Source: Kangiella marina (GTDB lineage Bacteria > Pseudomonadota > Gammaproteobacteria > Enterobacterales > Kangiellaceae). From it: DNA of 64,000 nucleotides. Where the stretch lies: the NCBI RefSeq assembly GCF_039541235.1, contig NZ_BAABFV010000001.1, forward strand, positions 62,001-126,000. The letters are read 5' to 3'. Numbering within the stretch: position 1 is the stretch's first letter; each line of letters starts with the position of its first letter. The notes beneath the pieces were generated by a model that saw only the letters and a program-made list of their open reading frames with translations, did not search any database and was not told where the DNA came from. A program made the position numbers and the translations under genes. Positions 1 to 64,000 of this stretch are shown piece after piece.

Positions 1-2
1 GC

Positions 3-2636
3 ATGACAGCTAAGACAATGACAACCAATGATATCCGAAAAGCTTTCTTAGAGTTTTTTGAAAAGAATGGACATAAGATGGTGGATAGCGCACCTTTAAT
101 CCCTGCTAATGATCCCACTTTATTATTCACCAATGCAGGTATGGTACCTTTTAAAGATTGTTTCTTGGGTACCGAACAGCGCTCTTATACTCGTGCCACA
201 AGTTCTCAGCGGTGCGTACGTGCAGGCGGGAAACACAACGACCTAGAAAACGTTGGCTATACCGCTCGTCACCATACCTTTTTCGAAATGTTAGGTAATT
301 TCAGCTTTGGTGATTACTTCAAAAAAGAAGCCATACATTACTGCTGGGAGTTACTGACAGAAGTCTTTAAGTTACCGAAAGAGAAGCTTTGGGTAACGGT
401 TTATGCAGAAGACGATGAAGCCTATGATATTTGGGCGAAAGATATTGGCTTCCCTGAAGAACGAATTAGCCGTATTGGCGATAATAAGGGTGAACGTTAT
501 GCATCGGATAATTTCTGGGCGATGGGCGATACCGGCCCATGCGGACCTTGTTCAGAAGTGTTCTACGACCACGGCGAGCATATTTGGGGAGGCCCTCCAG
601 GCACGCCAGAAGAAGATGGCGACCGCTTTATTGAAATCTGGAACTTGGTATTTATGCAGTACAACCGTCACAAAGACGGCACCATGGAGTCGCTGCCTAA
701 GCCTTCTGTCGATACGGGGATGGGGCTAGAGCGTATTTCGGCGATTTTACAAGGCGTTCATAGCAACTACGAAATCGACACTTTCCAATATCTAATCAAG
801 CAAACAGCAGAGCTGCTTAAAGTTGAGGACTTAGATAATAAGTCACTGCGCGTGATAGCGGATCATATTCGCTCGTGCTGCTTCTTAATTCTCGACGGCA
901 TCGTGCCGAGTAATGAAGGCCGTGGTTACGTTTTAAGACGTATCACTCGCCGCGCTATTCGTCATGGCCATCAGCTTGGCGCTAAAGGCAGTTTCTTTTC
1001 AAAGTTGGTGCAGGCTCTGGTCGATACGATGGGTGATGCTTATCCAGCACTTAAAGAGCAGCAATCGATCATTGAAGGCGTATTGGCTAAAGAAGAAGAC
1101 GCATTTGCGAAAACCTTGGATAAAGGTATGCAGATTCTTGAAGCCGATATGGCGGATATTAAAGATAAAACCATTTCCGGAGAAACCGTTTTTAAGCTCT
1201 ACGACACTTACGGTTTCCCACAAGACTTAACCGCAGACATCGCCCGTGAAAAAGGGTTAGAAATTGACTGGGACGGCTTCGAGAAAGCGATGGAAGCCCA
1301 GCGTGAGCGTGCTCGCGCATCAAGCAACTTTGGCGTTGACTATAATGATTCACTGAAGCTTGAAGAGGTGTCTGAGTTTACCGGCTATGATTATCTGAGT
1401 CAGCAAGTGAAAGTACTGAAGTTGCTCAAAGGTGATGAGGCGGTGGAAGCACTGAGCGAAGGTGAGAAGGGAATTATCATTCTAGAGAAAACACCATTTT
1501 ATGCTGAGTCAGGCGGTCAAGTTGGTGATAAAGGAAGCCTCTACGGTTGTGGCGCTAACTTTATCGTTGAAGATACGCAAAATATTGGCGATGCGATTGC
1601 TCATATCGGCTATGTTGACAAAGGTGAGGTTACGACACGTTCAGAGCTAAAAGCGGATGTCGACGGCGGTTTACGCCAGAGCACGATGCGCAATCACTCA
1701 GCGACGCACTTATTGCATGCCGCTTTACGCGAGGTGTTAGGTTCTCATGTGCAACAAAAAGGTTCGTTAAATGATCCAGAGCGTTTGCGCTTTGACTTCT
1801 CAAATCCAGAAGGCGTCTCACGCGAGGATTTAGCGATGGTTGAGCGCATGGTTAATGAGAAGGTTTTTGAAAATCACCCTGTAGAAGCAGCTGTCATGTC
1901 GATGGATCAGGCTAAAGAGCAGGGCGCAATGGCGCTGTTCGGTGAGAAATATGGTGATGAAGTTCGCGTCTTAACCATGTCACCTTTCTCTGTTGAGCTT
2001 TGCGGTGGTACTCACGTTAAACGTACCGGCGATATTGGCCCATTCAAAATTGTTTCTGAGACAGGTATTGCCGCCGGTGTTAGACGTATTGAAGCCGTTA
2101 CAGGAGAGCGAGCAGTCGCTTGGATGCAGCAGTCCGAGAGCAAGCTTCACAGCCTCGGAAAGCTTTTGAAAAGTGATCCGGCGCAATCGGTTGAAAAGGT
2201 TGAACAACTACTCGATAAATCCAAGCAATTGGAAAAGCAGATCCAGCAGCTGCAAAGTAAACTAGCATCGAGTCAAGGTAGTGATTTAGCCGAAAGCGCG
2301 GAAGACATAAACGGCGTAAAGCTATTGGTTTCAAATCTTGAAGGCGTTGAGCCTAAAGCGCTCCGTGACATGCAAGATCAACTTAAAAACAAGTTAGGTT
2401 CTAGTATCGTGGTTCTCGGTATCGCGGGAGATGACAAGGTGAGCTTAATTGCTGGAGTCAGCAAAGACCTTACGTCAAAAGTCAAAGCCGGGGATTTAAT
2501 CAAAATGGTTGCTGAACAAGTCGGCGGTAAAGGCGGTGGCCGTCCTGATATGGCACAAGCTGGCGGCAAAGATCCTGCTGCTTTGCCTGCTGCACTCGAT
2601 TCTGTCAAACCATGGGTTATGGAAAAACTTGCTTAA
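3..2636 (+). CDS. alaS: Alanyl-tRNA synthetase
   Basis: Charges tRNA-Ala with alanine in the cytosol and edits mischarged Ser/Gly. The 877-residue length is that of bacterial AlaRS. The N-terminal class II catalytic domain is followed by the editing domain with its zinc site: H565 and H569 in HSATH, then C667 and H671 in CGGTH. The C-terminal part (about 715-877) is the coiled-coil and glycine-rich C-Ala domain. A second in-frame ATG at position 18 gives a start closer to most family members, and the upstream region is outside the window, so the start is open. csrA follows after about 230 bases, the usual gammaproteobacterial order with lysC absent. Confidence 0.97.
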
Positions 2637-2814
2637 AAAGCAAGGATATACATTTGAGTAGGGACGCTGTATTCTTGTAACAGAAAGTATTTTTGTGACA
2701 GGACGCTCAAAAGTATAGTCTTGAATCCAATTTATTGATAGAATTCGCGACTTCCGGCGCTAGTGTCGGCTTTCTTTACACGAGTATTTGTAGATTTAAA
2801 ATTTGTAGATAGTT

Positions 2815-2860
2815 GAGAGCGGCTTGGATTCAGCCAGGGATGCTCTCTAGGATAGAGGAG
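2815..2860 (+). promoter_or_regulatory. csrA leader hairpin with GGA motifs (probable CsrA autoregulation)
   Basis: GAGAGC (2815-2820) pairs with GCTCTC (2842-2847), and an inner GGCT (2821-2824) pairs with AGCC (2832-2835). CAGGGATG (2835-2842) sits in the bulge and resembles the CsrA-binding consensus (ARGGAUG). AGGAT (2849-2853) and the Shine-Dalgarno GAGGAG (2855-2860) add further GGA sites. This matches the known pattern in which CsrA represses its own translation. The pairing is seen directly; binding is inferred. Confidence 0.5.
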
Positions 2861-2866
2861 ACTGGA

Positions 2867-3094
2867 ATGTTAATTTTGACAAGACGCGTTGGCGAAACGC
2901 TTATGATCGGTGATGAGATCACTGTTACAGTATTAGGCGTTAAAGGCAACCAAGTACGTATCGGCATCAATGCACCTAAAGAAGTCGCTGTTCACCGTGA
3001 AGAAATCTATTTGCGAATTCAGCACGAAAAGCAAATGGAGAATTACCAACCAAATCAACCAGGTAATAATTCAGACGACGACTATAATTATTAA
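2867..3094 (+). CDS. csrA: Carbon storage regulator CsrA
   Basis: Small homodimeric RNA-binding protein that blocks or stabilises mRNAs at GGA motifs and controls carbon flow, motility and biofilm. The 75 residues begin [16 protein letters not shown], the family signature, and keep the V/IGI and VHREEIY core with the RNA-contacting Arg at about residue 44. The tail after residue 50 is polar, rich in Gln, Asn and Asp, and about 14 residues longer than in E. coli. The ATG at 2867 is chosen over an upstream in-frame codon at 2813 because GAGGAG lies six bases before it and homology begins exactly there. It lies between alaS and tRNA-Ser, as in E. coli and Pseudomonas. Confidence 0.97.
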
Positions 3095-3113
3095 AAAAAG
3101 TTGGATTGGAGTG

Positions 3114-3141
3114 TTGCATTTTATCCTGAATAAGGTAACAT
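3114..3141 (+). promoter_or_regulatory. Promoter of tRNA-Ser
   Basis: TTGCAT (3114-3119) and TAACAT (3136-3141) are 16 bases apart and end 15 bases before the mature tRNA, followed by a GC-rich discriminator. The fit to sigma-70 is moderate. Confidence 0.45.
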
Positions 3142-3156
3142 TCCGTCCGCGTCAAC

Positions 3157-3247
3157 GGTGAGGTGGCCGAGCGGCTGAAGGCGCTCCCCTGCTAAGGGAG
3201 TATACCCTAATCCGGTATCGAGGGTTCGAATCCCTCCCTCACCGCCA
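3157..3247 (+). tRNA. tRNA-Ser (anticodon GCU)
   Basis: The acceptor stem GGTGAGG pairs with CCTCACC. The anticodon loop CTGCTAA gives GCT. There is a long variable arm (class II) and an encoded CCA at 3245-3247. At 91 bases this is the normal size for tRNA-Ser; it reads codons AGC and AGU. Confidence 0.97.
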
Positions 3248-3281
3248 TTATTTATTTATAATGGTCGGCGACAGATTAAAG

Positions 3282-3308
3282 AAAAACCTGCTTCTGGCAG
3301 GTTTTTTT
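3282..3308 (+). terminator. Rho-independent terminator after tRNA-Ser
   Basis: AACCTGC and GCAGGTT form a stem with a short TTCTG loop, followed by a run of T. Confidence 0.85.
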
Positions 3309-3427
3309 ATGCCTATCATTTATAATCCTTTTCGATATAAGGCGGATTGTTTGCGTCGGCTAAAACAGTTTTTTCTAAAAATTAATAACGGTAATTTTTA
3401 TTTGTAATTCAATCGTTTTTAGGTAAT

Positions 3428-4822
3428 ATGAATTTAGATCCTGATAAAAATAAACCAATGAAGCCTAACCGATTAATTAAATATCTTTTTTTCTTGCTCT
3501 GTGCAATTTACGTCGTCAGTGCGTCCTACGTTGTTGAAAAATCTTTATCTGCTATATCAGCAGAGCAGATTCAGGAAGAGCGAATAGACTTTGCTAATGA
3601 AGTATCATTGGTACGCTCTAATATTGAGTCTGCTATATACTCAGAAATATATATTGCTAACGGTTTAGCGACAGTTTTAATGGTCGATAAAGATTTGGCT
3701 CTTTTTAAGTTTGAGCAACTTGCTGAAGCATTAATTAGTAATGGCAAATACGTTCGAAACATTGGCATTTCAACCGGCTACACCATTTCTGATGTCTACC
3801 CGCTGGAGGGTAATGAGAAAGCTCTTGGTTTTGACTATAGAAACGCCCCTAGTCAATTACAATCTGTTGAGGCGGCTAGAGAAGCTGGAACCATGACTTT
3901 AGCAGGACCACTGACTTTGGTGCAGGGTGGGAAGGCTGTGATTGCCCGTTATCCTATTTTTGATGACTTTCCTGATAATACAGTTTATTGGGGCGGCGTC
4001 AGTGTCGTTATCAACGTAGACCAGTTATTTGACGGTTCAGGGCTGTCTCAAATTTCTGAAGAGCATGCTATAGCGCTTAAAGGCGTTAACGGTACTGGTG
4101 CGGAAGGTGACATTTTTTATGGTGATGAATCGACATTTGATAACCCAGATGCCTACTTTTCAATTGATGTACCAAATGGTAGCTGGGTCATTGCCGGCAA
4201 ATTAAAATTGAATAGGGAAACTGCCGGGTTTGCTTTTTCAACGATTTTACGAGTTCTAGGTTATGCTGTTGCACTCCTGTTAATTGTTTCTGCTACGCTA
4301 CTGTATAGAGCGTATCAAGTGGCAACAAGTGCATCCTATAAAGATACATTAACAGGGCTTCCTAATAGACGATACGCGACAGAAGTGATGAGCAAGCTGC
4401 TTGCCCAAAAAGGTAGTAACGCTAAGTTTTCCGTCATTATCATCGATTTAGATAACTTCAAGTATATCAATGATACCTTCGGTCATGATGCCGGTGACTA
4501 TGTTTTGAAGCGTATTGCAGAAATCTTAACTTCTACGCTCAGAGAGTCAGACTATGTCTTCCGATTAGGTGGGGATGAGTTTCTAATAGTCATACCATCG
4601 GTTAATATAAAAGAGCACCTAGATATTATTGTTGAAAAGATAAAGTCGGCAGTGTCAGAGAAAGACTACCAGTACAAAGGCGAACTGATCCAAGCTTCTT
4701 TCAGTGCGGGTTGTGGCCGATATCCGGATGACGCAACAGGATTGACTGATTTATTGAGTATAGCTGATGAGGCAATGTATGAAGATAAAAAGTCTCAAAA
4801 AGATAAAACTCAACAAAGCTAA
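3428..4822 (+). CDS. CHASE-domain GGDEF diguanylate cyclase
   Basis: Membrane sensor that makes cyclic di-GMP from two GTP. The 464 residues run as follows: a TM helix at about 18-37; a periplasmic CHASE-type sensor domain at about 40-265, with the family's YPLEGNEKALGFDYR stretch; a second TM at about 270-292; and a GGDEF domain from about 300. The active-site GGDEF is intact at 381-385. RESD at 372-375, five residues upstream, is the RxxD inhibitory site, so the enzyme should be active and product-inhibited. No EAL domain follows. It stands alone between two tRNA genes. The ligand of the CHASE domain is unknown. AGGTAA precedes the ATG; a second ATG lies at 3458. Confidence 0.9.
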   Translation: MNLDPDKNKPMKPNRLIKYLFFLLCAIYVVSASYVVEKSLSAISAEQIQEERIDFANEVSLVRSNIESAIYSEIYIANGLATVLMVDKDLALFKFEQLAEALISNGKYVRNIGISTGYTISDVYPLEGNEKALGFDYRNAPSQLQSVEAAREAGTMTLAGPLTLVQGGKAVIARYPIFDDFPDNTVYWGGVSVVINVDQLFDGSGLSQISEEHAIALKGVNGTGAEGDIFYGDESTFDNPDAYFSIDVPNGSWVIAGKLKLNRETAGFAFSTILRVLGYAVALLLIVSATLLYRAYQVATSASYKDTLTGLPNRRYATEVMSKLLAQKGSNAKFSVIIIDLDNFKYINDTFGHDAGDYVLKRIAEILTSTLRESDYVFRLGGDEFLIVIPSVNIKEHLDIIVEKIKSAVSEKDYQYKGELIQASFSAGCGRYPDDATGLTDLLSIADEAMYEDKKSQKDKTQQS

Positions 4823-4961
4823 CTCGCTTAAGTTGGTGTTTTCGGGGGATGCAATTTAGTCATTTATTGATTTTTCAGGATGTTTTTTAAACAGAAAGTG
4901 TATAGTAAACATACAGTTAAGTGCTTTTCTTAAATATTCTGGAAAAAATTATAAAAGAGCG

Positions 4962-4989
4962 TTGACATATAAAAAGCTGGTGGCATAAT
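4962..4989 (+). promoter_or_regulatory. Promoter of tRNA-Arg
   Basis: A consensus TTGACA (4962-4967), a 16-base spacer and CATAAT (4984-4989) lie just upstream of the tRNA. This is a strong sigma-70 promoter as expected for a stable RNA. Confidence 0.75.
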
Positions 4990-5005
4990 ACGCCCCACTA
5001 ACGAA

Positions 5006-5082
5006 GCGCGTGTAGCTCAGTTGGATAGAGTACCTGGCTACGAACCAGGCGGTCGGAGGTTCGAATCCTTCCACGCGCGCCA
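5006..5082 (+). tRNA. tRNA-Arg (anticodon ACG)
   Basis: The acceptor GCGCGTG pairs with CACGCGC. The anticodon stem CCTGG/CCAGG holds the loop with ACG, and CCA is encoded at 5080-5082. The length is 77 bases. The A34 would be deaminated to inosine by TadA so that it reads CGU, CGC and CGA. Confidence 0.97.
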
Positions 5083-5086
5083 TTAT

Positions 5087-5116
5087 TTAAAACCTCGCTA
5101 CGGCGGGGTTTTTTAT
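5087..5116 (+). terminator. Rho-independent terminator after tRNA-Arg
   Basis: CCTCGC pairs with GCGGGG around a short loop, followed by six T. Confidence 0.8.
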
Positions 5117-5388
5117 TGCCTGTATAAAAGTGGTGTTCAAGAACCTTCAGTTACAAGGAAGGGTGCTGGCAACGATCACCCGAATGGACATGAACAACAG
5201 TCGAATAACAGTTCTTATCCAGAATTTACTCCTTGCAATTCCGGTCTTATAGCCTCATGTGGTGACTTCCCCGAACCATTATCCCAGAAGGAGAGTCTGC
5301 ATAACGACTCCACATCTAATTTGATGAAGTTGGACTTTATCCGCTGTGTTGACTAATATCTTTACAAAAGGAATGAATATTATAAATT
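5117..5388. other. Intergenic stretch without a recognised gene
   Basis: About 270 bases between the tRNA-Arg terminator and the next gene. An open frame running out of the tRNA crosses most of it, but its start lies inside the tRNA and its composition shows no protein family that I recognise. No repeat or RNA was seen. Confidence 0.4.
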
Positions 5389-5862
5389 ATGAAAAAGCTA
5401 TTGAACCCTTTGCTGGTGTTAATCATCATCACTTGTTTAGGAGTGGTGTTATATAAATTAAAAGATAACGGTTATATCAAGTTAGCAAAGCATGTTACTT
5501 GTCATTCAGTTCCACTAACAACAGTCTATAATGATGATTTAGACTTAAAAGCAGTTCACTTACTAAAACGGTGTGATGATTCTGATACCATAAAAAATAC
5601 TGTTTTAATAGAAAATAAAGAGACAGGCTCTGAAGTTGTTTATCAGTCTGAGTTGGACTTCTCCGAAAGAATTTACTTGGTATGGGAGCAACACGATGGC
5701 TTGGTTATTGCAAAGCCTGAGCTGAGCGATGATTTGACTTCAAAGAAGTATCGGACCATATACAGCGTGACGTATTTACCGCTTAAGGAATTTAGGGTTG
5801 CGCTAGGACATGCTTTGACTGATTACAAGCACTCTTCTTTGAACAATGTTAACTCTCAGTAG
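5389..5862 (+). CDS. Hypothetical membrane-anchored protein
   Basis: 157 residues; no family recognised. Residues about 5-23 form one hydrophobic N-terminal segment, a membrane anchor or uncleaved signal. The rest is a polar domain, probably periplasmic, with two Cys (about residues 38 and 62) that could form a disulfide. The coding sequence is more AT-rich than its neighbours. It stands alone, with no partner in either direction within 150 bases, which fits a lineage-specific or acquired gene. The start ATG follows an AT-rich leader with only a weak ribosome binding site. Confidence 0.6.
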   Translation: MKKLLNPLLVLIIITCLGVVLYKLKDNGYIKLAKHVTCHSVPLTTVYNDDLDLKAVHLLKRCDDSDTIKNTVLIENKETGSEVVYQSELDFSERIYLVWEQHDGLVIAKPELSDDLTSKKYRTIYSVTYLPLKEFRVALGHALTDYKHSSLNNVNSQ

Positions 5863-6027
5863 TTATTTGGAATTATCATTTTTATAGTGGGTTATCTTGA
5901 GAGTGTTCCTAGAGCGAAATTTTTTGTGGAATAGACTCGACTGATTATCTGCTATAACTTTTTTATTTCTTACCTTTGTTTATACTAGCTCTATTGTTAA
6001 TTTAATCTTATTCATGGAGTGGCTGTG

Positions 6028-6483
6028 ATGAGTGTATTTAAATCTTTTATCGCTTTTGTGGGATTGATGTTTGTCTGTGCGAGCTATGCTGAGCCGTACG
6101 ATGCTGAACTAGCAAAAGAGCTGGACGCTGACGACTACGGTATGAAGTCTTATGTCTTAGTGATTTTAAAAACTGGCGAGAATGATGAGTCCATAACTGA
6201 TAAGGAAGAGCGGGCCAAGTACTTTCGGGGGCATTTCGATAATATGAAGCGTCTAGCTGATGAGGGTATGCTGGTTTTGGCAGGCCCTTTGGCTGAAGAT
6301 GCTCCGAAGCGTGGATTGTTTATTTTTAATGTGGACTCTTTGGCTAAAGCAGAAGCTTTAGTGAAAACAGATCCCGCGGTCAAGGCGGGTATTTTTACAT
6401 ACTCTCTCACTAAGTTTTATGGCTCGGCAGCATTAATGAAAGTTAATGATATTCACAAGAAGATTCAAAAGAAACCGATATAA
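6028..6483 (+). CDS. Secreted YCII-domain protein
   Basis: Residues 1-21 are a signal peptide ending CASYA before EPYDAE, so the mature 130-residue protein should be periplasmic. The remainder is a YCII/YciI-like ferredoxin fold: a strand with YVLVILKTG, a helix with the RGHFDNMKRLADEG stretch, then LVLAGPL and a FIFNVDSLAKAEALVKTDP segment. Function is unknown; cytoplasmic YciI proteins are small stand-alone enzymes or ligand-binding domains. The ATG at 6028 is preferred over the in-frame GTG at 6019 because GGAG (6015-6018) has correct spacing to it. Convergent with ohr across a shared terminator. Confidence 0.8.
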   Translation: MSVFKSFIAFVGLMFVCASYAEPYDAELAKELDADDYGMKSYVLVILKTGENDESITDKEERAKYFRGHFDNMKRLADEGMLVLAGPLAEDAPKRGLFIFNVDSLAKAEALVKTDPAVKAGIFTYSLTKFYGSAALMKVNDIHKKIQKKPI

Positions 6484-6491
6484 GTGTAATG

Positions 6492-6520
6492 AAAAGCCCA
6501 GTAATCAGCTGGGCTTTTTT
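6492..6520. terminator. Bidirectional terminator between the YCII gene and ohr
   Basis: AAAAGCCCAG pairs with CTGGGCTTTTTT around a short loop, with A- and T-runs on the two sides. It serves the two convergent genes. Confidence 0.85.
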
Positions 6521-6527
6521 AGACTTA

Positions 6528-6956
6528 TTATACGACTTTTAGTCTCACATCCACACCGCCACGAGTGGCGTTAGAGTATGGACAGACTTGGTGAGCTTTC
6601 TCAACTAATGCTTCAGCGTCAGCTTTATCCATTCCTGGGATTGAAACCTGTAGCTCTACATCGATGGCAAACCCTCCATCTGTAGGGCCAATACCAACTT
6701 CTCCAGTGACGCTCGTATCTTCAGGCAGTTTTACCTTTTCCTGGCCAGCGACGTGTTGCATCGCGCCGATAAAGCACGCTGAGTAGCCTGCCGCAAAAAG
6801 TTGCTCAGGGTTGGTTCCGTCGCCGCCAGCGCCGCCTAGCTCTTTTGGTGTCGATAGGGTTACTTCTAATTTTCCATCGTTGGTTTTCGCTGAGCCTGTG
6901 CGTCCGCCTGTGGCTGTCGCTTTAGTCTTGTATGCAATTTCATTGGGTTTTTTCAT
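6528..6956 (-). CDS. ohr: Organic hydroperoxide resistance protein Ohr
   Basis: Thiol peroxidase of the OsmC/Ohr family that reduces organic and fatty-acid hydroperoxides using lipoyl dithiols. The 142 residues carry both catalytic cysteines, C61 (in AAGYSACF) and C125 (in [10 protein letters not shown]), plus R19 and E51. All four sit one position later than C60, C124, R18 and E50 of the characterised enzymes. That distinguishes Ohr from OsmC. It is separated from the downstream edge of an alcohol dehydrogenase gene by 10 bases and probably transcribed with it. No ohrR (MarR-type) regulator is adjacent, although one commonly is. Confidence 0.92.
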
Positions 6957-6966
6957 GTAAAACTCC

Positions 6967-8013
6967 TTATGATTTCAGTGATTTCATATCAATAACAAAA
7001 CGGTACTTAACGTCAGAGTCCATGACTCGTTTATAGGCAGTGTTGATATCCTGCATGTCGATCATTTCAACGTCTGAAACAATGTCATGTTCTGCGCAAA
7101 AATCGAGCATTTCTTGGGTTTCAGCAATACCACCAATCAATGATCCAGCGATACGTTTACGTCCAAGAATTAAACCGCCACCACTTAACTCAGGTAGCGG
7201 GGTTAAAGCGCCAACGATTACCATGGTAGCATCACGCTTTAGTAAGTTGACGTAAGGGTTTAGATCATGGGATACCGGAACAGTATTGAGGATAAAGTCA
7301 AAACTTCCAGCATGTTGCTTCATCGCTTCTTCGTCTTTTGACACTAAGACTTCATTAGCGCCCAAGCGCTTTGCATCGGAACCTTTTTCCGGCGACGTCG
7401 TGATCATGACGACTTCCGCGCCCATCGCATGAGCAATTTTGACACCCATGTGCCCAAGGCCGCCGAGGCCAACAACGCCAACTTTATCGCCTTTTTTAAC
7501 GTTCCACTGACGCAGAGGAGAGTAGGTAGTGATACCGGCACACAGTAGTGGAGCGACAGCTTTAGTATCCAACTTTTCAGATACATTCAGCACAAACTTT
7601 TGATCGACGACGATTTGATTCGAATAACCGCCATGAGTTGGGCCGCCTAGTATTGGATCTTCGCTACCATACGTCATGACAGCACCATTTTCACAATATT
7701 GCTCAAGGTCATCGTCACAAGCGCTGCAAGACTGACAAGAATCAACCATACAACCGACCCCGACTAACTGTCCTTCTTTAAAGTTTGAAACTTTTGAACC
7801 GACAGCTTTAACGCGCCCGATGATTTCATGACCAGGGACTACCGGGTAGACAGTGCCGCCCCAATCGTTGTGAGCTGTGTGAATATCGCTGTGGCAAACG
7901 CCACAATACTCGATGTCTATATGAACGTCGTCATCTTTGAGTTGGCGGCGTTCGATTTCGATGGGGGTTAAGTCTGAATCGGCTGATTGTGCTGCATAGG
8001 CTGCTGTTTTCAT
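6967..8013 (-). CDS. Zinc-dependent NAD(P) alcohol dehydrogenase / aldehyde reductase (YahK type)
   Basis: Medium-chain dehydrogenase of 348 residues. Catalytic zinc ligands are C37, H62 (GHE) and C158. Structural zinc cysteines are C93, C96, C99 and C107. The Rossmann motif GLGGLG is at 182-187. The CGVCHSDIH and HxxWGGTxYP patterns match the cinnamyl-alcohol/YahK subgroup, which in bacteria mainly reduces aldehydes with NADPH. It is the first gene of a two-gene unit with ohr, so the pair may deal with lipid peroxidation products: Ohr on peroxides and this enzyme on the aldehydes. That link is inference. The true substrate cannot be read from sequence. Confidence 0.9.
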
Positions 8014-8297
8014 TATTTCTCCTAACTCGTTTAGGGAATGTATTTAATCGATACGTTTATTTAATCTCGACTTATTATAGGTCTTTCAAGTGAAAATTTT
8101 GTTTAGACACTCACCATCTCTGACATATTTAATCTTTGACATACCTTAATATGGGGCTTTTTGAGGGTGAAACAAATATAAAGACTTAATTGAATGGTTG
8201 ATTCTGTCTATGAGATCAGCTTTTAAACTTCACAAGAACTTCACTGATCATCGTTAAGATTAAGAAATCGTAGCTAAAGTCGTGAGCAGGGCGATCC

Positions 8298-9845
8298 TTG
8301 AACAGTTCATACCATCAAATCAAACTGATACTGGGAGACCAGTTAAATGCACAGCACAGCTGGTTTAAAGAGACCGATAAAAACTGTCTTTACGTGATCG
8401 CTGAATTGCATCAAGAGATGGATTACGTCAAACATCATGTCCAAAAAGTGTGTGCCTTCTTTCATGCGATGCAAAGTTTTGCAACTGCCTTAAATAAGGC
8501 TGGTCATGATTGTTTACATTTAACGCTCGATGACACCCAAGACTTTCGTAGTCTTCCAGCCCTGGTTAAGTCGTTAGTTGAAAAATATGACGCTTCTAAG
8601 TTTAGTTATCAACTTCCCGATGAGTACCGCTTGAGAAACCAGTTATCGTCTTTGTTACTTAACAATGTAGAGGTTGAGGTTTTTAGTACGGAGCACTTTT
8701 ATTTAGAAGATGCGGAGCTTGGAGACTACTTTACACAAGACAAGCACAACAGGATGGAGTCCTTCTATCGAAAAATGCGGAAACGGTTTTCGATTTTAAT
8801 GAGCGATGATAAACCGCAAGGCGGGCAGTGGAACTATGATCAGAAGAACCGAAATAAACTCAAGTCAGCGGATTTAGAGGATATTCCAGAGCCACTTCTG
8901 TTTGCCAATGATATGAGTTCTATCCTGAAAAGGCTTGAGCGGCACCAAGTAACAACTTTTGGACAAGCGGCAAGCTCCTTGTTGTGGCCGACAAGTCGAC
9001 AGCAGTCAAGAGAGTTACTCAACCACTTTTGTCAGTACTGTCTTCCTCGGTTCGGAGAGTTCCAAGATGCCATGACTTTTAAATCCGATCATAAATGGTC
9101 ACTTTATCATTCGCGGCTATCTTTTGCTTTAAACGCTAAAATGCTATCGCCCCAAGAAGTTATTAGTAAAGCGGTTGATGCTTACAATCAGTCGCAGAGT
9201 GTAGATATTGCACAAGTTGAGGGCTTTGTTAGGCAGATACTGGGCTGGCGCGAGTTCGTTCGTGGTATTTATTGGACTCATCCCAATTATGGTCACAACA
9301 ACTTCTTTAAAGCTCAACGAGATCTGCCGCACTATTTTTGGACCGGTGATACTCGAATGCGCTGCCTCTCAGAGGCTATCAAGCAATCCTTAGATTATGC
9401 TTATGCGCACCATATTCAACGCTTAATGATCACTGGCAACTTCTGCATGTTGACTGAAATCGATCCCGATCAGGTTGATGATTGGTATCTGGGCATTTAT
9501 GTGGATGCTATTGAGTGGGTGGAAATGCCCAACACGCGAGGAATGAGCCAGTTTGCAGACGGTGGGATTATTGCTACTAAGCCCTATGCGGCAAGCGCCA
9601 ATTATGTGCACAAAATGTCCGACTACTGCTCTGATTGCTACTATTCTCATCAAGATAAAACGTCGCAACGTGCCTGTCCGTTAAACAGTCTCTACTGGCG
9701 CTTTATTGATGTTCACAGAGATAAGCTTGGTAATAATCAGCGAATGGGGATGATCTACAATGTCTGGGATAAGAAAAGCAACGACGAAAAAGAACAAATT
9801 TTGAACAAGGCGGCGGGTGTTTTAAGAAATATTGATGCTCTATAG
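8298..9845 (+). CDS. Iron-sulfur cryptochrome/photolyase (PhrB-like, FeS-BCP family)
   Basis: Flavin light-dependent DNA repair enzyme of the deoxyribodipyrimidine photolyase-related family, whose studied member PhrB of Agrobacterium repairs (6-4) photoproducts and binds a [4Fe-4S] cluster. The 515 residues start with the LILGDQLN motif for the antenna domain. The cluster cysteines are present at 356, 444, 447 and 460, the same spacing as C350, C438, C441 and C454 of PhrB. The C-terminal GMSQFADGGIIATKPYAASANY stretch belongs to the FAD domain and fits the family. The start is TTG at 8298 with an AGGG about eight bases upstream; no in-frame ATG lies before the conserved domain. Monocistronic. 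Confidence 0.92.
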   Translation: MNSSYHQIKLILGDQLNAQHSWFKETDKNCLYVIAELHQEMDYVKHHVQKVCAFFHAMQSFATALNKAGHDCLHLTLDDTQDFRSLPALVKSLVEKYDASKFSYQLPDEYRLRNQLSSLLLNNVEVEVFSTEHFYLEDAELGDYFTQDKHNRMESFYRKMRKRFSILMSDDKPQGGQWNYDQKNRNKLKSADLEDIPEPLLFANDMSSILKRLERHQVTTFGQAASSLLWPTSRQQSRELLNHFCQYCLPRFGEFQDAMTFKSDHKWSLYHSRLSFALNAKMLSPQEVISKAVDAYNQSQSVDIAQVEGFVRQILGWREFVRGIYWTHPNYGHNNFFKAQRDLPHYFWTGDTRMRCLSEAIKQSLDYAYAHHIQRLMITGNFCMLTEIDPDQVDDWYLGIYVDAIEWVEMPNTRGMSQFADGGIIATKPYAASANYVHKMSDYCSDCYYSHQDKTSQRACPLNSLYWRFIDVHRDKLGNNQRMGMIYNVWDKKSNDEKEQILNKAAGVLRNIDAL

Positions 9846-9912
9846 TCCAATAGCTACTTTTTTATAGTGATTTTGTTACACTTAACCCACTATATAAATA
9901 CCGAAGTAATTC

Positions 9913-11328
9913 ATGGATTTCACTGCCTTTATTTCTGAAAACATGCCTCTGGTCATTATTCTTGGAGTTTTGCTTTTAATCGTTTTGCTCCTAGTTATTA
10001 TGGTCAGTAAGCAATCTAAGACGATTCAGTCGATTGCGGAATCACAGTATGGCGCGACTGATGGTGTGAAAGCTTTAGAGCAAAAGCAAACCATGGCATT
10101 TGAATATGCCAAGGCAGACCTTCATCGTATGGCTGAGCAGAGTCAGCGATCATCAGAGAACTTCATCGAAAAGCTTCAAGGCAACCAGATTAAACTGGGC
10201 GAGTCGTTCCAAGCATTTCAAAATCAATTGCAGAAAGATCTGACGGGCTTTAAAGACAATTTACAAAAAGACATCTTCAAACTGAAAGAGCAAATCGAAA
10301 CCAATCAAAAAGAGTCTCAAGCCCAGTTACACGAGCAGTTTAGACGAGGAATCAAAGACGTCAGGGAAGAACTGACCATCAGCCTTAAAACTCAAGGCGA
10401 AAATATTGAAAAGAACATGACCGGTTTAACCAAAGCGACTGACGAACGCTTAAAGGAAATCAGCGGACAAGTCGAGAAGCGATTAGCGGATGGCTTTGAG
10501 AAAACCACCAAAACCTTCCAAGATGTATTAAAACGTCTTGCGCTGATTGATGATGCGCAGAAGAAGATTACGGAACTATCCAGTAACGTCGTGAGTCTAC
10601 AGGAAATATTATCGGACAAACGCTCACGAGGAGCTTTTGGTGAAGTTCAGCTGGAGTCTTTGGTGTCGAATGTAATGCCAACGACGCATTACAAATTCCA
10701 GCACACCTTTAACAATGGCAAAATTGCTGACTGTGCTTTGTTCTTGCCGGAACCGACGGGGGTGATTGGTGTTGACGCCAAATTCCCGCTAGAAAACTAC
10801 CAAAAAATGGTTGATGTGGAATTGTCGAAACCTGAGCGAGATGCTTCTCATCGTGCCTTTGTGCAGGACATTAAGAAACACGTTAAAGACATTGCCAGCA
10901 AATACATTATTGATGGTGAAACGGCCACTGGTGCTGTGATGTTTATTCCTGCAGAAGCGGTCTTTGCGGAAATTCATGCGCATCACCCTGAGCTGGTCGA
11001 GTTTGCTCAGCAGAGTAAGGTGTGGATGGTATCACCAACCACCATGATGGCTTTATTGACCACTGCCAGCGCTGTACTCAAAGATGAGGCAACTCGTAAG
11101 CAGGTGCACATTATCCAGGAGCATCTTGGTAAACTATCGATTGAGTTTGGACGCTTTAAAGATCGTTGGGGTAAACTCAATACCCATATTGATCGTCTAA
11201 CCAAGAGTGCGAAAGATATCGACACCACAGCGGACAAAATTACTCGCCGTTTCGATCAAATTGAACAGGTAGAATTACAGGATGACGATGACGACGATGA
11301 TCCTATCGGTATTGGTCATCAGTCTTAG
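9913..11328 (+). CDS. rmuC: DNA recombination protein RmuC
   Basis: RmuC limits inversions between short inverted repeats in E. coli and carries a nuclease-like core. The 471 residues show one N-terminal TM helix (about 13-30), a long coiled coil (about 35-220) and the RmuC core (about 225-430, with RGAFGEVQLESL and GVDAKFPLENY). The C-terminus ends in an uninterrupted run of acidic residues after QD. The anchor with a coiled coil puts the core on the cytoplasmic side of the inner membrane. The next gene starts 18 bases after the stop and may be cotranscribed. Confidence 0.93.
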   Translation: MDFTAFISENMPLVIILGVLLLIVLLLVIMVSKQSKTIQSIAESQYGATDGVKALEQKQTMAFEYAKADLHRMAEQSQRSSENFIEKLQGNQIKLGESFQAFQNQLQKDLTGFKDNLQKDIFKLKEQIETNQKESQAQLHEQFRRGIKDVREELTISLKTQGENIEKNMTGLTKATDERLKEISGQVEKRLADGFEKTTKTFQDVLKRLALIDDAQKKITELSSNVVSLQEILSDKRSRGAFGEVQLESLVSNVMPTTHYKFQHTFNNGKIADCALFLPEPTGVIGVDAKFPLENYQKMVDVELSKPERDASHRAFVQDIKKHVKDIASKYIIDGETATGAVMFIPAEAVFAEIHAHHPELVEFAQQSKVWMVSPTTMMALLTTASAVLKDEATRKQVHIIQEHLGKLSIEFGRFKDRWGKLNTHIDRLTKSAKDIDTTADKITRRFDQIEQVELQDDDDDDDPIGIGHQS

Positions 11329-11346
11329 TAAACAAAGGTTATATTC

Positions 11347-12177
11347 ATGCTTAAAAAATTGATACTGCTTACGACGTTAGGGCTAGTGTTTTCCTTGGCG
11401 CAGGCACAAGAGCCGTTACTGCTATCGCTCAAGGGTGATTTAACACAAGGGGGGTTAGTCGTTGGGCAAACGGTTAAAGGTGCCAAGGTGACTTTTGATG
11501 ACACCAGTCTGGAAGTCAGTCCTGAGGGGTATTTTGTATTTGGCTTCCACCGTGACATGCCTGAAACCGCTGCTTTGACAGTAGAGAAAGGCGACAAGAA
11601 AGAAGTCCAGAAATTATTTATTCGAAAGCGTGATTATAATATTGAGCGCATTGATGGCTTGCCGCCATCAAAAGTAAATCCTATGAAGCCTGAAGTCCTT
11701 AAACGCATACGAGAAGAGGGCGCCTTGGTTGCCTCGGCTAGGAAAAATAGCAGCAGAGACATGTTTTTTATGCAGGACTTTATTTGGCCAGCGAAAGGTC
11801 GTTTGAGTGGTTTTTATGGTAGCCAGCGGGTACTGAATGGCGAGCCGAAACGACCCCATTATGGCGTAGACGTCGCAGCGCCAACGGGAACGGAAGTAGT
11901 TGCGCCTGCCGATGGAACTGTTCGTTTGGCTTATGACAATATGTTTTATTCTGGCGGTACTTTAATCATAGATCATGGTTACGGCGTATCCTCGACCTTT
12001 ATTCATCTTAATTCGATTGACGTTGAGGAAGGACAGAAGGTTAAGCAAGGCCAGCGTATCGCCACTATTGGTGAGACAGGGCGTGCCACAGGCCCACATT
12101 TAGACTGGCGAATTAATTGGTACACCTCACGTTTGGACCCACAGTTATTGGTTCCTCCATTTGAACAAGAACAATAA
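11347..12177 (+). CDS. Periplasmic M23-family peptidase
   Basis: Murein-type endopeptidase of the LytM/M23 fold. A signal peptide ends LAQA (residue 20). The N-terminal half (about 25-140) is a beta-rich region without an obvious LysM. The peptidase domain spans about 150-265, with HYGVD giving zinc ligands H171 and D175. The last motif is GPHLDW (249-254), not the textbook GPHLHW. H251 is kept, while the residue that normally provides the third zinc ligand is D253. I recall this HLDW variant in other marine gammaproteobacteria, so it may be a subfamily rather than a damaged copy. It follows rmuC closely and precedes astE by 6 bases. Confidence 0.88.
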   Translation: MLKKLILLTTLGLVFSLAQAQEPLLLSLKGDLTQGGLVVGQTVKGAKVTFDDTSLEVSPEGYFVFGFHRDMPETAALTVEKGDKKEVQKLFIRKRDYNIERIDGLPPSKVNPMKPEVLKRIREEGALVASARKNSSRDMFFMQDFIWPAKGRLSGFYGSQRVLNGEPKRPHYGVDVAAPTGTEVVAPADGTVRLAYDNMFYSGGTLIIDHGYGVSSTFIHLNSIDVEEGQKVKQGQRIATIGETGRATGPHLDWRINWYTSRLDPQLLVPPFEQEQ

Positions 12178-12183
12178 ATTACT

Positions 12184-13209
12184 ATGAATATTGATGAATT
12201 TCGCAACAACTTCAATTTACTCGATTTTGTCCGAGAGCATTTAGAAGGGCATCAGCCTTTTTCAATGTCGCTTGATGACTTTTTAGTGACCTTTCACGAC
12301 GTTGGCATTATAGAGTTTAAACCCAACCATGAGTCGCAACAATACTTAGCACTTTCTGCCGGGGTGCACGGTAATGAAACCGCGCCGATGGAAATCGTGT
12401 CTGACATGGTTCACGATTTACTTAACGATAAGCTCAAGTTGTCCTGTCACTTGTTGGTGATGATTGGACATCCAAAAGCTATGCTCAAAGAGCAACGCTT
12501 TGTTGATTTTAATTTGAACCGTATGTTTAGTGGCGAGTGGAAAAAGTATTGGCAGCAGCGTGATGAGATTTGTGAGGTCGAACGCGCCAAGCGATTAGAG
12601 CAAGCGGTGAGCGACTTCTTTGCCCAAAGCTGTGCTAACGACACTCGCACTCACTATGATCTACATACCGCAATAAGAGCGTCAAAATATGAAAAGTTTG
12701 CGATTTATCCCTACTTGGATAATCGCGAGCATAACCCCGCTCAACTGAACGTGATGCAAGACCTTGGCGTTAATACTGTTTTGCTTTATCACAAGCCAAG
12801 CACAGTTTTTTCATACCACTCAAGCCATAACTTTAAGGCTGACAGCATTACCGTCGAGTTGGGTAAAGTAAAACCGTTCGGTGAAAACAATCGTGAAGAC
12901 TTTGCGGAGGCTGAAAAAACGCTTCGACAACTGGTCGAGTCTACTTATAGTTATGATCATACCTCGCGCTATAAAACCAATGGCCAAAAACTCTTCAAGG
13001 TAAAGCGTGAGTTGCTGAGAGTGAGTGATGATTCGCACCTCAATGTCGATGATGCTTTACCAAACTTCACAAGCTTTGAGAAAGGCTTTGAGTTACTCAG
13101 CGATCCAGAGGAGCCTTACATTGTCGAAAATGACGGAGAAGCTATCGTGTTTCCAAACAATAAAGTACCAATCGGACAACGAATGGCGCTGGTGGTAGAA
13201 GAAGTTTAG
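12184..13209 (+). CDS. astE: Succinylglutamate desuccinylase
   Basis: Last step of the arginine succinyltransferase pathway: N-succinylglutamate to glutamate and succinate. The 341 residues have the M14-like zinc site with H62 and E65 in GVHGNETAP and H161 in HYDLHTAIR. The catalytic Glu is E225 in TVELGKV. Overall order and length match E. coli AstE (322). The other ast genes are not in this window, so astE is detached from the usual operon here. Start ATG at 12184, six bases after the M23 peptidase stop. Confidence 0.92.
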   Translation: MNIDEFRNNFNLLDFVREHLEGHQPFSMSLDDFLVTFHDVGIIEFKPNHESQQYLALSAGVHGNETAPMEIVSDMVHDLLNDKLKLSCHLLVMIGHPKAMLKEQRFVDFNLNRMFSGEWKKYWQQRDEICEVERAKRLEQAVSDFFAQSCANDTRTHYDLHTAIRASKYEKFAIYPYLDNREHNPAQLNVMQDLGVNTVLLYHKPSTVFSYHSSHNFKADSITVELGKVKPFGENNREDFAEAEKTLRQLVESTYSYDHTSRYKTNGQKLFKVKRELLRVSDDSHLNVDDALPNFTSFEKGFELLSDPEEPYIVENDGEAIVFPNNKVPIGQRMALVVEEV

Positions 13210-13237
13210 TTTATTTCTGTAGGTTAGTACTAAAATA

Positions 13238-13389
13238 CCCCGTAAAAGTTAGCCTCTCGATACAAAATCATAGTGTGAACTGGGCATGGACAGCCCAGTT
13301 CAGCAAAGACGAAACATGGATGTTTCGTTTTGCGGCACGTTAAATTATTTTGAATCGAGAGGGAAGCGCAAGGCGTCTAACTTTTGGGG
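13238..13389. repeat. MITE-like structured element with nested hairpins
   Basis: Outer arms are imperfect inverted repeats: CCCC plus AAAAGTTAG (13238-13252) with CTAACTTTTGGGG (13377-13389), and CCTCTCGATACAAAATCAT (13253-13271) with ATTATTTTGAATCGAGAGG (13344-13362), 17 of 19 matching. Inside are two hairpins. GAACTGGGC/GCCCAGTTC (13277-13301) has an ATGGACA loop. CGAAAC/GTTTCG (13310-13327) has an ATGGAT loop, extended outward by GCAAA/TTTGC. A T-rich segment continues to about 13425, with TTTTTTG/CAAAAAA around CTCGT. No open frame. It looks like a small non-autonomous repeat; its copy number elsewhere cannot be seen. Confidence 0.6.
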
Positions 13390-13504
13390 CGAGTTTTTTG
13401 GTTCGTTTTTTGCTCGTCAAAAAATGAACATATTAAGAATATTATAAATGTAGGTGCTTATAATCATTATATTGGTAATTTAGAGGTTTGCTAAAAGGCA
13501 CTAG

Positions 13505-13527
13505 ATCCCGCGGTTAAACCGCGGGAT
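13505..13527. repeat. REP-like palindrome
   Basis: Perfect 11-bp arms ATCCCGCGGTT and AACCGCGGGAT around a single A, 12 bases past the ppsR stop. There is no T-run, so it is more likely a repetitive extragenic palindrome than a terminator. A related GTCATTCCCGC palindrome occurs at 50081. Confidence 0.6.
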
Positions 13528-13539
13528 GACAAGAAAAGC

Positions 13540-14361
13540 CTAAAAAATCCTTCTTTCTATTCCTGTGTCATTCATAATCTTAACGGCCAATTCTTCCACC
13601 GATCGCGAGGTTGTATCAATAAACGGGATTCCTTGGCGGCGATACAGCGCTTCGACTTCGCGAGTTTCATACATACACTGCTGGAATGAAGAGTAGGTGC
13701 TATTGGGGCGGCGTCCTGTTCGGATTTCATGCAATCGCATCGGATCGATAGTCAGGCCATAGATTTTGTGTTTATTGCTCTGCAAACCGGGGCGAAGCTT
13801 GATATTGGGTAAGTCCTCATCGGTAAAAGGGTAGTTTGCCGCAAAAATACCAAATTGCATGGCTAAGTACAGTGAGGTGGGTGTTTTACCGCAACGCGAT
13901 GGGCCAACAAGGATAATATCCGCTTGGTCATATTGCTTGGTGCTGGCGCCATCATCATTGTTTAACGCAAAGTTCACCGCGCTCATTCGGGTGTCATAGG
14001 CTTGCATATCATCGGTCGAGTGCGATTTACCCACACTAAACGAACTGCGTACACCTAATTCTTTTTCTAGCGGCCCTATATACGTGTGAAAGAAATCGAG
14101 CAAGATGGCTTCGGACTGCAAAATCGTTTTACGAATCTCCGGGCGCACAATGGTTTCAAAGACAAGAGGAGGGACTCCATCTCTTATGGCTGTTTGATTG
14201 ATTCGCGCAACTGCTGCTAATGCTTTGTCCTCATCATCAACGAACGGAATAGTGTGGTACATAAATTCGACATGATCTTCGAATTGTGCGGTAAGGGATT
14301 GGCCGAGTAGTTCGGCCGTTATGCCCGTTCGATCTGAAATAAAGAAGACTGTACGTTTCAT
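13540..14361 (-). CDS. ppsR: PEP synthase regulatory kinase/pyrophosphorylase
   Basis: Bifunctional protein (DUF299 family) that inactivates PEP synthase by ADP-dependent phosphorylation and restores it by phosphate-dependent dephosphorylation. 273 residues from ATG 14361 (MKRTVFFISDRTGITAE), matching the family start; a longer frame from 14424 adds 21 residues without homology. The P-loop-like GPSRCGKT is at 153-160, the signature of this family. It is divergent from ppsA, its target, with about 140 bases between them, the classical arrangement. Confidence 0.95.
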   Translation of the reverse strand: MKRTVFFISDRTGITAELLGQSLTAQFEDHVEFMYHTIPFVDDEDKALAAVARINQTAIRDGVPPLVFETIVRPEIRKTILQSEAILLDFFHTYIGPLEKELGVRSSFSVGKSHSTDDMQAYDTRMSAVNFALNNDDGASTKQYDQADIILVGPSRCGKTPTSLYLAMQFGIFAANYPFTDEDLPNIKLRPGLQSNKHKIYGLTIDPMRLHEIRTGRRPNSTYSSFQQCMYETREVEALYRRQGIPFIDTTSRSVEELAVKIMNDTGIERRIF

Positions 14362-14503
14362 ATTTGCGCAATAACCAGTAAAATGGCGACCTTTAATGAC
14401 CAATGAGTGTGTGAATTTAAGCATTTACGCCTGTTTTCAGCAAGTAGCTGCTGGGATAGAAGGCGATTTTCTTTAATTTGCAGACCACAACGGGAGAGAT
14501 ACT

Positions 14504-16876
14504 TTGGATAAGTACGTACTTTGGTATGAAGAGTTAGGCATGGGTGACGTCGAGCGCGTAGGTGGTAAAAACGCGTCTTTAGGCGAAATGATCAGTAATC
14601 TAAGCAACATGGGTGTTAGTGTACCTGGCGGTTTCGCCACTACAGCTGATGCTTTTCGTGCATTTTTAGAGCAAAGTGGCCTAAACGAAAGAATCAACCA
14701 AGAGTTAGACGGATTAGACGTTGATGACGTTGAGAAGCTGGTAGAAGTCGGCGCAAAAATCCGTGGCTGGGTGATGGATACGCCGTTTATTCCTGAAATG
14801 GAAATGGCCATCACTGATGCTTACAACAAATTAAAAGGCGACTCTAACGAAGAGTTTGCCGTTGCTGTTCGCTCTTCTGCGACCGCTGAAGATTTACCGG
14901 ATGCTTCTTTTGCGGGGCAACAAGAGACGTTCCTTAACGTTCGTGGCTTAGATAACGTCATGAAAGCGTTAAAAGAAGTGTTCGCATCACTGTTTAACGA
15001 CCGCGCGATTGCTTACCGTGTACACCAAGGCTTTGAGCACAAATTAGTTGCTTTATCAGCGGGCGTCCAGAAAATGGTTCGCAGTGACATCGCTGCCAGC
15101 GGCGTGATGTTTACGATGGATACTGAGTCGGGTTTTAACGACGTTGTATTTATTACCGGCGCTTATGGTCTTGGAGAGACTGTCGTGCAAGGTGCAGTAA
15201 ACCCTGATGAGTTTTATGTTTATAAGCCGACGTTAGAGCAAGGTCGTCAAGCGATTGTGCGTAAAACATTGGGCGGTAAAGCTATTAAGATGGTTTATAC
15301 CGATAACAACGAGCACAACAAAAGCATCGAGACAGTTGATGTTGAGCACAATGAGCGCATGAACTTCTGTATCAACAATGCGGAAGTCCAAGAGCTAGCA
15401 AAGCAGGCCATGATCATCGAGAAACACTACAAGCGTCCGATGGACATTGAGTGGGCGAAAGATGGTGCTGATGGCAAGTTATATATCGTTCAAGCGCGTC
15501 CTGAAACGGTCAAAAGCCGTTCTGACAAAAACGTTATTGAACGTTACCAGCTAAAGAACAAGTCTGAATTAGTTGCGACAGGGCGTGCTATTGGCCAGCG
15601 CATCGGTAAAGGTAAAGCGCGCGTGATTAGCTCTATCGACCAAATGAAGGAAGTTCAAAAAGGCGACGTCTTAGTGACCGATATGACGGATCCGGATTGG
15701 GAGCCTGTCATGAAGCGCGCAGCGGCAATCGTGACCAATCGTGGCGGTCGCACCTGCCACGCAGCGATTATTGCTCGTGAGCTTGGTATTCCAGCTGTCG
15801 TGGGTTGTGGTGATGCCACAGACCGCATTAAAGATGGTGTCGAAGTCACGGTAAGCTGCTCTGAAGGTGATACCGGTAATATTTACCAAGGCTTGTTGGA
15901 CTTTGAAGTTAATAAAAGTTCTATCGACAACATGCCTGACTTACCATTCAAAGTGATGATGAATGTGGGCAATCCAGATCGTGCTTTTGATTTTGGTCAG
16001 CTGCCGAATGCTGGCGTTGGTTTGGCACGTTTAGAGTTCATCATTAACCGCATGATTGGTGTTCACCCGAAAGCTTTACTTAACTATGACAAACTGGAAG
16101 ACGATAACTTGAAGAAGACTATCGCCATGCAGATGTCAGGTTACGCCAACCCGAAAGAATTCTATATCAGCAAACTAGTAGAAGGTATTTCGACGATTGC
16201 TTGTGCCTTCGCGCCAGAAAAAGTGATCGTTCGTATGTCGGACTTTAAGTCGAATGAGTACGCGAACTTGATCGGCGGTAGCTTGTACGAACCACACGAA
16301 GAAAACCCTATGATTGGGTTCCGCGGTGCTTCGCGTTATATTTCGGAAGACTTCCGTGACTGCTTCGAACTTGAGTGTGAAGCGATTAAGCGTGTTCGTA
16401 ACAAGATGGGCTTCAACAACGTTGAAATCATGATTCCATTTGTTCGTACGTTAGGCGAAGCGAAACGTGTGATCGAATTGCTTGAAGAGAACGGTCTAAA
16501 ACGTGGTGATAATGGCCTTCGTGTCATTATGATGTGTGAGTTGCCATCTAACGCGGTATTGGCTCAAGAGTTCTTGAAGTACTTTGATGGCTTCTCGATT
16601 GGTTCGAATGACTTAACCCAGCTTTCGTTAGGTTTGGATCGTGACTCTGGCATCATCTCGCATTTATTCGATGAGCGCGATCCAACAGTCAAAGTGTTAC
16701 TGGCAAACGCTATTAAAGCGTGTAAGAAAGCCAATAAGTACATCGGTATTTGCGGTCAAGGGCCTTCTGACCACCCTGACTTTGCTAAGTGGTTGATGGA
16801 GCAGGGCATCGATAGCGTTTCCTTAAACCCTGATACCGTACTAGAAACTTGGTTGTTTTTAGCGAAAAACGCTTAA
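14504..16876 (+). CDS. ppsA: Phosphoenolpyruvate synthase
   Basis: Makes PEP from pyruvate, ATP and water; the entry to gluconeogenesis from pyruvate and amino acids. The 790 residues (E. coli 792) include the ATP-grasp-like nucleotide domain, the swivelling phosphohistidine domain with H419 in GGRTCHAAI, and the TIM-barrel PEP/pyruvate domain with the C-terminal [11 protein letters not shown] motif that carries the acid Cys. The start is TTG at 14504 behind GGGAGAGA; no ATG is available before the conserved [11 protein letters not shown]. Divergent from ppsR. No clear T-run terminator follows. Confidence 0.96.
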
Positions 16877-17111
16877 GTTTCGGTCCTTCGGGGCAAGATT
16901 GAGCCGAAAGACTTGCCTCGAAGGCTGTCATATCCTATCAGTGATGCGTAGTTTTGCGCATCACGCCTCTTCTCACCACTCTAAATCACACGTTTACATC
17001 TCAGTCCTAACGTCACACTTTAAGGAATTTTACTTTGCCAAACGTCATCCGCGTGGCATACTTATCTGCGAGTTATACAGAAAATTCTAACTATATTAGG
17101 AGGTTAGCTCG

Positions 17112-17519
17112 ATGAAACGTTTAGCTATAGCACTTTTGGCTTCAACTTTAGTGATTGCTTGTAGTGATGAAAAGCAAGAAGAAGTCAAGAAAGAGAGTAA
17201 AGAAGCCGTAGAGGCAATGAAAGATGCAGGTAGTGAAGCGATGGAAGCTACCAAAGAAGCCACAGCTACCGCAGTTGAAAAAACTAAGGAAATGGCTTCA
17301 GACGCAGCAGACGCTACAGCGCAAGCCGCTGAAGATGTGAAGCAAGCGACTGCAGATGCTTATGATGCGACTAAAGCAGAAGCTCAAGAAATGTTAGCCG
17401 ACGCTGAAGATGCCCTTGATGAAGCGAAAGCAGACTCAAAAGCGGCCTTAGCCGAAGCAGAGAGAGAGCTTGAAGAAGCAAAAGAAGAGCTTGAAGAAGA
17501 AGATAACGGCAAACATTAA
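17112..17519 (+). CDS. Small Ala/Glu/Lys-rich lipoprotein
   Basis: 135 residues. The signal peptide has lipobox VIAC (Cys17), so it should be lipidated and sorted to the outer membrane (Ser at +2, not Asp). The mature part is almost only Ala, Glu, Lys, Asp and Thr in heptad-like and 11-mer-like repeats (KEAxEAxKxA, AEDAxxxAT). It is a long amphipathic helix or coiled coil resembling Lpp-like or LEA-like proteins. No enzyme function. An excellent ribosome binding site (AGGAGG, 17099-17104) suggests high expression, and a strong terminator follows. Role in envelope or stress protection is inference. Confidence 0.8.
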   Translation: MKRLAIALLASTLVIACSDEKQEEVKKESKEAVEAMKDAGSEAMEATKEATATAVEKTKEMASDAADATAQAAEDVKQATADAYDATKAEAQEMLADAEDALDEAKADSKAALAEAERELEEAKEELEEEDNGKH

Positions 17520-17541
17520 TCTTTAGTGTTTGATTGAAACG

Positions 17542-17573
17542 AAAGCCACTTGACGACTCAAGTGGCTTTTTTT
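17542..17573 (+). terminator. Terminator of the Ala/Glu-rich lipoprotein gene
   Basis: AAGCCACTTGA and TCAAGTGGCTT form a perfect 11-bp stem with a CGAC loop, followed by a T-run. Confidence 0.9.
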
Positions 17574-17586
17574 ATACCTTTAATCG

Positions 17587-18027
17587 ATGAAAATGATGAT
17601 ACAAGAAATTGAAATCAATGACGTTTACCCTTTACGTCAACGGGTCTTGAGACCGGGGCAGCCTATTGAATCTTGTCACTTTCCTGAAGATACGTTGCCT
17701 GGCGTTTTTCATTTAGGTGCGTCAGTAGAAAGTGTTATTGTTGGGATCGCATCATTCTATCCAGAAAAGCACCCCAAACTCGATGGGGCAGAGCACTGGC
17801 GACTTCGCGGTATGGCCACTGACGAGAGAGTGCGTGGTCAGGGATTGGGTCGAGAATTGTTACTTGAAGGTATAAAGTCTTGCGCTGAAAAGGGCGCTGA
17901 TTTGTTATGGTGCAACGCAAGGGTCAGTGCCGCTGATTTCTATCACAAACTTAATTTTGAAATACATGGCGAAGCGTTTATTATAGAAAACATCGGACCA
18001 CATTTTTTAATGTCCTATAAATACTAA
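17587..18027 (+). CDS. GNAT-family N-acetyltransferase
   Basis: 146 residues with the acetyl-CoA-binding motif A: LRGMATDERVRGQGLG at about 77-92, where RGQGLG is the pyrophosphate loop, followed by a helix and the ARVSAADFYHKLNF segment (motif B, Tyr as likely general acid). Acceptor substrate unknown. It sits 30 bases before an acyl-CoA synthetase on the same strand and may be cotranscribed. Two closely placed ATG codons (17587, 17593, 17596) make the exact start uncertain by up to three residues. Confidence 0.85.
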   Translation: MKMMIQEIEINDVYPLRQRVLRPGQPIESCHFPEDTLPGVFHLGASVESVIVGIASFYPEKHPKLDGAEHWRLRGMATDERVRGQGLGRELLLEGIKSCAEKGADLLWCNARVSAADFYHKLNFEIHGEAFIIENIGPHFLMSYKY

Positions 18028-18057
18028 AGATAACATTAATGGGTAGGAAAATAGCGT

Positions 18058-19716
18058 ATGAGTCACTCAGGGGTTAGTCAGTTAGAGTTAGAAAATACTT
18101 TGTCAGCGTTCTATCGCTGGGAAAAGATTAAGGCGAAGCAACCATTTTTGCGCCAACCTTTTGGTAACGACTGGAAGGAATACACATGGGAAGGTGCGGG
18201 CCAACAGATTCGTAAAATGGCCAGTTACCTTAAACGTGAATTACCCGCCAACAGCAAAGTGGCTATTTTGTCTTACAATTGTTCGCATTGGGTTATGGCG
18301 GATTTAGCCATCATGCTGGCTGGCCATGTTAGTGTGCCAATTTATCCCAGTGCTGGTTCAGAGACTATTACCACTATCCTTGAGCATAGTGAATCCAAGC
18401 TAGTCTTTATTGGCAAGTTCCCTGAGTGGTCTAAAAAATCTGATGCTATTCCAGACAGCATTGCGACTATTGGGTGTCATGAATCACACCAAGGCGTTAA
18501 AGACTGGGATGAAATTATTGCAAGCGAAGAGCCTTACAATGAATCACCGATTCCAAATTTTGATGAACTAGCTACCATTATTTACACCTCAGGAACAACG
18601 GGAATCCCTAAGGGTGTCATGATCACGCATAAGATTTTATCCAATGGCGCGGCCGCAGCAGCAGCCTTCATTGATGTTAAAGAGGAGCGCTGTTTTTCAT
18701 ATTTGCCGCTGGCTCATTGTGCAGAGAGGGAGCTGACAGAAATTATCAGCATCCATACCGGAAGTGTGATTTCTTTTACTGAGTCATTAGAGCGTTTCCA
18801 AGAAAATATTCGTTCAGTAAGACCGACCATATTTTTTGGCGTGCCTCGGATTTGGTTAAAGTTCCAGCAAGGCATCGAAGATAAAGTTGGCAAAACAAAG
18901 CTCAAAGTGTTGCTCAAAATTCCTCTAATCAATCGCTTGATAAGAAAGAAAATTCTCAACGGATTAGGACTTGATGAAGCGAAAATTTGTTTGTCCGGCG
19001 CGGCTGCGTTGCCTGAAGGTACTTCGAAGTTCTTCCAGTCGATTGGTATTCGTATCTGCGAGGCATATGGTTTGACCGAGACCATGGCATTCTCACACGC
19101 CTCGTCACCAGAAACCTGGAAGCAAGGCTCTGTTGGCATCACCATGCCGACAGCAGAAGCGAAAATTGCTGAGTCTGGCGAAGTTCTATTGAAAAGCCCG
19201 TGTGTGATGCAAGGGTATTATAAGGAACCCCTTAAAACTAAAGACGTTATCGATGACGATGGTTATTTCCACACTGGAGATCTGGGGGAAATTGATGAGG
19301 ATGGTTTCTTATTTATCACCGGCCGGGTCAAGGATATTTTCAAAACCTCCAAAGGTAAGTATGTATCTCCAGTCCCTATTGAAGCTACATTGGAGCCAGA
19401 GCTTGGGGTTGAGCATTTGTGCGTTATTGGCGATGGTTTACCATCACCAATCGCCATCGCGTCGATCTACAATAAACAGTTCCAGGACAAAGACGCCTAC
19501 CTTCAGGAAGCTGAGCAATTGCTGCAAAAGATTAATAATAACCTGGAAGGTCACGAAAAACTGGCTAAGCTTATATTGGTTAACGAGGAGTGGAGCCCTG
19601 AAAATGGCTTGATTACGCCTACGTTAAAAATGCGTCGACAACAAATCGAACAACATTATAAGCCAAAGCTTGATAGGTACCTTAAATCAGAGAAGATCGT
19701 GCTGTGGGATGAGTAG
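18058..19716 (+). CDS. AMP-forming long-chain acyl-CoA synthetase
   Basis: Activates a fatty acid to acyl-CoA via acyl-AMP. The 552 residues carry the ANL superfamily motifs in order: TIIYTSGTTGIPKGV (P-loop), ICEAYGLTETMA, HTGDLGEIDEDGFLFITGR, then the hinge and the KTSKGKYVSP motif of the C-terminal lid. The FKTSKGKYVSPVPIE form is typical of ACSBG-type (bubblegum-like) synthetases, not FadD, whose gene lies at 37391. The substrate chain length is not readable. No FadR-like site was found upstream, unlike fadD. Confidence 0.88.
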   Translation: MSHSGVSQLELENTLSAFYRWEKIKAKQPFLRQPFGNDWKEYTWEGAGQQIRKMASYLKRELPANSKVAILSYNCSHWVMADLAIMLAGHVSVPIYPSAGSETITTILEHSESKLVFIGKFPEWSKKSDAIPDSIATIGCHESHQGVKDWDEIIASEEPYNESPIPNFDELATIIYTSGTTGIPKGVMITHKILSNGAAAAAAFIDVKEERCFSYLPLAHCAERELTEIISIHTGSVISFTESLERFQENIRSVRPTIFFGVPRIWLKFQQGIEDKVGKTKLKVLLKIPLINRLIRKKILNGLGLDEAKICLSGAAALPEGTSKFFQSIGIRICEAYGLTETMAFSHASSPETWKQGSVGITMPTAEAKIAESGEVLLKSPCVMQGYYKEPLKTKDVIDDDGYFHTGDLGEIDEDGFLFITGRVKDIFKTSKGKYVSPVPIEATLEPELGVEHLCVIGDGLPSPIAIASIYNKQFQDKDAYLQEAEQLLQKINNNLEGHEKLAKLILVNEEWSPENGLITPTLKMRRQQIEQHYKPKLDRYLKSEKIVLWDE

Positions 19717-19742
19717 CTAAGCCCGAATTTTGTCTTACTTTT

Positions 19743-19785
19743 GATAAAGTTAACGTTATTTTACGTTCAGTTAACAAACTTTATC
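19743..19785. promoter_or_regulatory. Imperfect palindrome upstream of the GlsB-like gene
   Basis: GATAAAGTT (19743-19751) is repeated inverted as AACTTTATC (19777-19785), with a nested GTTAAC on each side. It lies about 60 bases before the start codon. It could be an operator; no regulator is assigned. Confidence 0.3.
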
Positions 19786-19841
19786 ATGCCTTGTGGCATA
19801 CTGTTTATGGTCAATAATCAACATGATTAAGGAGTAATGAC

Positions 19842-20099
19842 ATGGGTATTTTAACTTGGATTGTCGTCGGACTGATTGCAGGTGCATTAGCAAAGCTGAT
19901 TATGCCTGGTCCTGATAAAGGCGGCTGGATAATGACAATAGTGCTTGGTATTGTTGGCGCTTTTGTTGGTGGTTTCGTCGGTAAGTTTTTAGGTTTAGGC
20001 GGAGCTCAAGCGACAGGCTTTAACATTGAAACCTTATTAACTGCTACTGGCGGTGCTATTATTATTCTGTTTCTATACCGTACTTTCAGTAAGCCTTAA
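19842..20099 (+). CDS. GlsB/YeaQ/YmgE-family small membrane protein
   Basis: 85 residues, three hydrophobic helices (about 4-20, 28-50, 60-82) rich in Gly, with the family stretch GxxAGxLAKxIMPGxDxGG. This is the transglycosylase-associated protein family (PF04226); members are induced by general stress and have no proven enzymatic role. AAGGAG precedes the ATG. It opens a run of small envelope genes leading to a PhoP/PhoQ-type pair. Confidence 0.9.
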   Translation: MGILTWIVVGLIAGALAKLIMPGPDKGGWIMTIVLGIVGAFVGGFVGKFLGLGGAQATGFNIETLLTATGGAIIILFLYRTFSKP

Positions 20100-20141
20100 C
20101 CATCATTCGGTTCATCTTCGATTCAGTTGAACCTGAGTAAA

Positions 20142-20188
20142 CTGTCTCCTGAAATAAGCCAACTTTGTTGTTTGGTATCAGGAGACAG
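20142..20188 (+). promoter_or_regulatory. Hairpin burying the ribosome binding site of the glycine-zipper gene
   Basis: CTGTCTCCTGA (20142-20152) is the exact reverse complement of TCAGGAGACAG (20178-20188). The Shine-Dalgarno AGGAG of the gene starting at 20192 is inside the right arm. The 25-base loop can form a further CCAAC/GTTG pairing. No T-run follows, so this is not a terminator. The layout suggests translational control, such as an RNA thermometer or a protein- or sRNA-opened switch. Pairing is seen; function is inferred. Confidence 0.5.
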
Positions 20189-20191
20189 ATT

Positions 20192-20737
20192 ATGAAACTT
20201 ACACAAAAACTCATTATCACATCTATTGCGCTATCAGCGCTTACCGTTCCATTAGCCGCACAGGCTGATCATAAATACAAAAAACATGCGCACTATGACA
20301 GTCGTTATGAACATGGGCACTTTGTTCGTGGTAAAGTCGTGGATGTTGAACCTGTTTTCGCGGCTGGTTACCGTTACAATGAACCCGTAAGAACTTGTCA
20401 TTCAGAACGAACTCGTTATGATGCAGGAGACCGTCGTAAAAAAGCTCTAGTAGGGGGCGTCGTCGGCGGCTTAATCGGTTATAAGCTTGGTGATAAACAA
20501 CGCCACAAGAATGCCGGCGCTGTTGCTGGTGCCTTGCTCGGTGCGACTATTGCCAAAAGTAGTTCTGGTGATAGAAGAACCCATTGCACTACGCATTACG
20601 AGGATCGCTACGAGCGAGGTCGTATCGTCGGTTATGATGTGGTTTATAAGTACCGTGGACGTCACTACACAACCTTTTCTGAATACAGACCAGGTCGTTG
20701 GATTGAAGTAGTGCGTCCAAGAAAATATCATCATTAA
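20192..20737 (+). CDS. Glycine-zipper 2TM-domain surface protein
   Basis: 181 residues. A signal peptide ends AAQA before DHKYKK. The middle holds the glycine zipper (about 95-125: GGVVGGLIGYKLG then AGAVAGALLGATI) of the Rickettsia 17-kDa antigen-like family, flanked by Tyr-, Arg- and His-rich segments and two Cys (CHSERT and THCTTHY). Likely an outer-membrane or periplasmic envelope protein. The ATG at 20192 is chosen because the signal peptide begins there and GGAG lies at 20181-20184. The binding site is sequestered in a hairpin. Confidence 0.85.
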   Translation: MKLTQKLIITSIALSALTVPLAAQADHKYKKHAHYDSRYEHGHFVRGKVVDVEPVFAAGYRYNEPVRTCHSERTRYDAGDRRKKALVGGVVGGLIGYKLGDKQRHKNAGAVAGALLGATIAKSSSGDRRTHCTTHYEDRYERGRIVGYDVVYKYRGRHYTTFSEYRPGRWIEVVRPRKYHH

Positions 20738-20776
20738 TACATTGAATTCGTCAGTAACGGTGTTTAAGAGAATTAA

Positions 20777-21073
20777 ATGATTAAGAAATTAACGCTTTTA
20801 GCTATATTGGTAACCGTTTTCAGCTATGGCCCGAGTGCTTTTGGAGCCACTGAAAAACGGTTGCCGACTCCTCAGCTACAAGAAAAAAAGTCCTGTACTC
20901 CCATTGGTAAAGGTGCCGCGATGAGTGCTGCTGCTCGAAGAATTGATAGCAAAGTGTTGTCTGCCAGTTTAAACATGCGGGCAAGACCTCCTGTTTATCG
21001 TGTCAAGGTACTCACAGATTCTGGGCGAGTTCGTTATATTTACGTAGATGCATGTACGGGACGTTTGGCTTAG
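20777..21073 (+). CDS. PepSY-like periplasmic protein
   Basis: 98 residues with a signal peptide ending about AFGA (residue 24). The C-terminal stretch YRVKVLTDSGRVRYIYVDA, ending CTGRLA, has the form of a PepSY-type domain. Genes of this kind often precede a two-component system, and here a PhoP-type regulator starts 43 bases downstream, so it may modulate the sensor's periplasmic domain. Two Cys (about 38 and 93) may pair. Cotranscription with the regulator pair is inferred from spacing. Confidence 0.75.
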   Translation: MIKKLTLLAILVTVFSYGPSAFGATEKRLPTPQLQEKKSCTPIGKGAAMSAAARRIDSKVLSASLNMRARPPVYRVKVLTDSGRVRYIYVDACTGRLA

Positions 21074-21116
21074 TCGGGCAACGATTAAGGTTAAGAAATA
21101 CTAGGGGTTAAGAACA

Positions 21117-21800
21117 ATGAAAATACTCTTGATGGAAGACGATGACGCATTGCGTCAGCAGCTGGTCACGGCTTTGGAGAAACAAAGCTATGTTGTAGAA
21201 CAGGCGCCCAATGGAGAGGAAGGCTTGTATTTGGGGCGAGAGTTCTCGTTTGATTTAGGCATTTTTGATCTTGGTCTTCCTGATATTTCAGGTATTGAAG
21301 TGATTGAAACTTTACGAAAAGAAGATATTGGCTTCCCAGTATTGATTCTGACTGCCCGTGGACACTGGCAGGATAAGGTCGATGGCTTAGCCGCTGGCGC
21401 AGATGATTATTTGGTTAAACCGTTTCAGATTGAAGAGTTATTAGCCCGCGTTAATGCTTTGCTAAGACGTGCATCAGGTTATGCTAAACCTGAGATCGTA
21501 AAAGGCCCGATTAGCCTTAATAGCCTAAAGCAAGAAGTTAAAGTTAACGATCAAGCGATGGATCTGACGGCTTACGAATATAAGGTTCTTGAATACCTAA
21601 TGTTGAACCCAGAAAAAGTGGTGTCAAAAACTGAGTTAACAGAGCATTTATACGCCCAAGACTATGACCGAGACTCCAATGTTTTAGAAGTTTTCGTTGG
21701 CCGTTTACGTAAAAAAATTGATCCTGATGGTAGCTTAAAACCGATTGAAACCCTAAGGGGGCGTGGCTATCGCTTAAACAGTGATTTGGAAAAGTCGTAA
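21117..21800 (+). CDS. OmpR-family response regulator (PhoP-like)
   Basis: 227 residues. The receiver domain is 1-118, with the acidic pocket at 7-9, phosphorylation site D51, switch residue T79 and K101. The winged-helix DNA-binding domain is 130-222 and ends with the LRGRGYRL recognition wing. The receiver stretch LILTARGHWQDKVDGLAAGADDYLVKPF matches the PhoP/QseB subgroup. It is followed after 13 bases by its sensor kinase. Together with the PepSY-like gene it forms a three-gene unit. Confidence 0.93.
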   Translation: MKILLMEDDDALRQQLVTALEKQSYVVEQAPNGEEGLYLGREFSFDLGIFDLGLPDISGIEVIETLRKEDIGFPVLILTARGHWQDKVDGLAAGADDYLVKPFQIEELLARVNALLRRASGYAKPEIVKGPISLNSLKQEVKVNDQAMDLTAYEYKVLEYLMLNPEKVVSKTELTEHLYAQDYDRDSNVLEVFVGRLRKKIDPDGSLKPIETLRGRGYRLNSDLEKS

Positions 21801-21813
21801 TTAGGAAACTTCC

Positions 21814-23196
21814 GTGGCGGAGCAGTCTGAGAACAAGGTTAAATTACCCAAGTCGTCGTACTCCTTACAAAGACGACTGTTATTAAATACCAGTATAGTG
21901 CTGGTATTTTTTATTGTTGCTATGAGTTTCGTTCTTCTCGACTCTTATAAAACAGGTATTCGCCAAGCGACTTTCGAGCGTCTTTATGCGCAGTTTTATA
22001 GCTTGTTATCTTATGCTGATGAACTAGAGCCTGGTGATTTGTTCCTGCCAGAAGAAATCCCTTCGGATAAACGTTTTAATCAATATAACAGTGGTCTGTC
22101 CGCTTTGGTTTACGATGAAACGGAAAGCTTAATTTGGAAGTCACTATCTGCTCGCTATGATCAAGAGCAACATAAGGTTCCACTGCCGTTAAGCTTACCC
22201 GGCGAGGGGACTCTCGCAGAAATCACCATGGAAGACACCGATTATTTCCGCTTTCATTACATTGCTGAGTGGGAATCGCCTGAGGGTGCGGTCTCTTTAT
22301 ATCACTTTGTCATCTTGGAAAATAAACGCCCATTTGACCAAGTAATTTCTGCTTACCGTAATCAATTATGGTTCTGGCTCTCCATTATGGCATTGTCACT
22401 GCTTGCCATTTTGTTTGTGGTGATGCGTTGGACTCTACGCCCAATTAGACGTGCGGTGAAAGAGCTTCGCCAGATTGAAAAGGGTTTACTCAATACGCTT
22501 TCAGATCAATATCCGCAAGAGCTTCAGCGCTTAACTGAAAATATTAATCGGTTTATTCAAAGCGAGCGTCATCAAAGTAAACGTTATAAAGAAACGTTGG
22601 GGAATTTGGCGCATAGTCTGAAAACACCACTAGCCGTGATGCATACCGCTTTACAAAACCAAAACGATGCTGATGAGTTATTGACAATCTGTTCCGAGCA
22701 AATAACACGGATGGATCAAATTGTTGCTTATCAATTACAAAGAGCCACCAGTGGGCCACAAGTGATGATGCGCTCGATGGAAGTGGAGCCAGCACTAGAA
22801 AAGCTCGCGACAAGCTTATCTAAAGTTTACCAAGACAAGGCTGTCTCCATCGATGTTGATGTCAGCAAAGGCTTAATGATTGCACTTGATGAAGGAGACT
22901 TTTATGAAGTCTTTGGTAATGTCTTAGATAACGCCTGCAAATGGACTCAGTCAAAAGTTCGAATCAAAGCGCAGCGAATTGCTGGTAAAGTCCAAATTAC
23001 GGTAGAAGACAATGGTCCAGGTATTCCTGAGAACGTTCGACTCGCCATTCTGTCTCGTGGCAAACGACTTGACGAATCCGTTGAAGGGCAGGGAATTGGC
23101 ATGTCAGTGGTTACGGAAATTGTCGCAGCTTATAATGGCAAGGTAGAGATTGATAGAAGTGAACTGGGCGGGGCTTTGATGAGGTTGAGTTTTTAA
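21814..23196 (+). CDS. Sensor histidine kinase (PhoQ-like)
   Basis: 460 residues. TM helices at about 23-42 and 184-204 enclose a periplasmic sensor domain of about 140 residues with several acidic stretches. HAMP-like linker, then the H-box with phospho-acceptor H267 in LAHSLKTPLAVM, the PhoQ-type variant with HSLKTPL instead of HELRTPL. N-box N369 and N373; G1 at 399-404 (DNGPGI); G2 around 426-429. GTG start at 21814 behind AGGAAAC. The signal (Mg2+, peptides or other) cannot be deduced. Confidence 0.92.
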   Translation: MAEQSENKVKLPKSSYSLQRRLLLNTSIVLVFFIVAMSFVLLDSYKTGIRQATFERLYAQFYSLLSYADELEPGDLFLPEEIPSDKRFNQYNSGLSALVYDETESLIWKSLSARYDQEQHKVPLPLSLPGEGTLAEITMEDTDYFRFHYIAEWESPEGAVSLYHFVILENKRPFDQVISAYRNQLWFWLSIMALSLLAILFVVMRWTLRPIRRAVKELRQIEKGLLNTLSDQYPQELQRLTENINRFIQSERHQSKRYKETLGNLAHSLKTPLAVMHTALQNQNDADELLTICSEQITRMDQIVAYQLQRATSGPQVMMRSMEVEPALEKLATSLSKVYQDKAVSIDVDVSKGLMIALDEGDFYEVFGNVLDNACKWTQSKVRIKAQRIAGKVQITVEDNGPGIPENVRLAILSRGKRLDESVEGQGIGMSVVTEIVAAYNGKVEIDRSELGGALMRLSF

Positions 23197-23269
23197 TAAT
23201 AAGACGCCCTCTAAACTATAATCATCAAGGCTCTGTTTTATTCTTTTCCGTTCCAGCATAAAATAAGTG

Positions 23270-24379
23270 ATGCCTGACGCCTTACCTGAAATCCAAGCCA
23301 GTCGAAAAATTATCCATGTGGATATGGATTGCTTTTATGCAGCCATTGAAATGCGGGATGATCCTTTGTTACGTAATGCGCCAGTGGCGGTGGGTGGCTT
23401 GCCGGATAAGCGTGGTGTCATTGCGACCTGTAATTATGAAGCTCGATCTTACGGCGTTCACTCAGCGATGGCTTCAGCTCACGCCAAGCGTTTGTGTCCT
23501 AACCTTATTATTGTTCCGCCAAACTTTGAGAAGTACCGTCACGACTCTAAAGTCATTCGTTCGATTTTTGCACAATATACGCCTTTGATTGAGCCGCTAT
23601 CATTGGATGAGGCATTTTTAGATGTTTCCGACTCGGTCGAGTACAAGGGGAGTGCGACTTATATTGCTCAAGCCATTCGTCATGATATTTATCAGGAGTT
23701 AAAGTTAACGGCTTCTGCTGGAGTCGCGCCCAATAAGTTTTTGGCAAAAGTTGCTTCGGATTGGGAAAAGCCTAACGGGCAGTTTGTTATAACGCCAGAT
23801 GCGATTGATGCGTTTATGTTGGAGCTTCCGGTAAAGAAAATTCCAGGTGTTGGCAAGAAAACCTCAGAGAAGCTTCATAATATTGGAATTTACACCTGCG
23901 CGGACTTACAGGAGTTAGAGCTTATCGATCTGACTCAGCGCTTTGGTAGCTTTGGCCAAAGCCTGTACTATTTAGCGCGTGGTATCGATCAGCGTCCAGT
24001 GATTACCCATTATCCCCGTAAGTCACTGAGCGTCGAAAATACTTACGATAAAGACTTGTACAGCCTCGAAGACTGTTTAGCTGAAATTCCTCAGTTGCTC
24101 AGCACATTACGCCAGCGATTGGCGCGCTCAAAAGTGGATGCGCCTATTAATAAAATGTTCGTTAAACTCAAATTTAGTGATTTTTCAGCGACGACAGTAG
24201 AGCGAACCAGCTTTGGTATTAATGACGATATGTTTTATGAATTAATGGATGAAGGCTTTCATCGTCGTGAAAAGTCTGTGCGTTTATTAGGGCTCGGTGT
24301 GCGTTTTCAAAATGCCGAGTCATCCAACTTTGTGCAATTGCCCCTAGAGTACGCGGATGGGGCGTTTGACGAAGACTGA
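23270..24379 (+). CDS. dinB: DNA polymerase IV (Y family)
   Basis: Error-prone translesion polymerase. 369 residues with catalytic acids D18 (HVDMDCFYAAIE), D113 and E114 (SLDEAFLDV), two helix-hairpin-helix segments (PGVGKKTSEKL), and the little-finger domain to about 355. There is no obvious beta-clamp-binding pentapeptide at the very C-terminus, though the last residues (DGAFDED) are unusually acidic. ATG 23270 directly follows an in-frame GTG at 23267; either could be used. No canonical LexA box (CTGT-N8-ACAG) was seen in the 70 bases upstream. Confidence 0.94.
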   Translation: MPDALPEIQASRKIIHVDMDCFYAAIEMRDDPLLRNAPVAVGGLPDKRGVIATCNYEARSYGVHSAMASAHAKRLCPNLIIVPPNFEKYRHDSKVIRSIFAQYTPLIEPLSLDEAFLDVSDSVEYKGSATYIAQAIRHDIYQELKLTASAGVAPNKFLAKVASDWEKPNGQFVITPDAIDAFMLELPVKKIPGVGKKTSEKLHNIGIYTCADLQELELIDLTQRFGSFGQSLYYLARGIDQRPVITHYPRKSLSVENTYDKDLYSLEDCLAEIPQLLSTLRQRLARSKVDAPINKMFVKLKFSDFSATTVERTSFGINDDMFYELMDEGFHRREKSVRLLGLGVRFQNAESSNFVQLPLEYADGAFDED

Positions 24380-24466
24380 TGATCAATAAAGTCACTAGCC
24401 AAGCTTTTCTCATAATGGTAAGGTTAGCCGATAATTTTAACTTATAAGTGTTATGGGGATCATTTC

Positions 24467-26167
24467 TTGGACATTATAGAAACAATTAAAAACGGACTGG
24501 ATTTTCTAGATGGATTTCTAGGTTCTGCGGATTATTTTCCGTATTTATTAATTGGTGTAGGTTTATTTTTTACAATTTATCTGGGTTTTCCACAGGTTCG
24601 ATACTTTGGACAAGCGGTTCGAATTGTAAAGGGTAAATACAGTAAAAAAGATGATCCAGGTGATACATCTCATTTCGCGGCCTTATCTACGGCTCTTTCA
24701 GGTACTGTCGGTACCGGTAACATTGGTGGCGTGGCGCTAGCAATATGGATTGGTGGCCCAGCGGCGATTTTCTGGATGTGGGTGACAGCCTTCCTAGGTA
24801 TGACGACTAAGTTCGTGGAAGTGACCTTATCTCATAAATACCGTGAGAAAACTGAAGACGGCACCATGGCGGGTGGCCCCATGTATTACATGGAGAATAA
24901 ACTCAACATGAAATGGTTGGGTATCATATTCGCTATCGCAACGATTATCAGTAGTTTCGGTACGGGCAATATGCCTCAAATCAATAATATTGCTCAGGTT
25001 ATGAATGACACATTCTCGTTACCTAACTGGATTACGGGTGTTGGTCTGGCAATTTTATTAGCCATGGTTATTATCGGTGGTATTAAGCGTATTGCTAAAG
25101 TTGCTGAAAGGGTGGTCCCTTTTATGGCGGCTCTTTATGTCATCGGTGCTCTTTTGGTTATTTTCTATAACTATGAAAATATTATCCCTTCTTTCTCAGC
25201 AATTATCGGTAGTGTATTTTCTGGTTCATCTGCAGTGGGCGGCTTCTTAGGAGCGAGCTTTGCTTATGCAATGCAGCGTGGTGTTAACCGTGGCTTGTTC
25301 TCGAACGAGGCGGGTCAAGGTTCGGCAGCAATCGCACACTCAGCGGCGAAAGGCAAAGAACCCGCGTCAGAAGGTATGGTGTCATTATTAGAGCCTTTTA
25401 TTGATACGCTAATCATCTGTACTTTAACCGCACTAGTGATTCTTTCTTCAGGCGTCTGGAAAGATAAGCATCAGAATACATTCGATAGAACTGATATGAA
25501 GTTTGTTGCTGGAGATTGGACGGATCAGAATTCTGAAGACATTGAGCAGTTGCGTCTATATCTAGAGCCGAAAAGTAAAGATAGCTCTGAGGTGAAGCCG
25601 TTCAGTGGCAGTATTTCATTGCAAGATGGTGAAGCAATTTCCGACGGTTACACACTTCTTAACGCTAACTCAGTGGCGGAAGAAGTTACTTACATGGAAC
25701 TAGATACTAAGACTGAACAGCTCTCACCAATTACAGGTGTTATTACTGTAAAAAATGGTAGCTTAGAAAATCAAGATATTATCGTTCAGGGTAAGTCACT
25801 CATTCACTCAGCGAGCTTGACGGCCGAAGCATTTACGCGTGGATTTATGGGTGAGCATGGTAAGTATATTGTCTCAATAGGCTTGCTGCTATTCGCATTT
25901 ACTACCGCCATTGCTTGGTCTTATTACGGTGACCGTGCGGTTATATACTTATTTGGCCATAAGGGTGTAATGGTCTACCGAGTTGTCTATGTGGTGATGT
26001 TTGCAGTTGCCGCAGTTATTGATACCACGGTGGTTTGGAAGTTAGCTAGTGTGGCTATTGTGATGATGACCCTGCCAAACTTACTCGGGATTATGCTGCT
26101 TCATAAGGATATGAAGCAAACCGTGAAGCAGTATTGGGATGACTTTAGAAAGGGTGATGCCCACTAA
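24467..26167 (+). CDS. AGCS-family sodium:amino-acid symporter with extra domain
   Basis: Alanine/glycine:cation symporter. The 566 residues are about 110 more than usual. Residues 25-330 and 455-560 give the normal helices with the family motifs [20 protein letters not shown] and [17 protein letters not shown]. Between the helices ending at about 330 and starting at about 460 lies a hydrophilic insert (333-448), rich in Asp, Ser and Gly and predicted beta-rich, probably on one face of the membrane. The start is TTG at 24467 after GGGGA; the nearest ATG is out of frame. A strong terminator follows. Confidence 0.9.
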
Positions 26168-26183
26168 ATAATCCAGCCTCATC

Positions 26184-26218
26184 GAAAGCCCCGACTCTAT
26201 GTTGGGGCTTTTTTTTTA
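26184..26218 (+). terminator. Terminator of the AGCS symporter gene
   Basis: AAAGCCCC pairs with GGGGCTTT, followed by nine T. Confidence 0.9.
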
Positions 26219-26279
26219 CCCCAAACTTGTGCAAATCATAAACTGCGCTAGACAATCCTATTTTCTTTTTCCTATACTA

Positions 26280-26296
26280 AGCTGGTCAGACCAATT
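26280..26296. promoter_or_regulatory. FadR-like operator upstream of the acyl-CoA dehydrogenase
   Basis: AGCTGGTCAGACCAATT agrees with the E. coli FadR consensus (AACTGGTCNGACCNGTT from memory) at nearly all fixed positions and has the symmetric TGGTC-A-GACCA core. A TATACT hexamer (26272-26277) just upstream could be the -10 element, so the operator would cover the transcription start. Confidence 0.55.
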
Positions 26297-26334
26297 AAGA
26301 AGTTAAATAAACAGCAGTAATTGTAGGAGAACGT

Positions 26335-28026
26335 ATGCAGTATCAAGCACCTGTAGATGACATGATGTTTCTTGTCAAAGATGTCTTTTCGCTAACAAAG
26401 CGACTAGGAGATATTGCGGATTTTTCGGACTTCGATGATGAGCTTTATGCCGCTATCTTAGAAGAGGCAGGTAAGTTCGCTAGTGGCGTACTACAACCTA
26501 TTAACCGCTCGGGTGATGAAGAAGGCTGTCAGTATAAAGATGGTGTGGTGACGACACCAAAAGGTTTTAAAGAGGCTTACCAAGCTTATGTCGAAGGCGG
26601 CTGGCAGTCGATTACGGCTGATCCAAATTATGGTGGACAAGGTTTGCCGAAAGCGTTGCATGTCTTAATTGAAGAAATGTTTTACTCAGCGAACACCTCC
26701 TTTTGTCTCTACGGTAGTTTAACTGGCGGTGCGACTCAGCTTCTACAAGCCCATGCAGATGACGCGACAAAACAGCAATACTTGCCGAATCTTATCAGTG
26801 GTCAATGGTCTGGCTCTATGTGTTTAACCGAAGCGCATGCTGGTTCCGACTTAGGCTTGCTTAAAACCAAAGCCGAGCCGAATGATGATGGTAGCTATTC
26901 GCTCGAAGGCTCTAAAATCTTTATTACCGGCGGTGAACATGACATGGCTGAGAATATCATTCATCTTGTGTTAGCACGTTTGCCGGATGCCCCAGCAGGG
27001 CCGAAAGGGATTAGTTTGTTCTTGGTGCCAAAGTTCTTGGTTAATGATGATGGTTCATTAGGCGAGCGTAACGGAATTGAATGCGGCTCTATTGAGCATA
27101 AAATGGGTATTAAAGCTTCGTCTACCTGTGTGATGAACATGGATAATGCCAAAGGGTGGTTGATCGGGCCTCCGCACCAAGGGTTGCGCTGTATGTTTAC
27201 GATGATGAACTTGGAGCGCTTGTCGATTGGTATTCAGGGTATTGGACTAGGGGAGATGTCTTTCCAGCAAGCCGATACTTACGCCCGTGAACGATTACAA
27301 GGTAAGGCTTCGGATGGTGAAGCACCTGCCGCTCTTATAAAGCATGGTGATGTCCAGCGAATGTTAAATACCATGGAGTCTTTCAACAAAGCAGGGCGGG
27401 CTTTAGCGGTCTGGCTTGGTAGCTATTTGGATGTCACATTCCACAGCGACGATAAAGAAGCCGTTAAAACAGCGGATATTATGTCGGCATGGTTAACGCC
27501 TATCGCCAAAGCCTATTTTACCGATGCCGGTTATGAAACCTGTACCATTGGTCAGCAGGTTTTTGGCGGCCACGGTTATGTCCGCGAGTGGGGGATGGAG
27601 CAGCACGTTCGTGATTGCCGTATTGCCCAGATTTATGAAGGAACTAACGGCATTCAGGCGTTGGATTTGATTGGTCGTAAGCTGATTGGCAGTCGTGGGG
27701 AGAGCCTTCAGGTATTCTTGTCAGAGATTAAGGTCGATTTAGAAACACTACCTGGCTCGGCACACAAAGAGAAAGTCGTCGAGTTGTTGAAGGAACTGGA
27801 AGCGTTATCGCTACACATCATGGAGCAAAGTCAGAGTGATGCAGAGATACCTCAGCTAGTTGCTTGTGACTATCTACACTATGTGGCTTTAGTCACTTAT
27901 GCATACCTGTGGTTAAAGATGGAAGTCGCGGCAGGCGGAAGTCTTGATGAGAAGTCGAGCTTTTTCTTCAAGCGTGTATTGCCAAGATCGCTTGGTCTTA
28001 AAGCGAGTATCGAAAACGAGCTGTAG
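26335..28026 (+). CDS. Acyl-CoA dehydrogenase
   Basis: FAD enzyme of the large (about 560-600 residue) acyl-CoA dehydrogenase class that includes DmdC-type and related proteins. 563 residues: a short N-terminal extension domain (MQYQAPVDDMMFLVKDVF), the three-domain core with MCLTEAHAGSDLG, FITGGEH and the catalytic-base region QIYEGTNGIQALDL near 440, and a C-terminal helical domain. Likely role: first step of beta-oxidation. GTAGGAG precedes the ATG. The FadR-like palindrome upstream supports fatty-acid regulation. Substrate chain length is not readable. Confidence 0.9.
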   Translation: MQYQAPVDDMMFLVKDVFSLTKRLGDIADFSDFDDELYAAILEEAGKFASGVLQPINRSGDEEGCQYKDGVVTTPKGFKEAYQAYVEGGWQSITADPNYGGQGLPKALHVLIEEMFYSANTSFCLYGSLTGGATQLLQAHADDATKQQYLPNLISGQWSGSMCLTEAHAGSDLGLLKTKAEPNDDGSYSLEGSKIFITGGEHDMAENIIHLVLARLPDAPAGPKGISLFLVPKFLVNDDGSLGERNGIECGSIEHKMGIKASSTCVMNMDNAKGWLIGPPHQGLRCMFTMMNLERLSIGIQGIGLGEMSFQQADTYARERLQGKASDGEAPAALIKHGDVQRMLNTMESFNKAGRALAVWLGSYLDVTFHSDDKEAVKTADIMSAWLTPIAKAYFTDAGYETCTIGQQVFGGHGYVREWGMEQHVRDCRIAQIYEGTNGIQALDLIGRKLIGSRGESLQVFLSEIKVDLETLPGSAHKEKVVELLKELEALSLHIMEQSQSDAEIPQLVACDYLHYVALVTYAYLWLKMEVAAGGSLDEKSSFFFKRVLPRSLGLKASIENEL

Positions 28027-28048
28027 CACTTGATTCTTCAATGTCAGT

Positions 28049-28076
28049 AAAAGCCTCGCCAATGAGGGGCTTTTTG
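28049..28076 (+). terminator. Terminator of the acyl-CoA dehydrogenase gene
   Basis: AAGCCTCG pairs with TGAGGGGCTT-type arms (one G-T and one bulge allowed), followed by T5. Confidence 0.75.
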
Positions 28077-28242
28077 TTATCTACCAATAACTTTTGCACA
28101 AGATTTAACCTAAGAAGTTGAAATCCGACAAAAATTAGCAGGATTTATCTTCGGATACTTGAGTGATAAGTCTAAATATGGTGTTATTAGCGGCTAGGAT
28201 CAGTTCCTTCCTATTACAATAAACAATTAAACGGTAGAAATA

Positions 28243-29640
28243 ATGGCAACAAATAGAGGTCAATTTAACTCTCGTCTAGGGTTTGTGCTGGCTGCAGCAG
28301 GTTCGGCTGTAGGCTTAGGTAACATCTGGAAATTTCCCTTCGAAGTTGGTGCCGGTGGCGGTGCTGCATTCGTAGTTATTTATTTAGCATTCTGCTTTTT
28401 ATTGTGTTTCCCGGTTATGATCTCGGAGATCGCGATTGGCCGTAAAACACAGTTAAATGCGGTAGGCGCGTTCAAAAAACTAGGTCACCACAACTGGGCT
28501 TGGATTGGCTTGCTAGGCATATTGGCCGGTGTATTTATTCTATCGTTCTATAACGTTGTTGCAGGCTGGGCATTCGGCTACTTCCTTCAAATGGTGCAAG
28601 GCAACTTTGAAATAGGTCAAAATTTCGGTAGCTACATTAGCAAGTGGGAATCGATCGGGCTCTATGGTTTAGTCTTCATGGGTGTTACGGCTTTGATTGT
28701 CTCTAAAGGTATTCAGGGCGGTATCGAGAAAGCGGCAAAAATTTTGATGCCAACGCTATTTGCCATGATTATTGGCCTTATGATTTATGCTTTTACGTTA
28801 GATGATGCTATGGCGGGTATCGAATACTATTTGATTCCTGACTTTTCTGAAATCACCGGTGAAGTCATATACTCAGCATTAGGTCAGGCTTTCTTCTCCT
28901 TATCACTCGGTATGGGCGCTTTGATTACTTACGGTTCATATGTATCGCGTAAGCAAGATATTGTTCGCTCGGCAGCAATGATTACCCTGACGGATGTATC
29001 GGTTGCATTCCTAGCCGGTTTAATGATTTTCCCGCTGGTTGCTTTCTTGAACTCGGGTGACATGAGCAGTGTTTCGGGTGGCGCAGGCCTTATCTTCGCA
29101 ACCTTGCCAGGTGTTTTTGAAGGCCTAGGGCCAATCCTGGGTATTGTTATTGGCGCAACCTTCTTCTTGTTATTGTCATTTGCGGCTTTAACTTCGACGG
29201 TTTCGCTGCTTGAGGTTCCTGTTGCTTACTTAGTTGATGAAAAGAAAATTAAGCGTCCAGTTGCCGTATGGGGCATGGCGACATTAATTTTTGTATTGGG
29301 TATTCCGTCTCTGCTTGGTAATGGTGCCGTTGAGCAATTAACGAGCTTCATGACATTGTATCGTGATGGCCAGGAACAAATGATCTCATTCATGGACTTC
29401 GTAGAGCTGATTGCCAGCGATACATTCTTACCATTAGGCGGTACGGTAATCGCTATTTTCACAGCTTACGTTTGGAAGAAGCACAACCTAAACGCAGAAC
29501 TTATGGAAGGACGTGAAACTAACTCGCAATGGATGATGAACTACATCAACTTTGCCGTTATGTTCTTCTGCCCAATCATTCTTGGAGCCATTACCATCAT
29601 TACGATTTTAGAGCGCTTCTTCGGTATCCAAGTATTTTAA
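28243..29640 (+). CDS. Sodium-dependent NSS-family transporter
   Basis: LeuT-fold neurotransmitter:sodium symporter. 465 residues and 11-12 TM helices. TM1 has the GSAVGLGNIWKFPF signature, with the unwound Gly and the Na+-binding Asn. Bacterial members import amino acids or related amines. It heads a tight six-gene run on the same strand ending at 36095: two amidohydrolases, NhaC, a transglutaminase-like protein and an MBL hydrolase, with gaps of 28, -4, 9, -17 and 22 bases. The transported compound is probably what the hydrolases act on or release; this is inference. Confidence 0.92.
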   Translation: MATNRGQFNSRLGFVLAAAGSAVGLGNIWKFPFEVGAGGGAAFVVIYLAFCFLLCFPVMISEIAIGRKTQLNAVGAFKKLGHHNWAWIGLLGILAGVFILSFYNVVAGWAFGYFLQMVQGNFEIGQNFGSYISKWESIGLYGLVFMGVTALIVSKGIQGGIEKAAKILMPTLFAMIIGLMIYAFTLDDAMAGIEYYLIPDFSEITGEVIYSALGQAFFSLSLGMGALITYGSYVSRKQDIVRSAAMITLTDVSVAFLAGLMIFPLVAFLNSGDMSSVSGGAGLIFATLPGVFEGLGPILGIVIGATFFLLLSFAALTSTVSLLEVPVAYLVDEKKIKRPVAVWGMATLIFVLGIPSLLGNGAVEQLTSFMTLYRDGQEQMISFMDFVELIASDTFLPLGGTVIAIFTAYVWKKHNLNAELMEGRETNSQWMMNYINFAVMFFCPIILGAITIITILERFFGIQVF

Positions 29641-29668
29641 TCATTCATTTATTTTGGGGATTGCACTT

Positions 29669-31090
29669 ATGTTAGTAAATAAATTCTCAAAATCCTTCTT
29701 AGCAGCCTTCGTTGGGGCTGCTTTTTTGGTTGGCTGTGGTGAAGATGAGCCAGCAGTCCACCCGAAGGATTCTGATAGCCAAGCTTTTGTTTCTCAGTAT
29801 AAAGCTAAAGAATATCATCCTGTACTAATTAAAAACGCGACCATTTTAACTGCGACCGGTAAAAAAATTGAGAACGGTAGCATTTTGTTCAGCGATGGAG
29901 AAATTGTTGAAGTCGGTACGGATGTTGATGAGTCGGGCGATAATTTAGAAATTATCGACGCTCAAGGAAAGTGGGTAACGCCGGGGATCATTGATGTGCA
30001 TTCACACTTGGGCGTTTATCCTGCGCCTGGCGTCGAGTCGAGCGCAGATGGCAATGAGATGACAGCTCCAGTAACCGCTGACGTTTGGGCAGAGCACTCA
30101 GTTTGGCCGCAAGATCCACAGTTCCAACTGGCTATCGCTGGTGGCGTTACAGCTATGCAAATCCTTCCGGGCTCAGCGAACTTGGTTGGCGGACGTGGCG
30201 TGACATTGAAGAATGTTCCAGGCCGTTCAGTTATGGAAATGAAGTTTCCTAACGCACCGTATGGCTTGAAAATGGCCTGTGGTGAAAACCCGAAACGTGT
30301 TTATGGCGGCAAAGGTCAAGCGCCAATGACTCGTATGGGTAATGTGGCGGGTTATCGTAAAGCTTGGATTGATGCGCAAGAGTATATGGAAGCTTGGGAT
30401 AACTATGAAGCTGGCATGGGTAACGGCAAAGCACCTAAGCGTGATCTTCGTTTAGAAAGTTTAGCGGGCGTTTTGCGGGGTGAAATCCTCATCCAAAACC
30501 ACTGCTACCGTGCTGATGAAATGGCGGTCATGATGGATATCGCTAAAGAATTCGATTTTAAAGTAACCACGTTCCACCATGCTGTTGAGTCTTACAAAAT
30601 TGCTGACAAGCTAGCTGAAAATGAGGTCTGCTCAGCAATGTGGTCTGATTGGTGGGGCTTTAAACAAGAAGCATACGATATGGTGCCATCGAATGTCGCG
30701 TTGGTTGATAAGGCGGGTGCATGCGCAGTCGTACACTCAGACTCCGCAACGGTTATTCAGCACCTGAATAAAGAAGCTGCTAAAGCCATGGCTTCAGGAA
30801 ATCGTTTGGGCATGGATATTTCGCCAGCTCATGCGATTAAGTGGATTACTATCAATGCTGCCAAAGCTATTGGAGTTGAGGAGCAAACTGGTTCACTCGA
30901 AGAAGGGAAAATGGCTGACATCGTACTTTGGGATGGCAACCCGTTTAGTGTTTACACCAAAGCCGAGAAAGTATTTGTTGATGGCGCATTAATGTATGAC
31001 CGAAAAGACGCTACTAAGCAGCCAGTCAGTGACTTAAGACTCGGCACGTCAGAGTTTAATCAGAAAACACAAAAGGGGAGTCGACTATGA
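29669..31090 (+). CDS. Amidohydrolase lipoprotein (metal-binding member of a pair)
   Basis: 473 residues. The signal peptide ends in lipobox LVGC followed by GEDEP, so it is a lipoprotein of the periplasmic side. The amidohydrolase fold starts with the N-terminal beta sandwich (IKNATILTATG), and the metal motif is present as D109-V-H111-S-H113 in GIIDVHSHLG. Further His follow (NHCYRADEM, TFHHAVES, CAVVHSD). Closest to imidazolonepropionase-like amidohydrolases of gammaproteobacteria; the substrate is unknown. ATG 29669 is used, as GGGGA (29656-29660) precedes it at proper distance. The stop overlaps the next start by 4 bases. Confidence 0.88.
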   Translation: MLVNKFSKSFLAAFVGAAFLVGCGEDEPAVHPKDSDSQAFVSQYKAKEYHPVLIKNATILTATGKKIENGSILFSDGEIVEVGTDVDESGDNLEIIDAQGKWVTPGIIDVHSHLGVYPAPGVESSADGNEMTAPVTADVWAEHSVWPQDPQFQLAIAGGVTAMQILPGSANLVGGRGVTLKNVPGRSVMEMKFPNAPYGLKMACGENPKRVYGGKGQAPMTRMGNVAGYRKAWIDAQEYMEAWDNYEAGMGNGKAPKRDLRLESLAGVLRGEILIQNHCYRADEMAVMMDIAKEFDFKVTTFHHAVESYKIADKLAENEVCSAMWSDWWGFKQEAYDMVPSNVALVDKAGACAVVHSDSATVIQHLNKEAAKAMASGNRLGMDISPAHAIKWITINAAKAIGVEEQTGSLEEGKMADIVLWDGNPFSVYTKAEKVFVDGALMYDRKDATKQPVSDLRLGTSEFNQKTQKGSRL

Positions 31091-32361
31091 AATTTTTAGT
31101 TAAAACAATAGCTGCTCTTTTGATGGTAGCCGTTTCTTTTGCCAGTAACGCGCAAACTATCCTTATTAAGAATGCCAAAGTGCATACGCAAACATCGGCC
31201 GGTGTGTTGGTCGATACTGATATCCTTATTGAAAATGGTTTGATTCGAACCATTGGCGAAGGTTTAACTGCTGATAGTGCCCTTGAAATTAATGCTAAGG
31301 GAAAAGTAGTAACGCCAGGTATTTTCGCCGTGATGAACCAAGTTGGTTTAGTTGAAATCGGTGCTATCGCTGGAACTAACGATGCAGGCGTTGAAGAAAT
31401 TGATGGCTTGGGTGCTTCGTTAAGCGTTGATGAGGTTTTCAATCCGAAATCCACATTAATACCGATGAATCGCGCAGGCGGTGTCACTCGTACTTTAATC
31501 AAACCTTATAACGGAACGTCTTTATTTGCTGGGCTCGGTTCGGTTATGGATATGTCGGGCGACTATGATTCGTTAATCGTCAGTGATGTTGCGGTTTTTG
31601 CAACTTACGGCGAGTATGCCGCTTCTCTAAATGGTGGCTCTCGCGCAGCAGCACTTCGCGATCTTGAGCAGGCATTCTCACAAGCTAACGAGTATCTAGA
31701 CAATGCAGGTGCAGTTAAAAGCGGTGAGTATCGCGAACTCGATTATAGTTTAAGTGATTTAGCAACGCTGGGCAGAGTGCTCGACCAAGAAATTCCGCTT
31801 GTGGTCAGCGTTAACCGCGCTAATGATATTCTTACGGTACTGGATTTTGCCAAGTCGCATGAGCTAGCTCTAGTATTAGAAGGGGCGGCAGAAGGCTGGA
31901 AGGTCGCTGATAAAATTTCAAAAGCTGGCGTGCCTGTTATTTTGAATCCGATGGATAATATTCCAAGCAGCTTTGAGTCATTAAACAAGCGTTATGAAAA
32001 TGCTGCGTTGTTGAATAAAGCGGGTGTTAGAGTGATGTTCTCAAGTGAAACGCATAATGCGCAAAACGTGCGTTACGCAGCCGGTAATGCGGTGGCCTAT
32101 GGTTTGCCGTATGACAAAGCACTTGCAGCGATGACTAATGCTCCGGCTAAAGTGTTTGGCGGTGCTAGTAACTACGGCAAGCTGATGCCTGGTTTTAAAG
32201 CTGAGTTGGTGGTTTGGAGTGGCGATCCACTTGAAGTTACGACTCATGCTGAGCAGGTCATTATCGATGGCAAAGTGACGGATATGATGACTCGTTCTAA
32301 ACGTTTAGAGCAGCGTTACAAAGACATCACTAACGATAACAATACTTACTACCGTAAATAA
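31087..32361 (+). CDS. Amidohydrolase-like protein lacking the metal ligands
   Basis: 424 residues with a signal peptide ending SNA (about residue 22). Same fold as the preceding gene: IKNAKVHTQTSAG, then VVTPGIF, and at the end GKLMPGFKAELVVWSGDP. Where the partner has DVHSHLG this protein has AVMNQVG, so both His of the HxH motif are replaced (M83, Q85). The NHCYRADE region is VNRANDI and the HHAVE region is LEGAAE. It therefore appears to be a pseudo-enzyme or structural partner. Translational coupling to gene 29669 (ATGA overlap) supports a heteromeric complex. I recall such pairs in other marine gammaproteobacteria. Confidence 0.85.
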   Translation: MKFLVKTIAALLMVAVSFASNAQTILIKNAKVHTQTSAGVLVDTDILIENGLIRTIGEGLTADSALEINAKGKVVTPGIFAVMNQVGLVEIGAIAGTNDAGVEEIDGLGASLSVDEVFNPKSTLIPMNRAGGVTRTLIKPYNGTSLFAGLGSVMDMSGDYDSLIVSDVAVFATYGEYAASLNGGSRAAALRDLEQAFSQANEYLDNAGAVKSGEYRELDYSLSDLATLGRVLDQEIPLVVSVNRANDILTVLDFAKSHELALVLEGAAEGWKVADKISKAGVPVILNPMDNIPSSFESLNKRYENAALLNKAGVRVMFSSETHNAQNVRYAAGNAVAYGLPYDKALAAMTNAPAKVFGGASNYGKLMPGFKAELVVWSGDPLEVTTHAEQVIIDGKVTDMMTRSKRLEQRYKDITNDNNTYYRK

Positions 32362-32370
32362 GAGGTTTTC

Positions 32371-33831
32371 ATGGCAGATACATCAACCCGCCAACCGAGT
32401 ATGCTACAAGCGCTATTACCGATAGGGCTTCTAGTCATTCTGTTAGCGTTTTCCGTTTACATTTACGGCAGCGACTCATCTTACGGCGCGAATCAAATTG
32501 CACTGGTTATTTGTGCCGCAGTAGCTTTACTGGTTGGTTTGCGTAATGGACAGACCTGGAAAGAGTTAGAGCAGGGCGTGGTTGATGGTATTAGTATTGC
32601 TCTTGGTGCGATATTAATCTTGTTAATGGTTGGCTCGCTAATCGGTGCTTGGATCCTCGCTGGTACCGTTCCGACCATGATTTATTATGGCTTGCAGATC
32701 TTATCACCAGAGTATTTTTATGTGGCGACTTGTGCGATTTGTGCTCTGGTTGCGCTGAGTATCGGTAGTTCATGGACTACGGCAGGTACGGTGGGTATTG
32801 GCCTTATTGGTGTTTCCCAAGGCCTAGGCTTGTCGATGGAAATAACAGCGGGAGCCATCATTTCTGGTGCCTATTTTGGCGATAAAATGTCGCCATTGTC
32901 AGATACAACTAATTTAGCGCCTGCTGTGACCGGCACGGATTTGTTTACTCATATTCGTCACATGGTTTGGACAACGGCTCCAGCTTTAGCAATCGCTTTG
33001 GTTATCTTCACGATTATTGGGTTAAATGCTGACAGTGAGCAACAGGTTTTGGTGTTGCAAGATACACTTAACTTATTAGATAACAACTTTAATATTTCGC
33101 TGTGGACCCTCATTCCGTTAGTTGTAGTGTTTGTCATGGCCTTCAAGAAAATTCCGGCTGTAGCGACCATTTTAGTGGGCTCTTTGTTAGGCGGTATTTT
33201 CGCTATCATTCTTCAGGGTGATGTGATCAAAACTTTCGTTAATAAACCTGAAATGCATGTGGCTTTGGTTTACTTAGAAGGTGTTTGGACATCGTTATTC
33301 TCCGGCTTTACCGTGTCCACAGGTAACGAGGTCTACGATGACCTTCTCAGTCGCGGTGGCATGGCGAGCATGTTGAACACGCTTTTCTTAATCATCACTG
33401 CGATGAGTTTTGGTGCAGCGATGGAAGTTACCGGACTTTTGCATAAATTGATCAAGACGGTGATCGGTTTGGCTAAATCGACCGGTGCTTTAATTGGCTC
33501 CGTGCTTGCCACCTGTATTGGAATGAACTTCATTACTGCTGATCAGTACATCTCAATTGTACTGCCGGGACGTATGTACAAAGCCGAGTTTAAGCGCCGT
33601 GGGCTTGATGCGAAAAATCTATCGCGGACTCTTGAAGACTCAGCCACTATCACCTCTCCACTAATCCCGTGGAATACTTGTGGTGCCTATATGGCCGCAA
33701 CCTTAGGTGTTGCCACTGGCGCTTATTGGATTTACTGCTTCTTTAATTTGCTTACTCCAATTGTGTCGTTCATCTACGCCTTACTTAACTTCAAAATCAC
33801 TCCGATAGAAGGCGATGAAATCGACGGTTAG
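32371..33831 (+). CDS. nhaC: NhaC-family Na+/H+ antiporter
   Basis: 486 residues, about 11-12 TM helices. Family stretches include IGSSWTTAGTVGIGLIG, ISGAYFGDKMSPLSDTTNLAPAV (conserved DKxSPLSDTTNLA) and ITSPLIPWNTCGAYMA near the end. It would extrude Na+ in exchange for protons and return the sodium brought in by the NSS transporter of the same operon. It starts 9 bases after the amidohydrolase-like gene and overlaps the next gene by 17 bases. Confidence 0.93.
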   Translation: MADTSTRQPSMLQALLPIGLLVILLAFSVYIYGSDSSYGANQIALVICAAVALLVGLRNGQTWKELEQGVVDGISIALGAILILLMVGSLIGAWILAGTVPTMIYYGLQILSPEYFYVATCAICALVALSIGSSWTTAGTVGIGLIGVSQGLGLSMEITAGAIISGAYFGDKMSPLSDTTNLAPAVTGTDLFTHIRHMVWTTAPALAIALVIFTIIGLNADSEQQVLVLQDTLNLLDNNFNISLWTLIPLVVVFVMAFKKIPAVATILVGSLLGGIFAIILQGDVIKTFVNKPEMHVALVYLEGVWTSLFSGFTVSTGNEVYDDLLSRGGMASMLNTLFLIITAMSFGAAMEVTGLLHKLIKTVIGLAKSTGALIGSVLATCIGMNFITADQYISIVLPGRMYKAEFKRRGLDAKNLSRTLEDSATITSPLIPWNTCGAYMAATLGVATGAYWIYCFFNLLTPIVSFIYALLNFKITPIEGDEIDG

Positions 33832-35191
33832 TACTTTAAGAAATACGCTGCTAAAACTGATCCTTTTAGCAGCGGCTTTACTGCTCGTTTCATCCTATTC
33901 TCCATTCCAGCGTCTGTGGGATTCCGCTTCACCAAAAAGTTTTACTGAGTGGTACCAAATTAACTGGCAAGGCCAGGTTGTTGGCTGGGCTAAAAAAAGT
34001 CTTGAGCAAACGTCAGATTATTACAAAGTTACAGCAGTCGAGCATTTTGAAGGCCGTGTCCGTGGGCAGCGTGTTAAGTTTATCTATCAGCACACATACT
34101 TCTTTGACAAAGAAGCTCCCTATAATGTCGTCAAAGGTTCTGCAAAGCTTGTCGAGCCACAATTAACGATGACGACGCAGTTTTATAACAACGAAGCGCT
34201 TAGAGTTGAACAAGTTCGAAATGACATAGCTTCAAATGTTATAGAGCCGCAGGTAAGTTACCATTTAGACGATTATCTTGCTAAGCGACAGTGGATAGAG
34301 GGCCAACCCACTAAAGGCGATTCACTGACGTTCTTAACGCTCAATCCCCATAGCTTGAGTACTAGCCCTGAACAACTCACCGTAACGCGTAACCCTAGTG
34401 GGCGACATCAGCATTATCAGTTACAAACGGATAGCGGCAAAAGGTTTGAGCTCAGTTTACAGGGGCAGGTACTGGTTGAGCGCCGTGATCGTGGTATTGA
34501 GCTTGTTGCTAGTAAACATAAACCTAGTTTTAACCCAGAAATGCAAAGTGACTTGTATTCCAACATTGGCTTGCCAAGCAATAAACCGTTAGGTGATATC
34601 TATAAAGTTAAATCATTAGTATTACAACTCAATGAGAAAACTGCTGATTGGCTAACAGTTCATCCTACTGCCACAAAAGATAAAACGAGCCTCATTATTC
34701 AGTCTGGTGCTAGTCATAAGTCTACACCCGATGAAGTGAATCATTGGCGGTTCGAACCCATTAGTGACATTGTTGATAAAATACAGCCTGATCTAAGCGA
34801 GGTTGTTAACGATAAAGACAAAGTTAATCACTTGGTTAAATTTGTTCATGATTATCTGTACTATCAACCAACCCCAACAAGCTTCACCACAGAAGAAGTG
34901 ATCACCAACGGCTATGGCGATTGCACCGAATATACGCAGTTGTTGCTTGCGCTACTCAACGCACAAAGAATCCCTGCGCGTGAAGTGAGCGGTTATATTT
35001 ATCTTGGCGATGATGAGCAACGTTTTGGAGGGCACGCCTGGGTCGAAGCCTTAATCGATGGTCAATGGGTGGGGGTTGATCCGACTTGGAATTTAACCTC
35101 ACTGACAGCGGGTCATCTGCCGATCACCATCCCACAAGAAAAGTCAGTCTCAGACTTGGATTTTACCGTCGAGCAGATACACTATAAGTAA
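33815..35191 (+). CDS. Exported transglutaminase-like protease-fold protein
   Basis: 458 residues. Residues about 10-27 are an N-terminal membrane anchor or signal. A long beta-rich region (about 40-320) follows, then a transglutaminase-like domain with the catalytic triad intact: C370 (YGDCTEYT), H407 (GGHAWVE) and D422 (GVDPTWN). Such bacterial domains usually act as cysteine peptidases or amidases. The ATG lies inside the nhaC coding end (17-base overlap), so translation is probably coupled. Role with the amidohydrolases in cleaving an amide or peptide bond is inference. Confidence 0.85.
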
Positions 35192-35213
35192 CTTTTCAAA
35201 AGACAGGTTATTT

Positions 35214-36095
35214 ATGTCGAATTCAGTGAGCTCGAAAACCTTTTATTCAATTAATGGAAACAGTCAAAAGCTTGATGGCGGCGCTATGTTTGGTAACGCT
35301 CCCAAGGCTTTGTGGGAGCGATGGACTGAGGTGGATGAGTTAAACCGCATACCACTCGTTTGTCGTGCCATGCTAGTGCAAGACCAAGGAAAGAATATCC
35401 TTTTTGAAACGGGCATTGGCGCTTTCTTCGAGCCTAAATACCGCGATCGATACGGTGTTCAAGAATCTCACCATGTGCTGCTAGAGTCTTTAAAAGAATC
35501 CGGCTTTAGTCATGAAGATATTGATATTGTGGTGTTGTCGCATATGCACTTTGATCATGCGGGTGGTTTATTGACGCAATGGGAAGAGGGCAAAGATGCG
35601 GAGCTGTTATTCCCTAATGCTGAGTTTGTGATTGGACAGGAAGCCTGGGATAGATCGGTAAATCCACACCCAAGAGACAGGGCCTCTTTTATTCCTGGCT
35701 TGACCAATCTTCTTGAAGCTACGGGCAGATTACATCTCGTTCAAGGCGAAACCTCCGATTTGCTAGGCGACGATTACACGTTTCATGTCTCTAATGGACA
35801 TACTCCGGGAATGTTAATTACTGAAATCGCGACCTCAGATGGCCCTGTTGTTTTTGCAGCAGACTTGATTCCTGGGGCGCCATGGATGCATCTGCCTATC
35901 ACTATGGGGTATGACAGGTTTCCTGAAAGTTTGATTGATGAAAAACGACGTTTGTTAGATCGTCTATTGGAAAAAGGTGGTAAGGTTTTCTTTACTCATG
36001 ATCCTGTAGTGGCCCTAGGGGAAGTTGCTAAAAACGAGAAGGGCAAATTTTTCGCAGATAAGCCACTTAAAAATGTTATTAACTTATCGCTTTAA
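35214..36095 (+). CDS. Metallo-beta-lactamase-fold hydrolase
   Basis: 293 residues with the zinc motif H110-M-H112-F-D114-H115, downstream His in NGHTPGM, Asp in FAADLIPG and His in FFTHDPVVA. No signal peptide, so cytoplasmic. Matches the lactonase or general MBL hydrolase group (N-terminal [14 protein letters not shown] is common there, including some AHL lactonase-like proteins). Last gene of the six-gene run, 22 bases after the transglutaminase-like gene. Substrate unknown. Confidence 0.88.
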
Positions 36096-36288
36096 TTTAT
36101 TGAAATATAAGTATTTACTTGTTTTCAGAGTAGAAGTGAGATTGGTATCTAAAAAAATATCCCATAAAAGCGGAACTTATTAGTCAGAGAGTGCTCAAAG
36201 ATTATACAAGTAGCAAATACAGCATTTTATGCTTAGATGCTTACTTGGTTGTCATTGTCACTTCTCTTTAATGAGTAAATTCTCATAC
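36096..36288. other. Intergenic stretch after the MBL gene
   Basis: About 190 AT-rich bases with no open frame of note. I see nothing specific in it before the terminator at 36289. Confidence 0.4.
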
Positions 36289-36316
36289 CGGGCCATGTTA
36301 AATGGCCCGTTTTTTA
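36289..36316 (+). terminator. Terminator ending the 28-36 kb operon
   Basis: CGGGCCAT pairs with ATGGCCCG around GTTAA, then TTTTTT. It lies about 190 bases past the MBL gene stop. Confidence 0.85.
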
Positions 36317-36369
36317 TGTGTTATCATACCTTCAATATTTTGCTTCTCAGTTCCGTACTAACATCACGG

Positions 36370-36392
36370 CTAAGCTCAAGCCGAGCTTAGCT
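36370..36392. repeat. Palindrome in the leader of the alpha/beta hydrolase gene
   Basis: GCTAAGCTC and GAGCTTAGC are perfect 9-bp arms around AAGCC, 20 bases before the ATG. No T-run. It may be a regulatory hairpin or a mere palindrome. Confidence 0.4.
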
Positions 36393-36412
36393 CCTAAACC
36401 AGAACAGATACT

Positions 36413-37294
36413 ATGCACTTTAAGTTTGATAGAGAATATCAGTTACAGATAAATCATAACAAAATCAATGTCGTCGAATGGGGAGATCCCGATGGGGAGC
36501 CTGTGCTGTGCCTCCATGGCTGGCTTGATAATGCCGCCACTTTTCATTATTTGGCACCCTTGTTAACTAACACTACAAAGTATCGTTTAATTGCTATTGA
36601 ATTTCCCGGGCACGGTCAGTCCGAGCACTTACACCCAGCCGCTGATTATCAGTTTATTTCTGGTATTGCGATTATGGATGGTGTCATAGATATCTTAAAG
36701 CTCAATAAACCCAAACTTTTAGCACACTCGATGGGCGCTGCTTTATCGTCAATTTATGCTGGCGTGTTTCCACAGAAAGTAGCGAGTATTGTTTCATTAG
36801 ATGCGCTCGGAGCCTTAGTCTCAACGCCAGAGGGAACGGTAAAACAGTTGGCGAAAGCGCTAGAGCAAAGAAAAGCGAAGCGCAATAAGAAGCGATACTT
36901 CCAGACACTGCAAGAAGCAGCTCAAGCCCGGGCGCAAGTAAGCGAACTGCCTGTTAATATTTTGCTGCCCCTGATTGAGCGAGGGGTGACCTTATGTGAA
37001 GATGGTTACCAATGGTCAAGTGATGCTCGTTTAAAGCATTTATCATGGTTACGGCTGACCGAGCCGCAGATGGAAGCTGTGATGCGTGAAATTGCATGTC
37101 CTGTATTGGTCGTGATGGCTTCTGATGGCCTATACAAGGATTATCCTGCCATTGAGCAGAGGTTTGATTATTTACAGCATGTTGAGCGCATCGATATTGA
37201 AGGCGGTCATCATTTACACATGCAATTTGCTGACCAAATTTCAGGAAAAATACTCGAATTTTGGTCTAAAAATGAGCAAAAGAGTTTAAACTAA
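36413..37294 (+). CDS. Alpha/beta hydrolase
   Basis: 293 residues. Oxyanion-hole HGW at 35-37, nucleophile S106 in the elbow AHSMGAA, acid Asp in the VVMASDG strand end, and catalytic His in EGGHHLHM. No signal peptide. Similar to the serine hydrolase group typified by mammalian serhl/ABHD-type and bacterial esterases; substrate unknown. It precedes fadD by about 95 bases but a FadR-like site lies between them, so fadD probably has its own promoter. Confidence 0.88.
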   Translation: MHFKFDREYQLQINHNKINVVEWGDPDGEPVLCLHGWLDNAATFHYLAPLLTNTTKYRLIAIEFPGHGQSEHLHPAADYQFISGIAIMDGVIDILKLNKPKLLAHSMGAALSSIYAGVFPQKVASIVSLDALGALVSTPEGTVKQLAKALEQRKAKRNKKRYFQTLQEAAQARAQVSELPVNILLPLIERGVTLCEDGYQWSSDARLKHLSWLRLTEPQMEAVMREIACPVLVVMASDGLYKDYPAIEQRFDYLQHVERIDIEGGHHLHMQFADQISGKILEFWSKNEQKSLN

Positions 37295-37298
37295 CAGT

Positions 37299-37315
37299 AA
37301 GTGGTCGGAATAGTT
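37299..37315. promoter_or_regulatory. FadR-like operator upstream of fadD
   Basis: AAGTGGTCGGAATAGTT matches the FadR consensus strongly in the left half (TGGTCNG) and at the right end (AGTT), weaker in the middle. It lies 75 bases before the fadD start. It is the weakest of the three sites in the window. Confidence 0.4.
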
Positions 37316-37390
37316 GCGATAAGTCGTGGAATCATGTAATTTTCTTGTCCAACAATTCATAATCCATTCGCATATCTAATAGGTTTATTC

Positions 37391-39046
37391 ATGGAAAAAG
37401 TGTGGCTTAAAAATTATCCAGAAAAAGTACAGCAAACAATCGATACTGATCGCTATGCGAACTTGACGGATATTTTGTCTGAAACGGTTGAAAAGTACGG
37501 TGATAAGCCCGCTGTAACCAATCTAGGCCTAACGCTTACTTATAGTGAACTTGCGCAAAGAGTTAATGATTTCGCAGCTTATTTACAAAACGACTTAGGC
37601 CTAGAAAAAGGCGATAAGCCCGCGCTCATGATGCCTAATTTGTTGCAGTATCCGATAGCCTTGTTTGGCGCATTAAAAGCAGGTCTTGCCGTTGTTAATG
37701 TGAACCCACTGTATACACCTCGTGAATTGGCCCACCAGTTAAGTGACAGTGGCGCTAAATCGATTGTTATACTGGCTAACTTTTCGGACACGCTAGCGGA
37801 AGCACTTGATAAAGTAGAACTTGATAATATTATCGTGACTCAGGTCGGTGATGTCTGTCCTCAGCCTAAACGTTTCGTCGTTAACTTTGTGGTGAAATAC
37901 ATCAAAAAGATGGTGCCTAAAGCAGCATTGCCTAACACCATTAATTTTGTTGACGCTCTGCAAAAAGGAAAGCGTAGCACTTTCAAGAAAGTCGAAATAG
38001 GTCATGATGATGTTGCTTTCCTTCAGTACACCGGCGGTACGACAGGGGTAGCCAAAGGCGCAGTTTTGAGCCACAAGAACATGGTGGCTAATGTACAGCA
38101 AACCTATGCTTGGATGGGGCCTTTCCTAGATGAGGGTAACGAAACTATTATTACCGCATTGCCGCTGTATCATATTTTTTCATTGTGCGTGAATTGCTTA
38201 TTGTTTACCAAAGCTGCGGGCCATAATATTTACATCACTAACCCACGTGACATGAAGGACTTCTGTAAAAGTCTTCGCGCTTACCCGTTTACTACTCTTA
38301 CCGGTGTTAACACTTTGTTTAATGGGTTACTGAACCAAGAAAGTTTCCGCCAATTAGATTTTTCACAATTAAAACTCACTGTCGGCGGCGGTATGGCGGT
38401 TCAAAAGTCAGTGGCAGAAGAGTGGCAAAAATTGACGAAAACACCTTTGCTAGAAGGTTACGGTCTCACCGAAACGTCACCAGTGGTGAGTATGAATCCG
38501 TTAGATTTAGAGGCTTATAATGGCACCATTGGTTTACCAGTGCCTTCTACCGATGTTCAGATCCGAGATGAAGAGGGCAATGAGCTGGGTTTCGATGAGC
38601 CGGGCGAGTTATGGGTAAAAGGCCCTCAAGTTATGGTTGAATACCTAGGGCGGCCAAAAGAAACCGACGAGGTGCTACAGGACGGTTGGCTAGCGACAGG
38701 TGATATGGCGACTATTGATAAAGACGGGTTTTTGCGAATTGTCGATCGCAAGAAAGACATGATTTTAGTCTCTGGTTTTAACGTGTATCCAAATGAAATT
38801 GAAGATATTGTTGCGCTGCACCCCGGAGTGCTAGAAGTCGCGGCTATCGGTGAGCCTGATGACGTTAAAGGTGAAGTGGTAAAAATTGTGGTCGTTAAGA
38901 AAGATCAGTCGCTTGATAAAGACACTTTGATTGAGCACTGTCGAGAACATCTAACCGGTTATAAAATTCCTAAAGTGGTAGAGTTCAGAGACGAACTGCC
39001 GAAATCCAACGTTGGAAAAATTCTACGCAAGGAACTGCGTAAGTAG
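37391..39046 (+). CDS. fadD: Long-chain fatty-acid-CoA ligase
   Basis: 551 residues (E. coli 561), starting [13 protein letters not shown] as FadD proteins do. ANL motifs: [19 protein letters not shown] (ATP P-loop), [43 protein letters not shown] (with the fatty-acid/FACS signature) and the C-terminal [12 protein letters not shown] Lys. It activates exogenous fatty acids at the inner membrane. A FadR-like site lies upstream. rnd starts 8 bases downstream and may be read from the same transcript. Confidence 0.95.
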
Positions 39047-39054
39047 GTTATATA

Positions 39055-40209
39055 TTGAGTCGATTTGAATTAGATCATCATTCCGAAGTAGTCGCTGTTG
39101 AGAAAGTTACAACCGAGCAGCGACTGCAAGAACTCTGCCAGTCATGGGTCAAGCAAGACGTTTTAGCGATCGATACCGAGTTTGATCGCACCAATACCTA
39201 TTTTCATAAGTTGGCTTTAATCCAACTCTATGATGGTGAGGAAGTTTACCTTATTGATCCTTTGCAAATAGACGATTTAAGTGCGCTAGGGCCTGTTCTG
39301 GGGAATGAAGAGACTTTAAAAGTCCTACACAGCTGTAGTGAGGATTTAGAGGCCTTACATAATAGTTATGGCTTCCCTATCAAGTCGATTTTTGACACCC
39401 AAATCGCTGCTGCGCTATGTGGCCTCGGGCCGATGCTGGGTTATGGCAATATGGTTGATATCATGCTCGGACTGACACTCGATAAAGAGCATACTAAAAC
39501 CGACTGGTTGAAGCGTCCTTTGAGCGAAGAGCAGAAAATTTATGCGGCACAAGATGTTCAGTTCTTACTGCCGTGTTTTTTCCGGTTGCGTGAAAAGTTA
39601 CTGGAAAAAGGTCATTTTGGCTTTGTACTGGAAGATACTCAATCAATTTACGAAGCCATAAGTCACTTGGATGACTTTGAGCACGCTTATCTAAAGGTTA
39701 AAGGCGCTTACCGCCTGAAGCCACAATACCTTAATCGGTTGCGTAAAGTCGTCGCTTGGCGAGAAACAGCGGCACGAGAAAAGGATATTCCTAAAACCTT
39801 TATTTTTCGCGATCATCACTTATTAGAAATTTGTCAAAATCCAAAACCTTCTACCAGCTTGTTGTTACAGCTAGGCTGTAATCGAGCCAGTATCCGCAAG
39901 CATGGGTCGGAACTGTTGAGTCAGATTTCGAAAGCCGATAAAGAGGATGCTTCAGAATGGCCCGAAGCTATCCAAGCATTCCATAAGCTTCCTGAATCAA
40001 AACAAAAGCTTAAAGCATTAAAGCAAGAATCCGCTAAAGTTGCAGATGAACAAAATATTCCTGACCAAGCATTAAGCAGTAAACGTCTGTTAGAATATGT
40101 CATACAGACTGATTTGGGTTTAATGTCACGTCCTAATCAGTTTTGGAATAGTTGGCGTAAGGAATTGCTCCAAGAGCGATTTCAAAAACGTCTATCTGAA
40201 TTTTCTTAA
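39055..40209 (+). CDS. rnd: Ribonuclease D
   Basis: 3'-5' exoribonuclease that trims tRNA precursors. 384 residues. DEDD exonuclease domain: D40 and E42 in LAIDTEFDR, Asp in LHSCSEDLEAL, and YAAQDVQFL with the DEDDy Tyr. It is followed by HRDC domains (about 210-290 and onward). The start is TTG at 39055, 8 bases after fadD and behind AGG; the next ATG would remove part of the exonuclease domain. Followed by ycgL and ycgN, the conserved gammaproteobacterial order. Confidence 0.93.
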   Translation: MSRFELDHHSEVVAVEKVTTEQRLQELCQSWVKQDVLAIDTEFDRTNTYFHKLALIQLYDGEEVYLIDPLQIDDLSALGPVLGNEETLKVLHSCSEDLEALHNSYGFPIKSIFDTQIAAALCGLGPMLGYGNMVDIMLGLTLDKEHTKTDWLKRPLSEEQKIYAAQDVQFLLPCFFRLREKLLEKGHFGFVLEDTQSIYEAISHLDDFEHAYLKVKGAYRLKPQYLNRLRKVVAWRETAAREKDIPKTFIFRDHHLLEICQNPKPSTSLLLQLGCNRASIRKHGSELLSQISKADKEDASEWPEAIQAFHKLPESKQKLKALKQESAKVADEQNIPDQALSSKRLLEYVIQTDLGLMSRPNQFWNSWRKELLQERFQKRLSEFS

Positions 40210-40238
40210 CGTTTAAACCTAAAGAGATTGTTACCGCT

Positions 40239-40523
40239 ATGATGTGCAGTGTTTATAAAAGCGCAAAGAAGCCCGATACCTATTTGTATGTACCTTATGA
40301 CTGTGACTTTGAAGAGTTACCGGAAGGACTGACAAGTGTTTGGGGTGAGCCAGAACTTGTGATGCATATTGACCTTGCTAAACGGGATAGGCTGGCTTTG
40401 GTCGATATTAGTGAGTTGAAGTCAAAACTAGAAGAGGATGGCTATTATTTACAGATGCCTCCTACTCAGGAAGAGCTTGCTGGCTTGATTGAAAGTAACT
40501 CAAAAGCGCAAATTACTCGTTAA
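40239..40523 (+). CDS. ycgL: YcgL-family protein
   Basis: 94 residues. The family stretches CSVYKSAKKPDTYLYV and DGYYLQMPPTQEE match YcgL (PF05166), a small alpha/beta protein of unknown function found after rnd and before ycgN. Two tandem ATG codons open it; either is possible. The frame of the following gene may overlap it if a TTG at 40489 is used. Confidence 0.93.
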   Translation: MMCSVYKSAKKPDTYLYVPYDCDFEELPEGLTSVWGEPELVMHIDLAKRDRLALVDISELKSKLEEDGYYLQMPPTQEELAGLIESNSKAQITR

Positions 40524-40548
40524 TTTAAAAGGCAGACAATCAGCAGCC

Positions 40549-41007
40549 GTGAACACTCCCGTTGATAAATTTTGGCTAACTACGCCTATGCATGAAATGT
40601 CTCATGAGCAGTGGGAGTCTTTGTGCGATGGGTGTGGGAAATGTTGCCGCATACAGTTTCTGGATGACGACGATACTATGCTCATGCAAACGGATGTAGC
40701 TTGCGGATTACTCGACACAGATACTTTGCGCTGTACTGATTATGATAATCGCCTTAGTAAAGTGCCGGATTGCGTTCAGATCACCCCTGAGACATTGAAA
40801 GACTATTACTGGCTACCGAGAAGTTGTTCCTACAAGGTTGTTGAGCGAGGAGAGGACTTGCCACAATGGCATCACTTAGTTTCTGGCGACCCTGATCGTA
40901 TTCATACGCTAGGGCATAGTTTACAGGGGAAGTTGGTCAGCGAGCGCGATGTTCCAGAAGAGCAAGTCGAAGAGCGTATTATTGAGTGGATAGCCATAAC
41001 TGATTGA
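40549..41007 (+). CDS. ycgN: YcgN-family cysteine-cluster protein (UPF0260)
   Basis: 152 residues from GTG 40549. Conserved cysteines in LCDGCGKCC near 25-33, then Cys in VACGLL, RCTDY, PDCVQI and RSCSYK, a set that may bind a metal or Fe-S cluster. The DGCGxCC motif belongs to the CxxCxxCC family (PF03692). Function unknown. The GTG gives an N-terminus equal to E. coli YcgN; an in-frame TTG at 40489 would add 20 residues and overlap ycgL. No strong ribosome binding site precedes the GTG, so the start is not certain. Confidence 0.88.
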   Translation: MNTPVDKFWLTTPMHEMSHEQWESLCDGCGKCCRIQFLDDDDTMLMQTDVACGLLDTDTLRCTDYDNRLSKVPDCVQITPETLKDYYWLPRSCSYKVVERGEDLPQWHHLVSGDPDRIHTLGHSLQGKLVSERDVPEEQVEERIIEWIAITD

Positions 41008-41073
41008 TATTTAGCCTTTTTGTATGCGTTTTAAACGTTTTTAGAAAAAATTAAATAAAATCGAAAAAAAGTG

Positions 41074-41102
41074 TTGACGAGATCCGAGAACGCCAGTAAT
41101 AT
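41074..41102 (+). promoter_or_regulatory. Promoter of tRNA-Asp
   Basis: TTGACG (41074-41079), 17-base spacer, TAATAT (41097-41102), followed by a GC-rich discriminator. About 70 bases of leader separate it from the mature tRNA. Confidence 0.7.
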
Positions 41103-41177
41103 GCGCGTCGTTGACCGATGAGGTCACCCAGCAAAACACTCTAACAAAGCACTTTCGAGTACTAAGTTAGACATCGC

Positions 41178-41254
41178 GGAGCGGTAGTTCAGCTGGTTAG
41201 AATACCGGCCTGTCACGCCGGGGGTCGCGGGTTCGAGTCCCGTCCGCTCCGCCA
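41178..41254 (+). tRNA. tRNA-Asp (anticodon GUC)
   Basis: GGAGCGG pairs with CCGCTCC. The anticodon loop reads CTGTCAC (GTC). The T-arm carries GGTTCGAGTCC, and CCA is encoded at 41252-41254. The length is 77 bases. Its 3' end is copied 201 bases downstream. Confidence 0.97.
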
Positions 41255-41265
41255 CTATTTAAAAA
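41236..41265 (+). repeat. Direct repeat copy 1 (tRNA-Asp 3' end)
   Basis: Thirty bases from the T-arm through the CCA and into the trailing ACTATTTAAAAA. They are identical to 41437-41466. The pair is positioned like attachment sites of an integrative element. Confidence 0.85.
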
Positions 41266-41289
41266 GCAGCCTTAGGGCTGCTTTTTTTG
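41262..41289 (+). terminator. Terminator after tRNA-Asp
   Basis: AAAAGCAGCC pairs with GGGCTGCTTTT around TTA, followed by a T-run. Confidence 0.88.
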
Positions 41290-41350
41290 TATCTGTCAGT
41301 GAAAGGGCGAGAACTCGCGACTGTAAGGAATCCATTTAGGGAGAAGCGGT

Positions 41351-41435
41351 GTTCGACAAAATCGTCTGGAACGATTTTGAACATCGGAGCTTGCGACGAT
41401 GGCCACGAAGTGGTCAATAACATGGACGTTATTGA
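41351..41435. repeat. Hairpin cluster between the two tRNA-Asp 3' ends
   Basis: Three hairpins in a row. AAAATCGT/ACGATTTT around CTGGA (41358-41378) is widened by GTTC/GAAC. GGCCAC/GTGGTC around GAA is at 41401-41415. TCAATAAC/GTTATTGA around ATGGAC is at 41414-41435. The last shares the ATGGAY loop with the hairpins of the element at 13238. No open frame. Confidence 0.6.
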
Positions 41436-41436
41436 T

Positions 41437-41466
41437 AGTCCCGTCCGCTCCGCCACTATTTAAAAA
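41437..41466 (+). repeat. Direct repeat copy 2 (tRNA-Asp 3' end)
   Basis: Exact second copy of the last 19 bases of tRNA-Asp with the 11 bases that follow. No tRNA body precedes it; instead there is the hairpin cluster. Its own terminator follows at 41462. Confidence 0.85.
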
Positions 41467-41491
41467 CCTGCACACTGCTGCAGGTTTTTTT
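41462..41491 (+). terminator. Terminator after the second tRNA-Asp 3' end
   Basis: AAACCTGCA and TGCAGGTTT form a perfect stem, followed by T7. Confidence 0.85.
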
Positions 41492-41533
41492 ATGCCTGCC
41501 TTTTATGCTTTGCATTGTTAAACAATGGGTTCG

Positions 41534-41615
41534 TATAGGTTGGGTTAGAAAGCGATCTATTTCGTAACCCAACGTTTAACTTGATGGGTTACGCTGAGAG
41601 CTAACCTATCCTATA
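41534..41615. repeat. Pair of REP-like palindromes (BIME-like)
   Basis: Unit 1: TTGGGTTA (41540-41547) with TAACCCAA (41565-41572). Unit 2: GATGGGTTACG with GCTAACCTATC (41583-41610). The ends TATAGGT and CTATCCTATA are also mutually inverted, so the two units form a larger inverted pair. A third member of this family is at 48024. It lies after the tRNA-Asp region and before the sppA terminator. Confidence 0.6.
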
Positions 41616-41663
41616 TGTAGATGTTAAGCGGTAAGTTAATTTGAATCATCGGTTAGATAACAA

Positions 41664-41690
41664 AAAAGGCAGCCGAAGCTGCCTTTTCAG
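41664..41690 (-). terminator. Terminator of sppA
   Basis: AAAAGGCAGC pairs with GCTGCCTTTT around CGAA. Read on the minus strand it is followed by a T-run. Confidence 0.85.
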
Positions 41691-41708
41691 TATTGCTGAT
41701 TAAAGCAA

Positions 41709-43580
41709 TTATTTGATCTCACACATACAGTGTAGGTACGCATGGTTTGGATCATTGTAGTCTGTCACCAGCTTATACGCTTCACGAACTTGTGAGCTGA
41801 TAGCATGAACCAGTGGGTTAGACTGTGCAGTTAAAGCTTGAACTTTGGCAACATCACCAGAAGCTTCTGCGTTGTTTAAGATATCACGAAGCATTTGCTC
41901 TGTTGGGTTAATGTCGCGCTTGATAAATCTGACTTCATAGTCGCTGACATTCGCGAGCTTGGCAGCTGACTCTACAGCATCATCCAAGTCGCCCAGCTTA
42001 TCAACAAGACCAAGGCGGTGTGCATCTTCACCCGACCATACACGGCCTTGAGCAATCTTATCGACTTCCTCTACAGTCATGTCACGGCCATTCGCAACAA
42101 GCGTTAAGAACTCGTCGTAGCCATGCTCAATGCTTTCTTGAATAAGCGCTTTTACGTCTTCAGAAAGTCCTGACATGACGTCGAATGAGCGTGACCACTT
42201 TGTGGTACCAACACCATCACGGTATACGCCTAATTCATTCAATGGCTGTTCAAAAGTAGGAATCATTCCGAAGATACCAATCGAACCAGTGATCGTCGTA
42301 GGGTGCGCCCAGATTTCGTCAGACGTTGCTGAAATCCAGTAACCACCCGATGCAGCCATGCCTGCCATAGAGGTAACGACTATTTTTCCTTCTTTTTGCG
42401 CTTGGACGATCTCGCTACGAATAACTTCGGAAGCAAAAGCACTGCCCCCAGGGCTGTCTACACGCATCACAATGGCTTTCACTGAATCGTCTAAACGAGC
42501 CTTACGGATAAGCTTTGCAGTGCTATCACCGCCGATTGTGCCTTCTTTGCGACTACCGTCAACAATCTCGCCTTTAGCAATAATGACCGCAATCTGATCC
42601 TTACCACTCGGTAGCTCGACTAATGGACGGCGTGCTTTTAAGTAATTTTTGTAGCCAATCGCTTGGTACGAATCTTCTTCATCGTTGAAGCCGACTAGGT
42701 CGATCATGTAATCGCGGAATTCTGCACGCGTAACTAGCTTATCGACAAAACCGTTGTTAACAGCAACTGCAGCGGCATCACCTTTTTGCGCTTTCATTAG
42801 TGGCAAGAAGTTTTCAATAAAGCTGTCCATTTCGGCTGAGGTCATGTCTCGAGAACCTGCGATGTCGTCACGCATATGACCCCACAAGTCGCCTAGCCAT
42901 TCGATATTCGCTTCTTTAGCTGCTTCCGACATGCTGTCACGCAAGAAAGGCTCTACGGCAGACTTAAAGGTTCCTACGCGGAAGACATGAACATTCACAC
43001 CCAACTTGTCGAGTGCAGACTTGTAGTAAGTGCCTGTACGCGCCATACCTTCGAACATCAATGCGCCACGTGGGTTCATTAATACTTCATCAGCGGAAGA
43101 GGCGAGGTAGTATTGGCCTTGACTATAATTGTCACCAATAGCAATCACTTTCTTACCAGAGGTTTTAAAGTCATCAATGGCTTTTCGTAAGTCCTGGTAC
43201 TTACTGATACCACCGTAGGCACCGGCTAAGTTGTTGGTTTGCAGAACCAGCACGCTAATGTTGTCATCGTTTTTTGCGTACTCAATAGCATCCAACAAGT
43301 CATACACTGACGTTTCAGGGTTTTTAGTGCCCTGAGCATCTGCGATGATTTCTTCAATCGGATCCATATAAGTGGTTTGCTCAACTAACGTACCTGTAGG
43401 ATTAAGTACAAGCGCAGAGCCTTGATTAACTTTTGGTAAGTCTGGTCCGCTTACGCAGCCTCTTACTAAAAATACAAGGATGGTAATTGCGATTAAGCCG
43501 ATCAATAATCGACCAGCAACGTCTACTGTTTTCCAAATGCGGTAAAAAAATCTACCGATCAATGAGTTAGGTTTTGTCAC
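41709..43580 (-). CDS. sppA: Signal peptide peptidase SppA (67-kDa type)
   Basis: Membrane serine protease that degrades leftover signal peptides in the inner membrane, active side periplasmic. The 623 residues are the tandem-domain Gram-negative form. TM anchor at 23-40. N-terminal domain with catalytic lysine K206 (GTFKSAVEPF). C-terminal domain with nucleophile S411 (GMAASGGYWI) and the DSPGGS oxyanion strand at 375-380. These match K209 and S409 of E. coli SppA. The last residues (HAYLHCMCEIK) hold two Cys not usual for the family. Monocistronic, divergent from fadH. Confidence 0.95.
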   Translation of the reverse strand: MTKPNSLIGRFFYRIWKTVDVAGRLLIGLIAITILVFLVRGCVSGPDLPKVNQGSALVLNPTGTLVEQTTYMDPIEEIIADAQGTKNPETSVYDLLDAIEYAKNDDNISVLVLQTNNLAGAYGGISKYQDLRKAIDDFKTSGKKVIAIGDNYSQGQYYLASSADEVLMNPRGALMFEGMARTGTYYKSALDKLGVNVHVFRVGTFKSAVEPFLRDSMSEAAKEANIEWLGDLWGHMRDDIAGSRDMTSAEMDSFIENFLPLMKAQKGDAAAVAVNNGFVDKLVTRAEFRDYMIDLVGFNDEEDSYQAIGYKNYLKARRPLVELPSGKDQIAVIIAKGEIVDGSRKEGTIGGDSTAKLIRKARLDDSVKAIVMRVDSPGGSAFASEVIRSEIVQAQKEGKIVVTSMAGMAASGGYWISATSDEIWAHPTTITGSIGIFGMIPTFEQPLNELGVYRDGVGTTKWSRSFDVMSGLSEDVKALIQESIEHGYDEFLTLVANGRDMTVEEVDKIAQGRVWSGEDAHRLGLVDKLGDLDDAVESAAKLANVSDYEVRFIKRDINPTEQMLRDILNNAEASGDVAKVQALTAQSNPLVHAISSQVREAYKLVTDYNDPNHAYLHCMCEIK

Positions 43581-43736
43581 GTCTTTTCCTTCTCTAACTA
43601 GTTAAATATTACGAAACTGCGCTAATTCTAACCAAATTGCTTATTTTATGACTAGTACATAAATGTAACGAAATGATAACTTACTGTTTTATATAGAATA
43701 ATCGCCAGTTTTTATTGTAATGAAATATGTCTGTAA

Positions 43737-45833
<2,097 letters not shown>

Positions 45834-45869
45834 CAAGCACATTTAACAGAATCATTTTTGGAGAAATAG

Positions 45870-46541
45870 ATGTCACAACCGACAGCACATCTTGATGTGG
45901 AATTAACCGAACATACTTATAGTATTGGCGAGGAAATTGCCAATGCGATGAGTCATGCTATTGGTGCTTTATTGAGTGTGGCCGCAATGACCATGATGAT
46001 TATGGTATCTTTGGAGCCGCTCAATGGCTGGAAATTAGCCAGCGCTATTGTTTATGGGTTTAGCCTTGTCGTTTTGTTCACGACATCAACCCTTTACCAT
46101 AGTTTCCAACCAGAAAACCTAAAAAAGATCTTCCAAACATTGGATCACTGCGCCATATACTTTTTGATCGCGGGAACCTACACGCCGTTTGTACTGATCA
46201 GCCTTAATGGTATTTGGGGCTGGTCGCTATTTGGTGTTATCTGGGCTTTGGCAGTATTTGGTGTGACCTTTAAAGTTAAGTTCAAACAACGCTTCCCGAG
46301 AGTGTCCTTAATTACCTATATTTTGATGGGGTGGGTCATTGTCGTCGCTGCCCCTGAAATGTTGGACAAAGTCGCTCCCGGCGCATTATGGTTACTTCTA
46401 GCGGGCGGTTTATCTTACACTTTAGGTACCGTTTTTTACGCTGCAGACCGCAAGATACCATTCAACCACGCTATTTGGCACCTATTCGTCCTCGGCGGCG
46501 CCGTGTGTCACTTCCTCGGCATTTATTTGTTCGTGTTTTAA
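45870..46541 (+). CDS. Hemolysin III / PAQR-family membrane protein
   Basis: 223 residues and seven TM helices. PAQR signatures are present: EEIANAMSHAIGALLS, STLYHSF with its His, and the C-terminal HAIWHLFVLGGAVCHFLGIY with the putative metal His. Related to TrhA/YqfA of E. coli, linked to membrane energetics and fluidity in bacteria; the hemolysin name is historical. It follows fadH by 36 bases with its own GGAG site and may share its transcript, which would fit a lipid role. Confidence 0.9.
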   Translation: MSQPTAHLDVELTEHTYSIGEEIANAMSHAIGALLSVAAMTMMIMVSLEPLNGWKLASAIVYGFSLVVLFTTSTLYHSFQPENLKKIFQTLDHCAIYFLIAGTYTPFVLISLNGIWGWSLFGVIWALAVFGVTFKVKFKQRFPRVSLITYILMGWVIVVAAPEMLDKVAPGALWLLLAGGLSYTLGTVFYAADRKIPFNHAIWHLFVLGGAVCHFLGIYLFVF

Positions 46542-46560
46542 GTCCTAAGCAGCACCTTTC

Positions 46561-46670
46561 CAATAGGACGGGTTAGCATTGAAAAGATGCGTCACCCATC
46601 AATATCACTCCCAGCAATTAACGTTTTCCTCTTGGCCTTCTTCGAGAATAAATGTACTCTGACCCATTAA
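46561..46670. repeat. GGTCAGAGTA-family repeat, copy A (5'-truncated)
   Basis: Starts with a hairpin (GGGTTAGCAT 46570-46579 with ATGC-GTCACCC 46587-46597), then the shared CCTCTTGGCC module and the end module AATAAATGTACTCTGACC (46648-46664). Its order matches copy C at 47783-47940, minus the left end, so it is a fragment of the same element. It lies just past the PAQR gene and opens the accessory island. Confidence 0.65.
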
Positions 46671-46784
46671 TTTTTTCCAACGTCTGTGGAGCGTCTAATA
46701 AAGCTTAATAAGATACTTGAGCCAAACCAAGGCGCCATTAATTGGGCTGCATGTACATTATTTTGCGGTTACTAGGAGGAACTA

Positions 46785-47255
46785 ATGTATTTTGAAGATG
46801 GTAGTATTTACGACTATAAGTTAAAGCACCCTTTTACCCTAATAAAAAATATTGGTTGGTTGGACAGTAAGCACCCTTATACACAGGGAAGTGTAAGCGA
46901 AGAGTTTTTAATGAAGTTATCTTCTGTACTCTTTAAAAGAGGGAGTTGCGAGCCTACTTTTAATATAATTAGAGGAACCCATCGGTGCAATTTATGTAAT
47001 GAAACTGAAGTTTGTATTTACCAAAGCCAAAGCGGCAACTCTAAAAGGTTGGGGGGAAGTGAAATCCTTATTCCAAATGTTGTTGGGGAGGGATATTTTG
47101 CTTCACCATCAATGATATATCATTATATAGCAAAACACTCCTACATGCCTCCAAGAGATTATATTGACTCGGTACTAAACTTTGATTTAACGCAACAATT
47201 TAATGCTGAGGAACTTTATACAAAGTTGGTTGATGATTCGTATAATAATAAATAG
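46785..47255 (+). CDS. Orphan small protein with HxC-xxC motif (possibly DUF7919 type)
   Basis: 156 residues, no signal peptide, AT-rich compared with its neighbours. The N-terminus MYFEDGSIYDY with NIGWLDSKHPYTQG, the RGTHRCNLC motif (about 64-72), GGSEILIPN and the YHYIAKHSYMPPRDYIDSV stretch agree with a family of scattered single genes that I recall as DUF7919. Its function is unknown; it is found in diverse bacteria, often in variable islands. His and two Cys could bind zinc. A strong AGGAGG (46774-46779) precedes the ATG. It is bounded on both sides by GGTCAGAGTA-family repeats, so it was probably acquired. Confidence 0.75.
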   Translation: MYFEDGSIYDYKLKHPFTLIKNIGWLDSKHPYTQGSVSEEFLMKLSSVLFKRGSCEPTFNIIRGTHRCNLCNETEVCIYQSQSGNSKRLGGSEILIPNVVGEGYFASPSMIYHYIAKHSYMPPRDYIDSVLNFDLTQQFNAEELYTKLVDDSYNNK

Positions 47256-47260
47256 AATGG

Positions 47261-47358
47261 ATTTAATGTGGTCAGTAAATTAATTTTTGGCTTACAGGGA
47301 GAGTAGCATTTGACTGCTTCTCGGTTGTTCCTAAATAAATGTACTCTGACCCCATTAA
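47261..47358. repeat. GGTCAGAGTA-family repeat, copy B (short form)
   Basis: Left end TTTAATGTGGTCAG-TAAATTAAT with one changed and two missing core bases (47261-47284), then TTTTTGGCTTACAGG, a short inner part, and the inverted right end AAATAAATGTACTCTGACC (47334-47352) followed by CCATTAAG. About 98 bases with terminal inverted repeats. It begins within 10 bases of the stop of gene 46785. Confidence 0.65.
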
Positions 47359-47363
47359 GTTTT

Positions 47364-47408
47364 CCACTTGGCCTTCTTCGAGAATAAATGTACTCTGACC
47401 GCATTTAT
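47364..47408. repeat. GGTCAGAGTA-family repeat, right end only
   Basis: The CTTGGCCTTCTTCGAG module and AATAAATGTACTCTGACC (47383-47400) recur directly after copy B, nearly identical to 46631-46664. A left end is missing. It directly precedes the promoter region of the next gene. Confidence 0.6.
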
Positions 47409-47459
47409 TGAGTTTATTGTTATAATAAACACAATTAATGCAAAGAGGTGAAATCTGCA

Positions 47460-47762
47460 ATGATTAATAGAGAAGAATTAGCTAGAGAAACTAGAAGCTT
47501 GGTTAAAATGTTAAAATATTACGAAGAAGAGTACCCTGCAGCAGGTGAGCTACTCAGAAGAAAACAAGAACTATTTAGCTCAGCAGTCGAAGAGAGGATA
47601 TCAACCCCACTCAGAGAAGGCTTTTTCCCTGAAGAGCTTTGGATGGATGGGGAGTTATTTGAACTAACAGGACTTTGTGACTGTGCTGCTCGTTTTAGTA
47701 TATTACTCCAAGGCTGGAGTTCTATCGAAGAGTTTCGTCCAGAATTAATGGGGTCAGAGTAA
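47460..47762 (+). CDS. Orphan small acidic protein ending inside a repeat
   Basis: 100 residues, unrecognised. Mostly helical, rich in Glu and Leu, two adjacent Cys in the LCDCAARF segment. A TATAAT (47421-47426) is a likely -10 and AGAGG (47444-47448) a ribosome binding site with proper distance to ATG 47460; an in-frame GTG at 47448 is less likely as it is part of that site. The last codons (Leu-Met-Gly-Ser-Glu-stop) are encoded by the TTAATGGGGTCAGAGTAA of a repeat, so the element supplied the present C-terminus. Small acidic proteins in such islands are sometimes immunity or antitoxin proteins, but nothing here proves that. Confidence 0.7.
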   Translation: MINREELARETRSLVKMLKYYEEEYPAAGELLRRKQELFSSAVEERISTPLREGFFPEELWMDGELFELTGLCDCAARFSILLQGWSSIEEFRPELMGSE

Positions 47763-47767
47763 ATTAA
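47744..47767. repeat. GGTCAGAGTA-family end, overlapping the stop of gene 47460
   Basis: TTAATGGGGTCAGAGTAAATTAA, left-end type. It is followed within 20 bases by the left end of copy C, so two ends stand in tandem. Confidence 0.7.
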
Positions 47768-47782
47768 TCCTCAAATTATAAT

Positions 47783-47940
47783 TAATGGGGTCAGAGTTAA
47801 ATTAATCTTTGGCTTACAGGAAAGCATTTTAATAGTACGGGGTGGCATTAATTTAAATACGTAACCCATCAACACCATTCTAAAGTTCACGTTCTCCTCT
47901 TGGCCTTCCTGGAAAATAAATGTACTCTGACCCCATTAAG
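47783..47940. repeat. GGTCAGAGTA-family repeat, copy C (most complete, MITE-like)
   Basis: About 158 bases. Left end TAATGGGGTCAGAGTTAAAT followed by TAATCTTTGGCTTACAGG. An inner imperfect palindrome (GGGTGGCATTAATTT with AAATACGTAACCC, about 47840-47866) follows. Then come CACGTTCTCCTCTTGGCCTTCC and the inverted right end AATAAATGTACTCTGACCCC. The ends are inverted repeats of each other. No open frame, so non-autonomous. It is the reference copy for A and B. Confidence 0.7.
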
Positions 47941-47957
47941 TTAAGTCGCTCCTAAAG

Positions 47958-47979
47958 TAATGGGGTCAGAGTACAATTA
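47958..47979. repeat. GGTCAGAGTA-family end
   Basis: TAATGGGGTCAGAGTACAAT, an isolated left-type end that closes the island 18 bases after copy C. Confidence 0.7.
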
Positions 47980-47995
47980 TTGATATTTCTTAGCA

Positions 47996-48020
47996 AAAAG
48001 GCGCCAAGCGGCGCCTTTTC
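47996..48020 (-). terminator. Terminator of the M2 peptidase gene
   Basis: AAAAAGGCGCC pairs with GGCGCCTTTT around AAGC. On the minus strand it ends in a T-run; it could work in both directions. Confidence 0.8.
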
Positions 48021-48023
48021 TTT

Positions 48024-48068
48024 TATAGGAGCACGATGGGTTACGGCTATCGCCTAACCCATCCTATA
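48024..48068. repeat. REP-like palindrome after the M2 peptidase gene
   Basis: GATGGGTTA-C-GGC with GCC-TAACCCATC (48035-48063), flanked by TATAGGA and TCCTATA, which are also inverted. Same family as the pair at 41534. Confidence 0.65.
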
Positions 48069-48071
48069 AAA

Positions 48072-49913
48072 TTACCAACCGCAGTTACGGCCTTCGTTTT
48101 GCTCGTCTAACCATGTTTTCAGTGGCGCGTAGTACTCAAGTACTGCTGTTGCGTCCATTTCACGGCTGCCAGTCATGGCTTCAAGTGCGTCAGGCCATGG
48201 ACGTGAAGAGCCCATTTCTAGCATCTTGATGAGCTTTTCGCCGACTTCTTTGTTGCCGTAGAACGAGCAACGGTGAAGTGGACCTTTGTTGCCAGCCATG
48301 TCACACATTTCACGGTAGAACTGGAACTGCAAGATGTGTGCTAGGAAGTAGCGTGAGTAAGGCGTGTTGCCTGGAATGTGGTATTTCGCACCTGGATCGA
48401 AGTGGTCTTCAGTACGAGCCACTGGCGCTTCAATACCTTGGTACTTTTCACGCAGTTCCCACCAGCCTTGGTTGTATTCTTCTGGCGAAATTTCACCGTT
48501 GAATACTTTCCAGCGCCATTGGTCAACCATTAAGCCGAACGGTAAGAAAGCAACTTTGTCCAGCGCTGAGCGCATTAATAGTGCAATATCAGCACTTGCG
48601 TCTGGCTCTTTGTCGATTAGGCCAATCTGCTTCAAGTATTTTGGAGTAATTGATAGTGCTACTGTGTCGCCGATTGCTTCGTGGAAGCCATCGTTAGCAC
48701 TGCCTTTGTAGAAGATCGATTGATCTTTATAAGCACGTTGATAGTAGTTGTGGCCGAGTTCATGGTGAACGGTTTGGAAATCTTCACCGTTGATTTCGGT
48801 ACACATCTTAATACGAATATCTTCTTCGTTGTCGATATCCCATGCGCTAGCGTGACATTGAACATCGCGATCACGTGGCTTGACGAATAACGAACGCTCC
48901 CAGAATGTTTCTGGAAGAGGGGCGAAGCCTAATGAAGAGAAAAAGTTTTCAGCAGTTTTAACCATCTTCTTAACTGCGACTTCTTTTTCTTCATGGCTGA
49001 CGTTTTCTTTGTCGACGCCATAGTGCTTACGCAAGATAGGATCGATGTCGATGCCTTTGCCTGCATTTTTAGGGCCTGCGATGTCGTAGATATTGCCCCA
49101 TTGCTGTGCCCACATGTTGCCTAATAGGTGTGCTGGAATCGGCTTATCCATCGCAACAACCTCGTCGCCATACTGGTCATTCAACTCAGCGCGGACGTGG
49201 CAGTGTAGTGCTTTATAAAGTGGTTGCACCTGACCCCATAAGCGATCCATTTCAGTGGCGAAGCCGTCAGCGGGCATATCGTACTTAGAGCGCCACATGG
49301 TGCCGGTATCAGCGTAACCAAGTTCTTTTGAACCTTCGTTAGCGATGTCAACCATTTGCTTATACAGCGGACGCATTTCTTTAGAAATTTCACGCCAGCC
49401 TGTCCAAGCTTTTAATTGCTCGTCAGCGTCGCGTGATTCTCGTAAAACTTGGCTTAATTGACCAAGGCTACGACCGTCAGGGCTCTTGCCTGTGGCATAA
49501 ATACTGTCTAGTTTAGACGTGATTTGTGCCAATTGTTTGGTTTTGTCAGCATCAGCTGGAGCCGGTAAAGTCAGGCCTAGCTTGATCATTTCAATCTTAC
49601 GATTAACGTCGTAAGGTAAGTCCAAACCGTTAAACTTCTTCGCTTTATTCGCTAGCTCAACGCCTAGCTTAGTGTAGTCTTCACCAACCTGAGCGTTTAG
49701 CGCCGTGGTGTCATGAGTCACAAAATTCGCATTAACCCATGCAATGCGTGCGGCATATTCTGCAATTTCTGTTAATCGCTTTTCCGCATCAGCAACAAAA
49801 GCAGCCGCGTCTTCGGCAGTGACTTTTTGTTTATGATCGTCGGCGATAACAGGTTGTCCTAATAAAGCACCTACCAATACCGCAGTACTGACGGCTTTTT
49901 TAAGCGTTATCAT
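48072..49913 (-). CDS. Periplasmic M2-family (ACE-like) metallopeptidase
   Basis: Dipeptidyl-carboxypeptidase of the angiotensin-converting enzyme family. 613 residues, signal peptide ending VIA (about residue 24). Zinc motif H384-E385-L-G-H388 with third ligand E412, the exact M2 spacing; NDGFHEAIGD surrounds it. Most bacterial members trim C-terminal dipeptides from peptides in the periplasm. Initiates at ATG 49913 behind AAGGG. A probable Fur box covers the promoter region (49935-49955), unexpected for a peptidase. Its terminator and a REP follow. Confidence 0.94.
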   Translation of the reverse strand: MITLKKAVSTAVLVGALLGQPVIADDHKQKVTAEDAAAFVADAEKRLTEIAEYAARIAWVNANFVTHDTTALNAQVGEDYTKLGVELANKAKKFNGLDLPYDVNRKIEMIKLGLTLPAPADADKTKQLAQITSKLDSIYATGKSPDGRSLGQLSQVLRESRDADEQLKAWTGWREISKEMRPLYKQMVDIANEGSKELGYADTGTMWRSKYDMPADGFATEMDRLWGQVQPLYKALHCHVRAELNDQYGDEVVAMDKPIPAHLLGNMWAQQWGNIYDIAGPKNAGKGIDIDPILRKHYGVDKENVSHEEKEVAVKKMVKTAENFFSSLGFAPLPETFWERSLFVKPRDRDVQCHASAWDIDNEEDIRIKMCTEINGEDFQTVHHELGHNYYQRAYKDQSIFYKGSANDGFHEAIGDTVALSITPKYLKQIGLIDKEPDASADIALLMRSALDKVAFLPFGLMVDQWRWKVFNGEISPEEYNQGWWELREKYQGIEAPVARTEDHFDPGAKYHIPGNTPYSRYFLAHILQFQFYREMCDMAGNKGPLHRCSFYGNKEVGEKLIKMLEMGSSRPWPDALEAMTGSREMDATAVLEYYAPLKTWLDEQNEGRNCGW

Positions 49914-49934
49914 AGAGTTACCCTTTATTGTTTA

Positions 49935-49955
49935 AGTTGATAATAATCATTATCG
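49935..49955. promoter_or_regulatory. Probable Fur box upstream of the M2 peptidase
   Basis: The core GATAATAATCATTATC (49939-49954) matches 16 of 21 positions of the Fur consensus when aligned with it. It lies 22 bases before the minus-strand ATG, so a bound repressor would block that promoter. It is about 180 bases from nagZ on the other side. Confidence 0.55.
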
Positions 49956-50080
49956 TTTCATAGTCGCGCACCATTATAGCGACTTGTTTTCATTTGAGAA
50001 ATGGAATTCATCATGGTCGTTATTTGGCGGATCGGTTATCATACGGCTCATTGGTATTGGGCGTATGCTCTTTACGTTTG

Positions 50081-50106
50081 GTCATTCCCGCCTTCGCGGG
50101 AATGAC
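50081..50106. repeat. REP-like palindrome upstream of nagZ
   Basis: GTCATTCCCGC and GCGGGAATGAC are perfect 11-bp arms around CTTC. This is the familiar extragenic palindrome of many proteobacteria. It lies 28 bases before the nagZ start. Confidence 0.7.
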
Positions 50107-50133
50107 GTGTAGATAAATAATACAGGATACATT

Positions 50134-51156
50134 ATGCCAATTGGCCCTTTGATGCTGGATCTTGATGGTCTAGAGGTGAATGCCGCAGAAAAAGATATGT
50201 TACAAAATCCGCTATTAGGCGGAATCATCTTCTTCAGTCGTAATTATGCCAGTCCACAACAAATTGCAGAGCTATCGCAAGCCGTTCGCGAAACAGCGGG
50301 ACGCGATATTTTAATTGCCGTGGATCATGAAGGAGGGCGTGTTCAACGTTTTCGTGATGGCTTCAGTCAAGTGCCAGCTATGGCCAGCATTTTGCAGAAT
50401 GCTAACGATTTAGCTGAAGCGAAAGCGTCAGCCTATCGCTGGGGAAGCTTGATTGCGATTGAAGTTCAGGCCGTAGGCATTGATTTCAGCTTTGCTCCAG
50501 TTTTGGATTTAGGGAATGAGATTAGCCGCGTTATTGGTGATCGGGCTTTTTCGACTCAAGTTGATGAAGTGATTGAGCTAGGTCGTGAGTTTATCAAAGG
50601 CATGAACGATTTTGGAATGGCAGCGACCGCAAAACACTTCCCCGGTCATGGCTCTGTTGAAGCGGATTCACACGTCGATATTCCTGTTGATGAACGTCCG
50701 CGTGAGCACATTATTAGCCAAGACATGCGTGTTTTTGCAGAGTTAGCCCAGAATTATCAGGCGGTGATGCCAGCCCACGTAATTTATCCCAACGTTGATT
50801 CTCAGCCAGCAGGTTTCTCAGAGTTGTGGTTACAGGATATCTTGCGCAAGCAGCTAGGTTTTGATGGGGTTATTTTTAGTGATGACCTAAGTATGAAAGG
50901 AGCGGAAGTGGTCGGTGGTTATTACGAGCGCGCCAAAGCAGCGGTAAATGCCGGTTGTGACATGGTTCTTGTCTGTAATCATCCGCAAGAAGGTCGGCAA
51001 CTCATGTCGCAGTTTGACCTAAAGGTTTCTCCAGACTCTGCTGCAAGATTAGAAATAATGAAGGGCAAATCGCTCAACTATTCGTTAACACAAGTACGTC
51101 AAGGTAATCATTGGCAACGCTTACAGCACGACTTACATCTTGATAACCTTGTTTAA
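50134..51156 (+). CDS. nagZ: Beta-N-acetylhexosaminidase NagZ
   Basis: Cytosolic glycoside hydrolase family 3 enzyme of cell-wall recycling; releases GlcNAc from muropeptides and sets the inducer level for AmpC-type regulators. 340 residues. MLDLDG start, GGIIFFSRN, VDHEGGRVQRF, and the family loop K167-H168-FPGHG-S-VEADSH (with D178 and H180 as the catalytic dyad region), then the nucleophile Asp in FSDDLSMKGA. The REP palindrome and a weak GGATAC-like site precede the ATG. The next gene starts 28 bases after the stop. Confidence 0.95.
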   Translation: MPIGPLMLDLDGLEVNAAEKDMLQNPLLGGIIFFSRNYASPQQIAELSQAVRETAGRDILIAVDHEGGRVQRFRDGFSQVPAMASILQNANDLAEAKASAYRWGSLIAIEVQAVGIDFSFAPVLDLGNEISRVIGDRAFSTQVDEVIELGREFIKGMNDFGMAATAKHFPGHGSVEADSHVDIPVDERPREHIISQDMRVFAELAQNYQAVMPAHVIYPNVDSQPAGFSELWLQDILRKQLGFDGVIFSDDLSMKGAEVVGGYYERAKAAVNAGCDMVLVCNHPQEGRQLMSQFDLKVSPDSAARLEIMKGKSLNYSLTQVRQGNHWQRLQHDLHLDNLV

Positions 51157-51184
51157 ATTAAATTCTTAAAATATTGATTTTATT

Positions 51185-51544
51185 ATGAATAAAGATATAA
51201 ATCCTGGACAAAACGACACCCAGCAGAAAACAGACAGCTTTACTCAGCTGACGCCTCGCGAAGAGCTGGTCGCCAAGCTGAATGGCGAGACCGCAGTGGT
51301 CGAGTGGAAAGAAATCGAGCGCTTTTTCGCTAAAGGCAACTTGCTTTTGATTGATCAAAGTGTCGATCTGATTAATTGTGCAGCGGATTTATCCTTGGAC
51401 AATGCGGAGGAGGTTAAACCTTTGATTGATTCAGAGAAGATCCAGCGCATGCCGATGGAGTTTGTTAAGGAAAACTGTAAACCTGAAACGGAATTTTGGA
51501 CAGTGGTTGTAGCGCCTTATATTTTATCGCAGCTTAAGAAGTAG
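51185..51544 (+). CDS. DUF2288-family protein
   Basis: 119 residues. The core ELVAKLNGETAVVEWKEIERFFAKG with WTVVVAPYILSQLKK is the DUF2288 pattern. A polar 25-residue N-terminal tail is extra. Function unknown. It follows nagZ on the same strand and is closed by a shared terminator. Confidence 0.85.
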   Translation: MNKDINPGQNDTQQKTDSFTQLTPREELVAKLNGETAVVEWKEIERFFAKGNLLLIDQSVDLINCAADLSLDNAEEVKPLIDSEKIQRMPMEFVKENCKPETEFWTVVVAPYILSQLKK

Positions 51545-51555
51545 TAGTTAGGCAT

Positions 51556-51584
51556 CAAAAAAGCGGCTATTGAGCCGCTTTTTT
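51556..51584. terminator. Bidirectional terminator between DUF2288 gene and gene 51894
   Basis: AAAAGCGGCT pairs with AGCCGCTTTT around ATTG, with T-runs on both strands. Confidence 0.88.
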
Positions 51585-51600
51585 ATTGTTCAATCACTTC

Positions 51601-51894
51601 TTAACCGTGATGAACTACTGAGTGAATCACATGGTCATACTCGAAATAAACGGTGTAGCCATTATAAACCCATTTAGTAATTGGCGGATCACCGACAGGG
51701 CCTTCAACATTGTTAGGAGCTCCAAACTTCTGCTCAACGTATGACTTTGTGACGCCGCGCTTAGGCACCTGAATATTGTGCTTGCCTTGCTTTGCCACTG
51801 GTACTTTGACTTCTTCGGCTTTGGCCGTGTTAAGACCAACCCCTGCACCGAAGCTCAACGATAGAGCGCAAATTGCGGCTGTTATTGTTTTCAT
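51601..51894 (-). CDS. Conserved small periplasmic protein
   Basis: 97 residues with a signal peptide ending AKA (about residue 26) before EEVKVP. The mature part has the RGVTKSYVEQKFGAPNNVEGPVGDPP stretch and a C-terminal YFEYDHVIHSVVHHG. The KxxVEQxFGxP form recalls SmpA/BamE-like small domains, and the VGDPPIxxWxYxxxxVYFEYDHVIHSVV ending is widely conserved in gammaproteobacteria. Function unknown. No lipobox. Divergent from lolC-type gene at 52045. Confidence 0.85.
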   Translation of the reverse strand: MKTITAAICALSLSFGAGVGLNTAKAEEVKVPVAKQGKHNIQVPKRGVTKSYVEQKFGAPNNVEGPVGDPPITKWVYNGYTVYFEYDHVIHSVVHHG

Positions 51895-52044
51895 GATGTT
51901 GACTCCTCAAACATAATTTTCTCTAGAATATCAAAAAATTAGCGTTATATCCTAATCATAATTAACATTAATTCTACTCCATAACTTGACTACAAATTGT
52001 GAACCATTCAATATGACGCCAATTTAAATTAACCAGAAAGCACC

Positions 52045-53292
52045 ATGAGGCTTCCTTTTTCGCTATTCGTTGGGCTGCGTTACACCAGAGCAAAGCGCCG
52101 CGATCACTTTATTTCCTTTATCTCTTTGATCTCCATGATAGGCATTGCCTTAGGCGTTATGGTGTTGATTACGGTGATGTCGGTGATGAACGGTTTTGAG
52201 CGTGAGCTTCGTGATCGTATTCTTGGTATGGCACCTCACGTCTTGGTTAGCGGCGTCGGTAGTAATATCGAGAATTGGCAAGCTCTAGAAGACGTTGTGA
52301 TGAAAAATCCAAACGTTATTGGTGCTTCTCCTTATATTCAGTCCGAAACCATGTTCCAGCACCTTGGCTCTGATCAATTCGGCGTGGTGCAGGGCGTTTT
52401 GCCAGAAAAAATTGGCGAAGTGACGATTGTTAAAGACCACATGCGTAATGGTTCTTTTGACTCTTTGACCGAGGGAAGCTACAACATCATTCTCGGGGCG
52501 TCGTTAGCCAGAAGTTTAGCGGCTAACGTGGGTGATAAAGTGACTTTATTATTCTTAAAAGAAAGTCGTTTCTCGATAGCTGGGATTCAGCCACGCGCCA
52601 AGCGGTTTACTGTCTCTGGTGTTTTCCAAACCAAGTCGGAAGCAGACAAAGGAATGGCATTCGTTCACTTAAATGATCTTGCCCAAATCCTTCGCATTAC
52701 CGATGGCGTTTCAGCTTTGCAGCTAAAAACCAAAGACGTCATGAAGGTTCACGAAGTCAGTACATCGATCACGGAGCAGCTTGATTATAACTACTTTGTG
52801 ACTAACTGGACTCGACAGCACCAAACCCTATTTAACGCCATTGAGATGGAAAAGAAGATTATGTTTATTCTTCTGACCTTTATTATCGCTGTGGCCGCAT
52901 TTAATATCGTCACCTCACTGGTGATGCTAGTTAACGAGAAACAAGCCGATATCGCTATTCTGCGCACTTTGGGCGCAAGTCCTGGCTCGATTCTGCGAAT
53001 ATTTATGACCAGCGGCATTATCAATGGACTTATCGGTACGGGAGCGGGTGTTATTTTAGGCGTTCTATTGGCTTTAAACTTGCCAGATATTGTGAATTGG
53101 CTCGAAGTGACTTTTGAGATGAGTGTTTTCCCAAAGAATGTTTACTTCGTGAATTTCTTGCCAACAGAGCTTATTTGGGATGATGTTATTAAAATTGCTC
53201 TATCAGCCTTTGGTATCAGTGTTTTAGCAACGTTATATCCTTCGTGGAAAGCGTCAAGAACTCAACCTGCGGAGGCCCTACGTTATGAGTAA
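52045..53292 (+). CDS. lolC: Lipoprotein-releasing ABC permease (LolC/LolE family)
   Basis: Inner-membrane permease that releases outer-membrane lipoproteins to LolA. 415 residues: TM1 at about 22-48, a large periplasmic domain to about 265, then three TMs (about 270-295, 315-345, 375-400) and the C-terminal WKASRTQPAEALRYE. Only one permease gene accompanies lolD here, so it may work as a homodimer, as reported for LolF. E. coli has lolC-lolD-lolE. The stop overlaps the lolD start by 8 bases. Confidence 0.9.
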   Translation: MRLPFSLFVGLRYTRAKRRDHFISFISLISMIGIALGVMVLITVMSVMNGFERELRDRILGMAPHVLVSGVGSNIENWQALEDVVMKNPNVIGASPYIQSETMFQHLGSDQFGVVQGVLPEKIGEVTIVKDHMRNGSFDSLTEGSYNIILGASLARSLAANVGDKVTLLFLKESRFSIAGIQPRAKRFTVSGVFQTKSEADKGMAFVHLNDLAQILRITDGVSALQLKTKDVMKVHEVSTSITEQLDYNYFVTNWTRQHQTLFNAIEMEKKIMFILLTFIIAVAAFNIVTSLVMLVNEKQADIAILRTLGASPGSILRIFMTSGIINGLIGTGAGVILGVLLALNLPDIVNWLEVTFEMSVFPKNVYFVNFLPTELIWDDVIKIALSAFGISVLATLYPSWKASRTQPAEALRYE

Positions 53293-54016
53293 TTCTGCTA
53301 TGAGTGATTCTGTTATGAATGATTCTGCTGAGAATAGTCCAATTATTCAGATTGATTCGTTAAACCGTACTTATAACGATGGCGCTAATAAGGTTCAAGT
53401 GTTAACGGATTTAAATTTAGAGGTAGAGAAGGGTGAGCAGTTGGCCATCGTCGGCTCTTCGGGGTCTGGTAAAAGCACTTTACTGCATTTGATCGGTGGT
53501 CTTGATAAACCGACCTCAGGTACTGTCTACTTGAACGGAACCAATATCCATTCGCTTTCAGCTAAAGCCCAAGGCGAGTTCCGAAACCGTCATATTGGTT
53601 TTGTGTATCAATTTCATCATCTGCTGCCTGAGTTTGAAGCTCAGGACAATGTTGCGATGCCACTCATTATTCGCGGTATGAAGCGAACAGAAGCTCACCA
53701 GATTGCTAATGATTTAATCGATCGAGTCGGACTCGGTAAGCGAAGAACTCATAAGCCCGCGGAGTTATCTGGCGGTGAGCGTCAACGTATTGCGTTTGCC
53801 CGCGCTCTCGTTACTCAGCCAGACTGCGTATTAGCCGATGAACCGACGGGGAACTTGGATCACGGTACCGCCAATCAGGTTTACGAATTAATGTGCGAGC
53901 TTAATCGTGAAATGGGTACCACCTTTATTACCGTGACCCATGACTTAGAACTTGCGGGGAAAATGCAGCGTCAGCTACATTTAGAAGATGGTACTTTAAA
54001 GCCGTTGAACCTTTAA
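53285..54016 (+). CDS. lolD: Lipoprotein-releasing ABC ATPase LolD
   Basis: 243 residues. Walker A GSSGSGKST at 57-65, Q-loop Gln in FVYQFHHLLPEF (the LolD-specific stretch), signature LSGGERQR, Walker B VLADEPTGNLD and H-loop VTHD. The N-terminus has three near-identical 15-base repeats, each beginning with ATG (53285, 53300, 53315), so three starts are possible; family homology begins at about residue 19. A terminator lies inside the 3' end of the convergent gene. Confidence 0.95.
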   Translation: MSNSAMSDSVMNDSAENSPIIQIDSLNRTYNDGANKVQVLTDLNLEVEKGEQLAIVGSSGSGKSTLLHLIGGLDKPTSGTVYLNGTNIHSLSAKAQGEFRNRHIGFVYQFHHLLPEFEAQDNVAMPLIIRGMKRTEAHQIANDLIDRVGLGKRRTHKPAELSGGERQRIAFARALVTQPDCVLADEPTGNLDHGTANQVYELMCELNREMGTTFITVTHDLELAGKMQRQLHLEDGTLKPLNL

Positions 54017-54023
54017 AAGATAG

Positions 54024-54638
54024 TTACTTTTTATCTGAAGACTCAGGCTTGTCCTGAGTTTTTTCGTTTTTAGAAGCTTCTTCTTCACTGTCACTGTCTA
54101 AGTGCAACTTATGTAAAAGCTTCTCTTTCCAGCGTTGTTGTCGCGCTTTCCAAGCCATGACTACATGATAGCGCCAGGACAAACTAATGGTGTAATAGCC
54201 AATAATCGCTGCAACGGAACCACAAATAAGACAGCCTAATAAGAATGGCTGCCAGATATGGATCAGTTCATTGCCTAACCACTCAAAACTCAACTCAAAT
54301 TCGAACTCGCTCGGTGGCCAAGATAGCACCCATGTTCCAACCAAGTACGCAAAATAGAACATTGGCGGAATTGTCAGCGGGTTAGTGATCCAGCAAAGCA
54401 ATACTGAAAGGGGGAGGTTCACGCGAAGCAAGATTGCGGCGCCAGCAGCTAGTACCATTTGAAAGGGGATGGGCATAAAACACATGAATAAGCCCACCGC
54501 AAAGGCACCAGAAGCACTGTAGCGGTTAAGGTGCCACAGTCCAGGATCATGAATCAATTTACCAAATATCTTTAAAAAGCGATTATCAGTAACTTTCTTC
54601 GGATCAGGTGTAATTTTTCTTAGTAACTTGCGCGGCAT
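54024..54638 (-). CDS. DUF2062 membrane protein
   Basis: 204 residues; the AVGLFMCFMPIPFQMVLAAGAAILLRVNLPLS, NPLTIPPMFYFAYLVG and WRYHVVMAWKARQQRW stretches define DUF2062. Three to four TM helices, charged Lys/Glu-rich tail of about 30 residues. Function unknown. Convergent with lolD, whose stop is only 7 bases away; the lolD terminator (54041-54064) is embedded in this gene's last codons. Confidence 0.88.
   Translation of the reverse strand: MPRKLLRKITPDPKKVTDNRFLKIFGKLIHDPGLWHLNRYSASGAFAVGLFMCFMPIPFQMVLAAGAAILLRVNLPLSVLLCWITNPLTIPPMFYFAYLVGTWVLSWPPSEFEFELSFEWLGNELIHIWQPFLLGCLICGSVAAIIGYYTISLSWRYHVVMAWKARQQRWKEKLLHKLHLDSDSEEEASKNEKTQDKPESSDKK
54041..54064 (+). terminator. Terminator of lolD inside the convergent DUF2062 gene
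   Basis: ACTCAGG pairs with CCTGAGT around CTTGT, followed by T5. It falls in the C-terminal codons of the opposite-strand gene. Confidence 0.75.
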
Positions 54639-54713
54639 AGAGTATCACGGTTACACTTGCGTTAGTTTATAGTACAACACTTATATTAAAGCTTGGATAA
54701 GGATTATCCTAGA

Positions 54714-57041
54714 ATGTTCAAATGGATTTTGGGTCTTTTGCTAGGCGCTTGCATTCTTCTGGCGCAACCCAACACACTGTCAACGCTCAGCACTGTTATC
54801 TTTCTTACAGTAGCTGCTGCTATTTTGTTCATACCCAAAAAGTATCGTAAACACTCATTACTTTCTGCTTGTGTTGTTTTCGTTAGCGGACTGATGTTTG
54901 GACTAGGCTGGTCATCGACTCACGCATCATGGCGTTTATCACAGCAAACTCCATCGCCGCATAATGAAAGCGTGCACATTATAGAAGCAGAGGTCAATTC
55001 ATTACCAGCTATTTATCCCGAATATTGCCAGTTTAGCGTTGATATCATCAGTAGCAAAACCTTAGAGCTTGTCGATAAAGAACTTCGTCTCAAAGATTAT
55101 TCAAAAGAGTGTCTTTATGAGCTGGGTGATAAATGGTCAATGACGATTAAGCTCAAACCGATTTATGGCCCAGTCAACGAGGTTGGCTTTGATTACGAAT
55201 ATTATGCATTTGAGCAGGGCTTTGACGGAAAAGGGTACGTTAAGTCGTCGGTCAAAATTCAGTCGGGCACAAGCATCGGTATTAACGCTTTACGCCAACA
55301 TATTTATAAAGAGCTTGCTCGGTTTAACAATTCAGGACTATTTCAAGCATTATTGATTGGTGAAAAATCGGGCATTTCACGCCACGATAAAGAGCTATTA
55401 CGTCAGTTAGGGCTCAGTCATCTGAACGCTATTTCAGGGCTTCATATCGCCATAATCGCTGGAGCAAGCTTTTGGCTTTTCTTCAAATTTCTCGCTTTTT
55501 CAAACCGCATTATGAACCGAAGTCGGGTAGAGCCTTTGAGGCCAGCCTTGATCATCAGCGCCATGACGGCTTTACTGTATGCGGCGTTAGCTGACTTTTC
55601 TTTGCCGACAGTCAGAGCGACTATTATGTGGTGCTGTGTCGTCCTTGCTTTGCTGAGTCAGCGCCAAGGAGCTTTCTTAAGCGGTCTACAATGGGCGTTA
55701 CTGGTGATTCTATTATTTGATCCATTGAGTGTTTTATCAGCAAGCTTTTGGATGAGCTTCATAGCGGTTTGTGTGATCAGTTTCATGGTGAGTGGGAGAG
55801 TGGCGCGAAGCCAAGGGTTAGGCTCAAAGTTAGCTAGTCTGACGAAAATCCAGATCGGTATTTCAACGACACTACTGCTACCCAGCGTGTACTTTTTTCA
55901 GCAAGCAACTTTACTGGGGCTTTTTGTCAATATTTTAGTGATTCCGATTTTCAGCCTACTCATACTGCCGGCTATTATCCTGTCTGTGATAGCGTATATG
56001 CTGCTGTCAATAAGCTTTCCGATGGAGTGGCTCGACAAAGTCATCTCTTCGTTATTGGGCTGGGGTAAAGATTTAGCGTCTATACTCGATAACATGATCA
56101 TGGCTTTCTCACTTCCAGCATGGCTAGTGATAGGGGTATTCGCGCTCACACTGCTCTGTCTTTTGCCGCTCGGACGACTCATTTATGGTTTTGCCGCCTT
56201 AGGAGTCATAATAGTCTGTTGGCATGCAGTAGTGCCTCCCCATAAAACCCATGAGCCAAAACTTGTAGTATTTGATGTGGGCCATGGTCTAGCGGCATTG
56301 CTGACTGATGGAAAACATCATATTTTATACGATACAGGCTATGGCGCAGCCCACAACTCAGCCTTCAACAGCTATATTCAACCTTACTTGTTGAGGAACA
56401 ATATCAAGCAGCTTGATGCCCTTATTTTGAGCCACAAAGATAACGATCACTCAGGCGGCACCCAGCATATTCTTGAGCAATTCAAGGTACAACAATTGGT
56501 CGCAGGACGCTGGGCCCTGGGTAAGTTTCATCAGAGAGAGGTTGAGCTTTGCCAGGCCGGTTACCTAAAAACAATCGGGGCTTTTCAGTTAGAGGTTATA
56601 CACCCAAACGTATCTAGCACGGGAGATAATAATGACTCATGTGTTTTAAAGGTGAAGGCGAGGCAGGCTGAGCAGGATTTTTCTATTTTAATGACCGGGG
56701 ATATTGAAAAAGATACTGAGCTCGATTTAGCTGAGCATCAGACCGATAAATTGCGCGCCAATTTACTTCTGGTGCCACACCATGGCAGCAATAGCTCTTC
56801 GACTTATCCGTTTATCAAAATGGTGCTACCTGAGACTGCTATTTACTCAACGGAACGCTACAGTCGTTACCATTTACCCAACCAAAATGTTGTCAGGCGG
56901 TACCACACTTTTGACGTTAAACAGCTGCATACGGGGTGCACGGGGCAAATTACCTATTTTCTCACACAAGATAAGGCGGATTGGTCCCGAAATGATGCAA
57001 AGATCTGGCGTAAGAAGCCCTGTGAAATGACTGAATTATAA
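54714..57041 (+). CDS. comEC: DNA internalization/competence protein ComEC (Rec2)
   Basis: Inner-membrane channel for taking up single-stranded DNA. 775 residues from ATG 54714, chosen because AAGGA sits at 54699-54703; a TTG at 54693 is less likely. Layout: N-terminal TMs and DUF4131, the competence domain with LSHLNAISGLHIAIIAG (conserved) and many TMs, then a C-terminal MBL domain (from about 520) with VVFDVGHGLAALL and LSHKDNDHSGG carrying the metal-type His/Asp, and VPHHGSNSSS. The genes that follow are exbBD and msbA, the pseudomonad order. Confidence 0.93.
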   Translation: MFKWILGLLLGACILLAQPNTLSTLSTVIFLTVAAAILFIPKKYRKHSLLSACVVFVSGLMFGLGWSSTHASWRLSQQTPSPHNESVHIIEAEVNSLPAIYPEYCQFSVDIISSKTLELVDKELRLKDYSKECLYELGDKWSMTIKLKPIYGPVNEVGFDYEYYAFEQGFDGKGYVKSSVKIQSGTSIGINALRQHIYKELARFNNSGLFQALLIGEKSGISRHDKELLRQLGLSHLNAISGLHIAIIAGASFWLFFKFLAFSNRIMNRSRVEPLRPALIISAMTALLYAALADFSLPTVRATIMWCCVVLALLSQRQGAFLSGLQWALLVILLFDPLSVLSASFWMSFIAVCVISFMVSGRVARSQGLGSKLASLTKIQIGISTTLLLPSVYFFQQATLLGLFVNILVIPIFSLLILPAIILSVIAYMLLSISFPMEWLDKVISSLLGWGKDLASILDNMIMAFSLPAWLVIGVFALTLLCLLPLGRLIYGFAALGVIIVCWHAVVPPHKTHEPKLVVFDVGHGLAALLTDGKHHILYDTGYGAAHNSAFNSYIQPYLLRNNIKQLDALILSHKDNDHSGGTQHILEQFKVQQLVAGRWALGKFHQREVELCQAGYLKTIGAFQLEVIHPNVSSTGDNNDSCVLKVKARQAEQDFSILMTGDIEKDTELDLAEHQTDKLRANLLLVPHHGSNSSSTYPFIKMVLPETAIYSTERYSRYHLPNQNVVRRYHTFDVKQLHTGCTGQITYFLTQDKADWSRNDAKIWRKKPCEMTEL

Positions 57042-57215
57042 GCGTTTTAGGCAAAAGCGGTGGACTTGTTCACAGTTGATGCCAATCAACACTTGCTCTT
57101 ATTTTGTAGCTACTGCACAATATTTTGATAAATGAATAATAAATGATTAATATTTATACAGTTTTTGCGTTGCCAGCATCGCAAACAATAATTACGCATT
57201 GAGGTAATGGGGACC

Positions 57216-57911
57216 ATGGTTATATCTTTCGCAGTCACATCTTCAGCTGTTATCGCAACTGCTGTCACTTCAACGGGCACGCTGTTTGATTTATTCAAAG
57301 CCGGTGGCTGGACAATGATCCCAATTGCTATTTGCTCTTTGATCGCAATGGCTATTATGGTTGAGCGGATCTGGGCATTGAAGCGTGAACGTATTTTACC
57401 TAAACACTTAGTCGCTCAGGTGTGGACTTGGATCAAAAACGGCCAGTTCGATAAAAGTAAAATGCGTGATTTAAAAAACAGCTCTGAACTGGGCGAAGTA
57501 TTAACTGCGGGGCTTTTGAATCACCAGTATGGCCGCGAGTCGATGAAGGCGAGTATCAATGAGGCCGGTAGAGCAGTGGTTGTTCGGTTAGAGCGTTACT
57601 TGAACACCCTAGGGTCTATTGCCTTGGTCGCCCCATTATTAGGACTTTTAGGGACCGTTATTGGCATGATTAAAGTCTTTACTGTCATGCGTGTTGAGGG
57701 TGTTGGTAATGCCGATGCGTTAGCTGGCGGTATTTCAGAAGCACTTATTACAACCGCCGCTGGTATGGCTGTGGCTATTCCAACCTTAGTTTTGCATCGT
57801 CACTTTATTCGTCGCGTTGAAGAGTTAGTGACGGATATGGAGCAAGAAGCATTAAAAATGGTGGATGTTTTACACGGTGAACGTGAAATCTTCACTTCGA
57901 ACCAAGACTAA
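57216..57911 (+). CDS. exbB: MotA/TolQ/ExbB-type proton channel
   Basis: 231 residues, three TM helices (about 20-42, 125-150, 165-188), with the family stretch LGLLGTVIGMIKVF and the TTAAGMAVAIPTLVLHRHF helix. Partners ExbD to use the proton gradient. ATG 57216 is preferred over 57207 since GAGG at 57201-57204 would be too near the latter. exbD follows after 13 bases, then msbA. In pseudomonads the same pair precedes lpxK/msbA; no TonB is present. Confidence 0.9.
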   Translation: MVISFAVTSSAVIATAVTSTGTLFDLFKAGGWTMIPIAICSLIAMAIMVERIWALKRERILPKHLVAQVWTWIKNGQFDKSKMRDLKNSSELGEVLTAGLLNHQYGRESMKASINEAGRAVVVRLERYLNTLGSIALVAPLLGLLGTVIGMIKVFTVMRVEGVGNADALAGGISEALITTAAGMAVAIPTLVLHRHFIRRVEELVTDMEQEALKMVDVLHGEREIFTSNQD

Positions 57912-57924
57912 TTAGAGATTAGCT

Positions 57925-58344
57925 ATGTGGTTAAAGAAGAAAAAAGAAGATGTCCAAATTAATCTAACGCCATTGATTGATGTGGTTTTCTTGTTGCTGA
58001 TCTTTTTCATGGTGTCGACCAGTTTTAAAAAAGAAACCAAAGTCAGTTTAACCTTACCGGAAGCGAATGGGGAAACTCTTGATGCGCCAGCGCAGTCTAT
58101 CGAGGTTACGGTGACTAAATCGGGCGATATTTTTGTTAACGGTAACGGTTTAGTTAATCGCAACATTGAGACCATTAAAACTGCGATAAAACAATCGTCC
58201 ACAGACAATCAAACACCTGTTATAATCAGCGCAGATGCGGCTGCTCCTTATCAAGCCGTGATAACGGTAATGGATGCTGCTGGGCAGGCTGGTTTTAATA
58301 ACTTGACCTTGCCGACTCAGAAACCTGCCACTGATGATAACTAG
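57925..58344 (+). CDS. exbD: ExbD/TolR biopolymer transport protein
   Basis: 139 residues with a short cytoplasmic N-terminus, one TM (about 16-34) with conserved Asp in LTPLIDVVFLLLIFFM, and a periplasmic ExbD domain with the ITVMDAAGQAGFNNLTLPTQ end. Paired with the preceding channel gene. msbA begins 15 bases downstream. Confidence 0.92.
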   Translation: MWLKKKKEDVQINLTPLIDVVFLLLIFFMVSTSFKKETKVSLTLPEANGETLDAPAQSIEVTVTKSGDIFVNGNGLVNRNIETIKTAIKQSSTDNQTPVIISADAAAPYQAVITVMDAAGQAGFNNLTLPTQKPATDDN

Positions 58345-58359
58345 CGTTTGAAGTAATTC

Positions 58360-60120
58360 ATGTCGGAAAAAAACTCAGAAAAGAATTCAGAAAAAAACTC
58401 GGTCATTTATAAGCGATTACTGGGCTATACCAAGCGATATAAATGGGTGTTTCTTGTTGGCGTTCTAGCCAACGTTTTTTTTGCGCTAATTGAAGCGACC
58501 TTCGTAAATGCTATTCAGTATCTTATCGATGATGGTTTGAAAGAGCGTGATCGTTACTTCCTGTTAGTGCAAACCCCGTTATTCATTATTGGCGCGATTT
58601 TCTTGCGCGGAATTTGCAACTTTGTGTCGACTTACTGCATGGGGTGGGTGGGTCGAAAAGTTGTGCAAGATTTGCGTGAAAGCCTTTACCAGAAGTATAT
58701 TCGCCAACCCGCTAAGTTTTTCTCAGAGCGCGCTCCAGGTAACTTGTTGTCGACCATGACCTTTAACACTGAGCAGGTCGCTGTAGCTAGTTCAGACGCG
58801 ATTACTTTAGCGCTGAGAACCGGCGGAACCATTCTTTTTGTTTTAATTTACCTGACCTTGATAAGCTGGCGCCTTACTGCGTTTTTATTCTTTGTCGTGC
58901 CGATTATTGGCTGGATTATTCATGTAAGTGCTAAGCGTTTAAAGCGTGTCAGTAGTAATATTCAGAATGTGGTAGGGGATGTCACTAAAACCGCAGAAGA
59001 AACGATTAAAGGCAATCAAGTCATTAAGATTTTCGGCGGCGCCAAGCGTGAGATCAAAAACTTCAACAACAAAGCGAACCGTAACCGCCAACAAGAAATG
59101 AAGCTTATTGCGACCAAAGGTATTGCTTCACCAGTGATACAAATCGTAGCTGGTGTAGGCTTCGCAGCCATTATGTATTTTGGTAGCTTGGAGCTGCTTG
59201 ATAATCGCATGACTGGTGGGGAACTGGTGACGTTTATTACCATGATGGGCGTTATTTTAAAGCCAATGCGCGATATTAGTAACGTTAATACTCATCTACA
59301 GCGGGGTATTGCGGGCGCGCAAAGCGTGTTTGAAATTTTAGATTTAGACGACGAGCCAGACACTGGGACAAAAGTTATCAAGCGAGCAGAAGGTAAGGTG
59401 AGTTTTGACAAGGTCACCTTTGCCTACGAGGCGGATAAAGCCATTCTTCGAGAGATCAGCTTCACCGCAGAGCCTGGGCAATCAATTGCCCTAGTCGGTC
59501 GCTCTGGCAGCGGTAAAAGCACTATCGCTAGCTTGATACAGAGACTATACAATCCAGACTCTGGCTCTATTACAGTCGATGATATGGCGATTGAGTCTTT
59601 CACGCTTTCGTCGCTACGAGAGCAAATAGCCACCGTCTCTCAAAATGTGGTGCTATTTAATAACACCATCCGTCATAACATAGCTTACGGCCGTCTAGAA
59701 GATGCAACTGATGAAGAAATCATCAAGGCAGCAAAGGATGCATATGCTTGGGAGTTTATTGAGCAGCTGCCCCAGCAGTTGGATACCCAAGTTGGTGATA
59801 ATGGTTTATTACTTTCAGGTGGGCAGCGTCAACGAATTGCAATTGCTCGTGCGATGCTTAAGGATGCCCCCATACTGATCCTTGATGAGGCAACGTCAGC
59901 TCTGGATACTGAGTCGGAGCGCCATATCCAAAAAGCTCTGGAAGCATTAATGGTCGGTAGAACGACTATCGTGGTAGCGCACCGTCTTTCAACCATTGAA
60001 AATGCGGATAAAATTCTGGTGGTTAAAGATGGCCGCATTATTGAGTCAGGTTCGCATCACGAGTTAATGAATCAAAATGGCGAATATACCCGCCTACAAC
60101 AAATGCAGTTTAGCGAGTAA
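58360..60120 (+). CDS. msbA: Lipid A export ABC transporter MsbA
   Basis: Homodimeric flippase of lipid A-core. 586 residues: TM domain (about 30-320, six helices), Walker A GRSGSGKST at 380-388, Q-loop, LLSGGQRQRIAIARAM, Walker B LILDEATSALD and H-loop VVAHRL. The N-terminus has three in-frame 12-base repeats (SEKN x3, 58363-58398). lpxK follows directly (GTG at 60126, 5 bases after the stop). Confidence 0.95.
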   Translation: MSEKNSEKNSEKNSVIYKRLLGYTKRYKWVFLVGVLANVFFALIEATFVNAIQYLIDDGLKERDRYFLLVQTPLFIIGAIFLRGICNFVSTYCMGWVGRKVVQDLRESLYQKYIRQPAKFFSERAPGNLLSTMTFNTEQVAVASSDAITLALRTGGTILFVLIYLTLISWRLTAFLFFVVPIIGWIIHVSAKRLKRVSSNIQNVVGDVTKTAEETIKGNQVIKIFGGAKREIKNFNNKANRNRQQEMKLIATKGIASPVIQIVAGVGFAAIMYFGSLELLDNRMTGGELVTFITMMGVILKPMRDISNVNTHLQRGIAGAQSVFEILDLDDEPDTGTKVIKRAEGKVSFDKVTFAYEADKAILREISFTAEPGQSIALVGRSGSGKSTIASLIQRLYNPDSGSITVDDMAIESFTLSSLREQIATVSQNVVLFNNTIRHNIAYGRLEDATDEEIIKAAKDAYAWEFIEQLPQQLDTQVGDNGLLLSGGQRQRIAIARAMLKDAPILILDEATSALDTESERHIQKALEALMVGRTTIVVAHRLSTIENADKILVVKDGRIIESGSHHELMNQNGEYTRLQQMQFSE

Positions 60121-60125
60121 TTGTT

Positions 60126-61091
60126 GTGGCAATCTCTAAAAGCCAACAATTCTTCGAGAGCTTATGGTATCGCCCAGCACCTTGGTGGCTTTGGCTCTTC
60201 TTACCGTTACAGTTATTGTTACGTTTGGTTGTTTTTACGCGCCGACTTTTCTACAAGCTTGGGGTTTTCCGTTCCGTCAAACTGTCTAAGCCTGTCGTCG
60301 TTATTGGTAATATCAGTGTCGGCGGCACTGGCAAAACCCCTTTAGCAATCTACCTACTGCAATGGCTTATGGAGCAAGGTTATAAGCCAGGGCTTGTCAC
60401 ACGAGGTTACGGTGGCACTGCTGAAAATTATCCGTTAGTCATGGACGACGATACCCCACCTGAAATTTCTGGTGATGAGCCTTACCTGATCTATCATAGG
60501 ACAAAGGCTCGACTGGTGGTTGATCCCGTTCGCAGCCGTGGAGGCCAGACGCTGATTGACCTAGGCTGTGATATTGTCATTTGTGATGATGGTTTACAGC
60601 ACTACGCACTGAAACGTGATATGGAAGTGGCGCTGATTGATCAGTCAAGAGAGCTTGGCAATGGTTGGTTGATGCCGATGGGGCCGCTAAGAGAGCCGCC
60701 AACACGCTTGGAGCAAGTCCAGATGACACTGGTCAATGGAACTGATATGACGCTAGAGCCACAGACCATAAAAGGAGTTGGCCACACTCAGCCTCTAACC
60801 AGCAAGTTTGTTAATGGGGTTGCCGCGATTGGTAATCCACAGCGCTTTTTTGATACGCTAATACAGCAGGGTTTTGAGGTTCTTCCCCATAGTTTCCCCG
60901 ATCATCACCAGTATCAGGGGGCAGATTTTACTGACATAGAAGGGCCTGTCGTGATGACCGAAAAAGATGCGGTAAAGTGTCATCATTTCAGTGAAGATAG
61001 AATGTATTATCTGCCTGTCGAGACTCGCCTAACGCCAGAAGCAGAAGCGGCTTTACAGCGTCAGATACTCAATTTATTGCAATACAATTGA
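60126..61091 (+). CDS. lpxK: Tetraacyldisaccharide 4'-kinase LpxK
   Basis: Phosphorylates lipid A disaccharide at 4', the last steps before Kdo addition. 321 residues. N-terminal amphipathic/membrane helix (about 20-38), Walker A GNISVGGTGKT at 61-71, and VCDDGLQHYALKRD-type motif (ICDDGLQHYAL, with the catalytic Asp) in the family form. GTG start 60126. Operon position between msbA and ycaR/kdsB agrees. Confidence 0.95.
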   Translation: MAISKSQQFFESLWYRPAPWWLWLFLPLQLLLRLVVFTRRLFYKLGVFRSVKLSKPVVVIGNISVGGTGKTPLAIYLLQWLMEQGYKPGLVTRGYGGTAENYPLVMDDDTPPEISGDEPYLIYHRTKARLVVDPVRSRGGQTLIDLGCDIVICDDGLQHYALKRDMEVALIDQSRELGNGWLMPMGPLREPPTRLEQVQMTLVNGTDMTLEPQTIKGVGHTQPLTSKFVNGVAAIGNPQRFFDTLIQQGFEVLPHSFPDHHQYQGADFTDIEGPVVMTEKDAVKCHHFSEDRMYYLPVETRLTPEAEAALQRQILNLLQYN

Positions 61092-61103
61092 TTAGAGACA
61101 ATC

Positions 61104-61283
61104 ATGGACCATAAGTTAATTGATGTTTTAGTTTGCCCCTTGTGTAAAGGTGAGCTGATGTACCAAAAAGAAGCTAAAGAGCTAATTTGCCGTTTTGATA
61201 AGTTGGCTTACCCGATTCGTGATGACATTCCAGTGATGCTGGAGGAGCAAGCACGCAAAGTTTCTGCTGAGGAACTGGGTTAA
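61104..61283 (+). CDS. ycaR: Trm112-family small protein (YcaR)
   Basis: 59 residues; too short for usual gene callers' cut-offs. Cys11 and Cys14 in VCPLC, Cys29, and [11 protein letters not shown] near the end match YcaR/Trm112-like zinc-ribbon proteins. It sits between lpxK and kdsB as in E. coli. Its stop TAATG overlaps the kdsB ATG by one base, so translation is coupled. The role is thought to be a small chaperone or partner; not proven. Confidence 0.9.
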
Positions 61284-62062
61284 TGGCAAGCACTGGCAAA
61301 AACCGTTTTGTCGTGGTCATCCCTGCGCGTTTCGCATCGTCACGACTGCCGGGAAAACCACTGGCTACGATTGGCGATAAGCCGATGATACAACACGTAT
61401 ACGAGCGTGCCTTATTGTCAGGTGCCGATAAAGTGATAATCGCCACGGATGACGAGCGTATTAAGCTGGCGGCTGAGGGCTTTGGTGGCGACGTTTGCAT
61501 GACGCGAGATGACCATGTCTCTGGCAGCGACCGACTCGCTGAAGTTTGTCAGACCTTGGGCTTTGCTGAAGAAGACATTGTGGTGAACGTTCAAGGCGAT
61601 GAACCTTTTATCTCTCCAGAAAACATCAGTCAAGTGGCCCAAAATCTTTCTCAACATTCTGACTGCGTGATGTCGACCTTGAGCACGCCCATTGTTGAAG
61701 ATAAAGAGGTTTTCAACTCCAACGTGGTCAAAGTCGTGGCATCTTCCGAGGGCAAGGCGTTATATTTTTCGAGGGCACCAATACCTTGGCAGCGTGGTAG
61801 CTTCGAACAGCAGCAAGTTGACGTTCGTCAGTTTTGTCAGCGTCATATTGGTATCTACGCTTATCGAGCCGGCTTTTTAGCCACATATGTCAGCATGCCT
61901 CCGGCAGACATTGAGAAGCTAGAATCTTTAGAGCAGCTTCGTGTTATTGCTAACGGCTACCAAATTCATGTAGAAACCGCGCAAGAGGTTCCTGGCTTGG
62001 GGGTTGATACCGAGGAGGATTTGGACGCTGCAAACCTCTATTTTAGACAGCACCAACTTTGA
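61283..62062 (+). CDS. kdsB: 3-deoxy-manno-octulosonate cytidylyltransferase
   Basis: Activates Kdo to CMP-Kdo for the inner core of lipopolysaccharide. 259 residues. N-terminal VVIPARFASSRLPGKPL (nucleotide binding), VVNVQGDEPF with the metal Asp, and the IPWQRG and GIYAYRAGFL region. ATG is the last base of ycaR's stop onward. Same operon as msbA-lpxK-ycaR. Confidence 0.96.
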   Translation: MASTGKNRFVVVIPARFASSRLPGKPLATIGDKPMIQHVYERALLSGADKVIIATDDERIKLAAEGFGGDVCMTRDDHVSGSDRLAEVCQTLGFAEEDIVVNVQGDEPFISPENISQVAQNLSQHSDCVMSTLSTPIVEDKEVFNSNVVKVVASSEGKALYFSRAPIPWQRGSFEQQQVDVRQFCQRHIGIYAYRAGFLATYVSMPPADIEKLESLEQLRVIANGYQIHVETAQEVPGLGVDTEEDLDAANLYFRQHQL

Positions 62063-62078
62063 GAATGGGGAGTAGGGC

Positions 62079-62570
62079 ATGAGTCAGTTTTCAGTCTTAT
62101 TTGTTTGTTTAGGCAATATCTGTCGATCTCCAACCGCAGAAGGTGTTTTTCAGCACAAAGTTAATGCCGCTGGTTTAACTGATAAAATTCGCGTGGACTC
62201 TGCTGGAACGAGTGCCTTTCATGTCGGTGAATCACCTGATCACCGTTCGCAGCAAGAAGCAAAGAAGAAAGGCTATGATTTATCTTACATCCGCTCACGA
62301 AAGGCTGAGGCAAAAGACTTTGTTGATTTTGACCTTGTCATTGCAATGGATCTTGAGAATTATCATAACTTATCGCTTTTAAAAACAAGTGGTTACGATG
62401 ATAAATTAAAGCTATTTATTCGTGATTATGCGCCGGAGTTTGATATCGAGGAAGTGCCCGATCCTTATTATGGCGGTGCGGATGGGTTTTCCAAGGTGCT
62501 GAATATGATTGAGGTGGCGAGCGATAACTTGTTAGAAGAACTCAAGGAGCAATTTAATGCAGCCAGCTGA
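62079..62570 (+). CDS. Low-molecular-weight protein-tyrosine phosphatase
   Basis: 163 residues. The C10-x5-R16 loop (VCLGNICRSPTAEG) opens the protein, and the general acid D128 is in EVPDPYYGG. It is followed by a gene overlapping it by 14 bases. In pseudomonads the same gene follows kdsB, so the position is conserved though its target is unknown. Confidence 0.93.
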   Translation: MSQFSVLFVCLGNICRSPTAEGVFQHKVNAAGLTDKIRVDSAGTSAFHVGESPDHRSQQEAKKKGYDLSYIRSRKAEAKDFVDFDLVIAMDLENYHNLSLLKTSGYDDKLKLFIRDYAPEFDIEEVPDPYYGGADGFSKVLNMIEVASDNLLEELKEQFNAAS

Positions 62571-63111
62571 CATTCTGAGCTTCTGGTTCCAAGAATTACA
62601 ACCCAAAGATTGGTGGGTCAAAAGCTATGATTTAGACAATAGAATCGCTGGTCGCTTTGGAGAGTGTCATTTAGCGGCCTCTTTAGGAGAGCTTGAAAGC
62701 TGGCGCCGACAAGGAAGAGAGTACTCTGCATCAGGATTACTTGCTGAAATTATCGTCCTCGATCAATTTTCCCGTAATATCTTTCGCGATAGCCCAAAAG
62801 CGTTTGCACAAGATGCTCAAGCACTGACCTTGTCACAACTTGCGGTATCTTTAGGCCTAGACTCTACATTAACCGACTCGGAAAAACAGTTCCTTTACAT
62901 GCCTTATATGCACAGTGAATCGCGCGTGATACACCAGCATGCCGTGCCACTGTTTAAAGCGCTTGGCGATGACAAAGGTTACAGTTTTGAGCTTAAACAC
63001 AAAGAAATTATAGACCGGTTTGGCCGTTACCCTCACCGTAATTCGATCCTTGGTCGGCAATCAACTGATGAGGAGTTAGAATTTTTGCAACAACCAGGCT
63101 CGTCTTTCTGA
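62557..63111 (+). CDS. DUF924-family protein
   Basis: 184 residues, all helical; the SFWFQELQPKDWWV start, EIIVLDQFSRNIFR, YMPYMHSES and FGRYPHRNSILGR patterns are those of DUF924 (tetratricopeptide-like fold). Function unknown. Start ATG 62557 lies inside the end of the phosphatase gene, overlapping by 14 bases. argS follows after 112 bases. Confidence 0.88.
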   Translation: MQPADILSFWFQELQPKDWWVKSYDLDNRIAGRFGECHLAASLGELESWRRQGREYSASGLLAEIIVLDQFSRNIFRDSPKAFAQDAQALTLSQLAVSLGLDSTLTDSEKQFLYMPYMHSESRVIHQHAVPLFKALGDDKGYSFELKHKEIIDRFGRYPHRNSILGRQSTDEELEFLQQPGSSF

Positions 63112-63223
63112 TAAGAAACCAATATAAGCGTTTAGTAACATAGCAATTCGGGCGGAGTTTTTAGTATAATGCCTGCTTATTCGACCTAATCCCTATCTTT
63201 TCATTAACCTAAGAATTATTAGC

Positions 63224-64000
63224 ATGTTAACCACCATTGAACACGATTTAAGCCAATTATTTGGTCAAGCCTTCGAAGCAAACGACTTATCATTCGATTT
63301 TGGATCAACAGTTCGCTGTACACGACCAGAATTAGGCGATTTTCAATGCAATGGTGCTATGGCTGCGGCGAAACAGGGTGCCGGAAATCCTTTTGTAACT
63401 GCGGAAAAGGTTGTCGCAAGTTTAGCAAGCAATGATGTTATCAAAAAAGTGGATATTGTCCGTCCTGGCTTTATTAACATCTTTGTCGATGAAAATTACT
63501 TAGCCAATAAGCTAACAGTGTTCGCTGCTGACAAGACCTTCGGGGCGTCAGAAGACTTATCCAATACCAAGGTCATGATTGATTTTGGTGGCCCAAACGT
63601 CGCTAAATCAATGCATGTTGGACATCTTCGAACAGCGATCATTGGGGATTCGTTGCAGCGAATTTTCCGCTTTAAAGGTTACACAGTGGTATCCGATGCA
63701 CACTTAGGTGACTGGGGCACCCAGATGGGCATGTTGATTGAAGGCTTAAAGAAGCGCCAGCCAGATCTCCCGTATTTTGATAAAGATTTTAAAGGCCCTT
63801 ATCCTGAAGAGTCGCCAGTCACTATTCAAGACTTAGAAACCATCTATCCAGAAGAGTCAGGACTCTGTAAATCAGACGATGAGGCGGCTGAAAAGGCTCG
63901 CCAAGCGACCCTCGAACTACAGAATGGGCGAGAAGGTTATAGAGCCTTGTGGCAACATTTCGTATCGGTTTCGATTGCGACTCTTAAACGTGATTATGGT
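63224..64000 (+). CDS. argS: Arginyl-tRNA synthetase (N-terminal part; cut by window edge)
   Basis: Charges tRNA-Arg. 259 codons are visible; the gene continues past base 64000. N-terminal Add-1 domain (to about residue 110), then the class I signature H131-V-G-H134 in KSMHVGHLRTAIIGDSL, and GDWGTQMG. The KMSK-like part and the anticodon-binding domain are outside the window. ATG 63224 with a weak ribosome binding site in an AT-rich leader. Confidence 0.95.
   Translation, partial: MLTTIEHDLSQLFGQAFEANDLSFDFGSTVRCTRPELGDFQCNGAMAAAKQGAGNPFVTAEKVVASLASNDVIKKVDIVRPGFINIFVDENYLANKLTVFAADKTFGASEDLSNTKVMIDFGGPNVAKSMHVGHLRTAIIGDSLQRIFRFKGYTVVSDAHLGDWGTQMGMLIEGLKKRQPDLPYFDKDFKGPYPEESPVTIQDLETIYPEESGLCKSDDEAAEKARQATLELQNGREGYRALWQHFVSVSIATLKRDYG

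Follow-up and report, generated by a model that had tools for sequence, protein, structure and literature searches.

Hairpin repeats of the TIRYT type at the borders of variable accessory genes in Kangiella marina and its relatives

The window analysed here, a stretch of 64,000 nucleotides of the Kangiella marina genome (G000), contains a 1.4-kb interval between an hlyIII gene and an M2 peptidase gene, in which two small genes lie among copies of a short repeat. Comparison of species shows that small accessory genes are inserted and replaced at many intergenic spots of the genus, and that this island is such a spot. The same comparison shows that the repeat copies mark the borders of the exchange, with their inner side (GTCAGAGTA) toward the conserved chromosome and their outer side (AATTAAT) toward the variable cargo. 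By association, the GGGGTCAGAGTA repeats are hairpin-forming terminal inverted repeats (TIRs) of TIRYT elements (TnpA-REP subclass 2.1). We place about half of our belief in the full reading, according to which the TIRs of a TIRYT mark the borders of swapped cargo, the two window genes included, most likely through nicking of the outer foot of the TIR by the TIRYT. The features of the interval and its anchors are as follows.

45870-46541, forward strand: hlyIII/TrhA host gene, left anchor (Pfam HlyIII, NCBIfam TIGR01065)
46565-46601, no strand: degenerate palindrome (GGACGGGTTAGC..GCGTCACCCATC), resembles the REP of the resident RAYT (compared with L039)
46647-46672, reverse strand: TIR core A, at the left junction of host and cargo; GGGG lacks one C
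46785-47255, forward strand: cargo gene 1, 156 aa, DUF7919 (Pfam PF25535, E 4e-33), AGGAGG upstream
47263-47284, forward strand: TIR core B, degenerate (AATGTGGTCAG-TAAATTAAT), bounds the short form on the left, from the sequence
about 47263-47358: short form, an inward TIR pair of cores B and C
47334-47358, reverse strand: TIR core C, bounds the short form on the right, exact core
47383-47409, reverse strand: TIR core D, GCGG variant with arms AATAAATG..CATTTATT, from the sequence
47448-47762, forward strand: cargo gene 2, 104 aa (100 aa if it starts at ATG 47460), no known family
47743-47768, forward strand: TIR core E, with which the 3' end of cargo gene 2 is fused
47780-47806, forward strand: TIR core F, bounds the 158-bp element on the left
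47782-47939, no strand: MITE-like element of 158 bp between inward TIRs, in full length at this site only
47915-47939, reverse strand: TIR core G, bounds the 158-bp element on the right
47955-47982, forward strand: TIR core H, right host/cargo junction
47990-48022, no strand: host terminator (AAAAAGGCGCCAAGCGGCGCCTTTTC), kept in G017 and G020
48072-49913, reverse strand: M2 peptidase host gene, right anchor (Pfam Peptidase_M2), syntenic in close species

A first-pass annotation of this DNA had counted four rightward and four leftward cores, and all eight could be located, seven of them clear and one degenerate. The leftward cores lie at 46655, 47342, 47391 and 47923 and the clear rightward ones at 47750, 47787 and 47962, while the degenerate rightward core occupies approximately 47263-47284 (TTTAATGTGGTCAG-TAAATTAAT); the adjoining TAAATTAATTTTTGGCTTACAGG matches 47798-47820 to 96%. 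The MITE-like element of 158 bases, the short form and the half ends described there are likewise present in the sequence, both small unrelated genes in the gaps exist as open reading frames, and the interval contains no transposase. The 158-bp element has terminal inverted repeats of 16 bp and folds better than its shuffles (z -2.5), and partial copies of it are found at 46562-46670 and 47359-47405. A hairpin with the arm type of core D also folds (z -4.4). When two mismatches are allowed, GGGGTCAGAGTA has eight matches in the 64-kb window against 2.2 expected, a number reached by none of 100 shuffles, and seven of the eight are confined to 1.3 kb of the island. Chance as the source of this clustering is ruled out by the shuffles together with a reversed-sequence control.

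According to Di Nocera 2013 (PMC3733652), TIRYTs are Y1 HUH transposase elements whose TIRs have the consensus GGGGWSAS. These widespread elements are assigned in Quentin 2018 (PMC6006769) to TnpA-REP subclass 2.1, which is present in 14.9% of strains. The island cores read GGGGTCAG and contain the GGGGWSAS motif; their consensus is AATTAATGGGGTCAGAGTA, a hairpin of about 26 bp with an GGGGTCAGAGT loop. The named genomes were scanned with an alignment of core-flanked Y1 proteins, and the flanks of the 80 loci obtained were searched for GGGGTCAGAGT with up to one mismatch. The motif faces inward on both sides of the Y1 gene in 33 of the 80 loci; it is present upstream in 44 and downstream in 38, the upstream core often lying about 70 bp ahead of the Y1 start. 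The wrong orientation was seen at four loci, and the background amounts to 54 matches in 319 kb. Two inward cores also flank a Y1 transposase gene in a genome of the class (L144), and within the genus a Y1 gene lies between inward cores in G028 (L098), and in G025 (L097) a Y1 gene is followed at its 3' end by a core. The suggestion that a Y1 tyrosine transposase with the same ends might exist elsewhere is thus borne out in the 33 loci of named species and in G028.

Across species the loop stays fixed while the arms change together (AATCAAT/ATTGATT, AAGT/ACTT, AGTTT/AAACT). On average 5.36 of 7 arm positions pair, compared to 4.17 +/- 0.16 after shuffling, with a maximum of 4.73 among 2000 shuffles; inside the genus the co-variation of the arms does not rise above shuffles. 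A constant loop with co-varying arms is what is expected of a hairpin that is read as a single strand. Searching the literature by the core sequence gave no paper on bacterial repeats, and the matches look like primer sequences.

The core is not private to the island but is scattered through the own genome and the genus. The 2.5-Mb genome of G000 contains nine exact copies of AATGGGGTCAGAGTA and none of the reversed control; the same sequence is present in 14 of 40 genomes of the family, and AATGGGGTCAGAGT in 16 of 274 genomes of the class. No cognate TIRYT gene was found in G000, whose single Y1 gene encodes an E. coli-type RAYT with different REPs, and most core-rich relatives are also without a TIRYT. 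Dispersed TIRs without their own gene would be non-autonomous relics, and therefore we class the repeats as TIRs but not the island as a TIRtron. The resident RAYT was rejected as mobiliser, as it is flanked by its REP GATGGGTTACGC..GCTAACCCATCC and by no core. Copies of this REP lie in the window at 48035-48063 and around the RAYT in L039, at 1195-1230 and 1880-1915. A large array is seen in a genome of the SAR92 clade (L233, 1-4900), where around 20 TIR cores are arranged around a TIRYT gene, the right TIR occurs six times in a row and small genes lie between outward cores.

The hlyIII gene was found in 20 of 20 genomes of the genus. In G020 the hlyIII-M2 interval is empty, 92 bp long and without a core. 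Other genes are found at this spot in G017, G022, G032, G033, G021, G024 and others; cores are found there in G000, G017 and G022, whereas the genes of the remaining species, among them G032, G033, G021 and G024, are not accompanied by cores. In G034 a core follows directly after hlyIII, with different DNA past it: compared with core A, the identity is 79% between the hlyIII stop and the outer core edge and then disappears. Core H has its counterpart in G017, equally far from the host terminator and with unrelated DNA on the outer side, and is missing in G020. Homology at the island borders hence ends at the outer edges of cores A and H, and the cargo differs. The related species do contain different genes between the same outer cores, the left one shared with G034 and the right one with G017, and the hlyIII-M2 site behaves across species as the spot that collects small genes which the first-pass annotation had suspected.

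Several other chromosomal spots behave similarly. At the ABC-F spot (locus 6) the same core with a 114-aa gene follows three different genes in G022, G032 and G033, and the same core with a 115-aa gene follows three others in G017, G034 and G020. At the PfkA-TonB spot (locus 7) G022 and G032 do not differ up to and including the core but are unrelated beyond it, beginning with the very next base, and the site is empty, without a core, in G033, G020 and G021. Copies of a third repeat, around GCGTAGCCTCGAAGGAAC..TTCGAGGTT, are also met with in these variable spots (ABC-F to VF530; L274, L275, L276, L277, L078) and show no enrichment at breakpoints. Upstream of the PfkA-TonB cargo, a stretch around TAGCAAGATCAGTAGNTTAGGGGAAG is present (L253, L254, L255, L090, L079, right part) which is missing from the empty sites and may serve as a promoter or go back to an old insertion.

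Breakpoints of homology fall at outer core edges (core included) 14 times, compared to 2.0 +/- 1.4 expected for random positions in the same intervals, and by unique endpoints 21 breakpoints lie at core edges against 4.9 +/- 2.2 expected; as the compared loci were picked for the presence of cores, which tend to be close to the ends of host genes, these edge counts are inflated. The junctions of locus 6 are internal, unlike cores near host gene ends. Homology stops at the inner side of the core in comparison to core-less genomes and at the outer side in comparison to core-bearing ones, from which it follows that a border TIR turns its inner side to the host and its outer side to the cargo.

The breakpoints could also be due to a passive process, in which single TIRs and miniature elements accumulate near gene 3' ends in intergenic regions that vary in any case, and host recombination, for example natural transformation with microhomology, crosses over at the repeats of 20-25 bp, so that no transposase acts on the cargo. 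Recombination from repeat to repeat would give identical breakpoints, and inside an identical repeat the position of a breakpoint can be resolved no further than to the repeat itself. The 3' end of the left neighbour points at the core in 58 of 81 cases, and a position close to gene 3' ends is general for REPs according to PMC3733652. However, two other repeats of the same intervals, the CCTCGAAGGAAC repeat and the RAYT REPs, are at chance at breakpoints, and 20-25 bp are short for a RecA-type exchange. Since the transposase is missing from G000, as from most core-rich relatives, and in several species accessory genes occupy these spots in the absence of cores, we judge this passive exchange to be nearly as likely as cutting by a TIRYT.

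The orientation of the cores bears on how the cargo is held. Among 22 gene-sized core-to-core intervals in the genus one is inward, with a Y1 gene inside, while outward and tandem intervals number 11 and 10. Between the inward pairs of the genus there is nothing but the Y1 gene or a short spacer. None of the 21 non-Y1 intervals of 200-2500 bp is inward, and cargo lies between the elements, on their outer sides. In other species 29 of 35 gene-sized inward intervals hold Y1 genes, which outward intervals do not. Outward intervals can there simply result from successive inward pairs, whereas most cores of the genus are unpaired. Both genes of the window are flanked by outward-facing cores. A composite or MITE-type transposon, with genes enclosed and carried by a pair of inward TIRs, would agree with the inward TIR pairs of the 158-bp and the short element and with the Y1 genes between inward TIRs, but given the outward cores around both window genes and the lack of inward cargo intervals in the genus, we find it scarcely credible. 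The idea that short inverted-repeat elements bound cargo genes needs to be revised accordingly: variable genes do lie between the same outer cores, but the elements do not enclose them. The absence of inward cargo intervals is also left unexplained by passive exchange.

The cargo itself is mostly ORFan. Only two of 20 sampled proteins score above the Pfam cut-off; the sample includes a SUKH-1 protein and a toxin tip of the Tox-WTIP type, which has a weak Imm50 match next to it. The toxin tip is encoded in a core-bordered stretch (L075, 4446-5274) which comprises an Rhs-type C-terminal tip with the Tox-WTIP domain and the weak Imm50 match, without an Rhs body. Cargo gene 1 has no further copies in 19 genomes of the genus or in 368 genomes of the class, so that no case of DUF7919 travelling with cores was seen in other genomes of the class. 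Plasmid homologues of the DUF7919 protein are found in Streptomyces, Bartonella and Herpetosiphon with 28-38% identity. For cargo gene 2, whose final residues and stop codon are supplied by core E (47750), no homologues were found in the 368 class genomes or in plasmids.

Arrays of the type gene-core-gene-core, with cores at gene 3' ends and ORFan cargo, recall integron-like cassettes, in which a gene and its 3' core would be moved by a tyrosine integrase with the core acting like attC. This is very improbable, as the core is a small hairpin without paired GTTRRRY/RYYYAAC sites and the end of a Y1 element, and junction duplications are variable instead of precise. An attC-like stretch (GCCTAAC..GGGCGTTATG) behind the PfkA-TonB cargo gene of G034 (L253) was rejected as its fold is no better than shuffles.

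These duplications are exact tandem repeats of 9-20 bp at the outer edge of the TIR. They are present at 63 of 358 distinct sites (16 of 88 in the genus, 47 of 270 elsewhere), compared to one of 358 at the inner edge and four of 716 at controls shifted by +/-60 bp. The duplicated unit takes in the arm together with a few flanking bases that differ from locus to locus, usually also either GG or GGGGTC(A/G), and is followed by the whole TIR. Such duplications were seen at L053, L055, L057, L058, L066, L070, L078 and L088 and at 34 loci of other species; the cores of the window itself have no exact outer-edge duplication. They probably stem from repeated strand breakage at the foot of the TIR or from replication slippage at the hairpin, and passive exchange leaves their one-sided position unexplained.

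With cutting by a TIRYT, the preferred reading, the events could be pictured as follows, where the TIRYT as maker of the cuts is inferred. A TIRYT, which is now lost from G000 or acts in trans, would nick single-stranded DNA at the outer foot of the TIR hairpin. The freed end would be joined to other DNA instead of its original flank, by which the cargo would be replaced beside a fixed TIR, and repeated nicking and repair at the outer foot would leave the tandem duplications. The two window genes would be cargo of such an exchange. Capture mediated by Y1 is plausible but unproven. The stronger proposal of a dedicated Y1 HUH gene-capture system, with TIR hairpins that serve for attachment and have foreign DNA ends ligated at their outer foot, integron-like arrays of orphan and toxin-immunity genes formed without an integrase and the duplications as nicking scar, we regard as unlikely.

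Among known systems, TIRYTs and TIRtrons come closest, with GGGGWSAS-type repeats as inverted pairs around a Y1 gene and dispersed single, dimeric and grouped TIRs. Unlike them, lone TIRs lie here at the borders of variable cargo with the cargo on the outer side, tandem duplications occur at the outer edge, and the genome of the window has no TIRYT. Neither TIRs at cargo borders nor outer-edge duplications were found in the available portions of Di Nocera 2013 (PMC3733652) and Quentin 2018 (PMC6006769); the repeat family is known, and its role here is not described in the papers found. REPINs and BIMEs mobilised by RAYTs share the inverted pairs of short hairpins, the non-autonomous nature and the position near gene 3' ends. 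However, in the cores the arms are variable and the loop is fixed, the arms are AT-rich without the GTAG or GTGG at the foot that characterizes GTAG-type REPs, and the resident RAYT has its own unrelated REP. Integron gene cassettes also form arrays of small orphan genes, each with a short site behind it, and are exchanged at fixed spots, but the core belongs to an HUH transposon and its consensus shows none of the paired R and L boxes of attC. TIR ends at the borders of swapped genes may therefore mark an undescribed way of collecting genes. TIR outer edges as breakpoints of accessory-gene exchange, with a one-sided duplication scar, provide two testable handles on TIRYTs. If it is true that the transposase acts in this way, it would be a second route besides integrons to arrays of small genes, including polymorphic-toxin and immunity genes.
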